Assembly: GCA_032622095.1 (NCBI GenBank)
Contig: CP136069.1
Coordinates: 155,671,043 to 155,735,042, forward strand
Length of the DNA stretch: 64,000 bases
Source of the DNA: Siphonodentalium dalli
Taxonomy: Eukaryota; Mollusca; Scaphopoda; Gadilida; Siphonodentaliidae
Direction of reading: 5' to 3'
The notes under the pieces were generated by a model that saw only the letters and a list, made by a program, of their open reading frames with translations, was not told the DNA's origin and did not search any database. This document shows, in pieces, positions 1 through 64,000 of this stretch (the stretch's first letter is position 1; every line of letters starts with the position of its first letter). The position numbers and the translations under genes are program-made.

Positions 1-640
1 AATTTTCGCGCAATGTTGTGTAAGGTCATTATCTAATATATGCTTCAGTTGGTCCCATCTACTCATCAGTCGAAAATTAATAAAACTTCCCTCCATTAGT
101 TTTAGTAATTCACTACGTTGGGTGGAATAGTGGGGCAGTCAATTAAGAAGTGTCTTTCGTCTTCGACGATCTTGTCTTCACAGAAGACACACAGCCGTAA
201 TGGTAAAGATGTCTTTTTCGGTTGCGTATATATGTCTACCCTTTTCAATAGCAAGAGAATGATTACTTATTATCAGTCGCGTAAACATTATACGGTCAGT
301 TTGGGAAGCTGTGTGAATAAGGTAGGGTTCTAACTCAAAATTTCGTTTGAAGCGCCTATATGTTCTTAGTTTGTTTTTTGCCTGATTTAGAAGCGCTGTC
401 AAGCATACTGACTCGAAAATCTTTAACATGGTTTTTCTGAAGCTGCCGTTTGAACGAAATCAGACTACTCACAAGAACGCTACTACTCTCATCTCTATTT
501 ATAGTAAACCCATACGATTCTAGACTTTTGAAGATTGAACTACCAGTTTTTCCGCTAAGTTGTTCAATAATGTTTAATATTATGTTTCCCTTTTCTATGA
601 AGAAATGGCAGTTCATAATATTAGGAATAATAGGAATTTA
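1..640 (-). pseudogene. Non-LTR retrotransposon, 3' end of the reverse transcriptase ORF (degraded)
   Basis: Read on the minus strand, three short frames join into the region that follows reverse transcriptase in many LINE proteins. In order they show KLRTYRRFKRNFELEPYL (about 370-315), the pattern SNHSLAIEKGR (about 255-225), and a zinc-knuckle-like CVFCEDKIVEDERHFLIDC (about 195-140). At least two frameshifts (near 370 and 235) and stops separate them, so this is a dead copy. The same layout recurs at 11.3-11.7 kb and 22.3-22.6 kb in other copies. The element continues past the window's left edge, where its 3' end should lie; the catalytic reverse transcriptase domain is not present upstream at 640 or beyond. 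Confidence 0.75.
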
Positions 641-1598
641 TCGTGCAGTGTTTCACATTACTTTAATGCTATAAATACTCAATTTGAAACAAAAGTACCA
701 AGCTTTGACACGGTAATTCAATACTGTTTTATATTTTTTAACGTTGACATAACTTCGACATGTGGTGCCTGTCATGGGCGGCTGTTCCTTGCCATATGTG
801 TGGTATACCAGTGTGCACAGATTACAAGCAATGGGGTGTGACGACCGCATGCTGGCGTGCGGCATTTACAAACTCATTACCGCGATAACATTACACAAAG
901 GAAAGTATTAACTGTCAGTTGGTTTAAAGACATCAATTTGCTTTTCACTATATTGTAAATGAATTCGGACATATAGGTCAGGTCAGCTAGCATTATATTG
1001 TTGTGATACCATACATATTTTTAGATATGAAAATTATTTTTTCTCAAATTATATAATTTAGGATTTCATATACTCGATACATCGTTTTACATTTCCAGAA
1101 TTGTGTAAAACCACATACACGCCCCTTATAGATACAATACATGTGTGCGTCTATATATCCACACAATTATTGTTTAAGTGCCACACCTATACTCACAGAA
1201 TCCCGAATTTCAGATGGATGAAACGTGGATATCGGTTGATACAACATGGTACACAAGACATAAATTTCACCATTATATGTGATATATTTTCAGTTATGTT
1301 TTCATACATTTTTTTATGTAATGTCCATTACATGAACGTATCAAGAGGAGTAAATTTCACAAACAACTGCATGTCATCTTTTTGTCGAATCTAGTTGGAA
1401 TGCCGGTAAAAATTGGCACACGAAAGTCATGAACCCGGATTGTCAGTTAGCAGAAGAGTATGAACAATGACTCATATCGTACAATGTACATGTATATCTA
1501 TTAAAACTCACCGACCCGCGTATCTGAAAGGGAGGGCTGATGACATTATACTCCTCTATATGGTGGATACCAATAACAGTATCATGTATAGGCAAGCC
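641..1598. other. No gene recognised
   Basis: AT-rich sequence with only short, composition-driven open frames. I see no splice-bounded exon, RNA gene or clear repeat boundary here. Confidence 0.5.
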
Positions 1599-2050
1599 TG
1601 AGTTTAGTGTGCCAGTCATTTGCAGAATAAGGTTCGCGATGGCGATTTTAGTGACGCTATCCCGCATAGCGGGCTAGCATCACTAATTTCACCCTCTGGG
1701 TACCTCATTCTTCTTAGGCCTCATCTTCTCGGGAAAGTTTCTTTATTTTCAAATTTCTATAGAAACTTCCTCACATATCTTCTATTTCTTTTTTTAGTTT
1801 AGTTTCTCTATATATATCCCTCAATTGGCAGACGACCCATTGCATAATCGAGGTTCCAAATGGGTGTACATCACAATATTCACCATTTTGGAACTTCAAT
1901 ATGAGTCTATGTCTACCATAGCATATGAGACCATGCAGAATGATGTCCTCAGATGGTGAATTCGGTGATGCTAGCCCGCCATGCGGGAAAGCGTCACTAA
2001 ATTCACCCTATGGTGACCTCATTATGCAAATGACAGGCACACTAAACTCA
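1599..2050. mobile_element. Foldback element, arms about 110 bp
   Basis: The segment 1599-1712 is matched in reverse complement by 1938-2050: both carry the GAGTTTAGTGTGCC end, a TTTAGTGACGC core and a CCCGCAT..GCGGG mini-hairpin. The central spacer is unique. The structure fits a non-autonomous inverted-repeat (MITE-like) element. No protein is encoded and no target duplication is clear. Confidence 0.7.
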
Positions 2051-3519
2051 TACTTGCTTGTAGGTGCACTTATGTTGAGTTACCCTTAACTCATCATGAC
2101 TTTTACCATCGGCATGAACTGTGTCGGCCATATAATGAGGTAGTTTTGTCTCTAATTATAGCGATACTTTGACTACAAATACCACCAGGCCGTGATACAA
2201 TTTAGATATGCAAGCCAGATGGAAAAGGCTATCCGAGTAGACGTGAGTGCTAGCTGCCGGTATGTGGACAGAAATTCTCCTGCTAATATTTCAACAAAAC
2301 ATCAATTCGGGTTAAGGAGGTTCATTACGTGCGCTCGCGCAACAGTATGGCGATCAGACAGATTCGTAGGTTGGTGTCACCCTACTCCGTTTCACTCCAT
2401 GACGTCACCAAAAACGACGTAAAACCTCGTGGCGTTCTGACATTTTTACTGTGCCGCGTTTTTGTTATGTTAATTTTATGTGTTGTTTTCGACTATTTGT
2501 TTGTCGCCGATATCGCCATTTGTCGGGATTCCCTGTTTCTATATTTAAAACTGGCATGCTCGTAGTGAGCCTCGATTTCGATTTTTTCTCCCAGGTCAAA
2601 ATACGTCAGAGTTATGACAAAAATAGATCGACCTACATTTTCTCCATCAGAACTCTACATCAAAGAGTCTATAGACTCCTTCGGGACCTACATAGACTCC
2701 TTCATTTAGGTATTTTTACTTATAATTGGGAAGTTATATCATTTTTGGTTCGTGCGAAGACCTCTTTTTATCGTGCGGGAAAAGAGAGACATTCAAAACG
2801 CGATTTCGTAATTCGACGCAATAGGCTGAATAGCCTAACCTTCAGACGAGTTCCGGGTCAAATACGACGAATGACGTAATACAAAACAAAACGCATTTGT
2901 TGACACAAACACCGTTTGAAGAGTTTATTATTACATAAAATGATCGTTATTGATTAATTATTGATTAATTATTGATATTTATTGTTGCATATTGGCTGCT
3001 ATCAATATTTACACAAATAGTATTGATTATTTCTTATAATTGCTCCTTTGGTCAACTTTGACTATCGGAAAATGAAAATCAAAATATGCCGCTGAAAAAA
3101 ATGTAATCGATATTAAAGTCTCATCCTTTCGGCAACATGGAATTGGTTTTAATTACTTAAATTATTAATATAGTAATTTGCCTTTTATCTGTGATGAAAT
3201 GAGAAATGATAATTGTCTTTTTTTGCTAACATTAAATTAAATTAAATAAATTAAGTAAAATACAGTGAAATTATTTTTTAAATTATTGTTTATTACATTT
3301 TTGCGCACGTTGGCATCTCTCTGAGTGCATTCTAGTTGTATATTGTGACCATCCCTGTTAATGTAAGCCTTCCATCGCATATAATACCGAAATATTGCAT
3401 GGCGATAGCTATTAATTACTCTAAAACAAACAAGTCATTTTATCAACAATCATGAGCAAATCCGATCAATTCATGAATGAGCACATTATAACAGGTCAGA
3501 ACAATACAAACAATATCCC
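2051..3519. other. No gene established; one short plus-strand ORF noted
   Basis: Mostly AT-rich. A 31-codon frame at 2614-2709 (starts MTKIDRPTFSPSELYIKES) has protein-like composition and ends in TAG immediately before GT, so it could be the remnant of an exon. It matches no family I recognise. A longer 142-codon frame overlaps it in another phase and looks fortuitous. Confidence 0.3.
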
Positions 3520-4045
3520 AGAAAGTAGATCATGCCATGAATCTCTACTATGGCTAACGCCCGTAGATATCATACTCCAACACTACAAAACCTTGGAACT
3601 TTTTGAAGTTTTGACAGGGAACCTTATAAAGTCGAAAAAAATAACACGGGGAATATATTTCTTAATGATTATCTGTTCCTTAATAATGTACTTCACTATA
3701 TGTCAAGGACCAAACTCGAAATTACATGCCTTTCTGTGACTTTTGAGAACCGATATCGCAATAAACATTCAATTAATTACCCAGGAAAAATTCCATAATT
3801 GAAAGAAACGCAAAGCAAAATCGCTCACAAAGTCACTTAATTTAATTAAATCGTGGGACCTTCACCAACATTGAAGTACATTATTGCGAAAAGATCACAA
3901 CAAAGAGATATATTTCCTGTGTTATTTTTTCGATAAGGTTCCCTGTCAAAACTTCAAAAAGTTCCCAGGTTTTATACTGGTGGAATATGATCTCTACGGG
4001 CGTTAGCCAGAGTAGAGATTCATGGCATGATCTACCCAGAAAGCA
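3520..4045. mobile_element. Foldback element, arms about 140 bp
   Basis: 3520-3665 and 3900-4045 are inverted copies: both contain GATCATGCCATGAATCTC, a GGCTAACGCCCGTAGA block and a run ending near AACACGGGGAATATATTTC. The about 235-bp interior is related to 25125-25260, so this family has at least one other partial copy in the window. It ends about 18 bp before the next element (4064). Confidence 0.7.
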
Positions 4046-4063
4046 AAGACTTGAAACTAAACT

Positions 4064-4471
4064 TTAAAGATACACAATCCGATTCGATGGTACCCGTAAC
4101 AAATTTCAACCAAAAAATAAAACATTTCTAAAAGACGCTTTAGTTATTAGAATCGATTAATTAACCAAAAATAATGCTAACCACTGTCAATTCTAGTATA
4201 AAATTTTTCACAAACGTGTTATATATCAACATTTTGTCCAACGAAATTTGGTATCGAGATTACATGTATGTCTGTTGGCTCGTCGAATATTTGCTAGGCT
4301 GCCAAATATTCCAAGTGGTGAAAAATAACAGATTTAAAAAAAAACGATATCTGATAACTCTGAGCTTTGATAGGTGATGGGTTCCTCGACTCGAAGCAAA
4401 TATTTATTTTACCCCTCCGAAGCCAAAGAAATGGTAATTTTGAAGCGTTAATTCGGATTATGTATCTTTAA
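4064..4471. mobile_element. TTAA-bounded MITE, family A
   Basis: The ends are inverted: TTAAAGATACACAATCCGA on the left and TCGGATTATGTATCTTTAA on the right, with TTAA at both extremities as expected of a TTAA target duplication. Internal blocks such as GGGTTCCTCGACTCGA are shared with the copies at 10.8, 29.8, 30.4, 30.9 and 32.1 kb. It is non-coding. TTAA targets are typical of piggyBac and some Kolobok elements; which superfamily mobilises it is inference. Confidence 0.75.
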
Positions 4472-4581
4472 ACTTTCAATTGTAAAATGTTTAGGTTTAA
4501 TAACAATTGTTTAACATTCAACTTGCGGAATTCCGTCACTCGAGAGTTATCAGTAATACAAATTGCAACAAAGTCAATCAA

Positions 4582-4733
4582 CAGTAATGCCCAAAGTAAT
4601 TGACCACTTAACCACAGCATAATTATGGGTAATTTTTCAGGATTTAGTCGGAAATATGGCTTGTTGCCATTCATCGGAAAGCTCTCGGCTAATTATGCTG
4701 TGGTTAAGTTGTCAATTACTTTGGGCATTACTG
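4582..4733. repeat. Inverted repeat, 44-bp arms and 64-bp loop
   Basis: 4582-4625 and 4690-4733 are reverse complements with about one mismatch, starting CAGTAATGCCCAAAGTAATT. It is probably a tiny foldback element; a transcript through it would form a strong hairpin. It is non-coding. Confidence 0.75.
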
Positions 4734-4900
4734 TATTTTTCCACAACACTCTTATAGTGATAATGGTTTTTTAATTTTTTTTTTATTTTAACATTTGCTC
4801 ACTGTGAATGCCTTATGTCCCTTTAAACTTGGGGCACATGTGATTTAAAATGGGCGAAACATCTTCATGTTGGGGGGGGGGCACAACTGGTTTTCTAGTC

Positions 4901-5034
4901 CAAATGGCACACGGAAGCCATCTTCCGGACCTTCCGTGCCGTTGCACTGCGTGTTCATGGTTAAAATGGCACATGCATGGAAGCCATCTTCCGGACCTTC
5001 CGTGCCGTTGTACTACGTGTTCATGGTTATAATG
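4901..5034. repeat. Tandem duplication, about 66-bp unit, two copies
   Basis: Two adjacent copies carry GGAAGCCATCTTCCGGACC followed by TTCCGTGCCGTTG and GTGTTCATGGTTA. Each unit contains a short GGAAG..CTTCC dyad. A ten-G run (4872-4881) precedes the array. Confidence 0.75.
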
Positions 5035-5324
5035 TAAACCAAATCTTATACTCTGATGAGAATATTAACGTAACAACAGTTACTCGCGTAGCAGCGCTAT
5101 CCTTCGCATGAGTATTCCCACATGGCTTGAAACAGCTTGCTCTTCCTCGCACAATGACTCTCTTTACTAATTACGGAAGTTATGTCATTAAATTTATATA
5201 ACTGGTTAGAAGATAAACATGCTACAGTGCACGCCGAGTTAGATACAGCGTAAACATTCTGGTGGATCTCTATCATTGTGCTTCCGTCCAGATGACGTTG
5301 GCAAATTGGGGATGTTTCTCAAAA

Positions 5325-5645
5325 ATAATATCACTGTACACTAAATCCTGCCATTTATGGGACCATCTGCTATTGCACGCAACAGAATATATGCAACAAA
5401 TGAATGAATTTGAGCCGTGGATGAGTGCAAAAATACACTCATTTACTTTATAAACGATGTAAAATAACATGGAAATTATAATGGAAATTAGTTTATGGCT
5501 CGACTCATTAACTGATTTTCCTTATAATAACCATGATGTTGTTTACATCGTTTATAGAGTATATGAGTGTATTTTGTGCACTCATCTCTGGCTCAAATTC
5601 ATTCATTTGATGCATATATTCTGTTGAGTATAATTATTTAATATA
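5325..5645. mobile_element. Foldback element, family D
   Basis: Arms share ACAGAATATATGCA, AAATGAATGAATTTGAG and GTGCAAAATACACTC in inverted orientation around a unique centre. Related copies lie at 7713-8034 (near complete) and 13347-13560 (one arm). It is non-coding; frames seen in it are by-products of the repeat. Confidence 0.7.
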
Positions 5646-5913
5646 TCAGACTTGTGAAGGTACGACCAACATCATAACAAATAAGCAGGACCACTTAACA
5701 TGGGGGTGATTCAGCAGAACGTACATACATGTACTGCTACTATCGAAACGTTGTTGTGTTCGTTATCTGATGGATAATTGGACATGGGGTATAACGTACA
5801 GTATGTGTAGCGAGAAGACATGTGGTTGAAACGAAACAGCAACACGGCAAAAAATGAATACGGTTTGGTTGAAAATCAGGAACAAATATCCACGCTATAT
5901 GATCGCTGCATGG

Positions 5914-6147
5914 TTATCTTTCCCCACAATTCACACCATAGTTCTTCCCATATAAACATATTTGTAGTATGACCCGCGAATTGGGCACACCGCCGCCTGC
6001 TATAGATCATAACACAACAACAATAAACAACAGTTAGTGGTACAGTCATCAATAAAAAAAACTTAGAAACTTACCAGCAACGAACGTGTTTAGTCCAAGG
6101 CAATATATAACACAAACTGTTAGTAAATTCCACTGAACGGTAGCCAT
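5914..6147 (-). CDS. Candidate two-exon gene for a small secreted peptide (unrecognised)
   Basis: Exon 1 (6147-6075) starts with ATG and encodes a 24-residue hydrophobic leader beginning MATVQWNLLTVCVIYCLGL, a typical signal peptide. It ends at a strong donor, G^GTAAGT, in phase 1. A short intron of about 78 bp ends at TATAGCAG; exon 2 (5996-5914) stays in phase and adds about 26 residues with two cysteines (the ICLYGKNYGVNC stretch) before TAA. The predicted precursor is about 51 residues. Exon 1 is convincing because start, leader, donor and promoter agree. Exon 2 is tentative, and further exons to the left are possible. I recognise no family. A CpG-rich promoter lies just upstream at 6.3-6.5 kb. 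Confidence 0.45.
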
Positions 6148-6299
6148 TATTACCAGAACATGGTCGAATATAAAGTCACTTTCTGTTATAAACACAGTTC
6201 ACATACATAATTCCTCTCTCGGAAGCACTCAAGAATAATACAGTAGAAATTTCCCCTTCCCCAGGTCGCCGGATCCAATTTCACTTTGAGATCTCTTGC

Positions 6300-6480
6300 T
6301 CTAACAGATGATTCCAATCCTCGCGCTGTTTGCGCCTGCGCATTGATCGCGCTCTCGGTAGTAGCAGACGATCGTTTGAAGCAGCACAGACGATACAGCG
6401 AGATATGAATGGAAGCAGAGATTCGAACGCCACGTGTGTTCAACAATAGAGCGGGATCCCGATGCGAGTAAATGGGAGTG
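6300..6480 (-). promoter_or_regulatory. Putative TATA-less CpG promoter with NRF1-like site
   Basis: This is an unusually GC- and CpG-rich patch for the region. It contains TGCGCCTGCGCA at 6331-6342, a palindromic match to the NRF1-type consensus. It lies 150-330 bp upstream of the signal-peptide exon on the minus strand. An upstream ATG is present in the presumed 5' UTR. Function is inferred from composition and position only. Confidence 0.4.
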
Positions 6481-7354
6481 CTTCAATGAACTTTAAAAGA
6501 ATTCCAATTAATAACTTCTAAAGATCGCATTTTGGAACATCGTTTTTCGAGCAGTTCCCTCCCTTGTATAAGGACTCTCAGACTCATTCACCTCTGATTC
6601 CGGTCTTCAAGGCGCCTCAATATACATATGCGTTGTCCCATGCTATCATGCACTTCACATCCAATATCCATGTATGTTCGTGTATTTTTAAATGAACCCA
6701 TGTGCACATGAATATATATATATATATATATTCGTTACCTTACTTTGACCTTTCTCATTTCATTTCATATCTTTCCCCCTGTTTGTATGTTTTTTGTTTT
6801 TGTTTTGTTTTTTGTTTTTTAATTTTTTGTTGTTGTTGAAAATCCTAATACATTGGCGTATATATCTGTGAACTAACCGGACACATACACCAAAAACATT
6901 GGAGGGCTATTCACCATCACCATCTATACCTCTAGTGTAATTTACAAGACGGTTTAATACAAGTTAGTGGTTTACAATCTATATACATGTGTATATAAAA
7001 GAGTAGGATCTGTCTGTCCGCCAGTCTGATCGGATTTTTCTACCAGACCCCTAGACCGATTTCAACCAAATTTGTGTGGTGACTCAGGTACCCTGGCGGA
7101 GGTTATATAACGGCGTTAGTTTTTTCTTCAAAATTTTTATTTAAAACATTTAATTAAAAAATAAAAATATCTAAAAATAAAAATAAAAAATGAAATGTTT
7201 GTTAATTTGACCAATTTAAAAAAAAATCATTTTCAAAATATTTAATTTAAAAAAACAAATCAAACTGTTTAAATGAGCAAAACTAACCTAACACACATAG
7301 GGGCCGCATATGCAGGCTCCTTTTTGCAGGGGCCGCAGTCCCCTCCGACGCTAT
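6481..7354. other. No gene; simple AT repeats
   Basis: Contains an (AT)n run near 6714-6730 and A- or T-rich low-complexity sequence to 7260. I see no coding exon. Confidence 0.5.
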
Positions 7355-7573
7355 TAATATTATAAAGCTGTCCCCTTCATATGCCTTCTCTTGATACCGT
7401 GCGCAGATTAAGACATTATTACTGATATATAAGAATCCCATCATAATAAAACATTAAAACTGTTTCAGCTAGTAATATTATAAAGCTGTCCCCTTCATAT
7501 ACCTTCTCTTGATACCGTGCGCAGATTAATTAAGACATTATTACTGATATATAAGAATCCCATCATAATAAAA
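7355..7573. repeat. Tandem duplication, about 118-bp period
   Basis: The block TAATATTATAAAGCTGTCCC to CATCATAATAAAAC occurs twice (from about 7355 and from about 7473) with near identity; the second copy has a 4-bp TAAT insertion. Confidence 0.8.
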
Positions 7574-7712
7574 CAAATGCGATTGCAATATAGCTGATGA
7601 TTCACAAAATAAGTTACCGTCTTGTAAATTGCATGCATGTGTAGAAGTTTTATATTGGCCACATATCCCATTAAAGACCCAATTAATTTCAAGCCCCAAA
7701 TAAAACATATTG

Positions 7713-8034
7713 AAGGGGTACTATACACTAAATCGGACCATATATGGAACCATCTCCTTAAATACTCAACAGAATATATGCAAGAAATGAATGAATTTGA
7801 GCCATGGATTAGTGCAAATTACACTCATGTGCTCTATGAACGATGCAAACAACATTGTATTTATAATGAACATAAATTTATGACTGGAGTCATAAATTCA
7901 CTCTCATTATGATTATCACGTTGTTTGCATCGTTCATAGAGCACACGAGTGTATTTTTGCACTAATCCATGGCTCAAATTCATTCATTTCTTGCATATAT
8001 TCTGTTGAATATAAAAGGAGATGGTCCCATAGAT
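7713..8034. mobile_element. Foldback element, family D (near-complete copy)
   Basis: Long inverted arms of about 140 bp: GGACCAT, ACAGAATATATGCAAGAAA, TTTGAGCCATGGATTAGTGC and GAACGATGCAAACAAC on the left recur in reverse complement on the right. A palindromic centre surrounds ATGACTGGAGTCAT. It is non-coding. Confidence 0.8.
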
Positions 8035-8110
8035 ATCGAAACCGGTCGATACATACTTAAACTACCGGCATTTTCGTTTATGTATAGACATATATTGTCC
8101 ATGTATAGAC

Positions 8111-8410
8111 AATGTGGTCGAATACTTAAAGATCTAAAATATGTGTAAAATGTACACCCGATGTCCTATATACATGTATGAGTGTCTCAAATGAACATAA
8201 ACATAATACATCATTTGGCTAAGCGAATTAAACATGACTGGCTCATTTACACCTAAATTGATATCTAATTTGATTATATACACTACCAAATTATGTATAA
8301 TGATTAGATTCAAATGAGCCAGTCATTTTAATTGGCTTACTCCATGCAGGCACTCATATATAGCACATCGAACGTACATTTTATACATAGTTCAGGTATT
8401 CAACCACATT
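8111..8410. mobile_element. Foldback element, about 300 bp
   Basis: AATGTGGTCGAATAC (8111) and GTATTCAACCACATT (ending 8410) are inverted ends; inner arms share TGACTGGCTCATTT / AAATGAGCCAGTCA. The element is almost entirely arm, with a loop of a few tens of bases. Confidence 0.75.
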
Positions 8411-9086
8411 GATATTGTTGATATATTACAATAGTATATATAGTAGATAAAAAAAGAAGATAATTATACCAGGGTTGGGCGTAATTATGCATCTTTGTTT
8501 GCATCGATATATATTCGGCGAATCACAGATCACAGTAGCTTAATTTTCCAAATGCTAATATGATTCTAGATCAGCGTGACATTATAGCACTGCTCAAGAC
8601 TCATATTAGCAGTATCATTCTGTAATACCCTTTGGGAAATTACTGTGTTCGGTCAATGTCTTATAGCTTTGGGATACAAATTCATTCCCAATACTGACAG
8701 ATATGGCACTGTCTCGTTTAATCGTTGCAAATCGTAAATTCTCATTTGTTTCAGCAACACTGAATAATCTTTGTAATCTATCACCGACAAACGATTAAGA
8801 GAATTTTAACCCATTCTTTGCTGAATACTCATTGGCGGTAGTTCCCTTAGGAAATGCTCAGATAATAAGTTCAACAAAACAATATTGAATTTATTATTTG
8901 AACATTTCCCAGCAACAAAGTAGATCCTTTTGCACACACTTGTATTGTCTGTTGTCTGCTTACATTTCCTGAACATCCCTGAATAATAGACCATTCCACT
9001 GTATACTTCCACAACTGAACGGGTGAATCTAGTTAGTAAATACAGGGTTATAAGCGCCAAAATTTACATATTATCTCGATTTATAA
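8411..9086. other. No gene; weak hairpin
   Basis: A weak inverted repeat (CACAGTA..TTTCC at about 8529 and its complement near 8640) is present. Remaining frames are short and unremarkable. Confidence 0.4.
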
Positions 9087-9499
9087 GCACTACCCCAGCA
9101 ACATTATAATACTGGTACTCACATAGCGCTTATCTCCAGTACCAGCGGACCCCAATCGCTTCACAGTATTACCCCATAATGCCGACCAATATGCACCACC
9201 CCAGCAACATTATAATACTGGTGCTCATATAGCGCTTATCTCCAGTACCAGCAGACCACAATCGCTTCACAGTATTACCCCATAATGCCGACCAATATGC
9301 ACCACCCCAGCAACATTATAATACTGGTGCTCATATAGCGCTTATCTCCAGTACCAGCGTACCCCAATCGCTTCACAGTATTACCCCATAATGCCGACCA
9401 ATATGCACCACCCAGCAACATTATAATACTGCATGGTGCTCATATAGCGCTTATCTCCAGTACCGGCGGATCCTAAGCGCTTCACTTTATTACCCCAGT
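9087..9499. repeat. Tandem repeat, 106-bp unit, about 3.9 copies
   Basis: Units start GCACCACCCCAGCAACATTA at 9087, 9193, 9299 and 9405, an exact 106-bp period. Internal blocks GCGCTTATCTCCAGTACC and CGCTTCACAGTATTACCCC are nearly invariant. The last copy is diverged and truncated. Confidence 0.9.
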
Positions 9500-9715
9500 T
9501 GTAAATTGAGTAATGCCGATTCTTGTGCCTGCTGCTATATCTTACATGCACTTTAGAGGCTTCACTAGATCAGCTTGCGCTTACCCAAGAACCAATTAAG
9601 TCCCTATTTATCGTCTAGGTACGACGAAGCGAGCACAGTACAAGTGACCTTGCCCAAGGGTCACAACCTGGCGCGAGATTTGAAACAGCGTGTGGTTCTA
9701 CAACACACATACTGC

Positions 9716-10217
9716 TTAAAGACACGGTTGGCCTTGGCGGTGGGTATCCTGTGAAAATATCTACACCCGTCAAAAACCGCCACAAACAGAAAGAACATCA
9801 AAATGTAGATAGACTTTGTCCGTATACAAATAAGAAATATCGCATAAACAGTATGTTATGGTCATATATTTGACCATTGTTATGTAAACAAAAGCATAAA
9901 AAGTTACTTTTCTGGTGTTTGTTTATATTATGACGGTAAACATAAAGAGCGTTCTTTGTTGGTGAATACCTGATATGGAACCAATAAAGAGCGTTTATGC
10001 CAGTTGTGTGTGATTAGCCAGTAGCATTGTGCTGTCTTCTGTAACACAATCAGGCTCTTGCTTATGTAAAATATAGTAGGTCTCTATGATAACATACTGT
10101 TTACGCGATGGTCATGGTATATATGAACGGAACTGTATGCGTTTTAATGTTTTTCTGTTTACGGTGTTTGGAACAAATATGAATATTTTCGACAATTAAG
10201 GCCGCACGTGCCTTTAA
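9716..10217. mobile_element. TTAA-bounded MITE, family B
   Basis: TTAA at both ends with imperfect inverted termini (TTAAAGACACGG left, CACGTGCCTTTAA right). Sequence is shared along its length with 42516-43000 and more loosely with 24521-25125. Inside are two copies of ATAAAGAGCGTT starting at 9942 and 9984. It is non-coding. Confidence 0.75.
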
Positions 10218-10227
10218 TCCGACCAGG

Positions 10228-10373
10228 CCATTGTTGCGGAGACGATAGTCCACCACCGGGTGCGAACTCATGTCGGTGCGTTAACACCATTACAAGTCCG
10301 ACACTCTTTTTTGTAATCTTGTATTAATAAGCTAGACCCCGATACTCTAACCACTGAGCTACCGAACTCCCAC
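10228..10373 (-). repeat. tRNA-derived SINE head
   Basis: On the minus strand the sequence starts GGGAGTTCGGTAGCTCAGTG followed by GTTAGAG, an excellent RNA polymerase III A box, and has a B-box-like GAGTTCGCACC (complement of 10259-10269). The A-B distance is longer than in a tRNA, and the 3' side lacks a complementary acceptor stem, so this is a tRNA-derived SINE or relic rather than a working tRNA gene. Confidence 0.55.
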
Positions 10374-10759
10374 ATTGGGAACTCCACATTGGGAACTAAT
10401 TCGACGAAGTGGTGCCATACGAATGAAGTTTACAACCAACTAATCATTTCCCATAGGTGAAATTAAGTGTTAAGGTTAATACGTGGTTGCGAGTCATTGT
10501 GGTAGAATGGCGTTTAGAACTCCACGTCGGACATAAGTTGTCAAAAGGAAATGGTGCCTTGCCATACTTATTTCTGTAAATAAATTGGCATTTCCACAAC
10601 TATATACCCCTTTTTGTACACACAATTTCAGTATAGAAAAAATACCACCACCCCTATCAAATTTGGCGACCTACGTAGACACTTGACGAACAATCCCCCA
10701 CAAATGGCTGTAATGTAAATATAACTCTCCAATAACGATTATAAATAAATGGGTGCAAT

Positions 10760-12052
10760 TTAAACATACATATTCCGAAATAACGCTTCCAAATTACTAT
10801 TTCTTTGGCTTCGGGGTTAAAAAATATTTGATTCAAGTCGAGGAACCCATCCACCAAAGCTTTGAGTGATCAGATATCGATTTTTGAAATTTTTTATTTC
10901 TCGAAATGTGTAATTATTTGTGGCCCTGAAAGAGTCGTCAAATCGACGGTCTCAGAAAAAATTACGGATGCAGACGGATAACTCTAAAATCATCACGTCC
11001 ATGGAGAAATATTCAAAATACCTCCGTGAACTACCACAAAGTAGACTTCTAAAAGAAGCCGTAACTACGGACCAGAGCCTTGCAGATAAGAACATATACT
11101 CATGGCACCGGTCATTGTCAATCGCAAGAAACATAATCACATCCGTTGAGCCCAACAATACTGTAGACAAATATTTTGAAAATTCAGCCCTGAAATTAAT
11201 ATGGAACGATAACGTATGTAGGAAACTACCCCGTAATATATAGTAACGACCAATGCACAACGCCACGAAATAAACTCAGAACATATAGAAAATTCAAAGC
11301 TACAACCAAATTGGAGAACTACCTGAATACATGCAGAATAACGAAACACATGGAATCACTCACGAGTCACGAGATTGCGGATTAGCTGTCATTCCCTCGG
11401 AATCGAACGAGGCCGGTATCTCAACATCGATGAACAGTACCGCATTTGCGAAAATTGCAACGAGCTAGACGACGAATTCCACCTCATTATAAATTGCTCG
11501 TTACTATCAAACGAACGTCAATCTCTCTTCAAACAACTACCGAAAGACATCCAAGAGTCAGATGGAATAGCCCAATTTAAACAAATAATGACATGCTCAC
11601 AAGCGAACGTACCAAAAGCAATTGCCCATTTTGTCTACCATGGACCAAACTCGATGCAAATACATATAACTACATTATTATGTGCGACATATTGTGTCAA
11701 GAAAAGAAATGACCGTATGAATACATGTCCTTTCACTACATTGTTATAAATTATGTTTCTTTATTATGTATGTATACATTTGACCATATTTGGTGTAAAA
11801 GTATAATAAATTGATTGATTGATTGGTAATACGGCCAAATTTCGTGATACTCAAGAGATAATACGGCCATATTTCGTTGAACAGCATGTTGATAAATAAC
11901 ACGTTTTGGTAAATTGTATACCATAGTTGACAGTGGTTAGCATTATTTTGCTGTAATTAATCGAATCTGAAAACAAAACGTATTTTGAAGAAATGTTGTG
12001 GTTGTTATAACTTGATGATAAGGGGCCGTCTGATCGGATTGAATACCTTTAC
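10760..12052. mobile_element. TTAA MITE, family A, split by a LINE insertion
   Basis: The left half (10760-10993) and right half (11826-12052) align to the uninterrupted copy at 30379-30822. Ends are TTAAACATACATATTCCGA and TCGGATTGAATACCTTTA; the right terminal TTAA has decayed to TTAC. The intervening 832 bp is a LINE fragment listed separately. Confidence 0.75.
10994..11825 (+). pseudogene. 5'-truncated LINE (reverse transcriptase C-terminal region)
   Basis: The plus-strand frame at 10994-11243, then a second frame after a stop, encodes KLRTYRKFKATTKLENYL, RLRISCHSLGIERGRYL and the knuckle CENCNELDDEFHLIINC, the same post-RT layout seen at 1-640. A frameshift lies near 11370. The copy ends in an AATAAATTGATTGATTGATT tail, the usual simple-repeat 3' end of a LINE. 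Both junctions fall inside a family A element, showing a recent insertion by target-primed reverse transcription. Confidence 0.8.
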
Positions 12053-13346
12053 AGGATATCCACCGGTTTGTAAATTTCGGTGTGGTTCAAATCGGTGCAG
12101 TTGGAAATTCCATATCAGACACGTACCCTCTCCACACGCAGACTCACGTCCCTGATTACTGTACATTCTTTGGAAAATTACACCAGACGCAAGGTGGGGC
12201 GATATATCGAATTCGATATCATAAGCTGACATGAACGAAGGAAACCTGTCCTGGGCGATAATGAGATACCATAGGAGACCTTTGTTAACCAAAACCAATT
12301 TTCGAATCAAATGCCGAACAGGTGACATTCTAGCATCGACAGTCAAGTCACATGGGACTAATTATCCTCCCATAAAGACCCGATTGAACGTAAGAAAATC
12401 TGTTTGATTTCACTCAATTCAAAAGCGGCCGCAACATGTTGATATTTATCCCCGTGTGGTAGCCGACTCTTATTTAACTGAGATAAATTCGCCATTGAAT
12501 TTCAGACAATAACGGCGTAGGAATAGATCTCCAAAACATATAATTAACTGATTAATTCACAAGCGTTCGTGTCCACAATGCGATGCGCTATTCATCCCAT
12601 GTAAGGCATCGACTTTCGCTGCCATTTTATTTCGACGCGTGCCTTCGTGTGTTTTGTTGGGGAAAAGGAACAGTTAGAATCCATTTGAGAACAAGTGCTT
12701 TTTACAAACGTAAACCGCCCGGGGTTCGATAATGTTGACTGTGCATTCTCTGTTGAGTGGGAGCGACCAAACGTTATCTGATTAAAATTGATTTCCGTGA
12801 GATCTTCAATTTGTTACAATCATCTTGTTATCCGAATCTAATTTATGAGCCGAATTACTAATTTTAATATCATCGACCATGCGTTAGTCATGGGAACGAA
12901 CAACTGCCTATCCAAGACTGTTGCAGTGCTATATCCAAGGGGAAATCATGTGAAAGTCCCGCGTTTACAGAGATACACGAAACGACAATTTGGATTAGAT
13001 TGCTTTATTGCAAAAGACACCAATCAAGGTGTAATATGCATAACATATATACAATATTAGGCGGCCATACACACGCCTTGTATTGGTGTACTGTGTGATA
13101 TATATTATATGCATGGGCTGTGAACAGAGGTTTCCCGTACGGTTGATTGCATTTCCAAGTGCACATCCTTCAAATCCACATCTCCCAAATTCCCGACTCT
13201 GTTAGCTTCAATTTAACCATCCCTGTTTATGCTAGAGTTGTCGAGCTGTCGGAAAGTGTCGTGCAGCCATGCAAGCACCCCATGATTTCTGAATTGGAGT
13301 CCAAAATTACAAGTATTATACATGCATGCATGGAGTAACATTAAAG
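12053..13346. other. No gene recognised
   Basis: A 113-codon minus frame (12005-12346) runs into the end of the family A element and is therefore probably fortuitous. No splice-bounded exon or repeat boundary is clear. Confidence 0.4.
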
Positions 13347-13560
13347 GGGTGCTGTACACTAAATCTGGCCATTTATGGGACCATTTCATTTTATACTCAA
13401 CAGAATATATGCAAAAAAAATGAATGAATTTGAGCCATGGATGTGTGCAAAATACACTCACGTACTCTATGACCGATGCAAACAACATGTTTTCTGCAAT
13501 AGAGTCATATATAAAGTCATATATTTTATATAACGTCATAATTCGGAAAGCCTGACTGCT
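13347..13560. mobile_element. Family D element, single arm
   Basis: Matches one arm of 7713-8034, from the GTACACTAAATC end through TTTGAGCCATGGAT to GATGCAAACAACATG. The opposite arm is absent or dispersed (a weak echo near 13950-14005). Confidence 0.65.
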
Positions 13561-14654
13561 AAACTAACTCATGTAGTCTCTGAACGCCTAGTAATACACA
13601 ATTGCCACATAATTCAACAGCCGTATGTCAATTCCTCTCTTTCTAAACTTTCTTAAATCTAACTACTGTCCTTTCATTTCATTGGTTAACTTCAATTCCC
13701 AAATCTTACCCCACTCCACTTCTTATCTTATCTCATGCTATCTGTTGTTGAGTGTGATCTATATTAACTTCACCACTGAGTTATCTAAAGTAACAAACCA
13801 GCAAAATTTCCCTCCTGACTCGCCCGAACGGCCTTATATATGTCGTTCTGGAAATTTGAGCTCATGATCATCCCATTCCAATCACCCATAATCATCCATT
13901 AGCATTTTTTTTTAATATCAATCTTTTTTGTATTGGGAATAAATATTGTTTACAACACCAAACAACATGGCACTTATAATGAAAATGAATGTATGACTCC
14001 AGTATGTATTAGTAGCACCGTTGCATGTGGAACTATACCGAAACTTTACTTCTCATGTCGTTGCCTTTGGTAAATATGCAGCTCATATATTCTGGCACCA
14101 TAGGGTTTTCTATGAGAAAATGTCTACAAAAAATGCCGTGCAAACTTGCCAGTGTACGAACGTATATATACCCTAAACCAAAATATCACCACTCTCCTCA
14201 GTTATTCTTGTTCGCCAGCTATATATATATATATATCTTTATATCTGAATCAGCAGCGTGAACCGATATAACACGTGGAAAATTCAATAAATCTGCCATG
14301 CGCGCATATACATTTATATACTACTAACCCAGATATCTCTGTGATTTTCATGACCCCTGCTGATAAGAACCGGTTCTGACTCACGGTCCCTTTCCCTGTT
14401 TCCCGTTTACGACATATAATCCGCGAGACGTCCACGCTTCACTACTTCTGAATTGGAAATTGATTAAATTCAGAATGTTGATAAGTGGATCAATTTTCCA
14501 TTTATTTTTATTAATTTGTCTCGCGCAAGCGACTTGTTAGAAAAATCAAATTGACATCACGGAATGGTGCGAAATGGTGCGAATGTCAAACTCGCATCTT
14601 CCGCGCATTGGTCTCGGGGTATTTTAGGATTAAGGGTCAGCGGATGTCAAATAA
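13561..14654. other. No gene recognised
   Basis: Contains an (AT)n run at about 14219-14235 and T-rich stretches. I find no supported coding exon or RNA gene. Confidence 0.45.
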
Positions 14655-14935
14655 AAAATAGTTCTGCCTGTCAAACATTCACAATTAACAACGCACAAGT
14701 TGACCTTACTGTAAAATATGCGGAAAACAATTGTAGACGGCATATTTATAACAACAAACCAGAAATTTACTTTAAAATGGAAATGAAAAAATAGGAAAAA
14801 AATGAAAAAATAGTTCCGCCTGTCAAAATTTCACAATTAACAACGCACAAGTTGACCTTACTGTAAAATATGCGGAAAACCATTGTAAGCGGCATATTTA
14901 TAGCAACAAACCAGAAATTTACTTTAAAATGGAAG
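14655..14935. repeat. Tandem duplication, 152-bp period
   Basis: TTCACAATTAACAACGCACA through AAACCAGAAATTTACTTTAA occurs twice, offset by 152 bp, with a few substitutions (for example TTCTGCC versus TTCCGCC). Confidence 0.85.
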
Positions 14936-15139
14936 GGCAAAATTTCTTCTGTTCGGTAAACATGGGCTCAGATAAAATGTTCAATTAATTATCAAATTTG
15001 CTATTCTTTCATTAAATTAGTACCCATTCAGCAAACAAAAGTGGTGATATGATACAAGTTACTAACAAAAATAGTGTTGTTTCTAAAACATTTATTTTTT
15101 GCAGCAAATAATTTAAAGTTGAGTATTCTCATTGTAAAC

Positions 15140-15960
15140 ACGTGGTTCTGGTCAGGCCTATTGATGTCAGAGACGTGGCGACAGGGGGGTTTGGGGTGTC
15201 TCCCCCCACAACTTTGGTCAAAATTTTCAACAGTTTGAAATTTCATACCTGCCAAAACATTAGTTGGAAATTTCACACCAACAATAGGTTGAAAATGTTA
15301 TTGTACTTTGATTTTCAAACAATTTATTGGGGGGAATTTATTGTTTTTGGACCAATATTTGCATATTTTCCTATTTTTTGTCAAAGTTTTGGACTGAAAT
15401 GGTCATCAGTTGGAAATTTTCCAACCTTAGGGGGTGACAGGTTGGAAAATTCCAACACTTGGAAAGCTTGTGTCTAGGTCTCTCCCCCGTGACCAGTCAA
15501 AACTGCTAGTTAATTTAAAAAAACAATATTGTCATACATTTGGTCAACATTGTCATTGGAATTGTCATCAGTTGGAAATTTTCCAACCTAAGTGGGGGTG
15601 TCAGGTTTGAAATTTCCAACTCTAAGAAGGCTTGAGGCTAGTCTATTTCAAAATTTTCGCACACCGGGCCGAACCATGGTCGGCCCGGTGTGTAACTGTC
15701 CCTCCCCCGTGGCCAATACAAAACTGCTAATTAGTTTAACAAAACAATATTTTACTATATCTAGTCAAATTTGTGGACTGAAATGGTCATCAGTTGGACA
15801 ATTTTCCAACCTGAGGGGGAGTATGAGGTTTGAAATGTCCAACACTAGGAAGGCGTCAGTTGAGGCCAGTCCAGATGCTGGGATATGCGATTTTCTTGTA
15901 TAGTTTTCAAAAATTTCTCACACCGGACCGAACAACCATGGTCAGCCCGGTGTGCCCTGC
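15140..15960. repeat. Degenerate repeats with GC-rich hairpins
   Basis: The block TGGTCATCAGTTGGAAATTT..CCAACCT followed by a CTCCCCCGTG(A/G)CCA.. segment recurs about three times with period near 250-270 bp. Two GC-rich palindromes are embedded: 15660-15692 (CACACCGGGCCGA and its complement around ACCATGG) and 15919-15954. Related motifs appear at 29.2 kb and 38.2-38.8 kb, so this is an old dispersed family. Confidence 0.6.
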
Positions 15961-17190
15961 GCTCCTGTCCGTAGCCGTGTGCATTTGTCTGGAGACTGGA
16001 GTTAGACCACTTAATGTTATGATTGATGCAATTTTATAGGTTAAAAAAAATTCATACTGGGAATATAGAACCATGGTTTATGAATATATAGGACAGTATT
16101 AGGTCTGAGCACTGAGGTGCAAGGGGGGGGGGGTGCAAATGGAATTATAAAAAAAGTTATGTTATGCATGGTGTGATTGTGATTCAAGGGGGGGTGGGGT
16201 GCAGTTGGAATTTCCCAAGGTGGACACCACCCCCAACGGAAACCCTCTATCCACGTCCCTGGTCGATGCCCCTTGATCATTAGTTTGGCTGTGCCTAAGA
16301 TGAATTTCAGTTTGTATCCGGTGACGAAATTGACAACTGTGGTATAAGTTTATTTCACTGAGCGGAAAGATATATAGCAGTTGTAAAATGGAAGAGAATA
16401 ATCCTCGCGTTCATTGAATACAACAAGTGTACAAGATTCACAGTCCAATTTGACACCATATCAGTCAAACTTTCCAAACGTAATTTGGAGCTTACCTGGC
16501 AAAAGAAAAATACTTGCAATTAAGGGGGAGACGCACGTTTTGCATAAATCCAGCCAAAATGGCAAGAGATTTTCAACAAAGAATATCTGGCAAAATATCT
16601 TGAATTTCACTTATCATCATCTTCATTCTATGTAGAATCTATAGATATAAGCAATTATTAAGAAATAACAAAAACAATGGATTTTAATACATTTGAGAGC
16701 TTCAAAGTAATAATTAATTTGTTGCCCCATTGGGGTACCAAGAATTGCGAGAATAATTAATAATTTCGCACAAAACTCCAATCACCAAATAGCTTATTGT
16801 CTTCACTCTATGAGAGGAGGCTTCTTTGTATCACACTGCATGTTGAGTTAGATTTTGAATTGCATCATACGGAAACTCATGTGAAATCCTCTATATATTA
16901 CAGAAGTTCTTGGTACCTGAAAACAGTGAAATTTTAAATACATTTCATGCCACACAAGTTATCTAAATGAGGTTATAATATCCAATTGGTCGATGGTTCT
17001 TAAATATTGTGTCACAATAATCGTTTGTACAAAATTTCACAAAGAAATACCTAACAGATTTAGAGAAAATCAGTTTTGAAATAACAGGAACTTTTGGCAA
17101 AACGTCCGTATACATACGCCATTCAGACATCGCTACAATCAACAAACGCACATATCAGATTCACGTAGAAAAATATTGATTATTATTGAT
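15961..17190. other. No gene recognised
   Basis: Includes an 11-G run (16123-16133) and a second G-rich tract near 16190. Otherwise AT-rich, with no supported exon. Confidence 0.45.
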
Positions 17191-17191
17191 A

Positions 17192-17245
17192 ACGCTCTTT
17201 ATATACTGACTTATATTAACAAATAAAAACGTGGACGCTCTTTAT
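17192..17245 (-). repeat. Paired ACGCTCTTTAT motif
   Basis: Two copies of ACGCTCTTTAT start at 17192 and 17235, 43 bp apart. This is the minus-strand form of the ATAAAGAGCGT pair found at 9942/9984, 36050/36094 and 42728/42770. Confidence 0.6.
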
Positions 17246-17342
17246 AATAGAGGATCGTTGGAAGTTTGCAAGCTTAGTGAACATTCAAAACGTGTTAAGA
17301 CTTCCCCTTTTGATAGTAGATATCTGATCATCAGAACAATCT

Positions 17343-17603
17343 TTAACCCTTCCATGACTGAAGCTTCCAGAAATTTTCCAAAAACCCTGTGTCAATGTAT
17401 TCTATTACATATGCTAGCCTCTCATAGGGAGCCTCGCATATATAAGACAATACATTGACCTAACAATATTTGCATTGACCCTTAATCCAGTGCATTCTAT
17501 TATATATGCGAGGCTCTCTATGGAGAAACTTGCATATATGAGAGAATGCAATGGCACATGATATTTAATGCTGCAACATCAGAGCTCCCGTCATGAGATG
17601 GCT
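17343..17603. mobile_element. TTAA MITE with internal hairpins, family C (copy 1)
   Basis: Begins TTAACCCTTCCATGACTG. Contains two successive hairpins whose arms read like AATGCATTCTCTTATATATG and its complement. The right end is decayed. Arranged in opposite orientation to copy 2. Confidence 0.6.
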
Positions 17604-17706
17604 CAATGGCAGGATCTAATTGTTTCCTAGAACATAGACAAAGTATCAATTGTCGTGATATATGACATCGAACGTAGCAGGTATCTTTAAAGATGTCGTA
17701 TCCTAT

Positions 17707-17968
17707 TTAACCCTTTCACGACGGGAGTCACGCTGGTGCAGCATTAGAGATCATGTGCCATGCAGTGCATTCTCTTGTATATGCGAGTCTCCCATCGCGC
17801 ATAAAAGAGAATGCACTGGCTTACAAGATCAAGGTAAATATTGTTAGGACAAATATATTCTCTTACATATGCGAGGCTCCCTATATATGGGAGACTGGCA
17901 TATATAAGAGAATACATTGGCACAGGGTTTTTGCAAAATCTCGGAAGCTCCAGACATGAAAGGGTTAA
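17707..17968. mobile_element. TTAA MITE with internal hairpins, family C (copy 2)
   Basis: Begins TTAACCCTTTCACGAC and ends CATGAAAGGGTTAA, giving clear inverted termini with TTAA at each end. Two internal hairpins (about 17762-17822 and 17858-17924) each pair TATATGCGAG-type arms. 262 bp, non-coding. Confidence 0.75.
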
Positions 17969-17984
17969 CTCCTATAAAATTCTA

Positions 17985-18080
17985 TTTTTTCGGCTTCTAA
18001 GGTGAACAAATAATTGATTTGAGTCGAGGCTTCAAATCTCAGAGCTAATAGATTTCGATTTTTGAAACCTTTAATTTTAT
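17985..18080. mobile_element. Family A MITE fragment
   Basis: About 95 bp matching the GGCTT..GAGTCGAGG..ATCGATTTTTGAAA portion of family A; ends are not recognisable. Confidence 0.5.
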
Positions 18081-18578
18081 TATCCACCTCGATGTTTTGT
18101 CAGCCTATATATCAAAAGTTCCACTGGCTTCTACGGTTCGTGGTGGCTTTGCAAAGTTTGCATGGTGATCTGAGGTTTTTTTCTGAATATAAGACGATGA
18201 AGAACATCGCCAAGTGATATCTGGTGTGCGGAGACATACATATACTTATTTCCGAATCTGTAATCGTGTTTTATTCATGCAAATAGAATGTTAAAGTAAA
18301 TGTTATGAAGCAAACGTGCCGATTACATGCACGTGGAAATAGATGTTTGTTTAAATTTGTGATGACATGTGCACTTCTTGGAAAATTCAAGTTTGAACTA
18401 GGCATCGCCAAATATGGAATTTGTAAACCACACCCGCTCACCTCCAAACTGCCAAGAAAAAACGTTATTATATTACTTTTTCTGCAAATATGATACCGTG
18501 CTTATAGTATTGTAATATGAGTGTTTATTCACATAATATCCTAATTTGGTTAACTAATTCGGCTTTTAGTGAAATTCC

Positions 18579-18579
18579 G

Positions 18580-18616
<37 letters not shown>
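18579..18616. repeat. (GTT)n microsatellite
   Basis: About twelve uninterrupted GTT triplets. Confidence 0.95.
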
Positions 18617-19205
18617 AAGGAAATAATTTTCCCAAATTTTTCCCAAGAACTTTGACCGAAAATAGGCTGTTTTAGAATACTGGGCCTCCGCTGTTCAGAT
18701 GTAAGGTGTGTATTGTGATTGTGATTAGAACATTATTAAATGAAATGTGCAAAAACCTGGTGTTTTTAGAACAATAGTTCAAGTGTGCCTTCAAAATAAA
18801 TTACATATAGGTTATCGTAATTCATGAATTCGCATGCACGAATGTCCTTGTAAGTCTGGTGGCACACAGCATGTATGCAATAATACATTATATAGTCAGA
18901 GGACACATTAACAGGAGACATGGAGTCAACGAGATATATACCCACGGTTCGAATTTACACCAAATTAGTCACGCTTTCCTGAGGTATTTTATTTGTATAT
19001 AGCTTCATTCATTGCAGGAAATATGGCAGTCAACATGCACGGGGATCTATATAACATACCTACACATGGAAATGCAGAAGGTAATTTTCAGCTCGTACCG
19101 GAAAAAAGCAAAATGCTAGCAATCAACACATTTATATGGGACATGCATCAGGAAATTCACAAAACATCCATCAGTTTTACCTTGAAATGAATGGCATAAT
19201 TTATA

Positions 19206-19260
19206 ACGCTCTTTATTATACACTGCTTTTTTTGGAAATGAAAACATGGACGCTCTTTAT
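19206..19260 (-). repeat. Paired ACGCTCTTTAT motif
   Basis: Copies start at 19206 and 19250, 44 bp apart, with a GGAAATGAAAACATGG spacer element resembling that at 17221. As at 17.2 kb, a family C element follows within 100 bp. Confidence 0.6.
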
Positions 19261-19311
19261 CAGAAAAGTGCTTCAGAATTTTTGGTTGCCTCACAAAAAT
19301 AAAAAATGTGT

Positions 19312-19571
19312 TTAAACCATTTTATGACTGGAGCTGCGCTGGTGCAGCATGAAAGATCCTGTGCATTTTTAAATAGATGCGAATCTCCATAGGGAGCCTC
19401 GCATAAGCGAATGCACTGGCATACAAGGTCAAGGTAAATATTATTAGGCCAATATATTCTATAATGTATATGCGAGGCTCCATATGTAAGACTCGCATAT
19501 ATAAGAGAATGCATTGGCACAGGGTTTTTTTGTTGCTAAATTACAGGAAGCCCCAGTCATGGAAGGGTTAA
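19312..19571. mobile_element. TTAA MITE with internal hairpins, family C (copy 3)
   Basis: Starts TTAAACCATTTTATGACTGG and ends CCAGTCATGGAAGGGTTAA, 260 bp. Two internal hairpins correspond to those of copy 2. The CTGCGCTGGTGCAGCAT block is shared with copy 2 (CACGCTGGTGCAGCAT). Confidence 0.75.
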
Positions 19572-19599
19572 AAATTCTTTTGAAAGTAGATATCCGACC

Positions 19600-20130
19600 A
19601 TCAGGGCCCCCTAGTTATGAGCTCCTGGGTACGATCAAACTATTTTTATCCCCGAACTTTTTTCGGGGGACTACAGAAACCACATGTGTCCGCCCACCAT
19701 GGCGTCCGGTCAAGACGGATTCCATATGATAAGTTTAGTTATCCGATTGTTGTATGTGGATTACCTACATGGAAATACAGGTCAAGTTTAAATTGGTTTC
19801 GGTACGATTATTTTTGCCTGAGTTATGGTTCTTGTCAACTTAGAATTGTCCCATTATATTTGTTTCCGGATGATAACTTTAGTTACAGTATCGAACTGTT
19901 TTAAACATGATAATACAGGTAAAGTTCAAATTTGGGTTTTATCTACTCATTTTTTCCCGGAGTTGTGGCCCTTGTTGACTTAGAATTTGCCGATTATTAT
20001 GGTTTTTCGGGTGATAACTATATAGTTGTATTATCTGGGTTGTTTTTTTTCGACTTGGGTAAATTGATTACTCACATGGAAAACAGGTCAAGTTCGAATT
20101 TTGTTTCCGGATGATGATTTAGAGTTAGAA
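19600..20130. repeat. Diverged tandem-like repeats
   Basis: Phrases such as ACAGGTCAAGTT, GAGTTATGG(T/C)(T/C)CTTGT, GACTTAGAATT and CGG(A/G)TGATAACT recur in order at intervals of roughly 130-170 bp. I associate this phrasing with repeats in molluscan genomes, from memory only. It is non-coding. Confidence 0.55.
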
Positions 20131-20254
20131 TTTGCTTATCATTCTCAAGACTTGAATTAAATAAAACTAGATATGTTAACAATATAGACAGTTGGAAGCA
20201 AAGTTTGATTCAATGGTTGTACCCCGAATAATATGCATCATTTCCACGTTATGA

Positions 20255-22830
20255 CTGGACAAAGTCTTCTCGGAAGCGCCTACGCATTCATAAACCGTAC
20301 TGGAACAATACTCTGACAAATCTATGGAAGGATATGAGGATCAAGGAAAAGCAATTTTGTAAAATTAAAACCAACAATGATGTCAAAAGGACAGCTAAAA
20401 GAGAATTTAAGAACGCACAGGACGTTTTAGATAAGGCAATTCGTGAGCACGAGAGAGCTTATAAGCGCAATATAACCAACACAATTGAAACTTTATCAGG
20501 GAGTGATCCGCGCGAATTTTGGAGATATCTGAAACAACTCGGACCTAAAAGCAAGAATACGGAGGTTAAGTTTGTTATGATAATGATGGACGAATGACTT
20601 CTGATCGTGCTACGGTGATGAGTGTCTGTGAACGCGACTTCAAGGATCTGTATTCTACAGTGACCAACTCTGGTGATTTTGATGAACAGTTTAAATATGA
20701 TGCATTGAAGCGTAAGGATGAAATAGAACGCGCGATGGAGTATTACTCGAACGATGACGTCGTCAACCAACGTATGCTGAACCGCGATATTACCGAGGAT
20801 GAAGTTCGATTCGCCGTGAATGCTACACAAAATGGTAAAGCTGCTGGCATAGACGCTCTTCCAAATGAAGTTATAAAAACCGGACGCTATGGCTGGAATG
20901 TTGCATAAACTCTTCTGTACATGTTTCCGTTCTCGTATCCTACCATCTGCTTGGATAAAATCGATAATCGTCCCAATACCGAAAGATTCATCATTGGACA
21001 TATGCATGCCACTAAATTATCGCGGAATTGTAGTTTGCAATCTGTTGTTTCGAATGTATATAGCAGTGTTTTAAATAACCGTTGAACTGCATTCTTAGAA
21101 AACGAGGATATCCTGGTGGATGAACAAAACGGTTTCCGGAAGGATAGGTCTTGTGTGGGCCATGTATTTGTATTAGCAAGTATTGTTCGAAATCGAGCAT
21201 CAACGTTTGCGGCATTCTTAGACCTAAAAAAGGCATTTGACATGGTCGACCGCGAACTACTCAAATATAGGTTACTGATGTCAGGAATTGACGGTGACTT
21301 CTACCACGCGATTCAAACGTTATATACCTCAACGGAATCGTGCGTCAAATTAGGGGAAAATCTAACAAACTGGTTCTGTACTACGTCAGGTGTGAAACAA
21401 GGTGAAAATATATCGCCTATATTTTTTTCCCTCTACATAAATGACTTGGCAGTGCAAATAAAAGAACTCAACATGGGAGTAAATGTTGGTGCGCGAAAAG
21501 TCAGTCTGCTATATTGTATGCTGATGATATTGTGATGGTGGAGGAACATGAAACTCACCTACAGACAATGCTAAATGTTGTGTCCAAATGGTGTTCCCAA
21601 TGGAGGCTATATAGCAGCCAACATTTCTAAGACCAAAATAGTTCATTTCCGACATAAACAAAAACCAAATCAAAAGAGTGATTATGTATTCAGCATCGGA
21701 AACGATACCTTACAGTATGAGACTGAGTATAAATATTTAGGTGTTGTGTTCAGCGAAGACTGCAGGTTTGAAAAAGCGGCGGACCACTTATCAAAAGCAG
21801 GTGGTATGGCATTTAGCCATTAGGAACAGTTATTTCTAAGGTACACGGATTCAAGGACTGTGGTATTGGTACGTTCCAAAAATTATTTCTGAGTTGTGTG
21901 GCACCAGTTGTAGATTATTGTAGCGGCGTGTGGGGGTCATAGATATTATCATACGATCGAAAAGGTCCAGATTAGAGCTCAACGTTACTTTTTGGGAGTA
22001 CATCGTTTCGTTCCACTTCCGGCTATCAATGGGGGGTTTCCCTGGAAATCATCTATGCATCGGAGATGGTTATACGAAGTCAGACGTTGGAACAGACTTA
22101 TTAAAATTGACCACTCTCGAGTTACAAAGCATGTCTTTATGGTGGAGTTTTTCTCAAATAAAAGGGACAACTGGTGTAATGGAATAAAAGAAATATTAAC
22201 CAAGGCGAAGCTTACAGAAGTTTTTGACTATTTGAAAACGTGTGACTTAGATATATTGTCATCTCAACTCAACGAAATATCGCAGAATCAATTACTAACC
22301 GACATTACCAGACTGAGAAAGCTGCGAACATACATTATATTAAAGAATGAACTCATATTAGAAAGCTATGTTTCTTCACCCGTTTTAACGAGACGTCAGA
22401 GATCATTGCTGGGACAATTCCGCTGTGGTATATTACCTCTGAGGATCGAAACTGGACGATTTCGTGGTGAGGAAGTAGCTGAACGTGTGTGCATGATATG
22501 TGATACGGGAGACGTGGAAAGTGAATTACACTTCTTTGTCCGTTGTCGTGTCTACGAAGATGCCCACAGTACGCTAGTGACGCGTGTTTGTGATATACAT
22601 CATCTAGAAACTGACGTCGATGTTATGGTTCACTGTATAAACAAGTTCCCTGTATATAGTGCTAAATTTATTTCAGAAGCTCATGACATAAGACAATCAA
22701 AACTTTCAAAATCCACACATGTGCTCAATTAATTAATTGTTTATCGTATTCAAAGTGACTTATAGGCCCCACGGGCCGGATGTTCTATTTATATACATAA
22801 TGTCACAATATAAATAAATAAATTCATTCA
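20255..22830 (+). pseudogene. LINE reverse transcriptase ORF, 5'-truncated and frameshifted
   Basis: Successive plus-strand frames give a LINE ORF2 in order: a linker with KPYWNNTLTNLWKDM (about 20.3 kb), an ERAYKRN..FWRYLKQLGPK block, RT entry NGKAAGIDALPNEVIK (20.83 kb), LDLKKAFDMVD (21.22 kb) and SGVKQGENISP (21.39 kb). The catalytic YADD box is at 21517-21528. A thumb/connection region and the C-terminal knuckle CMICDTGDVESELHFFVRC (about 22.5 kb) complete it. The last 246 codons (21992-22732) are one open frame. Frameshifts or stops near 20.58, 20.9, 21.07, 21.5, 21.6 and 21.9 kb make it dead. No endonuclease domain is present, so it is 5'-truncated near 20.25 kb. The 3' UTR ends with short AAAT-type repeats near 22.82 kb. 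Confidence 0.85.
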
Positions 22831-22944
22831 ATTCCATCAAAAACAAATCGACTGGTCAAATTAAGCCACCTTAGCGGCCTTTTATCTGGTACATAAAACG
22901 TACGGATGGTGGTTTAATATATGAAATCGCATAATATATGAATC

Positions 22945-23270
22945 TTTAATGACATATTATGGACTTGGTCGGGCAGGTGAAACTAATAAGTTAGTACTCA
23001 GGCGCTATGGCAACTGGATGAATGGAGCAATCTACTAACATCGCCAACATATCACCAACAAATCAACCGTAACACTCCAAAGAAAACATCGTCTGAAATA
23101 CGCCCAATTGCAAATATTTACATCTTGATTCGGGACGCAACTATCGGCGATAAACAAAAGCAAACGATTTCTCCACAGAGAGTCACTGCATTTAATTAAT
23201 ATATAGGAGTGACGGTGTGCGTTGTCAATTTGGATATACTATTTGTACAAAAAAATCAAGTGTGCTACAT
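22945..23270. repeat. Dispersed repeat, family F
   Basis: Homologous along its length to 41452-41770: TTAAxGACATATTATGGACTT start, ACATCGTCTGAA, AAATATTTACATCT, GGGACGCAACTATCGGC, and GAGAGTCA(C/T)TGCATTTAA. It is non-coding and probably another small DNA element. Confidence 0.7.
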
Positions 23271-23666
23271 ATTAAATCTCTCAATACATATCACCATGTA
23301 AATATGTTTGTACCGTCATCTTGATTACATTTGTGTTGTTATTATATTGTGTTGGGAGAGGGGCATCATAAGTTGCAAAGACTTGTGGCCCAATCCCTTT
23401 TGCTTATTATGCAAATAAAATATGTTTCAAGTCAAAATCAATTATGCTCAAGTATAGAACGGGTTAAACGAACATTTGCCAGCTAATATCACCCCCCCCC
23501 CCTTCCACTTTCCGCCCCCTCTCAGTCGTTTTTAATTCACAGATCTTTTAGCTGCCATATTACCACGCTCGAATAAATTGTTCACTTTGATCTCAGTGAA
23601 TCATAAAAACCTTTTTGAAACTAAATCACGAGAACGGAAACCAGTCCGTTTCCAGTTTAATCTTCT

Positions 23667-23679
23667 CCACCAGAGGGCG
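23667..23679 (+). promoter_or_regulatory. CTCF-like core motif
   Basis: CCACCAGAGGGCG fits the bilaterian CTCF core (CCA-x-x-AG-R-G-G-GC type). A second, weaker match is at 51690-51701. A single motif match is weak evidence of occupancy. Confidence 0.25.
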
Positions 23680-24520
23680 TGTTTATTATCTAATTACCGA
23701 TTGTTATTTTGTATAACCTGGTATGTTCGCAGATCTGCATTGTGTAAGAATGAGTCATTGAAACATTGGAATTCATCGGGATATCAAGTGTCCTCAAATA
23801 TTCCGCTACTGGAAATCAATGTCGACTGTTTGAGAACGCAATCGTCCGACGTCCCAGGGGTGAAATCTCACCGTGCGTTTTAAGACTTTGCTAATCCAAT
23901 TTTCATTGAATATCCATGCAGCTGTGTGCCATAATCACAAGCGGAATTTAATTTATGAACTATATAGATAGAATATACCCACATATATAGTAGCCGTCTA
24001 TCAGAGAGTATCACAATTTCGCCAGGAGTGGAATATTTTTTGCTTTTCCTTTTTTGCCACGAGCCGTATAGTTGGATTATTTTATTTCATATATATATAT
24101 ATATATATATATGACTCCAAGCTATTGAAAAGGCAAAATGTGCCGAAATCGGTATAGCTGTTTGTACATACATGTAATAAATATTCAACAATGAACGGAT
24201 ACCTTTCTTAATTTTCAAACTATTCCATTCTTCACGTCAGCAGTCCCCTACCTCAGAGGAGAATTTCTTCATTATTTTATATGCGTGTATAGCGACCAAA
24301 TGTCTATATATCTAGATATGTGCATGGTCATCGCTGGTCGTGGTAGCGACACGAATGGTCGTCTGCAATTTCAAATTAATTATTGTTTCTTTCTTAATGA
24401 GAGTTACGACAACATATACCCTGGCTGGTGAGTCTCGCCAGGTATAAATCACTTGGACTATATTATAAACCCGCCTGACCAATATCACTAGTGTGTTTCT
24501 GTATGAAGGTTCGTGTCACT

Positions 24521-25125
24521 CCTTAAAGATATGGTAAGCGTCGGCGGTGGGTATTGCTGTTAAAAATGTTCACATCCATTAAAACCGCCATAACAGAAAG
24601 AATTATTATGTTACAGATAAATTTTGTTCTTATGCCATAATGCCAATCATAAATATCGCGTAAATTGCATGTTATAGTCAAGTTACACAGCACTCTGTGT
24701 TATGTAAACAAACGCCATGTTATGTAAACTAGCAGCACATATCGCAAAAAACATTGAATTAACGATACGGGCGGCGTTGGCGATGGGTATGCTGTTAAAA
24801 TATTCAGCTATGTCAACAACCGCCATAAACAGAAAGAATAGTAAAATATAGACAGACTTTGTTCATATACCAATAAGAAATATGGCATAAACAGTATGTT
24901 ATTGTCAAATGTTTTTCCTTTGTTATGTAAACAAAAGCAAAAAACGTTATAGAACCTGGCTTCTTGTTTACGTACACCATCGTACGTCTTGACGACAATA
25001 TATTATTTACGCGCTGATTATGTTTGCAAAACCATATATATTTTAATATTCCTTCTGTTGACTCTCAGATGGCTATCTGAACAAATATGAATATTTCTAC
25101 AACGAACGCCGCCCGTGCCTTTAAT
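24521..25125. mobile_element. TTAA MITE, family B, diverged or doubled copy
   Basis: Two successive family B starts (about 24521 and 24765; GGCGGTGGGTAT / GGCGATGGGTATGCTGTTAAA) are followed by one family B 3' end at 25125 (GCCCGTGCCTTTAA). The GAGCG pair present in other copies is lost. It looks like a copy inserted into, or recombined with, another. Confidence 0.55.
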
Positions 25126-25270
25126 TACCCAGGAGAAATTCCATGATTGTAAACGACGCAAAGCAAAATCGCACACAACGCCACTTATATATCGTGCAAT
25201 TTAGAGTTGGGACATTCACCGAAAGTGAAATACATTATTAAGGCACATCTATTAGCTGAGAAATCACCTG
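25125..25270. repeat. Partial copy of the 3520-4045 element interior
   Basis: TTTAATTACCCAGGAGAAATTC through GACGCAAAGCAAAATCGC and GAAATACATTATTAAGG match 3770-3890, without the flanking arms. Confidence 0.6.
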
Positions 25271-25447
25271 CGTGTTTTTTCAATGTCATAAATATCCTTG
25301 TCATAATATCAAGAAGTTGGTCTGAATGTTGTATAATGGAATGCACACATAAAAGTCAGCCCAACATGCAGCCATACAACATGGACCGCAACAAAATCAA
25401 TACCCGTTCTTTATATTTAGGCCTACACTCAACTCACAGATTATAAG

Positions 25448-26097
25448 AGCATTTATCGCCCATTTATAGAGCCCATTTATATAGCGCCCATTTATATATC
25501 GCCCATTTATAGCGCCTATTTATATAACGCCCATTTATAGCGCCCATGTATAGAGCCCATCTATATAGCGCCCATTTATATTGCCATTTATATAGCGCCC
25601 ATTTATAGCGCCCTTTTATATAGCGCCCATTTATAGCACCCATGTATAGCGCCCATTTATAGCGCCCTTGTATATAGCGCCCATTAATATCGCTCATTTA
25701 TATAGCGCCCATTTATAGCGCCCTTTTATATAGCGCCCATTTATAGCACCCATGTATAGCGCCCATTTATATAGCGCCCATTAATATCGCTCATTTATAT
25801 AGCGCCCATTTATAGCACCCATTAATAGCAACCATTTATATAGAGCCCATTTATAGCGCCCTTTTATATAGTGCCCATTTGTATAGCGTCCATTTATATC
25901 GCCCATTTATATAGCGCCCATTTATATAGCGCCCATTATATCGCCCATTTATAGCGCCCGTTTATAGCGTTCATATATAGCGCCCATTTATAGCGCCCAT
26001 TTATATAGCGCCCATTTATAACGCCCATTAGTAGCGCCCATTTATATAGCGCCCATTTATAGCGCCAATTTATAGCGCCCATTTATATAGCGCCCAT
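25448..26097. repeat. Minisatellite, TATAGCGCCCATTTA-type unit
   Basis: About 650 bp of short units, GCGCCCATTTATA with or without an extra TATA, giving alternating 13- and 17-base steps over roughly 40 units. Variants (GCACCC, GAGCCC, GCGCCCTTTTATA) are interspersed, indicating turnover by slippage and recombination. The minus-strand frame rich in W, Y and K is only the translated repeat. Confidence 0.95.
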
Positions 26098-26153
26098 TTT
26101 CAACGATATTCTGGTATCTCGTTGTAAGTTGCGTCCATGCAATTTGGAAATAA

Positions 26154-27567
26154 GGGTCTATTCTCATTGCAGACGCGGGTGCGATTAATCGCAGCGTTTT
26201 TTAAGGTCGAGCGGCTCTATGTGTGTGTTCGATGGCATTCCTTCCTCCCACTGCTAAGAGTTCCCCCAATAGGGGTGGGGGTCTGACGAACACATTCATA
26301 TACAGGTCTTGGGTAGGTTGGAGGATGATAAAGTACTTTCGGTTGGGGTGACCACATACAGGCCTATATATGCTTACACATTAACTTTAATTTTCCTCAG
26401 TTAGATTTACTCAGGTATACGTTGAGTATAACGAGCCATGCCATCAAAATAACATAAGTTTTGAGGACACAATTATATCTAGCTAATTATAATTAGAAAT
26501 AGAGGGTTCCATTCCATGTAGTTGGGCATAAATATGCATATTTTATTCAAGCTTGAAACGTATATAACACTATATAGTACGATCACAACCCAGATTACAG
26601 GAAGTTTATGTATATAATTGTTATTATCACTCAAGATTATCAAAAGTGTACGATTCAAGTGGTTGAATTAGGTCTTTCAACGTTTTACCTTAATAATATA
26701 GTTAGCTAGGTCTGACAAAAATCGTCTTTCTGAATAAAGCTCATTTAAAACATTTGTACTCAAACATATGATATCCAGTAAAAATTATGGGGAAAGATGG
26801 GATGAGACCCCAATTTGTTGGGAGAAAAACAAATAGATTTGCATGTAGGGAGGATGGCAGACCCATGGTTGGGAGGGATTTTTATGTTCAACCCTGTCGT
26901 ATGAACGTTTTTTTCCGACCCCCCTCCCCCATCATCGAGTGCTCATTTGTATAGCCGCTGGCAACAGCGACAACGCGGTACTATAATTGACGAACCACCA
27001 TTCAAATAGAATAAGTGATGGGACTCAGAATTCGAACTTAAGATTCACACATACGCATCGTTTCAGGTAGAATTCTGTCGCCAGGACGCTGTTCGCATGC
27101 ATGAGCGATTGATTTCAATTTGATCGCCATTGGCGGCTTATCATCAGTGATCACACATGCTAAACGGCACATTACTATCAATCTATATATTCAAAATCTT
27201 GGGTACAGTGTTGCGCGAGACTGACAGGTAAAATAATTCGACTGAATTCTACAAAAATCAACACTGATGCTAGCTATACGTTGGAAACTTCTTTCCAAGC
27301 CATTTCCTTTCCGTACTTCATTTATTATTTTATCGCACATCAGTTATGAGAATGACTACCCGGATAGTATATGTGACCGAGTGAATCATGCCATTCTCTG
27401 TAACGGCTATCTCGATGACGAGGTTGATTGCATAAGATGATTGGTCACGAATAGGACGTGGTTGTTTGAGGAAGGTAATTGATCACGAATCGCTCTGTGT
27501 TATGTTAACACGCACCTTAAAAAACGCTGCGATTAATCGCACGCGCGTGTGCAATGGGAATAGACCC
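26154..27567. mobile_element. Non-autonomous PIF/Harbinger-like element
   Basis: Terminal inverted repeats of about 55 bp: GGGTCTATTCTCATTGCAGA left and the complement of TGCAATGGGAATAGACCC right, both followed by GTGCGATTAATCGCAGCG and TTTTTTAAGG. The element is flanked by TAA at 26151-26153 and 27568-27570. GGG-type termini with a 3-bp TWA duplication are the signature of PIF/Harbinger elements. The 1.4-kb interior shows no transposase, so it depends on a partner elsewhere. Confidence 0.75.
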
Positions 27568-27679
27568 TAAGTTGGGGCGCGTGCGACGTCACATGACGTG
27601 ATTTCAACCAACCAATGCACTGCTTTCAAGTTCCGCGTGTGCGTCGTGCGTGGAGACGTCCGTCTAATATCCATTAGGA

Positions 27680-28145
27680 CGGGTTAAAGGTCGTACCTTT
27701 TGTCGGATCATTATGACATTTGTCATGGCTGTTGACATTGACATGTTGATGGGAACGAGTTATTTTGGAGTGATTCGGAAAAACAACATGGCCGCCAGCC
27801 GCCATATTGGATTTCAAATTTTAATCCATTAGCAGTGCTACAGGCCGGAGTGTTCGTCTGATCATCGTGAAATTTGCCGCTGATGTTAATATTGACATGT
27901 AGATGGGAACGAGTAATTTTGGGGTCATTCGGCAATAAAACATGGCCGCCGGCAGCCATCTTGGATTTTACTCTTTGCATGACTAAATATTTTTGGCATG
28001 GGCTACAAGTGGTACCTTTTGTCGGATCATTATGAAAATTGTCATGATATTGACATGTAGATGGGAACGAGTCATTTTTGGTCATTCGACAAAAAATAAC
28101 GTGGCCGCCAGCGGCCATCTTGGATTTCAAAATTCAATCCAATAC
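27680..28145. repeat. Tandem repeat, about 150-165-bp unit, three copies
   Basis: Each unit contains GATCAT(T/C)(A/G)TGA, TTGACATGT(A/T)GATGGGAACG, AGT(A/C/T)ATTTT and ATGGCCGCC..GCCAT(C/A)TTGGATTT. Frames across it are repeat by-products. Confidence 0.8.
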
Positions 28146-28601
28146 TTTAGTATGTCGTCTAGAATATCAATAGTTGGGGTTTTATACATGGAAAGGCTGT
28201 ATATTGCCTAACTGAGACGATTTCTTGCCTCTTCAAATCATTCACATTCCATTTAGTAGTGCTTTTCATCCCCAAGTTTTTTTCGTTTTTAACCCTAGGG
28301 CACAATTTAGAAAATACATTTGTTCCGTTCCAACGGCTTTGCTCTATTTGGTAAACGATGGTTACAAGTACGGAATTGACATAGAGATATTACATTTGGG
28401 CTGAGAAATAATCAACATTATAAACAAGTTGGTGCTATGAAATGTGTTTGTTGAATTCTGAATACAAATTGGAATCGCGATACCAGTTAACAGGGGTAGG
28501 ATATATTATGAATCATACATGCACATCATGCTATAGACGGCTACAATACTGGTGTATCCACTCCAAAAAATATTACTAAAGTTTAGTCAAACGGTAAACA
28601 A

Positions 28602-28765
28602 ACATTTAGACGACGTTTAGATGACGACGACGTTTAGACGACGAGGATGACGATGGCGATAATAATGATGATGATGAAGATGATGATGACGAGGATGATG
28701 ATATTGAGGATGACGATAATTGTGATGGTAATGTTCCGGATGACGAAGAAGTGGTGATATAATGA
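28602..28765 (+). repeat. GAT/GAC-rich microsatellite
   Basis: Imperfect GAC/GAT/GAG triplets. In one frame it reads as an Asp/Glu-rich stretch ending in TAA, and on the minus strand as poly-serine. No start or splice site ties it to a gene. Confidence 0.8.
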
Positions 28766-29259
28766 CGATGACAATAATAGTACATGAGCACTCCTCTGCC
28801 ATAAGAAAATGACAAGCCGTACAATAGTAGCCCCCTTCTGTAAATATATACTGTATATATGTTGCCTATATTACTCTGTATTCACGCTCAATTGTGGCGT
28901 TGAGTTAATAAACATTCATTCAATACTGTATGCAACAAATTATATCCCCGAACACACGGGAGGCTATTATGGATTCAATGCACGGACATCGCTGGCAGTT
29001 CACAGGCGAATTGACATCTGCGGAAAGCCCATAACTTCTCGACGTCAATATTAATATGCATACAATTAGTATGATTTACTCGCGATTTATTGGGTCTTTG
29101 TGTCTACATTTAACGTCCATATAGCGTATGATTACATGAACGTGGCGAGCAGACGTAGTGACAGTGACCCCCCCCCCCCCAACTTTCGTGAAAATTTTCA
29201 ACAATTGGAAAATGGAAATGTCATGCATGACACAACATTAGTTGGAAATTTTACCCCAC

Positions 29260-29654
29260 ATATGTGACCCGCCATATCAAATCCAGTCGAAAGTCGGGAT
29301 TGTGTTACCCTGTGCCAATGCATTGTCTTATATATGCGAGTCGACCACAGGTCGCCTCGTATATATAAGAGAATGCATTTGCCTAACAATTTTTTATCAT
29401 TTTTTTTACTAAATGTTTCTTACATTTTTAGGGCATAAAATAAAAAACATCCATTACTCTGTTTTTTATTTTATGCCCTAAAAAATGTAAGAAACATTTA
29501 TTTAAAAAAAAATGATAAAAAATTGTTAGGCCAATGCATTCTCTTATATATGCGAGGCGACCTATGGTCGACTCGCATATATAAGAGAATGCATTGGCAC
29601 AGGGTAAAAAAAAATCCCGACTTACGACTGGATTTGATATGGCGGGTCACATAT
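29260..29654. mobile_element. Large foldback element
   Basis: Near-perfect palindrome of about 395 bp. Ends are ATATGTGACCCGCCATATCA and the complement TGATATGGCGGGTCACATAT; inner arms include GTGCCAATGCATT..TATATGCGAG and TAAATGTTTCTTACATTTTT..GGGCATAAAATAAAAAAC. The loop is about 30 bp near 29455. It shares the AATGCATTCTCTTATATATG hairpin with family C but has different ends. Confidence 0.85.
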
Positions 29655-29770
29655 ATAGGTTGAAATCCACTTTTACTACCAACATTTTCTCGTTCAAATA
29701 GATTCATATTGAATCTTTATATTCCCATAGGTTCATATTGGACTTATTTGATTCTGAATTAAGCCTATAT

Positions 29771-30065
29771 TTAAAGGTACTCAATCCGCTTAGACGCTCC
29801 TAAATTACTATTTCATTGGCTTTTGGGGTAGAAAATATTTTATTCGAGTCGAGGAACCCACCCATCAAAGCTCAGAGTGATTAGATATCGATTTTTAAAA
29901 TTAAAATTATCAGTGGTGAAAATTAATAGATTTTAAAAATCGATATATAATCACTCTGAGCTTTGATGGGTGGGTTCCTCGACTCGAATCAAATATTTTC
30001 TACCCCCCCCCCAAAGCCAAAGGAATAGTAATTTAGGAGCGTCTAATCGGATTGAGTACCTTTAA
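29771..30065. mobile_element. TTAA MITE, family A, palindromic form
   Basis: Starts TTAAAGGTACTCAATCCGC and ends CGGATTGAGTACCTTTAA. The two arms of about 140 bp are nearly complementary across their length (GAGTCGAGGAACCCACCCAT and so on). The internal region seen in longer copies is deleted. Confidence 0.85.
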
Positions 30066-30378
30066 CTATATTATTATGGCTTAAATAGTGCCATACTGGA
30101 TTTATTTCGTTTTGAATGACGTTCATATTGAATCTATATCGACTTCCAAATATAGGATCATGTTGAACATTTATCGATTTCCAAATAGGTTATAATATAT
30201 ATTACTGTATGTAAATGCATCACCATCCTGTTCATGTATGTGTACTAGTACACAAAACACCATAATATAACGATACAAAAACTCTAATGAATTGATGTAT
30301 CCTCTCAGTCAATGGAGGTCAATAAAGAGTTATACCCACACAAGGATGACATAATACATGCAGTCGCGTGTATGGTCT

Positions 30379-30822
30379 TTAAAGATGCAGTATCCAATTA
30401 AGCGCCCCTCAATTACTATTATTTGAATTCGGGGGTAAAAAATATTTGATTCGAGTCGATGAACCCACCTATCAAAGCTGAGATTTATTAGATATCGATT
30501 TTTGACATCTATTAGTTTTCACCATCGAGAATTATAGTGGCCCAGTAAAAAGTCGACGAGCCGACGGTCTCGGACCAAATTGCGGATGAAGATAGATAAC
30601 TCTAAAATCAATAGGCTTTCTGTTGGTAATAAGGCCAAATTTCGTCAAACAACATGTTGACAAATAACACGTTTCGGGCAACTTTATACTATAGTTGACA
30701 GTGGTTAGGATTATTTTTGGGCAATTAATCGATTCTGATAACTGAAGCGGCATTTCTAAAATAATTATTGTTGTTGGAATCTGATTATATGGAAACCATC
30801 GAATCGGATTGAGTACCTTTAA
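30379..30822. mobile_element. TTAA MITE, family A, uninterrupted copy
   Basis: TTAAAGATGCAGTATCCAAT start, GAATCGGATTGAGTACCTTTAA end, 444 bp. This copy provides the uninterrupted reference for the two copies carrying insertions (10760-12052 and 30936-31955). Confidence 0.8.
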
Positions 30823-30935
30823 CATACAAAGCCGGTAAAACAAAAATGTAAAGTATACTTGAAGCCTCTCATATGTAATACCATATGTTTTCATCTCCAA
30901 GGTAAGTCTTTGTATTTTAAAATGCAACGACGATA

Positions 30936-31955
30936 TTAAATGTAATCAATCCGATTCAATGGTCCCCATATCATCAGATTCCAACAACAGCAACATTGTT
31001 TAAATACCGCTTCAGTTATCAGAATCGACTAACTGCTCAAAAATAATGCTAACCACACGACAGTGCGGAATCTTGGCTATTACAATTCCAATGACGAATT
31101 TCACTCAAATTCTACCAAGATACTCATTCCCGTGTGTGTGGAACTGCTTGGACCAACACACAAAATTGCAGCTAGCAGAAACATCTTTAAATCTTCCATA
31201 ATTATAAATGTGCAATCACACTATATAGTAACTCAGTAATTGTGACAACGCGGAATGCCGAGATTGTATAAAGGAATTGGAACAATAATTACATGTATTG
31301 AAACTATATAACTGCGCACAAGAGATGTGTCCCCTTCATGTGCCGTAACCCTGGAATATTAACAATTTGAGGGCACAATCCATGGATACATCATTTTATA
31401 GACATATGTTTAAACATATAGCTGCCCGAACCAAATATAGCACCCCCCCCCCAATTGTAACAAATCTGCTCAACCATAGCTGACCTTCATGCAACATCTC
31501 GATTGTCACACAACAATATGATCGCCATCTACTTATTCTCTATTGGCCATGCCGATCCTGTGCAAATTTCAAGGAAATATTATCTTGTCTCTGTATTATC
31601 TATTATACCACAGCCAAATATAGTATACATTTGCCCAAAACGTGTTATTTATCAACATTTTGTTCAACGAAACCTGGCCGGATTGTCAAATATATGACAC
31701 CCAACATCATTTGATTTTATAGTATCCATCATCATCCGCAATTTGGGCCGAGACCGTCGGCTTGACGAATATTTGCCCGGCCGCCAAAAATTACACATAT
31801 CGGGAAATAGCATATCTCGGGAAATAGCAAATTTCAAAAATTTATATCTGATCACTCATGAGCTTTGGTGAGTGGGTTCCTCGACTCGAATCAAATATTT
31901 TTTACCCCCCCCCCCCCCCGAAGCAAAGAGCGTTAATTAAGATTATGCATCTTTA
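30936..31955. mobile_element. TTAA MITE, family A, inverted, with insertion
   Basis: Reverse orientation relative to 30379-30822. The first 120 bp and the last about 340 bp align to family A; 31057-31606 is an insertion. The right terminal TTAA is now TTAG, and a 15-C run (31905-31919) sits inside. Confidence 0.7.
31057..31606. mobile_element. 550-bp insertion in family A with 5-bp duplication
   Basis: ACCAC occurs at 31052-31056 and again at 31607-31611, exactly at the junctions where family A homology stops and resumes, as expected for a 5-bp target duplication. The insert has two related internal blocks (ACAGTGCGGAATCTTGGCTA and ACAACGCGGAATGCCGAGAT) and no coding potential. Superfamily unknown. 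Confidence 0.55.
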
Positions 31956-32093
31956 GCTACATATTATCTATATATTAGCGGAATTTTCTTGCAATCTTAT
32001 TATATGCGCAACTTTGTTGTTGACATGTTGTTGTATTTGATGCCTAGAATAGGCCCATGTATTCCTTTTTATCCTATTTATGGTATCGTTCTG

Positions 32094-32571
32094 TTAAAGG
32101 TACTCAATCCGATCAGAGGGTCCTATATTACTATTTCTTTGGCTTTGGGGGTAAAAAATAATTGATTCGAGTCGAGGAACCTACCAATCAACGCTCAGGG
32201 TGATCAGATATCGATATTTGAAGTTTCGTTATTTCTATTCTTTCTGTCCCAGAACACAGTCAAAATTGCGTTATTATTACCACTTGATTTTAGAGTTATC
32301 CATCCTTGTCTGTTTGAATAGTGTTTTGGTGTACACATCTCGAGCAGATTACGAAGTTAAGGGCAATTATTAGTACTCATCTCGAGAAAATAACAAATTT
32401 CAAAAATCAATATCTAATAACTCTGAGCTTTGTTTGATGGGTTCCTCTACTCGAATCAAATATGTTTTACCCCCAAAGCCAAAGAAATAGTAATATCGGA
32501 CCCTCTGATCGGATTGTTGTTGTTGGAATCTGTTGAGATGGAGACCCTCTGATCGGATTGAGTACCTTTAA
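32094..32571. mobile_element. TTAA MITE, family A
   Basis: TTAAAGGTACTCAATCCGAT start and TCGGATTGAGTACCTTTAA end. The right terminus contains a duplicated GACCCTCTGATCGGATTG segment, suggesting a slipped or recombined end. Confidence 0.8.
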
Positions 32572-32677
32572 TCGGGCGCCGATGACAGGCATTTAGAGAT
32601 CAACCGAGTCGCATTCGGTAATGACCGTGTCGAAAATAGAGTAATATGTGGCTATGAGAACTTGTTAATGTGATATG

Positions 32678-33145
32678 ATGCTGCTGGGTCCTGATGAATT
32701 GCTATGATGCTGTTAGGGCGAACTGATGCTGTTAATACAAAGTACCGTTATTTTATTTAGCTTATCATTTTCGCGGTGTTCGGACAATCTGAATATATCC
32801 AGGAAAATCCACGATGTGCACAAAATATACAAAAACATATATTGCGAAGCAGTTTAACACTGGTTGTATTAGTTGTTGCAAATCGAATACAATCAAGGTC
32901 GATATTCGTGTCGTTTTGCAAAAACCAGCGCAGCCATTATTAATATTTTCAAAAATATTTATGTTCTTGAATGTTTCATATATATAGACAATGACCTTTT
33001 CTTAAAAATCGCTCGGATTATGAAAACACCGCGAAAATAACACCTTTAGAAAAAATACGGTACTTTTGTTTTAAACGCCATTAATTTGTCCCAACAGCAT
33101 CATAGCATTTCAACAGGACCACCAGCATCATAGCACATTAGCAGG
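32678..33145. mobile_element. Foldback element, arms about 120 bp
   Basis: CTATGATGCTGTT, AAGTACCGTATTTT and ATTTTCGCGGTGTT on the left recur as reverse complements at 33000-33140. It is non-coding. Confidence 0.65.
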
Positions 33146-33679
33146 ACCACTTGACCATGCAGGGGTGAAATCATAGAGAGGTCCAGTTTGTATACCCTGC
33201 GATTTGTATTCATGAGGTAAATGACAGCATACGATAGCGACAATGAATATAGGATAGAACTAAATCAAATATTTGCATGCAATATTCTCGTTTCTCCGAC
33301 TTCGAACAACACTTTGACAGTATGAAGATTGTGGCCGAAGAACATTATTCTCGACTTCGAACAACACTTTGAACAACTGGAATGCATTTACTCAAATGAC
33401 TGCATGTGTATTAACATTAATATTACATTGCTACGTATACCTGGCAGGACAAATTTAAATAAACTGAGTAATATACTTCTATGAGAGGAACTTAATGTAT
33501 AAGTGCAATGTCCCATTGAAAATTTAAATACTAATAATAAAATATATCAACAAGATAACAAAATATTGAGTGAAAGCACCACATGATTTGAAAAGCTGAA
33601 ATGTAAAACATATTAGAATCCTGGTTCGGAATTCGGAGTCGGAAAAACAATTTGTACAATTCCGGAATTGGAAAATCTG

Positions 33680-33754
33680 GGGTGTGACTAAACACCGCCC
33701 GGACCAGCCCGGACCAGCTGGTCCGGGCTGGTCCGGGTGGTGTTTAGTCACACC
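33680..33754. mobile_element. 75-bp palindromic insertion with 10-bp target duplication
   Basis: 33681-33754 is a 74-bp palindrome with one mismatched pair and no loop: GGTGTGACTAAACACC at both ends, then GC-rich CCCGGACCAG units. It is flanked by GGAAAATCTG at 33670-33679 and 33755-33764. Removing the insert restores continuous sequence that resembles the neighbouring GTCGGAAAA repeats. A 9-10-bp duplication fits Mutator-like transposition; that assignment is inference. Confidence 0.75.
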
Positions 33755-34099
33755 GGAAAATCTGTGACGAGTATTAGAATTGGAATTCCGAGTCGGAAAA
33801 TAAACAAACGGCACAAATTCGGAGTCGGAAAATCGCGAACTCTGATTTAAAACACTTAGATCATTCGAATTACTTGTTATTTTTAATTTCCAATTATTGG
33901 AATTTGAGTCATGAAATTTCCAACTATTTAAAATTGTGGTCCCAATTGGGGTTGAGACATCCTCCACACACCCCTGTCGGTACGCGCCTGCTTGAGGGTG
34001 CACAAGAGGTAAATTAGCCACAATGATGGTCGATGAGTGATGATTTGGTATGTACGGCAGTTCGGCAATTCATACCAGGTTCGATTTCGTCTCTCCTTA

Positions 34100-34132
34100 A
34101 ACACACCGGTCACCCGCGTATCACCAACACGG
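34100..34132 (+). repeat. 33-bp block identical to an exon at 49.55 kb
   Basis: The 33 bases starting AACACACCGGTCACCCGCGT are identical, in opposite orientation, to 49554-49586. Flanks are only weakly alignable (GTACC and ATCCG blocks downstream). On the plus strand it is followed by a possible donor (ACACG^GTAATC) and preceded by a possible acceptor (ATACCAG). Confidence 0.6.
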
Positions 34133-35685
34133 TAATCGTACCGCCGGCCGAGAATCCGTTCAAGCATATCCCGCACGATGGAGGAAGATATACTATGTTA
34201 ACATCGCTAAAATGACTGCAAATCGATATCCCAGAAGAACAAATAACCACATATTATGTAGATGTATAATCACTCGTTGATAGAATTTCTCTGGCCCATT
34301 TAAATCGTGATTTTTCTAATGATTTGAAATGATTACTTGGAAAATTTTACAGTCTGAGGAAATAATTCTCACTAAATATTGATATGATCACAACCGTGTT
34401 TAGTTGTCCATGTCATCCTGAAGCTATTTGGAAAGATGTACATTACTTTCACAGGAAAATGTCCCTGCCGTGTATTAGAATCATCGATAATTTTATGAGT
34501 ATCAACAAATCGGTGTATAATTTCTTGTGAATGTACCTATTGTCGCGGTTGAAGTACACACTGTTGCGGATATGTTGCAAGCGTGCAAAGTGTTTTCCTG
34601 ATCGAAAAGTCATTTTGTTTCTCTTTCCGGGTAACACTGAAAAAAACAAAAAAACAACAACAACAATATTGATTACTAAATGGTGGCAGAAGCTCCACAC
34701 ATATGTCTGGCGACTTCGAAATACTATTTTGAGAACCTCGGGGGCCGTATTCACCAAGTGGGTTTATTTTATAAACCAGGGGCATGTTTCATGAAGGCAA
34801 CTTATGACATAGTTGTGACTTAAGATGGTGATAAGTTTAAACTTAAGTCATAAGTGCGTTTCACGAACAAGGTCTTAACTTAAGATGGTCTTAACTTTGG
34901 TCTTAACTTTACGACTGCTGTGAGGTGTCATAAGATAATTTTAAAGTTAAGACCTACGTTGTGATCCGCAGTTGGTCCGAAATGTGGATGGGATCTAGTT
35001 CATGTATATATTATTATAAACACATTTAACTGAATAACATCTTGCTAGCACGGAGGGGTGTTTCAGAAATGGTAGTAATTAATAACCAACTGGTAAGCTA
35101 TAGCAGTGACGTGATCAGTGGTTGCAAGATTGGCGGGGTGTCCGCTACTAACTGTAAACCGCCAAGACCGGACTATATATACATTTCTAATCGCTGTAAC
35201 AAATAGAATATATTTCCATAGAGTTGGACATCATTTGCGATTCAAATCACCCAATCGCAATGATCATGTTGAGACAATTAGTCCGAACATGTTCACATCG
35301 AGGATAATAGTGAATGATTTATACTCAGTGTTTTTTATAAATGCTTATGTCAGCTATTATTATTATTATTATTATTATTTACTTGCCTTTCTATATTATT
35401 ATGTTATAATTTGATTCTAAAATATATTGTATATGTACCCCGTATATATATCGGCAAGGTAATAATACATAATGTGTTATTTTATTATGATTATGTATAT
35501 TATCATAACCCACCCACGCGAATCTCAGATCTTATGCACTTATTACATCTACATCACATGTTTATTAACTATGAAATAAAAAGATATATAGCATGTATAT
35601 ATATATATAGTATACGGACCGCGCGGGCACACCGGGATCCGCGAAAGAACATATCACTGTGAACCGGCCCACAGACCACTGGGGG

Positions 35686-35748
35686 AATTACTAAAATACC
35701 AATATAGACTATACCAGTGGTATAGTCTATATTGGTATTTTAGTAATT
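35686..35748. repeat. Palindrome, about 63 bp
   Basis: AATTACTAAAATACCAATAT..ACC faces its reverse complement with only the central base unpaired. Imperfect extension continues on both sides (GACCACTGGGGG / CCCCAGGGGCC). Confidence 0.8.
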
Positions 35749-36040
35749 TTCCCCAGGGGCCTCTGAACCGGCCGTCTGTTCACGTTTTGTTAATTATAAA
35801 CGCTCTGTATTATAAGTAGTTGCTTTGGTTTTTATTAAAACATATATGCAAAATGTCGTTCAACATAACGTACTTTCGAAGTTCATATGCAGTTTGTTAA
35901 CTATAACAGGCGTTTAGCATATTTGTCAACATAACCAGAGCAAATGGCATTAACATCATTTATATATGGCTTCTACAAGTATGTCTCAGATTGGAAATAA
36001 GTCTATTTGGAGCACGATATGAAGTCCTGTTCACATTATA

Positions 36041-36105
36041 GCAATATAAATAAAGAGCGTTTCGTGTTAGTATTCCATGAATGTTGGCAATCAATAAAGA
36101 GCGTC
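36041..36105 (+). repeat. Paired ATAAAGAGCGT motif
   Basis: Two copies start at 36050 and 36094, 44 bp apart, in the same orientation, like those in family B elements. Confidence 0.6.
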
Positions 36106-37783
36106 TAGCTCAGTGCTTCCATCGTGGTGTATTTTATGTGTATGCCGTCGTGGCGACATATTCGGTTTCCTGGTATTATAGATGCTTCAAAGACGTATAC
36201 TGTATAATATAACCTAATATCTGCATTGAAAGGGGCGAATATATGTCTCGCATCGCCTTAATGGCATGTTATATGGGTGAATGTTCACATTCTGAGTTAC
36301 GATGTATAAGTCCCTTTAATAACTGAAATAATATATTTGAGCTCGTTACGTTTGTTTAAAATCGGCACTGGAAGCATTCAGGTATGTGTGGAGTCTGACG
36401 CGAAAACACAGTTAGAAAGCGCGCTCGTGCAGTTAAGTATGCACCAGTCATTATACTGATTATCGCCCTTGGATTACAATATCATAATTATTCTTAGACA
36501 CGCCCTTGTATCTGTCACCAGACACTGTACCTGGGCATATAACATACACAGAACCAACATTTTCTGCGCATAGCTGTAATAAATTGTCGAGAGCCAGTCT
36601 AAAAGCGCGCGAACTTAAAATACTACTTAAGTATGACTTAATCTTGTTTTGTGAAACGCGTTCTTGAAACGGAAAAGTTACATCATAAGATCCACCTTAG
36701 ATCTTAGATTAAGTCCATCTTAAGATAGTCTTATGACATTGCTCCATGAAACAGCCTGGTAGTTTGTGTGGTATTGGCTGAACGCACAAGGTGTCTTCGG
36801 TATATCGTTAACGACACACGCTGTCGATGATGTGATTGGTCCAATCTATCAGATTGGTGACATAATTGAGATTTTCGAAATGGCACAACGTAAGGAAGAG
36901 GAAAAACCAAGACAACATATCAGTTAATTACAGGGGATAGGTCCAACACACTCGAAAAATCTATGGCGAGGGTAGAGGGTATACTGTGTGTGGGTGCATG
37001 CCCATCTTGATAATCTCAACTGCACCACCCCTTTAACCAGACCAAACACGTTTGCGTATTTCAATTGCACACTGTGGTCACTAGTCGGGGGTATCAAGAT
37101 AATCTACTGGGCGAAACACGGCTCTGTCCAATATGAGAATTATTTTTAAACGGCAATAGGGAAGGATGATCAAAATACACCGGACAGTCCACAGTTCTGT
37201 ACATGTGAGAACATTTTGAAATCGGCACACGAATATAGCAAAATCCTAGCATCTACAATTATATGTAGACTGGACTCAAGCTTTATTTCCAAGCGTTGTA
37301 AATTTCCAACCTGACAACGAATTCCCTAGTAAAAAAATGATGAGTGGAGGTTTGTTGGACTCGATAGAATTTAAGCAAAATCCAAATACTATAGACATGA
37401 TATATTTCCTACAATTTCCGAAGAAATTGCTTTCCGGTACTGGTGGATGGTTTCGGTCTCTTTGTTTTCAAGGATTTTGATGTTTCAATTAATGCACTTT
37501 TTGCTCAAATAGTGTTGCATTCATCCGTTGTGTACCTCATTATTTCCATCGGTTACTCATGATTGAACTGAACCAAACATGTACTGTTACTCTGATATGC
37601 GCAACATGTTTCATGTACGCAACCGATGGTCAACCCATGATTGTCCCCCAATCACCTTGATTGAATAATCCTATACCGCGCGGCGATGACTTCCCATCGA
37701 TGCCCACCGAGAAGTTGGCATTGATCGTCGCATCGTTTTAACTACCTGGACTATATATAAACCCAGCTGGTGAATACGACCCC

Positions 37784-38150
37784 ATGGGTTTTTCATTAAG
37801 AACAAAATCATTTTACAAGAATACGGCGTTCCAGACACACGTGAATATAAAAACTGGCTCATGTCCATATAAATGTAAGTCGCGCGGGAAAACGTTTACC
37901 GCAGAAGAGTACCCGCAACGTCATGCAAAAGCATGGGGTGGAACTCTGGCTACTCATGCTCAGAATGTACGCTGTGTTACTCTGATGCAAGCAGTTTAAG
38001 GGTTCACAGAATTACCGTACACGGTGGGTGAACTGTCCCATTCAGCTGTGACTGTGGCAGGGTTTACAAGGACAATACTGGCCTTGAAAACCACAGGCAG
38101 AAGGCAAAGCATTCAGTGTTCATAATAATACAATGTCTTCCATATTCGTT
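37784..38150 (+). pseudogene. C2H2 zinc-finger gene fragment, frameshifted
   Basis: One frame from 37784 reads a diverged finger CPYKCKSRGKTFTAEEYPQR then HAKA, in which the second cysteine is replaced by arginine. After a frameshift near 37930 a second finger appears, YSCSECTLCYSDASSLRVHR then ITVH (C-x2-C-x12-H-x4-H). After a TGA a third follows, FSCDCGRVYKDNTGLENHR then QKAKH. The order of three consecutive fingers is clear; the shift, the stop and the missing cysteine show it is no longer functional. It starts at the edge of the outer transposon (37783), whose insertion may have cut the gene. Confidence 0.6.
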
Positions 38151-38199
38151 TGTTGTAAAAAACTGTATATTTGTTGCATACTACTAACACACTTATGGG

Positions 38200-38850
38200 T
38201 CAGGGGACGTGGCTGCTGGAGTTTCCACTTTGCCATTTCCAACTGCACCCATCCACAAACAACCAGACCAAATCCATAGAGTTGACATACCATTGCACCA
38301 ACCAAGGTTGGAACTTTTCAACTGGCATTTCAAACTCATCAACTTTTGGACATTTTCCAAACTAAGGTTGAAATATGTTCAACTGCATGGTGGCCATTTC
38401 AGACCAAAATTATAAAATGAATATGCTTTCGTTCTTCTGAAAACAACATACCCCCCCCCCCCTTAATTACTGTTTGGAAAATCAAACAAAATGGAAACAA
38501 TTTGAATCTATTATATACTTTCCGATTGTTGAAAGAAATTACCAAAAACTACCCCATGTCGACACGCTCATTTGTGGAGCGTTAACGGGGAGAAGTGGGT
38601 TATCATTATGGGTAAAACATTAATTGATAACTGTTTATTATGGAACATTGGTTAAGGGATTTGAGTGTCTACTCCACCAAAGTTTGTTAATATGGCCAAT
38701 AGTTGGAAATGTCATGCATGCCTGCATGCCTCTTTACTTGGCAATTGTAGATTAGTCGATTTGTGTCAGATATATTGTGGACTGAAATGTCAATCATTTG
38801 AAATGGCCAACCATATGGGTGTAACGTTGAAAATTAAACTCAAAGATTGA
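38200..38850. repeat. Degenerate repeat related to 15.2-15.9 kb
   Basis: Phrases such as GGACTGAAATG(G)TCA, TTTCCAACTG and ACATTTTCCAAACTAAGGTT echo the 15-kb family. A 12-C run is at 38451-38462. It is non-coding. Confidence 0.45.
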
Positions 38851-38934
38851 CAGTTTGTGTTACATGTATACAAGCTCCAACTCGATGTGGTTGATCTGAT
38901 AACACATGCTGGATCCGAGCTGATAATTTCTGGA

Positions 38935-39065
38935 ATCCTGAGGCTCTGGTATTGTTGTTGTTGTAGGTGGCGGTGGTGGTACCTTGTTGGTTATCACCAT
39001 TATTGTTGATCAATGTGGTGTTGGTGGTATTGCTGAGTCGTCTTCGGTATTGGTGGTGGTATAGC
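38935..39065. repeat. GTT/GGT-rich simple sequence
   Basis: Interrupted (GTT)n and (GGT)n runs; no exon signals. Confidence 0.8.
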
Positions 39066-40099
39066 TATGGTCATTAGATACGGATATTTTTGTTTTCTTA
39101 AATATAACTATATATAGATGGTATTCGCGCAGCGTTATCCTGTCGTCCACGGACACAAATATTTCAATATTACTTTGTGAAATTGCAGATGGTCATTTCA
39201 GCCAAACCTTGGCTGTTTATTTCACACCACTTTCTGGGATAACCTGTGTGTCGACTGAGAACCTGTGTGTCAATTGAGGAGAACACACGGATGATTTGTG
39301 TAAATGTTAGCCCAAACGACATTTCGAAGTAACGACGGGTTTGTTGTTTATTTCGAGGAATAATACCGCATCATATGAATTCAGCCCAAATATATTGACA
39401 GGTGTCAAGGGTCTAACTCTATACTGAGCAATAAAAAACTAATATTAATAAATACCGAGTATATTTAATTTAACGCCAATGGGTCGTTTATGTGCGTTTA
39501 AGAGTGTATTTATGCCTAAAGCAAAGTGAAATAACGATCTTAAAATGAATTGGCCGGGATATTTTATTAGTTATCAGGGTTACCAGGGTCGTAGTTGCAT
39601 AAATTACAATATATTTTATGTTTATGCTAAGATAACTTGATCGGTATTGAGGTTAACACAAATCCCATATATGGAAATTCCAAATATGGAAAGTGACGTG
39701 CGCAAAACAGATAAAACGACGAAATGTTGTCAAATTCCACGTCTGAATACGCGTCTTATTCTCACTTATACCGTGTTTATATCAGTGTTATTCTATGTGT
39801 TGTTGTGTATTGTATTACTTTGATCAAGGTTGCGCTTTTGTTATTCTCACAAAAGGTAAATTTGATGCGTGTTTGATGCGTGTTTACATTTCAAAATTGC
39901 GTCTGCCATCTACAGTAACACTAACAGTGCGACGGAATTCCACATGTCCGAGCGCCATTGACTGATTGATTCCTTAATTACGAGACTAATTTATCGAATG
40001 AGGTCAAATTTTCCCATATAACAAGACTCGTATGTTATTCTGCACCATTCTGACGAGTGCCGACTTTCATTTCGCATTATTTTCGTTTTTATCGAAAAA
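39066..40099. other. No gene recognised
   Basis: AT-rich, with only short open frames and no repeat boundary I can define. Confidence 0.4.
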
Positions 40100-40570
40100 T
40101 AATCGTTCTCTATGCCTACTCTCGGGCTCCAAATAAAAGTGCAGGCCTCAATAATAGTGCAGGAGGGAAATTTCATTGAATGTTAATAAAAGTGCAGACC
40201 CAAATAATAGTGCAGGGGAAACTCTGAGCAAAACATCAACTGTTAAACATATTATTTTTACAGTTCGTGTAGGTCAAGTATAGGAATCAACATAGTACAG
40301 TATATGTTACGTGGTGTTTTATTCAGTATTTAAATGTTCACATGTGTGTCATATACATGCATTAAGATATAAACTCATCATTAACATTTTGGTATCAGAG
40401 TCATATAGGAATCTTGAGTTTGTGCTGATTTCAATTTTCATAGCCTGAAAATTAATAAACGTGCAGACCCAAATAAGCACTGTGCAGGGGGGGGGAATTT
40501 CCCAAGAAAATAATAAACGTGCATGCATGTTTATTTGGAGCCCAAGAGTATGGACTGGAGATTCCCATGT
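40100..40570. mobile_element. Inverted-repeat element with repeated AGTGCAG blocks
   Basis: Left CTCTCGGGCTCCAAATAAA, then AATAATAGTGCAGG and GTGCAGACCCAAATAA repeats; right the reverse complement CTCTTGGGCTCCAAATAAA with CGTGCATGC and a GTGCAGACCC block. Arms are imperfect, about 100 bp. Confidence 0.55.
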
Positions 40571-41451
40571 AAATTTTTTCAACCAAAAAAAAATTCATTG
40601 TTTTGCCAATTTCAAGCTAGTTTATAGCATGGTCATGGCATAATTTGCCCTAGCGAGTGTCGGTAGACGTTTCTTGAGTGTGCACAACAAATTTTGGTCC
40701 CAACGAAGCAGGCTAAAATCCTGAAATTTGTCAATTTTACTTTGCGTGTGAAGAAAATATTCATTTAAACTTCCAAAATTGGTTGAAATATGCTCAACAA
40801 CATTCAGTTGAATGGTGACATTATTTATAGTCACCGACTAACTTCCACGATGAATCAAATTTGTTTTTATTGGTGACAATTATGTCGCGAGAGATAAAAA
40901 TGTAAATTTTTTAAAGAAAATGTAAAATTTTAGCTCATTTTAAGACTTTAATTGCTTGTAGATCGGTGTTAATTATCTTCGTCAATGATGTCATGTCACG
41001 CTTGTTAATAATTCATTTGTTCGGAAATACTTATTGGGGGTCGAAATGTATAAAATTTAACTACCACCACTTCCAAAAACAACACCGATTATAAAACAAT
41101 AACGCTCTTTGTTCCATGCAATGGAAATGGCTATTTATTGTCCTGATATCAGTGATATAAATGAATGCCTAAAATTAGTATTATCCTGAAATAAATTTAT
41201 GCCACTTTGGCGAACATGGGAACCACGGTACAATTTATGCCATTTAGGCACACTTCAGAGTGAAATCAGGGCTTATATTTCGGCGAGAATCCAAATCGAG
41301 ATTCTCGTAAATATTCTTGCAAATTACCCTGGATTCTCGTGAAAAAGTATATATGGATTCTCGCAAAATCAGATGAAATATATGCCCTGGAAATATAGCA
41401 AATCGTTTAATGCTTTAGAATTTTTGTTTTCGGAGATTTATATATATGCTT

Positions 41452-41770
41452 AAAGACATATTATGGACTTGTTATGGACTTTTTCGGGTGCGAGAAATTG
41501 ATAAGTTAGTGCTCAGGCACTTTGCCAACCTGGGGAATGTTATCATTCTACTAACATCACTGAAAATTTCCAAAAAAATCTACCACACCACTTCATAGAG
41601 AACATCGTCTGAACTACTCCAAATTGTAAATATTTACATCTCGATTCGGGGCGCAACTATCGGCTATAATTAAACAAAAATTATTTCGCCATCGAGAGTC
41701 ATTGCATTTAACTAATATATAAGAATGACGTTGTGTATCATCCATTTAGATTAATATTCGTAACAAATAA
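41452..41770. repeat. Dispersed repeat, family F
   Basis: Second copy of the 22945-23270 sequence, beginning TTAAAGACATATTATGGACT. A TTAA start suggests another TTAA-type element, but the right end is not defined. Confidence 0.7.
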
Positions 41771-41954
41771 CTACTTTGAGAAAGATTATTCTTAATTTCT
41801 ATTTGATCACTCTGCCCGTTGTCTGCCGGAGTGTTTCACATCACTTTAATCAAGGAAGACTGTTCAGAAAAACTGCATTTCAAGATCACCAAACAACTTT
41901 CCTTTTTAGGGCCACCACATCTTTCCAAAGATGTACTTCTTCCATTTTGCTATC

Positions 41955-42210
41955 AAAGACCGAAAAATGTCGTTAAACTAGAGATCCAAATACCCACTAA
42001 GGGCCCCTATATCTTGAAATATTAAAGACCGAGAATGTCGTTAAACTATAAAGACCGAAAAATGTCGTTAAACTAGAGATCCAAATACCCCCTATATCTT
42101 GAGATATTATAAAGACCGAAAAATGTCATTAAACTATTAAAGACCGAAAAATGTCGTTAAACTACAAAGACCGAAAAATGTCGTTAAACTAGAGATCCAA
42201 ACATCCCCAT
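41955..42210. repeat. Tandem repeat, about 22-26-bp units in a higher-order pattern
   Basis: AAAGACCGAAAAATGTCGTT then AAACTA recurs six times, alternating with ACTAGAGATCCAAATACCCC and CTATATCTTGA blocks. Confidence 0.85.
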
Positions 42211-42515
42211 CCCCTATTTTTTTTAGACAATTAAGAACGAAATATGTCGTTACACCATTAATACATAATTTGTGTTTATGAAAGTCTGGCACCCATTAGC
42301 AGTTTGTTTTCAGTACATTTTAATATTCATTGGAACGTAAACAATTATTCGCTGACAGAAATCATGTTAATATTGCCTTTCGTTACTGGTTTCCTCGACT
42401 CAAATATTTCTCACTGCTCAATACTTATAATTAAAAAAAATGTTCTGTGTTTTGTGTCACTTCTTAATAGCATTATGTATTCTGCTATTGACAAGAAACA
42501 AAGTTGCAGTATACG

Positions 42516-43000
42516 TTAAAGGTACGGAAGGCCTTGGTGGGTATCCTGTGAACATATTTCCACCTGCCAAAAACCGCTACAAACGAAAATAATATTCAAA
42601 TATAGACATACTTTGTTAATATACAAATGAGAAATATCTCATAAACAGTATGTTATTGTCGTAAATTTATGTAAACAAAGCATAAAAAGTTACTTTCTTG
42701 GTGTTTCTTTATATTATGATGGTAAACATAAAGAGCGTTCTTTGTTGCTCAATTCCTTATTTGGAAATAATAAAGAGCGTTTATACCATTTGTGTATTAG
42801 CCAGTAGCATTGTGCTGCCTTCTATAACACAATCAGACTCTTGTTTAGGTAAAATTTAGTAGGTCTTTATGTGAGCATGATGTTTACGCGATAGTGATCG
42901 TATATTTGAACCAAAATGTATGCGTTTTAATATTTTTCTGTTTACGGTGTTTGGAACAAATATGAATATTTTCGACAACTAAGCCCCCTCGTCCCTTTAA
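42516..43000. mobile_element. TTAA MITE, family B
   Basis: TTAAAGGTACGGAAGGCCTT start, CTCGTCCCTTTAA end, TTAA at both extremities. Homologous across its length to 9716-10217, including the ATAAAGAGCGTT pair (42728 and 42770). Confidence 0.75.
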
Positions 43001-44224
43001 TATAATTAATATAACATCCCTCATCCAATAATCTCCAAATTGCATATCTAATTTCAATCCTAGTTACACGTCACGCCGCCCCTCATCATTTGCCAATTGT
43101 ACATCCTTTTTTTTGCTGCTGCTGCAACTGTTCAATTTCTTTAAAAATTATTGAAAAAATGGCCCTCCCGCCCGCCGACATTTACCTCTGATTTTTTTTT
43201 TATCATCGGTCCGCACCAAAATTGAGCACACGTCCCTATATAATATACCTATTTAAACCAGTATACCACGGTGGTGTACTATATCAACCGTTCATTTAAC
43301 CGTTTAGGTAGCATATTTCCACGTATACGTTATCACGACAAATCCCTGCTGATCTGTTATTAATGAACCAAACACTTAACACGTCAACACACTCTGGCCC
43401 GCCAATGCTACAGTGTATAAACGTAACGGGGCAAATATGCACATTATATTGGCAGCTAACGAGAGCATTCATCATCAGCAATCTGCTCACCCCTTTTAGC
43501 CGATACGATAGAAACTAAACGATTTGTTACTTCTAATTACCCGTACTTAATTACACTACTTGCGTGTTAATAAAGTACGACCCCATTACCACTAAAGGTG
43601 AAACATGGGATTTAGAACATTAATATTCACTCTTACATAGTTCCACATTCAAGGTTCGTCTTGTGTAATCGTATGTCAGTTGTAACGTTGTGAAACCGCA
43701 ACCGAACTGAATTATTCTATTGCTAAATAGTTCATGGCTGACCTGATGCATGCATCTTAGTTTTCGCTGACATCCGATGTGTACTGTGGTGTGATCTATA
43801 TAATGTCAATTTTACGTACTCTATAGTTCTTCATGCTGATGTTATTTGATGACGCGTTCGACAGCCACTCGAATATATTAAAAATGAGTCGGCAGAAGCT
43901 GACATCAGAACGGTCTCTGGACATGATCTACCATCTCATTTCTGTGAACAAAAAATGGAAACATAACGTTAAGTTACATAAAATATAATCCTGGAACTAA
44001 TATATGTTTTCAAAAGACGGCCAGACGAGGAAAATCAGTTGAAAACCCATCAGCTCCATCTAATTCCATACACCGTTTAATGGCATGCTATATTACAGAG
44101 TTATAATCTGTCCGACGTGTCCTAAATTCAATAAACATTCCAATTTTGGGAAACTTTAACACCGAGTCGGTTGGTACTCAAAACGTATTTCTCACCGCAA
44201 CAATGGTACTTGTCACCGAGTTGT
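43001..44224. other. No gene recognised
   Basis: No supported exon. The last bases (TTGT at 44221-44224) are a possible target duplication of the composite element that follows. Confidence 0.4.
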
Positions 44225-44674
44225 GGTTAGAAGGAACTAAATGTTTTCCATAGGCGACAGTGCTAACATTTATCCACATTGTTGATAAATAATTGAGATC
44301 CCATACCTTTCTTTGCAAAAATCAAAACCACTGGTCCTTAAGACAACTTAATGCATAATTGGATTTGTTTCCAGCCACGCCTTTTTCATTTAAAACTCGG
44401 CGCTTTTAATACTACCGTCAGATTCGCAGAAAATTTCACTACCAAAATATATCTGGTACAACAAATTTATAAATGCTTTACAGACAACCTGAATGGACAG
44501 ATTCATCAACCTCGCTTAAATGAATCAATAGACTATAAACTATATTTTATTTCACCGCAAATTTCTTACTCATAGTATGACCCAATCAGCAGACAGAGTG
44601 TATTTTATGCTGCTTTGAGATACCCTGTAAATTTAACAAGGGGCATAATCCACCCTATTTAGTTCCTTCTAACC
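44225..44674 (+). repeat. Left 450-bp direct repeat of the composite element
   Basis: Identical to 48703-49152 except at two sites. It is bounded by perfect 16-bp inverted termini. It contains a 74-codon frame (44351-44575, starting MHNWICFQPRLF) in which both differences between the copies are silent. The repeat does not have TG..CA ends and has no recognisable LTR polyadenylation layout. Confidence 0.9.
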
Positions 44675-45133
44675 TCAAGAAGACACAAAACCCTATTGTT
44701 TGTTTGATATCATGATATTAAAATGTACATATGAATATAACGTGTTGATTAAAAGTTGTTTCGTATATGTACTCCCCTCGCTTCAGATGTACTCGCATAT
44801 CCAAGCGGCACACCATATTCATTTCTCTGAAATTATAATTCCTTTGGTTTAGAGGGGTCAACATAATAAAGAGTCTCTAAAAGCGAATTGTTTATGTCAT
44901 ACATATTAATTTTAATTTTTTTTCAAATCAATCACACCTTATGATATCATCACCGTCCATCGCCATAACACAGAAGTTGACCAGTCTGTTTTCATGGAGT
45001 AAACGTTAACCCTGCCAATTTTGATGGAAATCTGCCGTAACGCCAACACTCTTCCTTGCAGAAAATGTTTATGGCTGAAGCTGAGTCACTGAAATTAAAA
45101 ATGAGAAATTTACATTTACCATGTAATATATTT

Positions 45134-45430
45134 TTATAACAGGCAGTTCTTTGAAGTCAATACCTTTTGTGTAATTTTGCAAACATTAACCCCACCCCAT
45201 AAGCAGATTTTGAGTCTGGTGGATACCCTGATGACTTCATCTGCACTGGCTGCTAGGACATGGCATGGGTTGAGGGAAATTAAACAATTTATATCATCAG
45301 CCCAGATATGTGTGTGGCACTCATGCACAATTAAAGGTGCGAGCAGCTGATAAGGCATGCTTTGAATGTAAACAACAGAACCAGAATCCAAGAACATGAT
45401 GACAGGTAGGACATTGACAGATTTAAAATA
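45134..45430 (-). other. Minus-strand ORF with a DSG motif inside the composite element
   Basis: An open minus frame of about 100 codons (after a TGA near 45440) reads NVLPVIMFLDSGSVVYI and later HECHTHIWADDINCL. The FLDSGS stretch resembles the active-site triad region of retroviral-type aspartic proteases, but no flap or second motif is recognised. A possible donor (AAAAG^GTATTG) lies near the end. It may equally be 5' regulatory DNA of the transposase gene. Confidence 0.2.
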
Positions 45431-45551
45431 AAAGTTCCTCCCCAGTCCAGGCAGTCATATTGTGAAAGTAAATTGCAGTGATCAGAGTGATTATTTTCAT
45501 AACAAATTCTGTGCTGATACTGGTTATGTGCTATTTTAAAATACTGCAAAC

Positions 45552-48196
45552 ATGGACATAAATGTTAAGAGTGGAAGTAAAAATATGAATACCAGATACA
45601 CATATGGTCCGAAAAATGGGCAGTTCAAATGTGGTCATTCAGATGGATGGAAACATGGAAATATTCCTAAAAATAAAGTTCGGAGAACAAGTTATGTTCG
45701 AAACAGTGTAAATAGTTTACCGAAAGTTAACCCTCTGCAAGCCACTTCAATTTCCAAATGCCGGACTGGGAAGGAACATGTAGAGTCGTCTGTTGTTACA
45801 AGATCTAAATGCTCTCAACCTCCATTGTCAAAAGGAAGATATTCTGCACCTGAAAAAGCAAGGTACATTTAGTTTTGATTATCAGACACCAACAATAGTA
45901 ATGCTAGTACGTTTTTAAAGAAGATATCAACCCTTAAACACCCAGAGTGTAAATAATGAAAAAAATTCAAAATCAGTTTCGAGCCCATATGCTGGTAATT
46001 TTTCATGCATATCAATGTAGTTGACACTTGAAATTAAGTATGATATGGTAGAAATAATTTTCCAACATCAAAATGTGAAAAATTTATTAAAAATTCTGAA
46101 GAAATGCATAATAATTACTAAAAAACATAGTTTTGCATGAAAGGGGTTAACGCATGAAATGCTCCTTGCTGAACTCCAGATTAAAATGCAATTTTAATGA
46201 ATTTAGTGTTTTGACTAACTAGTAGCATAAAAGCATAGTTTTAACCCAAGGAAAGACTACACAATTAACATAATTGAGGGGGGGGCGTGTAACACAATTC
46301 AAAATGTATATATGGACCAAATGAATAACAAGTATTTCAAGAAAACCAAAGGTGCAGAATATGTTCCCTTTTGATTTCAGGTTGACCACAGTAAAAAAGA
46401 AGGGTCCAGTTACAAAAAAGAACCCAACAGTGTGGGAAAGGGAGAGTGACTCATATCGTTCTATTCATATTCGACGCAATGCTGAGATGTGGAATTTTAC
46501 ATTTCGTGAACATAAGTCACAGCGACCAGATTGTGATGGATTTTTACACTGGGATTTGAGTGCCGAAGAGACTCGTGGGTTGTGTTCACGACAAAAAATG
46601 ATTTGTGATAAGTGTACATATAAATCTGCGATGTTCAATTTATACGGAGAAGTGATATCAGGAAATCGTGGTCGAAGAGCAGCACAACAGAACATTGGTT
46701 TGTGTATTGGCCTTAGTAAAACTCCAATAGCTGCTACCGCATTGCGTCGAATATGCCTCAGTTCAAATATGAAAGCTCCATCAACACGTGGCCTACAGAA
46801 AACATCAAATAAGGTCATGGCAGCCATAGTTGATAAAAATAAACTTGATCTTCAAACTCGACGGTCGCAGTTAGTGAAGAAACAGAGGCAAGATGGAAAG
46901 CCAAAACCTAGGGATATCGATATGCAGGCTGATGCGATTTATAATAACCCCCTATATAGTGGAGCGGGAAAAAACCCATTTCAACCAGCAACACAGGTGA
47001 TTTTCTCAGTTGCAGAAAATGTAACCCCAAACCACGATATAATTGGGCTGACCGTGCATAACAAACTGTGTTCAAAGGGCTGTCATTTGAAAACAAAGCC
47101 CTCACATAGGTGTTTCAAAGGTGAGTGCTTTGTAACACTGCCCTTTGAACATAGCATTGGTGATGAAAAAACTTGGGCAAAGGAGACTCTTCGTGATTTA
47201 AAGGAAAAAAGTGGTATTCAGGCTGATGTTTTAACAACTGACGGGGACGCTGCAACCGGTTTAGCAGCACAGGAGTTATTTGAAGAAGACGTAACCGATT
47301 CGCAACCCATGCATCAGCTGGATACCACTCATGTTTCCAGAAATCACAGAAAGTTCATCCGACACCACAAGATACTTCCCGATATCATAATTGGTTCAAC
47401 TGTTAAAAATCGAGATCAAACACAGGGGGAAATGGCAATGGATTTAGCAGACCGGTGTGGTGCCGAAATCAGAAAATCTTTGAAAAAATACCCGAGAAAC
47501 TTTCAACTAGTTAAGAGCAAACTTTCGTATGTGTGTGATGCTATAACACAGTGTTACCAGGGCAGGCACAGCCTATGTAAAAAACATTCTTTTGTTTGCA
47601 AGGGCAGGATTAAGGACAACTGGCTTATCAAAAGTCACTTGTTGCCAAAAGATTTCAAATTGAAGGAATCACATCAGACCACAGAAGTGATTCGCGAACT
47701 TGTACACCATCGCCTCAATCCTGCCATGCTTGATAAAACTTGTTCAAACACCAACACCCAAAAGGTGGAAAGTTTTAATCGAGCATTAACAACGGCAATC
47801 CCAAAGAATGTGACATTTTCAAGGAGTGTGTTTGGCCGGGCACATTCTATATGCCATTCTATAAATTGTGGATCATCAAACTCAATCAAGAGCTTGTGTG
47901 ATAATCTTGGATGTAAAATAGCAGATGGTTCGAAAGTTGAAAAATCGTTACATCAAGACCAAAAAGACACTGAATGCCGACGTGCGCACAAGAAAACAAA
48001 GAAGGCGAAACGTACTCGTGTAGAGAAAAGAAAAATGTTATATGACTTATACGAGCAGCACCAGGAGGTGATTAAGTACAAAAAAAACTCTAACATGCCA
48101 TCCACAAGTACCTCCAACATTGACGACAGAGTGGCTGTAGAACATTCCTATGGAAAATACTATAAGGGGAAAAGGGTTAATATAAAAAAAAAATAA
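45552..48196 (+). CDS. Mutator-like transposase, two exons
   Basis: Exon 1 (45552-45862) starts at ATG and ends AAGCAAG^GTACAT; exon 2 begins after TTGATTTCAG at 46381 and runs open to TAA at 48196. The join restores one frame (codon AG|G) and gives about 708 residues. Exon 1 is basic and low-complexity. Exon 2 has CDGFLHWDLSAEETRGLCSR and a CDKC zinc pair, then the core with TTDGDA (Asp about 391), LDTTHVSRNHRK (Asp about 418) and NTQKVESFNR (Glu about 567), a plausible DDE triad. The C-terminus is Lys-rich. The layout matches proteins I know from invertebrate genomes as Mutator-like transposase domain proteins. No frameshift or internal stop is seen, so it may be active. Intron 518 bp. Alternative: transcription starting at an ATG in exon 2 (46352) for a 614-residue form. 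Confidence 0.8.
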
Positions 48197-48230
48197 CCCG
48201 TCAGTTAATACCTGAAGTTATTATATGTTT

Positions 48231-48605
48231 TTATAAGATGCATGGGGGAATACATCCCAAGCAAGCTTCATTCAATTTGCATGTCATCCTCCCCTGATTT
48301 TCTTGGTGGCTCTCCTAACACAGATGGGCGGGGTTAATACATGCTCTCACTCCACAGAGGTGGCTCGCTTCCTGCGCACCTGGGCCCCTGAATGGTGGAA
48401 TCTGTTGGCGAGTTAGTCGATCCCTTATTACTAGAGCTAGTCTGTGAGTTTTCATTCGCCTGTACGTGCCATCTGGCCATTTTACCCATATCACCCCATA
48501 TCCCTCATCCTGGGTACCGTGCCATACAAAGCAGGTCCCAAAAGGGCCCCCGAACCGACTTTTTTTGTTCAGTTTTCTAACATAATTTCTATAAAAAGCA
48601 TCCAT
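48231..48605 (-). pseudogene. I-PpoI-like His-Me finger homing endonuclease, one in-frame stop
   Basis: From ATG at 48605 the frame reads GTCFVWHGTQDEGYGVI, RRMKTHRLALVI and EASHLCGVRACINPAHLC, then TAG, and continues in the same frame ESHQENQGRMTCKLNEACLG to TAA at 48231. This is the His-Cys box (His-Me finger) layout of I-PpoI-type enzymes: candidate catalytic His82 and Asn91, first zinc site Cys25/Cys84/Cys89/His94, and the second zinc site beyond the stop. In I-PpoI a tryptophan follows the HLC, so TGG to TAG is the simplest explanation. Everything else is intact. The start lies 98 bp from the right direct repeat, which may carry its promoter. It could be a fresh pseudogene or use readthrough. 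Confidence 0.7.
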
Positions 48606-48702
48606 CTTGATATTAGTGAAGAAAATTTGAGAGTATGCTTGACTGAAATTCTAAAATAGGGTCTGGAAAGGATAAGGTACATTTTGGTTTGAGTGTGCTT
48701 TA

Positions 48703-49152
48703 GGTTAGAAGGAACTAAATGTTTTCCATAGGCGACAGTGCTAACATTTATCCACATTGTTGATAAATAATTGAGATCCCATACCTTTCTTTGCAAAAAT
48801 CAAAACCACTGGTCCTTAAGACAACTTAATGCACAATTGGATTTGTTTCCAGCCACGCCTTTTTCATTTAAAACTCGGCGCTTTTAATACTACCGTCAGA
48901 TTCGCAGAAAATTTCACTACCAAAATATATCTGGTACAACAAATTTATAAATGCTTTACAGACAACCTGAATGGACAGATTCATCAACCTCGCTTAAATG
49001 AATCAATAGACTATAAACTATATTTTATTTCACCACAAATTTCTTACTCATAGTATGACCCAATCAGCAGACAGAGTGTATTTTATGCTGCTTTGAGATA
49101 CCCTGTAAATTTAACAAGGGGCATAATCCACCCTATTTAGTTCCTTCTAACC
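48703..49152 (+). repeat. Right 450-bp direct repeat of the composite element
   Basis: Direct repeat of 44225-44674 with two substitutions (CAT to CAC and CCG to CCA in the 74-codon frame at 48829-49053). It is followed by TTGTTGG, matching the TTGT before the left repeat. Confidence 0.9.
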
Positions 49153-49208
49153 TTGTTGGTACAGATTATTTTCAATCGACGTTTTTTCAAGAGACTGTTT
49201 CATGAGAA

Positions 49209-51442
49209 TTATGCATCAGGTGAAACTGCTAACACCATGGTTTGTGAGGTACACGTCATATAATATATTATGGCCACTTTGATCCGTTCGGCGCCAGTTG
49301 TTATTAGTAAAAAAAAAGCGATTAATACAGTTATTTCCATTTTCGCTGTAGTTATCACTGACTACAACGAGATTATTCAAAGAAAGCAAACATATCAGAT
49401 TATCAACACACAGGCATATTGGAATGGATTTATTTTCGTAATATTAAACCGGAAATAATTATAAATAAAATGCATATAAAAAAATAAACTCACATTTTGT
49501 TGACTCCAAAACATTGAACAGACGACCGGATATCCGTGCCAATAGGTACTCCACCGTGTTGGTGATACGCGGGTGACCGGTGTGTTAACTGAATTAACTG
49601 GCGTCGTATAGACCCATATCACACCATTAACTGACTATAGCATGACTTTTGACTAGATATCGCACACATAAATGGGAAAATGTATATGTGGATTTTATGG
49701 ACGCCCTATCATTTTAATGTGGACAACCTATTCCCTGAATACTTTTCAATATGGACGTCCTATCAGTATTATTTTTCACCACCGTGACAAAAATGCAATT
49801 ATGGAGACATCAATAAGTTAGATCACACGCGGTTTATGATGGGAATTGATGAATATATTCTGCAGAATAATAAACTAATTACGCAATAATATGCCGAAAA
49901 ATGGACAACACAATCATGCATTAACTTGTAAGTTTCGCGTGGACTTTGACTCTCTGAGACATCCGAGTATAGAGTAGAATTACCTCTCTTAGATCGATGT
50001 GTCAATATATGAACGACACGATTGCGTCGAGGGGAATGCTGATTGTCTGGTGTCAAACGCACCGCAGAAGCGACAAACTCCATGCAGCCCCCTCTACATT
50101 ATCACTGCGATATAGCACTGCCACGAGGATGGTACTTTGCGGCCCGATACATCTATTTTACATTTCGTCGGAACTATATTTAGTCATCAATTATCTTATT
50201 TTGACCACCAAAAGTTTGCAATAATGGTAATTCTTTCGGTATTGATAAGAACAATATGAACTGAGCCATATATACATATAGACAATTTTAATCCTAAAAC
50301 ATAAGAACTAAGAACGCGTAAGAAATCCTTACCAAATGTCCTTATGACAGTGGTACCCATGAACTTGTGTCGAATCTGCTTATAGTAAAGCTGTTCAGCG
50401 CCACAAAGCTAATGGCCATCACAGAAATAGATTTTATAAAATATATTGGTGCCGTAAACTCACAAAAATCGGGGTCCTTATAGCTATTATATAGTGCCTA
50501 TTGTAGCTATAGTGCCTATCTGTGTAACACCTGGGACTAGTATACACAGAGAGAATTGATGAATCATAAATAGGAAAATTCCTCAATAGGTCGTATACAA
50601 TTTTATCAACTAATCACGATAAAAATCAACTAAAGATCACTACCAGTCCAAAATTTAATGTTTTTAGTTTAATATAAAACATATTTGTGTGGTCTTTGGT
50701 GCATGATTATGAAATGTATAAGCTATTAAATTTGTGTATTTTCTGAGTAAATGTGGCACAATCCGCGTTTTTCCAGACTTTGTTGATGTGTTTTTCAGAG
50801 ATATGGTTATAAATCATAATCAAAATGCCATTAATCCATTCTTTGGTTATATATGAAGCTTATAAAGTAATAAGATCGTGGTTCGTCTAATTTAACAAAG
50901 ATAATTTGAAGAAGTAACTTGACATAAAAGAGAATTGATGAATCATAAATCGGAAAATTAACAAATTTAACAAAGATAATTTGAAGAACTAATTTAGCGA
51001 ATTGCGTCATATTTTGATCATCATGGCGTCGTTTGCAAAGATAGCCCGTTTGATATGACACTTTCGTCTTATAACTGATTGAAAAAAATGCTTCATTAAA
51101 TGATTGTTCTGTAGATTCTTACATATTCCAACTGGTGTGATTTATCTTTTGTTCGTATCATCGATCACAGTACAGTAAAAAAGCATGAAAGTCGGCAAAA
51201 TCGACATGGTAGTTGGTGGCCAACTCTATGCGAGTGGGTATATAGAGAAACTTCATACGTTCAACACGATTTAAAACACGACCAAACTAAATTAGTTAAT
51301 CCAGTCGGTTCTAATCAAGAATATATATGACATTAAACAAATATTAGTACTAATAAATAAAATGTCTTGTTAAACTTACCGTGTAACTGGATCCAAAAGA
51401 ATGAAATATCAGCAAAACAAATCCGTGCTCGCAGGCTAACAT
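49209..51442 (-). CDS. Candidate five-exon gene for a secreted or membrane protein (unrecognised)
   Basis: Exons: 51442-51380 (ATG, signal peptide MLACEHGFVLLIFHSFGSS, donor GTAAGT, phase 0); 50408-50333 (LCGAEQLYYKQIRHKFMGTT.., donor GTAAGG, phase 1); 50091-49984 (GCMEFVASAVRLTPDNQ.., donor GTAATT, phase 1); 49588-49494 (NTPVTRVSPTRWSTYWHGYP.., donor GTGAGT, phase 0); 49361-49209 (SVITTAKMEITVLIAFFLL.., TAA). All four junctions keep phase, and the joined protein is about 164 residues with an N-terminal leader and a hydrophobic segment in the last exon. A TATA box lies upstream. I recognise no domain. Acceptor choice, especially for exon 3 (GTAGAG), is uncertain. The gene ends 57 bp from the composite element, which may have truncated it. 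Confidence 0.4.
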
Positions 51443-51561
51443 TTGAATTACGACCGACTCCCGCGCTCTCACGGCAAGGTCATAAAACTAATTGGATCGC
51501 CGGGACGTGTTTATATAGGCGTAGAGGCAGTTGCCTATCCCTGTGTATACTAGTCCCAGGT
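50529..51561. repeat. 21-bp inverted repeats 1 kb apart
   Basis: ACCTGGGACTAGTATACACA(G) at 50529-50549 is the exact complement of 51541-51561. TAGTGCCTATA-type repeats lie on the outer side of both. The interval includes the first exon above and two direct repeats of GAGAATTGATGAATCATAAA (50550 and 50930). Confidence 0.6.
51484..51520 (-). promoter_or_regulatory. TATA box upstream of the minus-strand signal-peptide exon
   Basis: TATATAAA (complement of 51510-51517) lies about 70 bp before the ATG at 51442, placing a start site near 51484 and a short 5' UTR of about 40 nt. Confidence 0.4.
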
Positions 51562-51769
51562 AACACCTATATAGGTTATTGGGGTGATATAGTAGCTATA
51601 TCGTAAATAGTGCCTATAGCGTGTAACTGATATCGCATTCAGGATAAACCATATTACGCCCACCTGTTATTTGACAGACGCAGACACTCCCGCCAGAGGG
51701 CATATTCGCAGGCGGGGTTTCTAATTTTTCGAGCAGCCATTTTCAATCGAAGAATTAAGACAAAGAAAG

Positions 51770-51889
51770 ATGGACGCTTCCAATGACTCTGTTGAACTTT
51801 GGACGGAAGATGCTGTTGCGAAATGGCTGGACGACGCGGGATTGTCTGAATTAAAATCGGCATTTAGCACCACATTAGCACCACACTAA
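51770..51889 (+). pseudogene. SAM-domain N-terminal exon, interrupted
   Basis: ATG at 51770 opens a frame reading SVELWTEDAVAKWLDDAGL then SELKSAF, the start of a SAM domain (W-x-x-x-x-V-x-x-W-L-x-x-x-G-L). After KSAF the frame runs into short ATTAGCACCACA duplications and stops at TAA, with no usable donor before the stop, so the exon appears broken. A plausible later exon is at 52132-52224. A CTCF-like motif lies 70 bp upstream. The gene would be divergent from the minus-strand gene whose TATA box is about 250 bp away. Confidence 0.5.
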
Positions 51890-52131
51890 TCGGTATTAGC
51901 ACCACATTTGTTGGAAATTATTATCATTATATCAATATCAAATGATAAACACACACACACACCGTCACCATTACTTCAATAATAATCCAACCTCTTGTTA
52001 ATTTTGTTTTCAAATTAGCCAGCGAATTATTATGTTCTCATTCCACAAAGTTGAGTTCCAGAACATTGACACTTGAATTAAAAAAAAAATTTGAACTTTA
52101 TTTAACTTTTTAAATTCTTCTTTTCAGCTCT

Positions 52132-52224
52132 TAGCAGAGATGAACAGTCAGAGGTCTGCAAATGTGGATGAGTCGGTGAAGATGAGTTTATCAGACCTCC
52201 GTTATAAAATATTGAATAAAGCAA
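52132..52224 (+). pseudogene. Possible exon after a strong acceptor
   Basis: A pyrimidine-rich tract ends TTCTTCTTTTCAG. One open frame follows (LLAEMNSQRSANVDESVKMS then LSDLRYKILN) and runs directly into the 52.24-kb tandem repeat without a donor. It could belong to the SAM gene; assignment is inference. Confidence 0.3.
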
Positions 52225-52243
52225 ACTATATATTACTTAAAGT

Positions 52244-52760
52244 TAGGGACTATATAATACCTATTTGCTTTATAGCTACAGTAAGCTACTATATCGTAGC
52301 TAATTAGGTACCATATACTATCTAATTAGGTACTTTATAGTAGCTATATCATATGTAGGTACTACATGTATATATTACCTAAAGTTAGGGACTATATAAT
52401 ACCTAATTGCTGTATAGCTACTATATAGTAGCTAGTTAGGTACCATCTAATATCTAATTAGGTACTTTATAGTAGCTATATCATGTATATGTACTATATA
52501 GTACCTAAAGTTAGGCACTATATAATACCTAATTGCTGTAAAGCTACTATATAGTAGCTAATTCGGTACCATCTAATATCTAATTAGGTTCTTTATAGTA
52601 GCTATATCATATAGGTACTATATAGTACCTAAAGTTAGGCACTATATAATACCTAATTATGTACGTTATAGTAGCTATATCATATAGGCACTATATAGTA
52701 CCTAAACTTAGGCACTAACCCAGTGGTAACGATAGTGCCTATATAGGTACTATATAGTAG
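52244..52760. repeat. Tandem, internally palindromic repeat
   Basis: About four units of roughly 120-130 bp built from AGGTACTATATAGTACCTAA, AGTTAGG(G/C)ACTATATAATAC and TATAGTAGCTA(A/T). Related motifs reach out to 50.5 and 51.6 kb. Confidence 0.85.
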
Positions 52761-52839
52761 CTGTATTTTTAAGAGTGTATTTATAGAGGTATCGAACCCT
52801 GAATACTTCTTTGAATTCATCCGCCATCCTTATGTATAT

Positions 52840-52975
52840 ATATCATTCAGGGGCAGCAGGAAGACGACCAACCATGGTCATGCTGCTCATGTACAATACT
52901 TATCATATACTTGTTCATAATTTTGTTGCTATATCTTTTGTTATTGTACAAATAAAAACCAATCAATCAAATCTG
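52840..52975 (+). mobile_element. LINE 3' end, 5'-truncated
   Basis: CATTCAGGGGCAGCAGGAAG followed by a hairpin-forming ACCATGGTCATGCTGC and an AATAAAAACCAATCAATCAA tail parallels the 3' end of the LINE at 62.2 kb (CATTCAGGGGTGCCGGGTAG). It is non-coding. Confidence 0.6.
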
Positions 52976-53339
52976 AGCGGAGCGATGGGAAATAAATCTG
53001 ACTGGAGTTTGAGTAGCGATGTCGAAATATGTGTGCTGCCTTACTGCAGTAGTTTGGTAAAGCCCCTGTCGCACTCCGCTGCGATCAGGCCGACGCTTGC
53101 ATTGCGCTGAAAAGGTACCAAAATATGAGTAACGCGCAGGAGGAGCGCGGAAAACTGTTCAAATTTTTTAAACAAGGTATGCTCTTATTCCGTTAACCAC
53201 GTTTTTATTGCGCTCTTATTACGACCCATTGCGTTCGTACTTTGTCAAGTCTCACGCTCTTACGCGCTCTCACTGTGCTTCCTCTACAATATAAACGTCC
53301 TCAGTGCGTCCAAGTCGCTGTCACTGTGTTGCTAGTACG

Positions 53340-53934
53340 TTCTCAATAGGTGTGCAAAACGTTCTCTATGCGTGGGCGCGGGGAGTATAAATAGCGCCTC
53401 ACGCGTGCTCCAGTCATAGTCAGTTTTTAGGTTGTGGGAATATATCCAACAATCCACAATAGACTAGTTGTCCACTAGTTGTCCGATTAAACCACTGTCA
53501 CACTGCAGGCAGGCGCTTGCATTGCGCTGAAAAGGTATCAAAGCGCCGAGCTAAACGCATTAATGTATCCAAGAACCGATTGGTGACGCAGTTGACACTG
53601 CATGGCTAGGACTGGAGAGGGTCCCCACGATCGTCCCTGAGCGCCAGAGCGCCGCGCTTGTTTTGTGCATGCACAAAACAAGCGCAGAGGTTCGGCGTTC
53701 TGACCAGGCCGCAGTACTGTCGTCGTGGCAACGAAAATCGAGCGACGTGAGCGTCCCGTTGACGTAGCAAGGATGCACACAAGCATGCACAAAATAAGCG
53801 CGACGCTCTGGCACTCATGCAGGGGCGATTTCGTTCCGATCCTTTTGTGATCAGAACCAGTCTGTATTCCGATTGTTTTTTATTTGGAGAAGTTTTTGAT
53901 GCGGAAAGGCGAAAATATGGATAACTGTTAACAG
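53340..53934 (+). promoter_or_regulatory. TATA promoter with noncoding first exon
   Basis: TATAAATA at 53386-53393 is followed 18-25 bp on by CAGTCA (53411), a good initiator. The region is GC- and CpG-rich compared with its surroundings. The presumed exon ends at ACAG^GTGAGT (53934/53935), a consensus donor; it contains no long frame. The next exon is not identified. A 27-bp direct repeat (CGCTTGCATTGCGCTGAAAA..) at 53094 and 53517 may mean that this is a mobile-element promoter. Confidence 0.4.
53654..53685. repeat. Perfect 32-bp palindrome
   Basis: GCGCTTGTTTTGTGCA faces its exact complement with no loop. A partial copy (GCATGCACAAAATAAGCGC) is at about 53783-53801. It sits inside the presumed first exon. 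Confidence 0.85.
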
Positions 53935-54389
53935 GTGAGTCTCTCGATATTTTGTCCGATGAGTATACTCTTTATCGGTCCCGAAAATTGGGCAATATGC
54001 CCTTATTTAGATAGTGACCATCGCTGAAACACGCGCTTATCTATGTGATTTACCATTCAAACATTGCATTGTGTTTATTACAACAAAAACGAAGCTATTT
54101 CGGTTTGTATCTCAAGGATATATGGTTATATGTTCTGTATAAAAGGCTCTAGCATCAAATACTAAAGTATGCATAGATCATTCAATCGGTTAAAACGAAA
54201 TCTCCAAAAATGGAACCGACTCGTTACTGATTTTGAGACTCAGATCAGGTTCTTTATATATCCGCGCGTCCGTGAATCACGGATCTTTAGTGATCGCGAC
54301 GTTCTGTTAGCAATTAGTGTATCTATACATTTGACTGGTTGTCTATTCCTCATCTGGACAACCAATCGGCTCTGTTTGTGAAAATTAAT

Positions 54390-54565
54390 ATGTCATAAAA
54401 AGGACCCAAAATATAACATTATCAAAAGGACCCAAATTATTCCATGTATTGTCTATTTGTGGAAAATAGCATTCTCAAAAGTACCCAAATTATTCCATAT
54501 GTTGTCTATTTGTGAAAAATGCATCTTTAAAAGGGACCCAAATATCTCATATGTTGTCACCCAGG
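54390..54565. repeat. Tandem repeat, about 60-bp unit, three copies
   Basis: AAAAGGACCCAAAT, CCATATGTTGTCTATTTGTG and AAAATAGCAT(T)CTC recur in order with progressive divergence. Confidence 0.75.
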
Positions 54566-55639
54566 TTTGTGTTACTGAAAACCTCACGTACGAGTAAAAC
54601 CCTCTCAAATACTACAAGGAACTTCGGGAAAATTCTTTATCACTCGTCCGTCTATAACTATTACATTGCAGCCACCCACATTATATAAGTAAACACACAT
54701 TTTAACTGACCCCCCCCCCCAATAATTTCTACGGTTATGAAAAGCTACTGGTAAACCTTGCTAAACCTCTCTATTAGGAGGCATGCCCCACTCTTGATGG
54801 ACAAATACTGGGAAAACAGTATTTGATACATAAAAATATACTATCATATAAAAACAAGACAAACCTAGTTGTTTAAGACCATGTATATAGGCTGCAACAA
54901 ATCCAAATATCACGAAACGTTTCAAAAAGATTTATCTACTTTCTAATAACTCAGTAATCTGTTCGTCCCAAATCAGAAGAATCCTGACAGTATATTGTGG
55001 GGTCACTAACGCGGGTCGTTGGAAATTAAGAAATAGGGGTGGTTTGCAATGTTAACTATATCAGCGTATATTGGAATAGTGGTAAATATGTATAAAATAT
55101 GTTGAAAAGATCAGTTCCATAAATAATATTGCATTAACATGCGATATGCAGTTAAGAGTAACCCCTAGTCATAACCAAACGTGTATCTAATTACAAACAG
55201 ATTGATTACATTCCCTGTTGAAATGGGAGCACCCCTCCGTGTATAAACCGCACGTAGTTGAAACTTCATCGGCCCACGAGACACGACAGTCTCGTGCAAA
55301 ATCACGGTTTGATGTGTGTCACACATTATATGCCTGTCGCGATATAGTGACCTAGTCCATACATTATATTGCATAACAGCAGGGTAGGCAACTCTATTTT
55401 ATTTTATTTTTCTATAGACTAGCTTACAATGCAAAGTAGAGTTGCCTCTCATGGACCGATTACATTATAATGTCAAGAGCCCAGTGACAGAGAGGTGTGA
55501 GCTTTAATGTGTTTATAATAATTTGAGCGCCAAACTAGATCAAGAATTTGATGATCAAGATAATCCCCATATGGACTTTGCCCTGGTAAACCAAAACTGT
55601 AAATATTTCTCGCCTGAACAATTTAGAACAGAAATAAGA

Positions 55640-56252
55640 AAAGAATCAAGCTACTTCTAAATAATAGGACTAAATTGTCGGAGCTTAAATGCAAATTGGG
55701 ATTCATTAACTCAATTTTTGGTTGAAACACAAGAAAAAGAAAATGTCTTTGATATAATTGCACTAAGCGAAGTTTTAAAAATAAATAATGCAGCAGAATT
55801 ATCCCTATCCGGATATCAGAATATCGAATACAAAACAAGACCAGAGACCGATGACGGTAGAGGTGGAGTCGGGCTCTTTAATCGGGAAAATCTGTCATAT
55901 TGTGCAAGACCTGATCTTTCGGTATTTATTCCACATGTGATAGAAACGATTTTTGTTGAACTTAATCCAGGCAAACCAAATCGATGCATAATTGGCAGCA
56001 TATATAGACCAAACACTGCTCCGAGGGCAGATATTGATAAATTTATGAAAGAGATTGATGGCATTATGGGTAAACTAAATCAAACAAACTGTAAAGCATA
56101 TCTTATAGGTGACTTCAATATAGATCTTTTGAATTTCGACAATCATGAAAAAACGCGTACTTTCCTCGATAACGTTTTCACTCTCGGGTTCACTCCTAGC
56201 ATTACGAAACCAACCAGGATAACTGAACACTCTGGTACTTTAATTGACCCGG
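55640..56252 (+). pseudogene. LINE endonuclease domain (5' part of a split LINE)
   Basis: The frame reads GLNCRSLNANWDSL, IIALSEVLKI, DGRGGVGLF, IIGSIYRPNT, AYLIGDFNIDLLNF and ITKPTRITEHSGTLID, the order of an apurinic-type LINE endonuclease. Homology stops at LID (about 56252), before the expected DHI-type and SDH-type motifs. The rest of the protein resumes at about 59.42 kb on the same strand, so 56.25-59.4 kb is an insertion. The DNA before 55718 is in frame but has a stop, so the 5' end is decayed. Confidence 0.75.
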
Positions 56253-56533
56253 CGGCTATTGTTTCGGGTAGGTGTTGGGGCAGGTGTGATAATCCTCAAC
56301 ATCACAGAGCTGCCGACTATAGTTTTTATCATAATTGTTACTGGGAATTGGTGGCGATGGCTAATTTCGACGGCGATGAGCGGCCGGACGATGAGGATAA
56401 TTGGGGTTTTTGGAAAATTCAAAACTCGAGGAATACAGCGCGTAGAGGGCTCATTTTGGTGTCTAAAGAAAGGCCGATATGCGCCCTATCCACACATATT
56501 AACCCCGCCACTGAACGGACACCGGAAGTTGCA

Positions 56534-57001
56534 TTATGAACTCTCTTGAAATGTCTGATGGATGTTCGGGTGTGAGCAAGATAACACCAACTGCAGTTTT
56601 CGGTTTGTCGTTCTTGGACCAATTGTGTCGTGGTGATTCCATAGCTGGCGGCCATGGCTCCCTTCCACCCAGAACTCGGTGATGTAATCCGTGAACTTGG
56701 TGACGTTTTCTTCGAGACCTGTGTTGCTTGTCGCAGGGAAATCGTCCAGCGCTTCGAACCAGGCATCACCAACCATCTCGACAGTAACCATAGGGCGGGC
56801 TAGAGCTCTTCTTATGAGGGTCTTTTGGTCGTTGCCTTCAGTGTCTTCGTATAGCTGCTGTAGGTGGCATTTCTTAACATTCTTCAGCACTGCTTGGCCG
56901 TAATGGAATAGGCATCCTTTCATTGTAGCTGACGGAAATGTAGCTGCCAGGGCGTTTTGGGCAGCTGTCTCACGTTCCATCACAGAAGATCGTTCCGGCA
57001 A
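56534..57001 (-). pseudogene. MULE transposase relic
   Basis: The minus frame reads AAQNALAATFPSATMKGCLF then HYGQAVLKNVK, a RRALARPMVTVEMVGDAWFE block, TDYITEFWVEG and LWNHHDTIGPRTTN. This is the middle-to-late part of the MULE-type transposase found in animal FLYWCH proteins. After GPRTTN the expected glycine/tryptophan-rich segment is missing and only SHPNIHQTF resembles the family. It follows an AG at 57001, so it may be one exon of a gene whose first exon is at 57.24-57.56 kb. Truncated; not functional. Confidence 0.6.
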
Positions 57002-57239
57002 CAGCTAAATTTTCTAGATTTTCTCTGGTCGCGAATATCAGAATCTTTTCAGCATGGTTAAATTATAAACATTAATAGAGTTATTACTTGCTTAGTATTC
57101 TCTATTCTTTAATAATAATTATAATATATATAATATAACATTACACCAGTTTTACTTTAGTTATTACTTGCTTAGTTTTCTTTCTGAATACTAATATAAA
57201 GAGCGTTGCCAGATTAATGAGATTGCGAAATTAAATTTA

Positions 57240-57556
57240 CCCAGTACATACTTCCTATTTCTTCCTGGTATAGCGTTGTTACTGGCTTGTTACTTGTCTT
57301 AACAAGCTTTTTGAGGTCTGCAATCCAGGAATCTGCTGCTACTTGGTTGAAATCAAGTTCGTGGTTATGGTTGCCGCTGTTGGATATCACCATATCGTTC
57401 TCAGTGTTGGTGGTTGCACGGCAGTCTTTCTTGCAACATCGCCAATGAATTCGATCATTTCTCCTTGATTTAACGTGAATTTGTAGTCATCATATACCAG
57501 ATACTTTCCACCTCTAGTATTTGGAATATAATTTACGTTCACTTGTGTGCTTGCCA
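57240..57556 (-). pseudogene. FLYWCH zinc-finger exon, frameshifted
   Basis: Starts MASTQVNVNYIPNTRGGKYL, then VYDDYKFTLN. After a frameshift (about 57455) it reads SRRNDRIHWRCCKKDCRATT and SGNHNHELDFNQVAADSWIA. The Y-x-F..W-R-C..C-R..H-N-H series is a FLYWCH zinc finger. It ends at a plausible donor (TACTGG^GTAAAT). With the MULE relic to its left it forms the usual FLYWCH-plus-MULE order on the minus strand. Confidence 0.6.
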
Positions 57557-57701
57557 TCGTGTTTATGTCAGACCAGGGAATCTAACAGTATATATATTCA
57601 GTAGTGAACTCTACTTAAAACACTGATAATAATTCATAATACATCTTTACAAACAAATAATAAAACGTGTAAAATAAATAAACTTAATATGGCTCACGCT
57701 A

Positions 57702-59437
57702 TTAAACGTTATTCACCACCAACAGGTATGGACTGTGACAACACTGGACCGCAGGTGTTTTGATATGGACTATAATCTCCGCCGGCCAAGTCGTTAATCT
57801 CTGCCTGCCGGGTAGACAGGATATACCCATATTTATTTCGTTTAGCACTGTAGATGATAACGAATGTGTGATATTAGGTATGGTGGCAGATGAGTCGTCG
57901 ACGGTGGAAATACTGCAAAAGTAGTTATTTAAAGCTTCGGCCTTTTCAATATGTGATGAGTGTGAGCAGTTATTCCACACCAAAGATGGTATTTCTTTAT
58001 TTACGGATCTGTCAGACAGTTTATTGAAAGTTTTCCACCAGACGGAAGAAGGTGTATCGGGGTTATTCAAGATATATTGCATGTGTGAATTGTGGTCAGA
58101 TTTGGATTTTCGTATGAGAAAAATTACTTCGTTTCGTTTCTTTTTGTAAGCTGTCCATGAGTTATCGGTTTTGCGAGCTTTTGCTTTACTGAACAAGCGT
58201 TTTCGTTGTTTGATCTGTGATTTAATATCAGATGTCAGCCATGGAGGTTCATCCTTCCTACATCTGACTATTTTACTTGGGATGAATGTATTAATCTGGT
58301 CATGTAAGAATTTTGTTAGCATTTTAGTCATTTCGCCAACATTTGTGGAGGCAAAAATTTCTTCCCAATTTTGTTCTGCAATTGCCTTGTCTAGTTCTGC
58401 AAAGTCAGCTTTTTCGTAATTAAATACACGACGTGAAAAGTGCTTTGAATGGGTATGCTTTTCTGATATTAAAATATTTACATAAATCGGTACGTGGTAA
58501 CGAACATAATTTCCATGAAAGGGTTCAATGGTTCCGCTTTCGATGATGTTGCAACTTTTATTTACGACAATAATATCAATGAGTGTCTCAGAATACTCGG
58601 TAAAGTTGGTAGAGTCCGATATAATTTGTTTCAAAGTCATTTGGCTACAAATGGTTGATATATTGGTGTTAGATAGAGAAAATTGATTTTCGTTGAAGTC
58701 TCCGACTACTACGAGATTGTGGGGGCGAAGGTCACGTGCCAAGTCTAGTGTTGTCATAATTTCTGACCAACGATTGCAGGTTGGGGTCTATAAATCACAC
58801 CAATAAGGGTTCTGATATTTTTGTGACATAGCTCTATCCAAATGCATTCCACTTCCGAATGTTCTAGATCGAATCTCCGTCTATACGATATATTATTCCT
58901 TATATAAACTATAACTCCGCCATATGAGTCAGCTCTATCCCTCCGCTCAGGTTCACCAAAGCCTTGAATTAATAAGCGCTCATTTAGAATGCTCGTGTTT
59001 AGCCACGTCTCGGTAAAGCAACATATATCGAAGTTCATCATTTCGGTCCTAAGAATGTCGAGCTTTGGGACTAGGCTTTGGATATTCAAGTGGATAATTC
59101 TAAGCGATTGATATGGGCCGGGACCCGGGTGCGGATGGATGTCGCCCCCTAGTATGATCATATTATATGTCCAATTTGGAATTTTTTGTAACGTTTTCAA
59201 GGTAGGAAATCGCACCATTCCGGTTTTTATTGTCCACATGAGATGAGTTTTACGATCACATATTGTTGGATTATTGAGTATGAGGAAGACGATCATATAC
59301 GTAATAATGTTTTCTCTAGTAGCTCCTTTCAGGCGTAGTTGAAAACACGATATTAGAAGTTTTGACGATGTGAAATCACAGCGATGTTTTTTATGTGCTC
59401 GTTTTGCGCGGTCATGAAACATCTGTCTTGGAACCAT
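57702..59437 (-). pseudogene. LINE ORF2 N-terminal part (endonuclease and linker), minus strand
   Basis: The frame 59437-58755 contains LGGDIHPHPGPGPYQSLRII, HLNIQSLVPKLDIL, CFTETWLN and GVIYRP. A 1-nt shift just after YRP moves to 58757-57702, with LVVVGDFNENQ, SETLIDIIVVN, a W-L-T-S-D-I linker (PPWLTSDIKSQIKQRKRLF) and YILNNPDTPSSVWWKTFNKL. It reaches the start of the RT region (SSTVLNEINMGISCLP) and then degrades, so the reverse transcriptase is missing. Another family than the plus-strand LINE it interrupts. The long open frames suggest moderate age. Confidence 0.75.
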
Positions 59438-61575
59438 TTAGAATTTTTAGTGAAAGGAACATAAACAAATTCAAGGATACATTGTCAACATCAAGTTACG
59501 AAGACGTGTTAAACTGTGAATCAGCAAATGAAGCTTATGACCATTTTCTAGAAATATATATGTCTGCATACCATACTCCTTTCCCACTAAAATACCACAA
59601 ACCACCAAAGAAATATTTAAAGCACCAACCGTGGATGACAAAGGGACTTTTAAAATCTTCATTAGAGAAAAATAAATTATATATTCGTAAATTAAAATCT
59701 CCGACAAACGCTAACATGCATGCATACAAAGAGTACTATCACGTATATAAGAGAACAATACGCAACAGAAAAAAACAATATTATTGCGAGAAAATTAACA
59801 ACGCAAAGAATGACATGAAAGCGACGTTGACAATCTTAAAACAAGCCATGAATAAAAATTGTGACCCTCATAGTCCTCCAATTGCATTTATCGATGGTGA
59901 AATTAAGACAACACATACAAAGCAAATAGCGGAACGATTCAACGAATACTTCTCAAAAATTGGAAACTTGACTGGTAAAAATGTTGACGAAGTCAACACA
60001 CATTACCTGATTATTTGATCAATAGAGAATCGGATGAGTTAGAAATAATTGAAACAACAGAACAGGAAATAATACTCACATGCTACTCATTTAAAGTTAA
60101 AGCAAGTAAAGATGTACATGGTCTATCAAATCGATTGATGAAATCATCTATTTATGAAACAGCCAAAGCTCTTAAACACATATTCAATCAATCTTTCAAA
60201 GAAGGAGTTTTTTCGAAGAAAATGAAAATATCGAGAGTAATACCGATTTTCAAGGGTGGACAGAAAGAAAACTTTTCGAACTATCGACCCATCAGCATAT
60301 TACCATGTTTTTCAAAAATACTTGAAAAAATCATGCAAAAGCGAATTATAGATTTCTTTGATGAACATGCCCGTTTCTATAAACATCAATATGGATTTAG
60401 GAAGGGGCACTCCACCATCCATCCAGTAATGCATCTTTTAAATCATGTTGTTGAACAGAACGATAAAAAAACCAAAGACTCAACATTAGCAATATTTATT
60501 GACCTTTCAAAAGCATTCGACACAATAAGTCATGACATCCTACTAAATAAGATGGAACACTATGGTATTAGGGGGACTGCTAATCATTGGTTTAGAGACT
60601 ACCTATCAGAGAGGCGACAATGTACAGATTATGGTGGAAACATCTCCAGTCTATCCAAAGTTTCATGTGGTGTCCATCAAGGATCAATACTCGGACCAAC
60701 AATTTTTTTAATTTATGTCAATGATATGTCAGTATCCACATCTTTAAATTTATTATCATTCGCAGATGATACAGCCCTATATACATCAGACTGTGACAGA
60801 AGTTTTGTTGAAAATCGGGTAAACTTCGAACTAAAAAACATTCACAACTGGTGTTGTTGTAATAAGCTCTCCATAAATATAAATAAATGTAATTATATGG
60901 TAATTCATCCAGAAAATAATGATCAAAAATGGAAAGAGTTGAAATTATATATAAACACAGCTGAACTAAACAGAGTAGGGAATATATATGAAGAAACATC
61001 CTTGAAATTTTTGGGCATTAATATCGACGAAAATCTCACGTTTAAAAAGCATATTTCAACTGTATGCTCTAAGATGGCTCGAGCTATTTATTGTATCAAC
61101 AAAGATAAAAAAGTTCTTTCCGGGTGACGCACTGCGCACTCTATATTACGCACTTATCGACAGTAATGTGTGATACGGCATTCAGGAATGGGGTCATGTG
61201 GCGACCACAAACAAGATATATTTATTGCAAAAAAGGGCGATTAGAACAATAACCAATGCTAGATACAATAGTCCCACAGAACCCATTTTCAAAACAATGA
61301 ATATTCTGAAATTCAGTGACATTTATAGATATCAAACGTCAGTATTCATGCATGACTGGGCTTATAATAGACTGCCAGGAACCTTCAAAAACTCATTCGG
61401 AATTAAACTAGGAACCAACAGTAGACAGGCAGCTGCAGGAAACATTATACCAAAAGCAACACCAAGAACAACATTTTCAGAAAATCTCCCAGAACATTCT
61501 TTTTCGAATATTTGGAACTCAGTTAGTAAAAAACAAAAAACTAATAGGAATCGAGAAAACTATAAAAAAAACTAA
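59404..61575 (+). pseudogene. LINE reverse transcriptase (3' part of the split LINE)
   Basis: Resumes with FRIFSERNINKFKDTL, KHQPWMTKGLLKSS and an RNRKKQYYCEKIN linker. The RT proper follows (60015-61127): VIPIFKGGQKENFSNYRPIS, YGFRKGHST, FIDLSKAFDTISHDIL, HWFRDYLSERRQ, GVHQGSILGPTIF and the FADD box (60759-60770), ending with SLKFLGINIDENLTFKKHI. A stop near 60016 and a frameshift near 61125 divide it; the C-terminal piece 61198-61575 (LLQKRAIRTITNARYNSPT..) follows. All RT catalytic blocks are present, so it was a full-length copy before insertion and small lesions inactivated it. Confidence 0.85.
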
Positions 61576-62305
61576 TGAGTGTAGAATTGATCAAACATTA
61601 TTCCAATAAAATTGAATACAAAAACAAATTCTGCCCTGATTGCACACACAAATGATAAAACATATTTCGAATATATATAGTCTATAGGCCACTTACCTTA
61701 AATGCTAAAATTGCCTCACATTAATTACCCGAGTGCTAATACTTACGTCCTGCTAAATCTCGTCCAATGCCTGGCTGTATATACTAAGGGAATTCAACAG
61801 TGACAGTTATAAACAAATAACACATTCAATTGAATTATTCATAAGTTAGTGCGCTGTGGTTTGTTTACACACTGACGATTTTTAAATAACAGATGATTAT
61901 TGTTCTAAACGACTGTTGAACAGACTTCATATAGTGTGTGAGCAAAGTCTTAATAATTCTCCTTAGTAAATGCAGCCAAAACATACTTCAAAACTTGTTA
62001 TTGAGAAAATTGACCGTTGCATATTCATTCATATCCATTTATATCCACACAACTGAAACCTATTTGTTTATTCACTGGAATCCATATCAATATTTAAATC
62101 CAATTTATATATTAATCTAATCTAATTATAGTGAAATATTTAAATTCTTTATGTAGCCATTATTGATTGTATTTTGTCATTCAGGGGTGCCGGGTAGACG
62201 GCCATCATAGACCACGGCACTCCACACAATACACATATAAATAAACTTATATTATATTGTATTAATGTATAATGTATTGTGAAATAAAATATTATCCTAT
62301 CCCAT
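61576..62305 (+). mobile_element. 3' UTR and tail of the split LINE
   Basis: AT-rich non-coding sequence ending CATTCAGGGGTGCCGGGTAG, a CCATCATAGACC..GGCACTCC hairpin and AATAAA-type repeats to about 62305. The CATTCAGGGG block is shared with 52846. Confidence 0.55.
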
Positions 62306-62365
62306 CGGCATTGTTACCTTCGCTGTGTGGCTTCCCTTCGGACTGGAGAGGGATACTATGTGCAT

Positions 62366-64000
62366 GGTCGATCAAAGGTTTGACTATAGAACAAACTTGG
62401 ACTAAGTTGGTTTGTACATATCATCTATAACATATCCAAAATCCGCTAAAATCCACTTTGAGCATTTTTTTCTAATTCACGATGGCGTCCAAGATGGCTT
62501 CATTTTCCCTTAAATCAGTTTGATGCAGTTATAGTGAGAAATTGGCTGCCAAAATGGCGGCCGGAATTACGTGTTTTACTAATATCTTTAAGATAAGTTT
62601 ATGATGTTTGGAATCGGTTGAGAATTGTGACTTTATTTTTGTATTTAGCATGTTATCTGAACATTGGAGCAATGAAATATGCCATTCATGGGGTCCCCAC
62701 CCCTTCCGACACTCAAATATTCTATTTTACAGAACGCGGTAAAACATTTCACAAAAAATCACCATTGGGATTCTAGTCTTATTTCATAAAGAAACGGGAA
62801 GAACTGTGCAATGTAAGTGATGCATTCTATTTATTTTTATGGATATTCCAAATCAGTGGTACAAAAATTGTCATTTTGGCTGATGCATCGTGGTTAACTA
62901 TTACTATTTTAACCACTGAAATTACCAGAATTATTCGAATTTTTCTGTCACAAACTTGACATCAAAATCGGTAAAAATTCACTTTTCAGGTTTAAACCAT
63001 TTTTTTTTAATTAAATGGAATTATCTTTGGTATCACAGGTGTTTATTGTTTTGATATGCGATTGTGTCACACTTGGGTCTTTTAGGCAAAATTACTCAAG
63101 ATGGCTTGCAAAATGGCAACCAAATTTGGTAAAAAGTTGATTTGTCACATATATTCCGAACATTATTCTCTGCTGTTCCGAAACGGTTGCAAATTGTGAC
63201 TCATTTTGTTATTACACATGCTACTCAACCAACTATATGTTCTATTCTGGTTGTCCCAGTACCCTATGAGGCATGACTAGTTCATTTTAAGGGATGCAGT
63301 ATGGATTTTGCCGTAAACTTTTTGGATTATGTCCATGTTTTTTGAACGGAAACGGGCAGAACGTTGAAACGAAACTGAGAGGGATCATATTATGAGGCTA
63401 CTCTGGCCCATTAGCATCAACTTAATACAGTGTGTAAGTATGTTGACTGTATTGTCATATAGTCTGGTCGATAAAAGGTTTGACGTAGAAAAAATTTGGA
63501 CTAAGATGGTTTGTATACCATTTGGAAAAGGAATATATCCTCTATAACATATGTAATTTAAGATGGCGTCCAAGATGGCTGCCATTTTCCTATAATTCAG
63601 TTTGGTGCAATTATAATGTCATATGTATACGCCCGTCTCATTTTTTTGTGAATATAAGACTACCTTTTTGTGCCAAAATTGAAACTCCCCTTCCAAGATG
63701 GCCGCCAAATTGACGGCCGAAAGTGGACACTTTTACGTTTTTTTTTATTAATATCTTCAAGATCAGTTACTGCTGTTTGGAACTGGTTGAGAATTGTGAC
63801 TTTATTTTGTATTTACCATGTTAAATGACCAGTGTAGCAATGACATGTGCCATTCATGTGGTCCCCAATCCCTTCCGATCATTCAAATTTCGATTTTACA
63901 GAACACGGTAAAACATTTCACAAAACTGTGTGGTCATAGATAAGGTGAGTAGGTATTAAAGGAGTTATTGTAATCATGAATGATGTGAATATTTATACAA
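62366..64000. repeat. Tandem-like repeat, about 1.16-kb period, running off the window
   Basis: TGGTCGAT(C/A)AAAGGTTTGAC at 62367 and 63467, GATGGCGTCCAAGATGGCT, GGTTGAGAATTGTGACTTTA (62619 and 63787) and ACGGTAAAACATTTCACAAA recur in the same order, with a third, weaker echo at 63130-63220. AAGATGGC-type motifs repeat throughout. It is non-coding. Confidence 0.75.

Follow-up and report, generated by a model that had tools for sequence, protein, structure and literature searches.

A transposon assigned to KolobokP in Siphonodentalium dalli, and candidate cut sites for its endonuclease

The element described here lies in a 64,000-nucleotide stretch of the Siphonodentalium dalli genome (the window) and is very probably a KolobokP DNA transposon, in which an internal region (INT) stands between two direct repeats (LTDRs) in the order LTDR-INT-LTDR. 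The assignment was made by fit to the description in Kojima and Bao (2022; Mob DNA 13:24; PMC9587614), and because of that publication the element is not an undescribed type of transposon. A first-pass annotation of this DNA had proposed a distinct type, built like IS-flanked composite transposons and leaving solo units; it had the plan right, but the type was already in print. Although the kind is known, its one-tip LTDR-LTDR abutments and its runs of seven INTs go beyond the main text of PMC9587614, and the rearranged and tandem copies hint at where the endonuclease may act.

Anatomy and class of the element

The left LTDR (44225..44674, + strand) and the right LTDR (48703..49152, + strand) are each 450 bp long and, compared over that length, mismatch at positions 44356 and 44557 only, in agreement with the two differing sites first reported. 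Each LTDR begins with GG, ends with CC and carries its own terminal inverted repeats (TIRs), at 44225-44242 and 44657-44674 on the left and at 48703-48720 and 49135-49152 on the right. A 16-bp inverted repeat had been described for each unit; it is present, but its actual length is a perfect 18 bp. The INT between the LTDRs spans 4028 bp (44675..48702, + strand). Its left tip (44675..44678, +) reads TCAA in the window and TTAA in three other whole copies, in which it is a candidate endonuclease cut site. Its right tip (48699..48702, +) reads TTTA, preceded by C, and is likewise a candidate cut site. The target-site duplication TTGT, to which no strand is assigned, borders the element at 44221..44224 and 49153..49156.

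In the main text of PMC9587614, KolobokP is defined by the order LTDR-INT-LTDR with LTDRs of ~450 or ~660 bp, which have their own TIRs of up to 18 bp and ends of the form 5'-RR..YY-3', and by a DDE transposase with a C/DxxH motif and a zinc finger before the last E. Solo LTDRs and multimers are also described there, usually with 3-5-bp duplications and without a strong target preference. The element studied here agrees in LTDR size, in its 18-bp TIRs with GG..CC ends, in the combination of DDE, DxxH and zinc finger, and in the occurrence of both solo LTDRs and multimers. As in the published examples, moreover, the transposase lies on one strand and a His-Me finger nuclease on the other, and one tip is kept at INT-INT junctions.

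Two observations count against this assignment: the outer duplications (TTGT, TGCA, TAAC and AGTA in the four whole copies) are not the TTAA of canonical Kolobok, and 6 of 13 LTDR insertions lack an exact duplication. Nor do these 4-bp duplications, found in 4/4 whole copies, correspond to the 8-11 bp of MuDR/Mutator, the figure quoted in the first-pass annotation. Bacterial composite transposons resemble the element in outline, in that mobile end units flank an interior, but here the transposase is encoded in the interior and not in the end units.

Transposase and endonuclease genes

The transposase gene on the + strand, which had been read as spliced, is predicted to comprise exon 1 (45552..45862, with a GT donor at 45863) and exon 2 (46381..48196), joined across a GT/AG intron to encode 708 aa. 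A Pfam search gave the name first proposed, with exon 2 matching PF20700 ('Mutator-like transposase') at 3.7e-42; the label holds as a Pfam name only, and the sequence motifs fit Kolobok as PMC9587614 describes it. These motifs are D203, D306, DxxH at 333-336 and E482, together with a zinc finger at C410-H415-C418-C425 (numbered along the frame from 46325), and all are invariant among the three families of this genome that were compared. C249, H261, C263 and C268 are likewise invariant in the three families and are possible ligands of the additional zinc finger, of CCHC type, that the main text of PMC9587614 places behind the first D.

The His-Me finger (I-PpoI-like) endonuclease frame occupies 48231..48650 on the − strand, with its first ATG at 48605. 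In the window it is broken by an in-frame stop at 48315-48317, which leaves 111 codons open from 48650 and falls before the positions that correspond to the conserved Glu and the catalytic Asn. The window copy could thus only use an enzyme supplied by other copies. The 34 bp originally given between the convergent stops is true of the longer, 139-codon frame in other copies, but the distance from endonuclease stop to transposase stop in the window is 118 bp. Among 19 copies compared, 15 keep the longer frame open, and 14 of those 15 are units of one array.

The endonuclease of an intact copy matches PF05551 (1.7e-11) and also I-PpoI, for which its sequence alone gives 3.3e-5 and a profile built from three families gives 7.3e-7. 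Its likeness to I-PpoI, a His-Cys box homing endonuclease (PDB 1a73, 1evw), lies in the core SHLC..C.NP.HLCWES..N, whereas the N-terminal half does not align in sequence; a further difference is that I-PpoI resides in a group I intron and the enzyme here is transposon-encoded. A single-sequence structure model of the endonuclease reached a mean pLDDT of only 35 and was not used.

Whole copies, solo units and related families

Whole LTDR-INT-LTDR copies occur at three further loci, 97.9-98.9% identical, with LTDRs of 434-450 bp. The first-pass annotation had named other pairs, solo copies and target duplications as the evidence to look for, and all were found: solo units exist, and each of the four whole copies has an exact 4-bp duplication of different sequence, with TTGT on both sides of the window copy. 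Among solo, deleted or interrupted LTDR insertions (n = 13), seven are bordered by exact 4-6-bp duplications and six are not, although in two of these six the alignments stop 3-4 bp before the end of the repeat. The duplication table excludes members of the array at C3:153.39-153.48 Mb, the L016 repeats in their tandem array, and L019 and L025; L019, viewed separately, lacks an exact duplication. Genome counts are lower bounds, with 40 of 742 candidates scored in one search and 71 of 682 in another.

Two further families have transposases 58% and 50% identical to this one and LTDRs of 451 and 452 bp, with the endonuclease frame again on the opposite strand (one fragment read per family).

Module junctions and the possible action of the endonuclease

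An array of ~93 kb, flanked at one end by an assembly gap, contains runs of seven INTs with no LTDR between them, compared with up to four in the main-text examples of PMC9587614. In this INT-rich array a transposon is turning into a satellite-like repeat. A single tip is retained at INT-INT junctions, TTTA in 13 of 14 and TTAA in one of 14 in family A, and TATA in 2/2 in family B. LTDR-LTDR abutments are also present, although the main text of PMC9587614 nowhere uses that term; the abutting ends are separated by 4 bp, which read TTTA on one of the strands, at all 14 C1 sites, and by an 8-bp spacer (TTAATTTA) at 3 of 18 sites. A search for this junction in family B found none. One further site of the 18, a pair at C4:75628063, has a 14-bp spacer.

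The sequence C-T[AT][AT]A (C-TWWA) is found at 8/8 family-typical inner LTDR/INT junctions in four families, the window's left TCAA being an exception. It occurs at 0/9 outer left ends chosen from rows with a clean duplication, and in a wider count at one of 36 outer ends (L032, left), with three more showing TWWA without the C. The 36 comprise both ends of the 17 duplication-table rows plus, for L019 and L025, the left end alone; the right-hand values of these two are inner junctions and were kept out. According to the main text of PMC9587614, I-PpoI cleavage leaves 4-nt TTAA 3' overhangs, and the INT/LTDR tips are therefore candidate cut sites. The junction did not prove to be a close copy of the I-PpoI site over its full length: in register, inner junctions matched at 7, 9, 8, 7, 9 and 9 of 15 positions and outer left ends at 6, 8, 6, 6, 6, 8, 7, 8 and 7 (for the left tip of family A the TTAA of the three other whole copies was entered, and not the window's TCAA). 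The C-TWWA tip alone separates inner from outer ends, the rest of the site being not clearly better at inner junctions.

The DDE transposase would act on the outermost TIRs, inserting the element with 4-bp duplications. As each LTDR has the same TIR pair, LTDRs could also move singly or recombine, yielding solo LTDRs and multimers. The endonuclease probably cuts both strands of the element's own DNA and so promotes multimer formation, as Kojima and Bao proposed; the best candidate site that this genome offers is the 4-bp tip.

How the one-tip junctions arise may be read in two ways, both compatible with KolobokP identity. The transposase might make them unaided, an account to which we give somewhat less than an even chance: an LTDR with four flanking base pairs would leave as a circle like those of IS3-type elements, which share the one-spacer junction, so that a one-tip INT-INT junction remains, and the circle would join another LTDR to give LTDR-4bp-LTDR. 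Both junction types fit equally well, and the main text of PMC9587614 reports excision footprints and proposes circles, but the constancy of C-TWWA in diverged families, against variable outer flanks, is left unexplained, and circles would not be visible in an assembly.

Alternatively, and more tentatively, the endonuclease would cut the C-TWWA tips to leave 4-nt overhangs whose rejoining would reassort modules into INT-INT, LTDR-LTDR and INT-LTDR combinations with one tip per junction; through these breaks arrays would grow and junctions that lack an LTDR would be refilled. The contrast of inner with outer ends, the single tips and 4-bp spacers, the TTAA overhangs of I-PpoI, and INT ends that are otherwise dissimilar by eye among families A, B and C are all consistent with this. 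Against it stand the window's TCAA, the 8- and 14-bp spacers, the lack of a family B LTDR-LTDR junction and the poorly separated I-PpoI matches; array copies, furthermore, cannot be counted as separate events, TIR and tips are common to families A and D, and a former target duplication might also account for the tips (family B has TATA/TATA). We consider it rather unlikely that the tips are the enzyme's recognition and cleavage centre in the full sense, cut at INT/LTDR, INT-INT and LTDR-LTDR junctions alike, building satellite-like arrays of ~90 kb and re-installing LTDRs by homing at LTDR-less INT-INT junctions. Were this fuller reading true, the element would be a self-editing modular transposon, and the survival of the composite plan despite loss of ends would be explained. 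The main text of PMC9587614 leaves the role and cut site of the homing endonuclease open; with a candidate site, both one-tip junction types and copies whose endonuclease frame is open all supplied by this genome, the question can be reduced to a simple cleavage assay.

KolobokP identity itself has two rivals, both rejected. Solo 450-bp units with 4-bp duplications do exist, as would be expected had two MITEs inserted by chance around an unrelated gene pair, but this is highly improbable, since three other loci hold the whole arrangement, each with its own 4-bp duplication: the same gene pair lies in the same order between two units at four loci on four chromosomes, and LTDRs and endonuclease stand in the same relation in two other families. 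The refuting case named in the first-pass annotation, which included the gene pair lying between two units at no other locus, thus did not come about. An LTR retroelement or its remnant, for which only the long direct repeats and solo repeats speak, has a negligible probability, given that three scanned frames matched no reverse transcriptase (only PF20700, a sub-threshold bacterial family and endonuclease families) and that the repeats begin with GG, finish with CC and carry 18-bp TIRs.

The window element and its relatives

The single whole element in the window (44225-49152, 4,928 bp) is a real, well-formed KolobokP transposon, whose endonuclease is broken in this copy. Direct comparison of its two terminal direct repeat units (LTDRs), each of 450 bp, found mismatches at 44356 and 44557 only, bearing out the near-identical pair described in the first-pass annotation. 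The inverted repeat said to bound each unit is present at both, although it measures 18 perfect bp and not 16. TTGT adjoins the element on both sides. Its interior (INT, 44675-48702) carries a transposase on the + strand and a His-Me finger endonuclease on the - strand. The transposase is a two-exon, 708-aa + strand prediction, and the Pfam search suggested at first pass for a Mutator-like domain returned PF20700 for exon 2 (3.7e-42).

As described by Kojima and Bao (PMC9587614), KolobokP has a pair of LTDRs, each ~450 or ~660 bp long and bounded by terminal inverted repeats (TIRs) of up to 18 bp, a DDE transposase in the INT and, on the opposite strand, a nuclease like the homing endonuclease I-PpoI; solo LTDRs and multimers occur. 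The window element fits this definition in the features tested; a second zinc finger may be present, C249, H261, C263 and C268 being invariant in three families of this genome. Literature searches for the name KolobokP and for the LTDR-INT-LTDR architecture found nothing beyond Kojima and Bao 2022 (PMC9587614), and a further one on LTR-like terminal direct repeats returned no paper. The kind is already described, and the window element is a new member, of a family that may already be in Repbase.

The window LTDR used as a genome query gave at least 45 matches (40 of 742 candidates scored), among them both the solo units and the other pairs that the first-pass annotation had proposed looking for. 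Whole copies on chromosomes C7 (L009), C4 (L010) and C1 (L011) align over their full length at 97.9-98.9% identity and are flanked by duplications of TGCA, TAAC and AGTA, respectively, so that an exact 4-bp duplication accompanies 4/4 whole copies, the window's included. Of the 13 solo, deleted or interrupted LTDRs examined, 7 are flanked by an exact 4-6-bp duplication, whereas the other 6 lack an exact one. A C7 copy (L019/L049) retains the left LTDR, part of the INT and only the final bases of the right LTDR, without an exact duplication. At C3:21691398-21792359 (L016-L018, L022, L023, L035, L036), a solo LTDR with an ATCA duplication lies inside larger tandem repeats, at spacings that include 3,285 bp and about 10,994 bp.

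Transposase matches number at least 72 in the genome (71 of 682 candidates scored) and include families B and C, 58% and 50% identical in transposase to the window's family A. D203, D306, D333/H336, E482 and C410-H415-C418-C425 are invariant in all three. In the one fragment read from each of B and C, the LTDRs measure 451 bp (L052) and 452 bp (L053), and the opposite strand carries an endonuclease frame; LTDR identity among A, B and C is 44-55%. Copies of B and C also lie in tandem, and their spacings include values of about 4.48 and 4.50 kb, which (LTDR-INT)n would give, besides 6.2 and 6.7-8.0 kb. Family D, seen in L076, a 1.8-kb piece of an array on C1, is nonautonomous, with a 450-bp LTDR bearing A's 18-bp TIR and an 891-bp INT with no similarity to A's INT detected at the cut-off used. 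A TTTCC(C)ATAGGC block just inside the TIR (window 44244-44255 and 48722-48733) is common to A, B, C and D; kept though the remainder of the LTDR has diverged, it may be a protein-binding site.

Elsewhere in the window, 55661-61127 holds LINE-type remnants. These comprise a reverse transcriptase (PF00078, 2.6e-37) as well as endonuclease-like frames, and among them lies a sub-threshold MULE-like fragment (56534-57004, - strand). Tandem repeats occupy 25413-26125 (mostly 13- and 15-bp steps) and 9070-9497 (units of about 106 bp).

State of the endonuclease gene

A stop at 48315-48317 ends the window's endonuclease frame immediately ahead of the positions that correspond to the His-Me finger's conserved Glu and Asn. 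We compared 19 INT copies: the window, L009, L010, L011 and 15 uninterrupted units of an array on C3. The full 139-codon frame is open in 15 of them; intact copies thus exist, the window's not among them, although 14 of the 15 belong to the one array and are therefore not independent. Two copies, the window's and that of an array unit, stop after 111 codons. L010 retains only a 114-codon stretch that ends at the same point, and in L011 no matching frame exceeds 100 codons. The 34 bp reported between convergent stops holds for copies with the open frame, but not for the window's stopped one.

The intact endonuclease from L009 (P0001) matched I-PpoI at 3.3e-5 and PF05551 at 1.7e-11, and a three-family profile matched I-PpoI at 7.3e-7. 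For the window's truncated frame, a PDB search up to E 1 found no match, and its Pfam score did not reach the cut-off.

Inner junctions and a proposed cut site

The family-typical inner junctions, where LTDR meets INT, read C-T[AT][AT]A in 6/6 cases of A, B and C, counting the 4-bp INT tip and the preceding base; A's left tip was entered as TTAA, from the three other whole copies, because the window has TCAA. Both junctions of D conform (tips TTAA-G and C-TTTA). Short stretches beside other transposase matches showed the right junction in 17 of 20, and all 17 fit; they are further copies from those families (A-like 1, B 7, C 9). As for the remaining three, one starts inside an LTDR, one has no recognisable junction and one is an INT-INT joint. 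Outer ends fit in 0/9 cases on the left and in 1/36 in a later, wider count. Because INT sequence past the tips is not evidently common to A, B and C, the C-TWWA tip looks constrained.

I-PpoI cleavage leaves TTAA overhangs, according to PMC9587614, and its cut lies within CTCTCTTAAGGTAGC, according to PMC6294500. Given the tip pattern and these overhangs, we propose the tips as a candidate cut centre of the KolobokP endonuclease. The whole 15-bp I-PpoI site, however, matches hardly better at inner junctions than at outer ends, so the support comes down to tip pattern and analogy. The observed joints can also be accounted for by an LTDR circle that the transposase generates with a 4-bp spacer. 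With the tips as a candidate cut centre, the junction evidence turns the endonuclease question left open in PMC9587614 into a testable one.

Arrays and abutted modules

The C3 array (C3:153392022-153485357, L037-L047; about 93 kb, one end at a 100-N gap) contains 8 LTDRs against 19 INT right ends, which are followed by another INT in 14 cases and an LTDR in 5. Two runs of 7 INTs have no LTDR between them, one run including an interrupted unit; the 15 uninterrupted units are 99.6-100% identical. This mostly INT composition represents a satellite-like fate for a DNA transposon. Each of the 14 INT-INT junctions has exactly one tip (13 TTTA, 1 TTAA); KolobokP INT-INT junctions are described as losing 3-4 bp at one tip (PMC9587614). 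Two units ~20.2 kb apart carry a 7,228-bp insertion at the identical INT site, 99.9% identical, indicating that blocks of the array were duplicated. Three LTDR-TTAATTTA-LTDR doublets also occur, and 3 of 4 LTDR-INT joints have TTAAATTAA in place of the usual TTAA.

A genome-wide pattern search for abutted LTDR ends found 18 sites (14 on C1, the 3 doublets on C3, 1 on C4), the pattern being palindromic, so that direct and inverted pairs count alike. Family B yielded no abutted LTDRs; its two INT-INT joints each have a single TATA. The C4 site has a 14-bp spacer. At all 14 sites of C1:195.95-196.03 Mb the spacer measures 4 bp and reads TTTA on one of the strands. L076 places one of these sites in context, as LTDR-TTTA-LTDR in direct orientation, and reaches the edge of another. 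With modules taken from the 1.8 kb read, 10 of 13 inter-site intervals are module sums (454, 1795, 3136, 4477) and three are not (1784, 13844, 31691). C1:195953783-196025794 is an array of the nonautonomous relative, most of its intervals fitting LTDR, INT and 4-bp modules.
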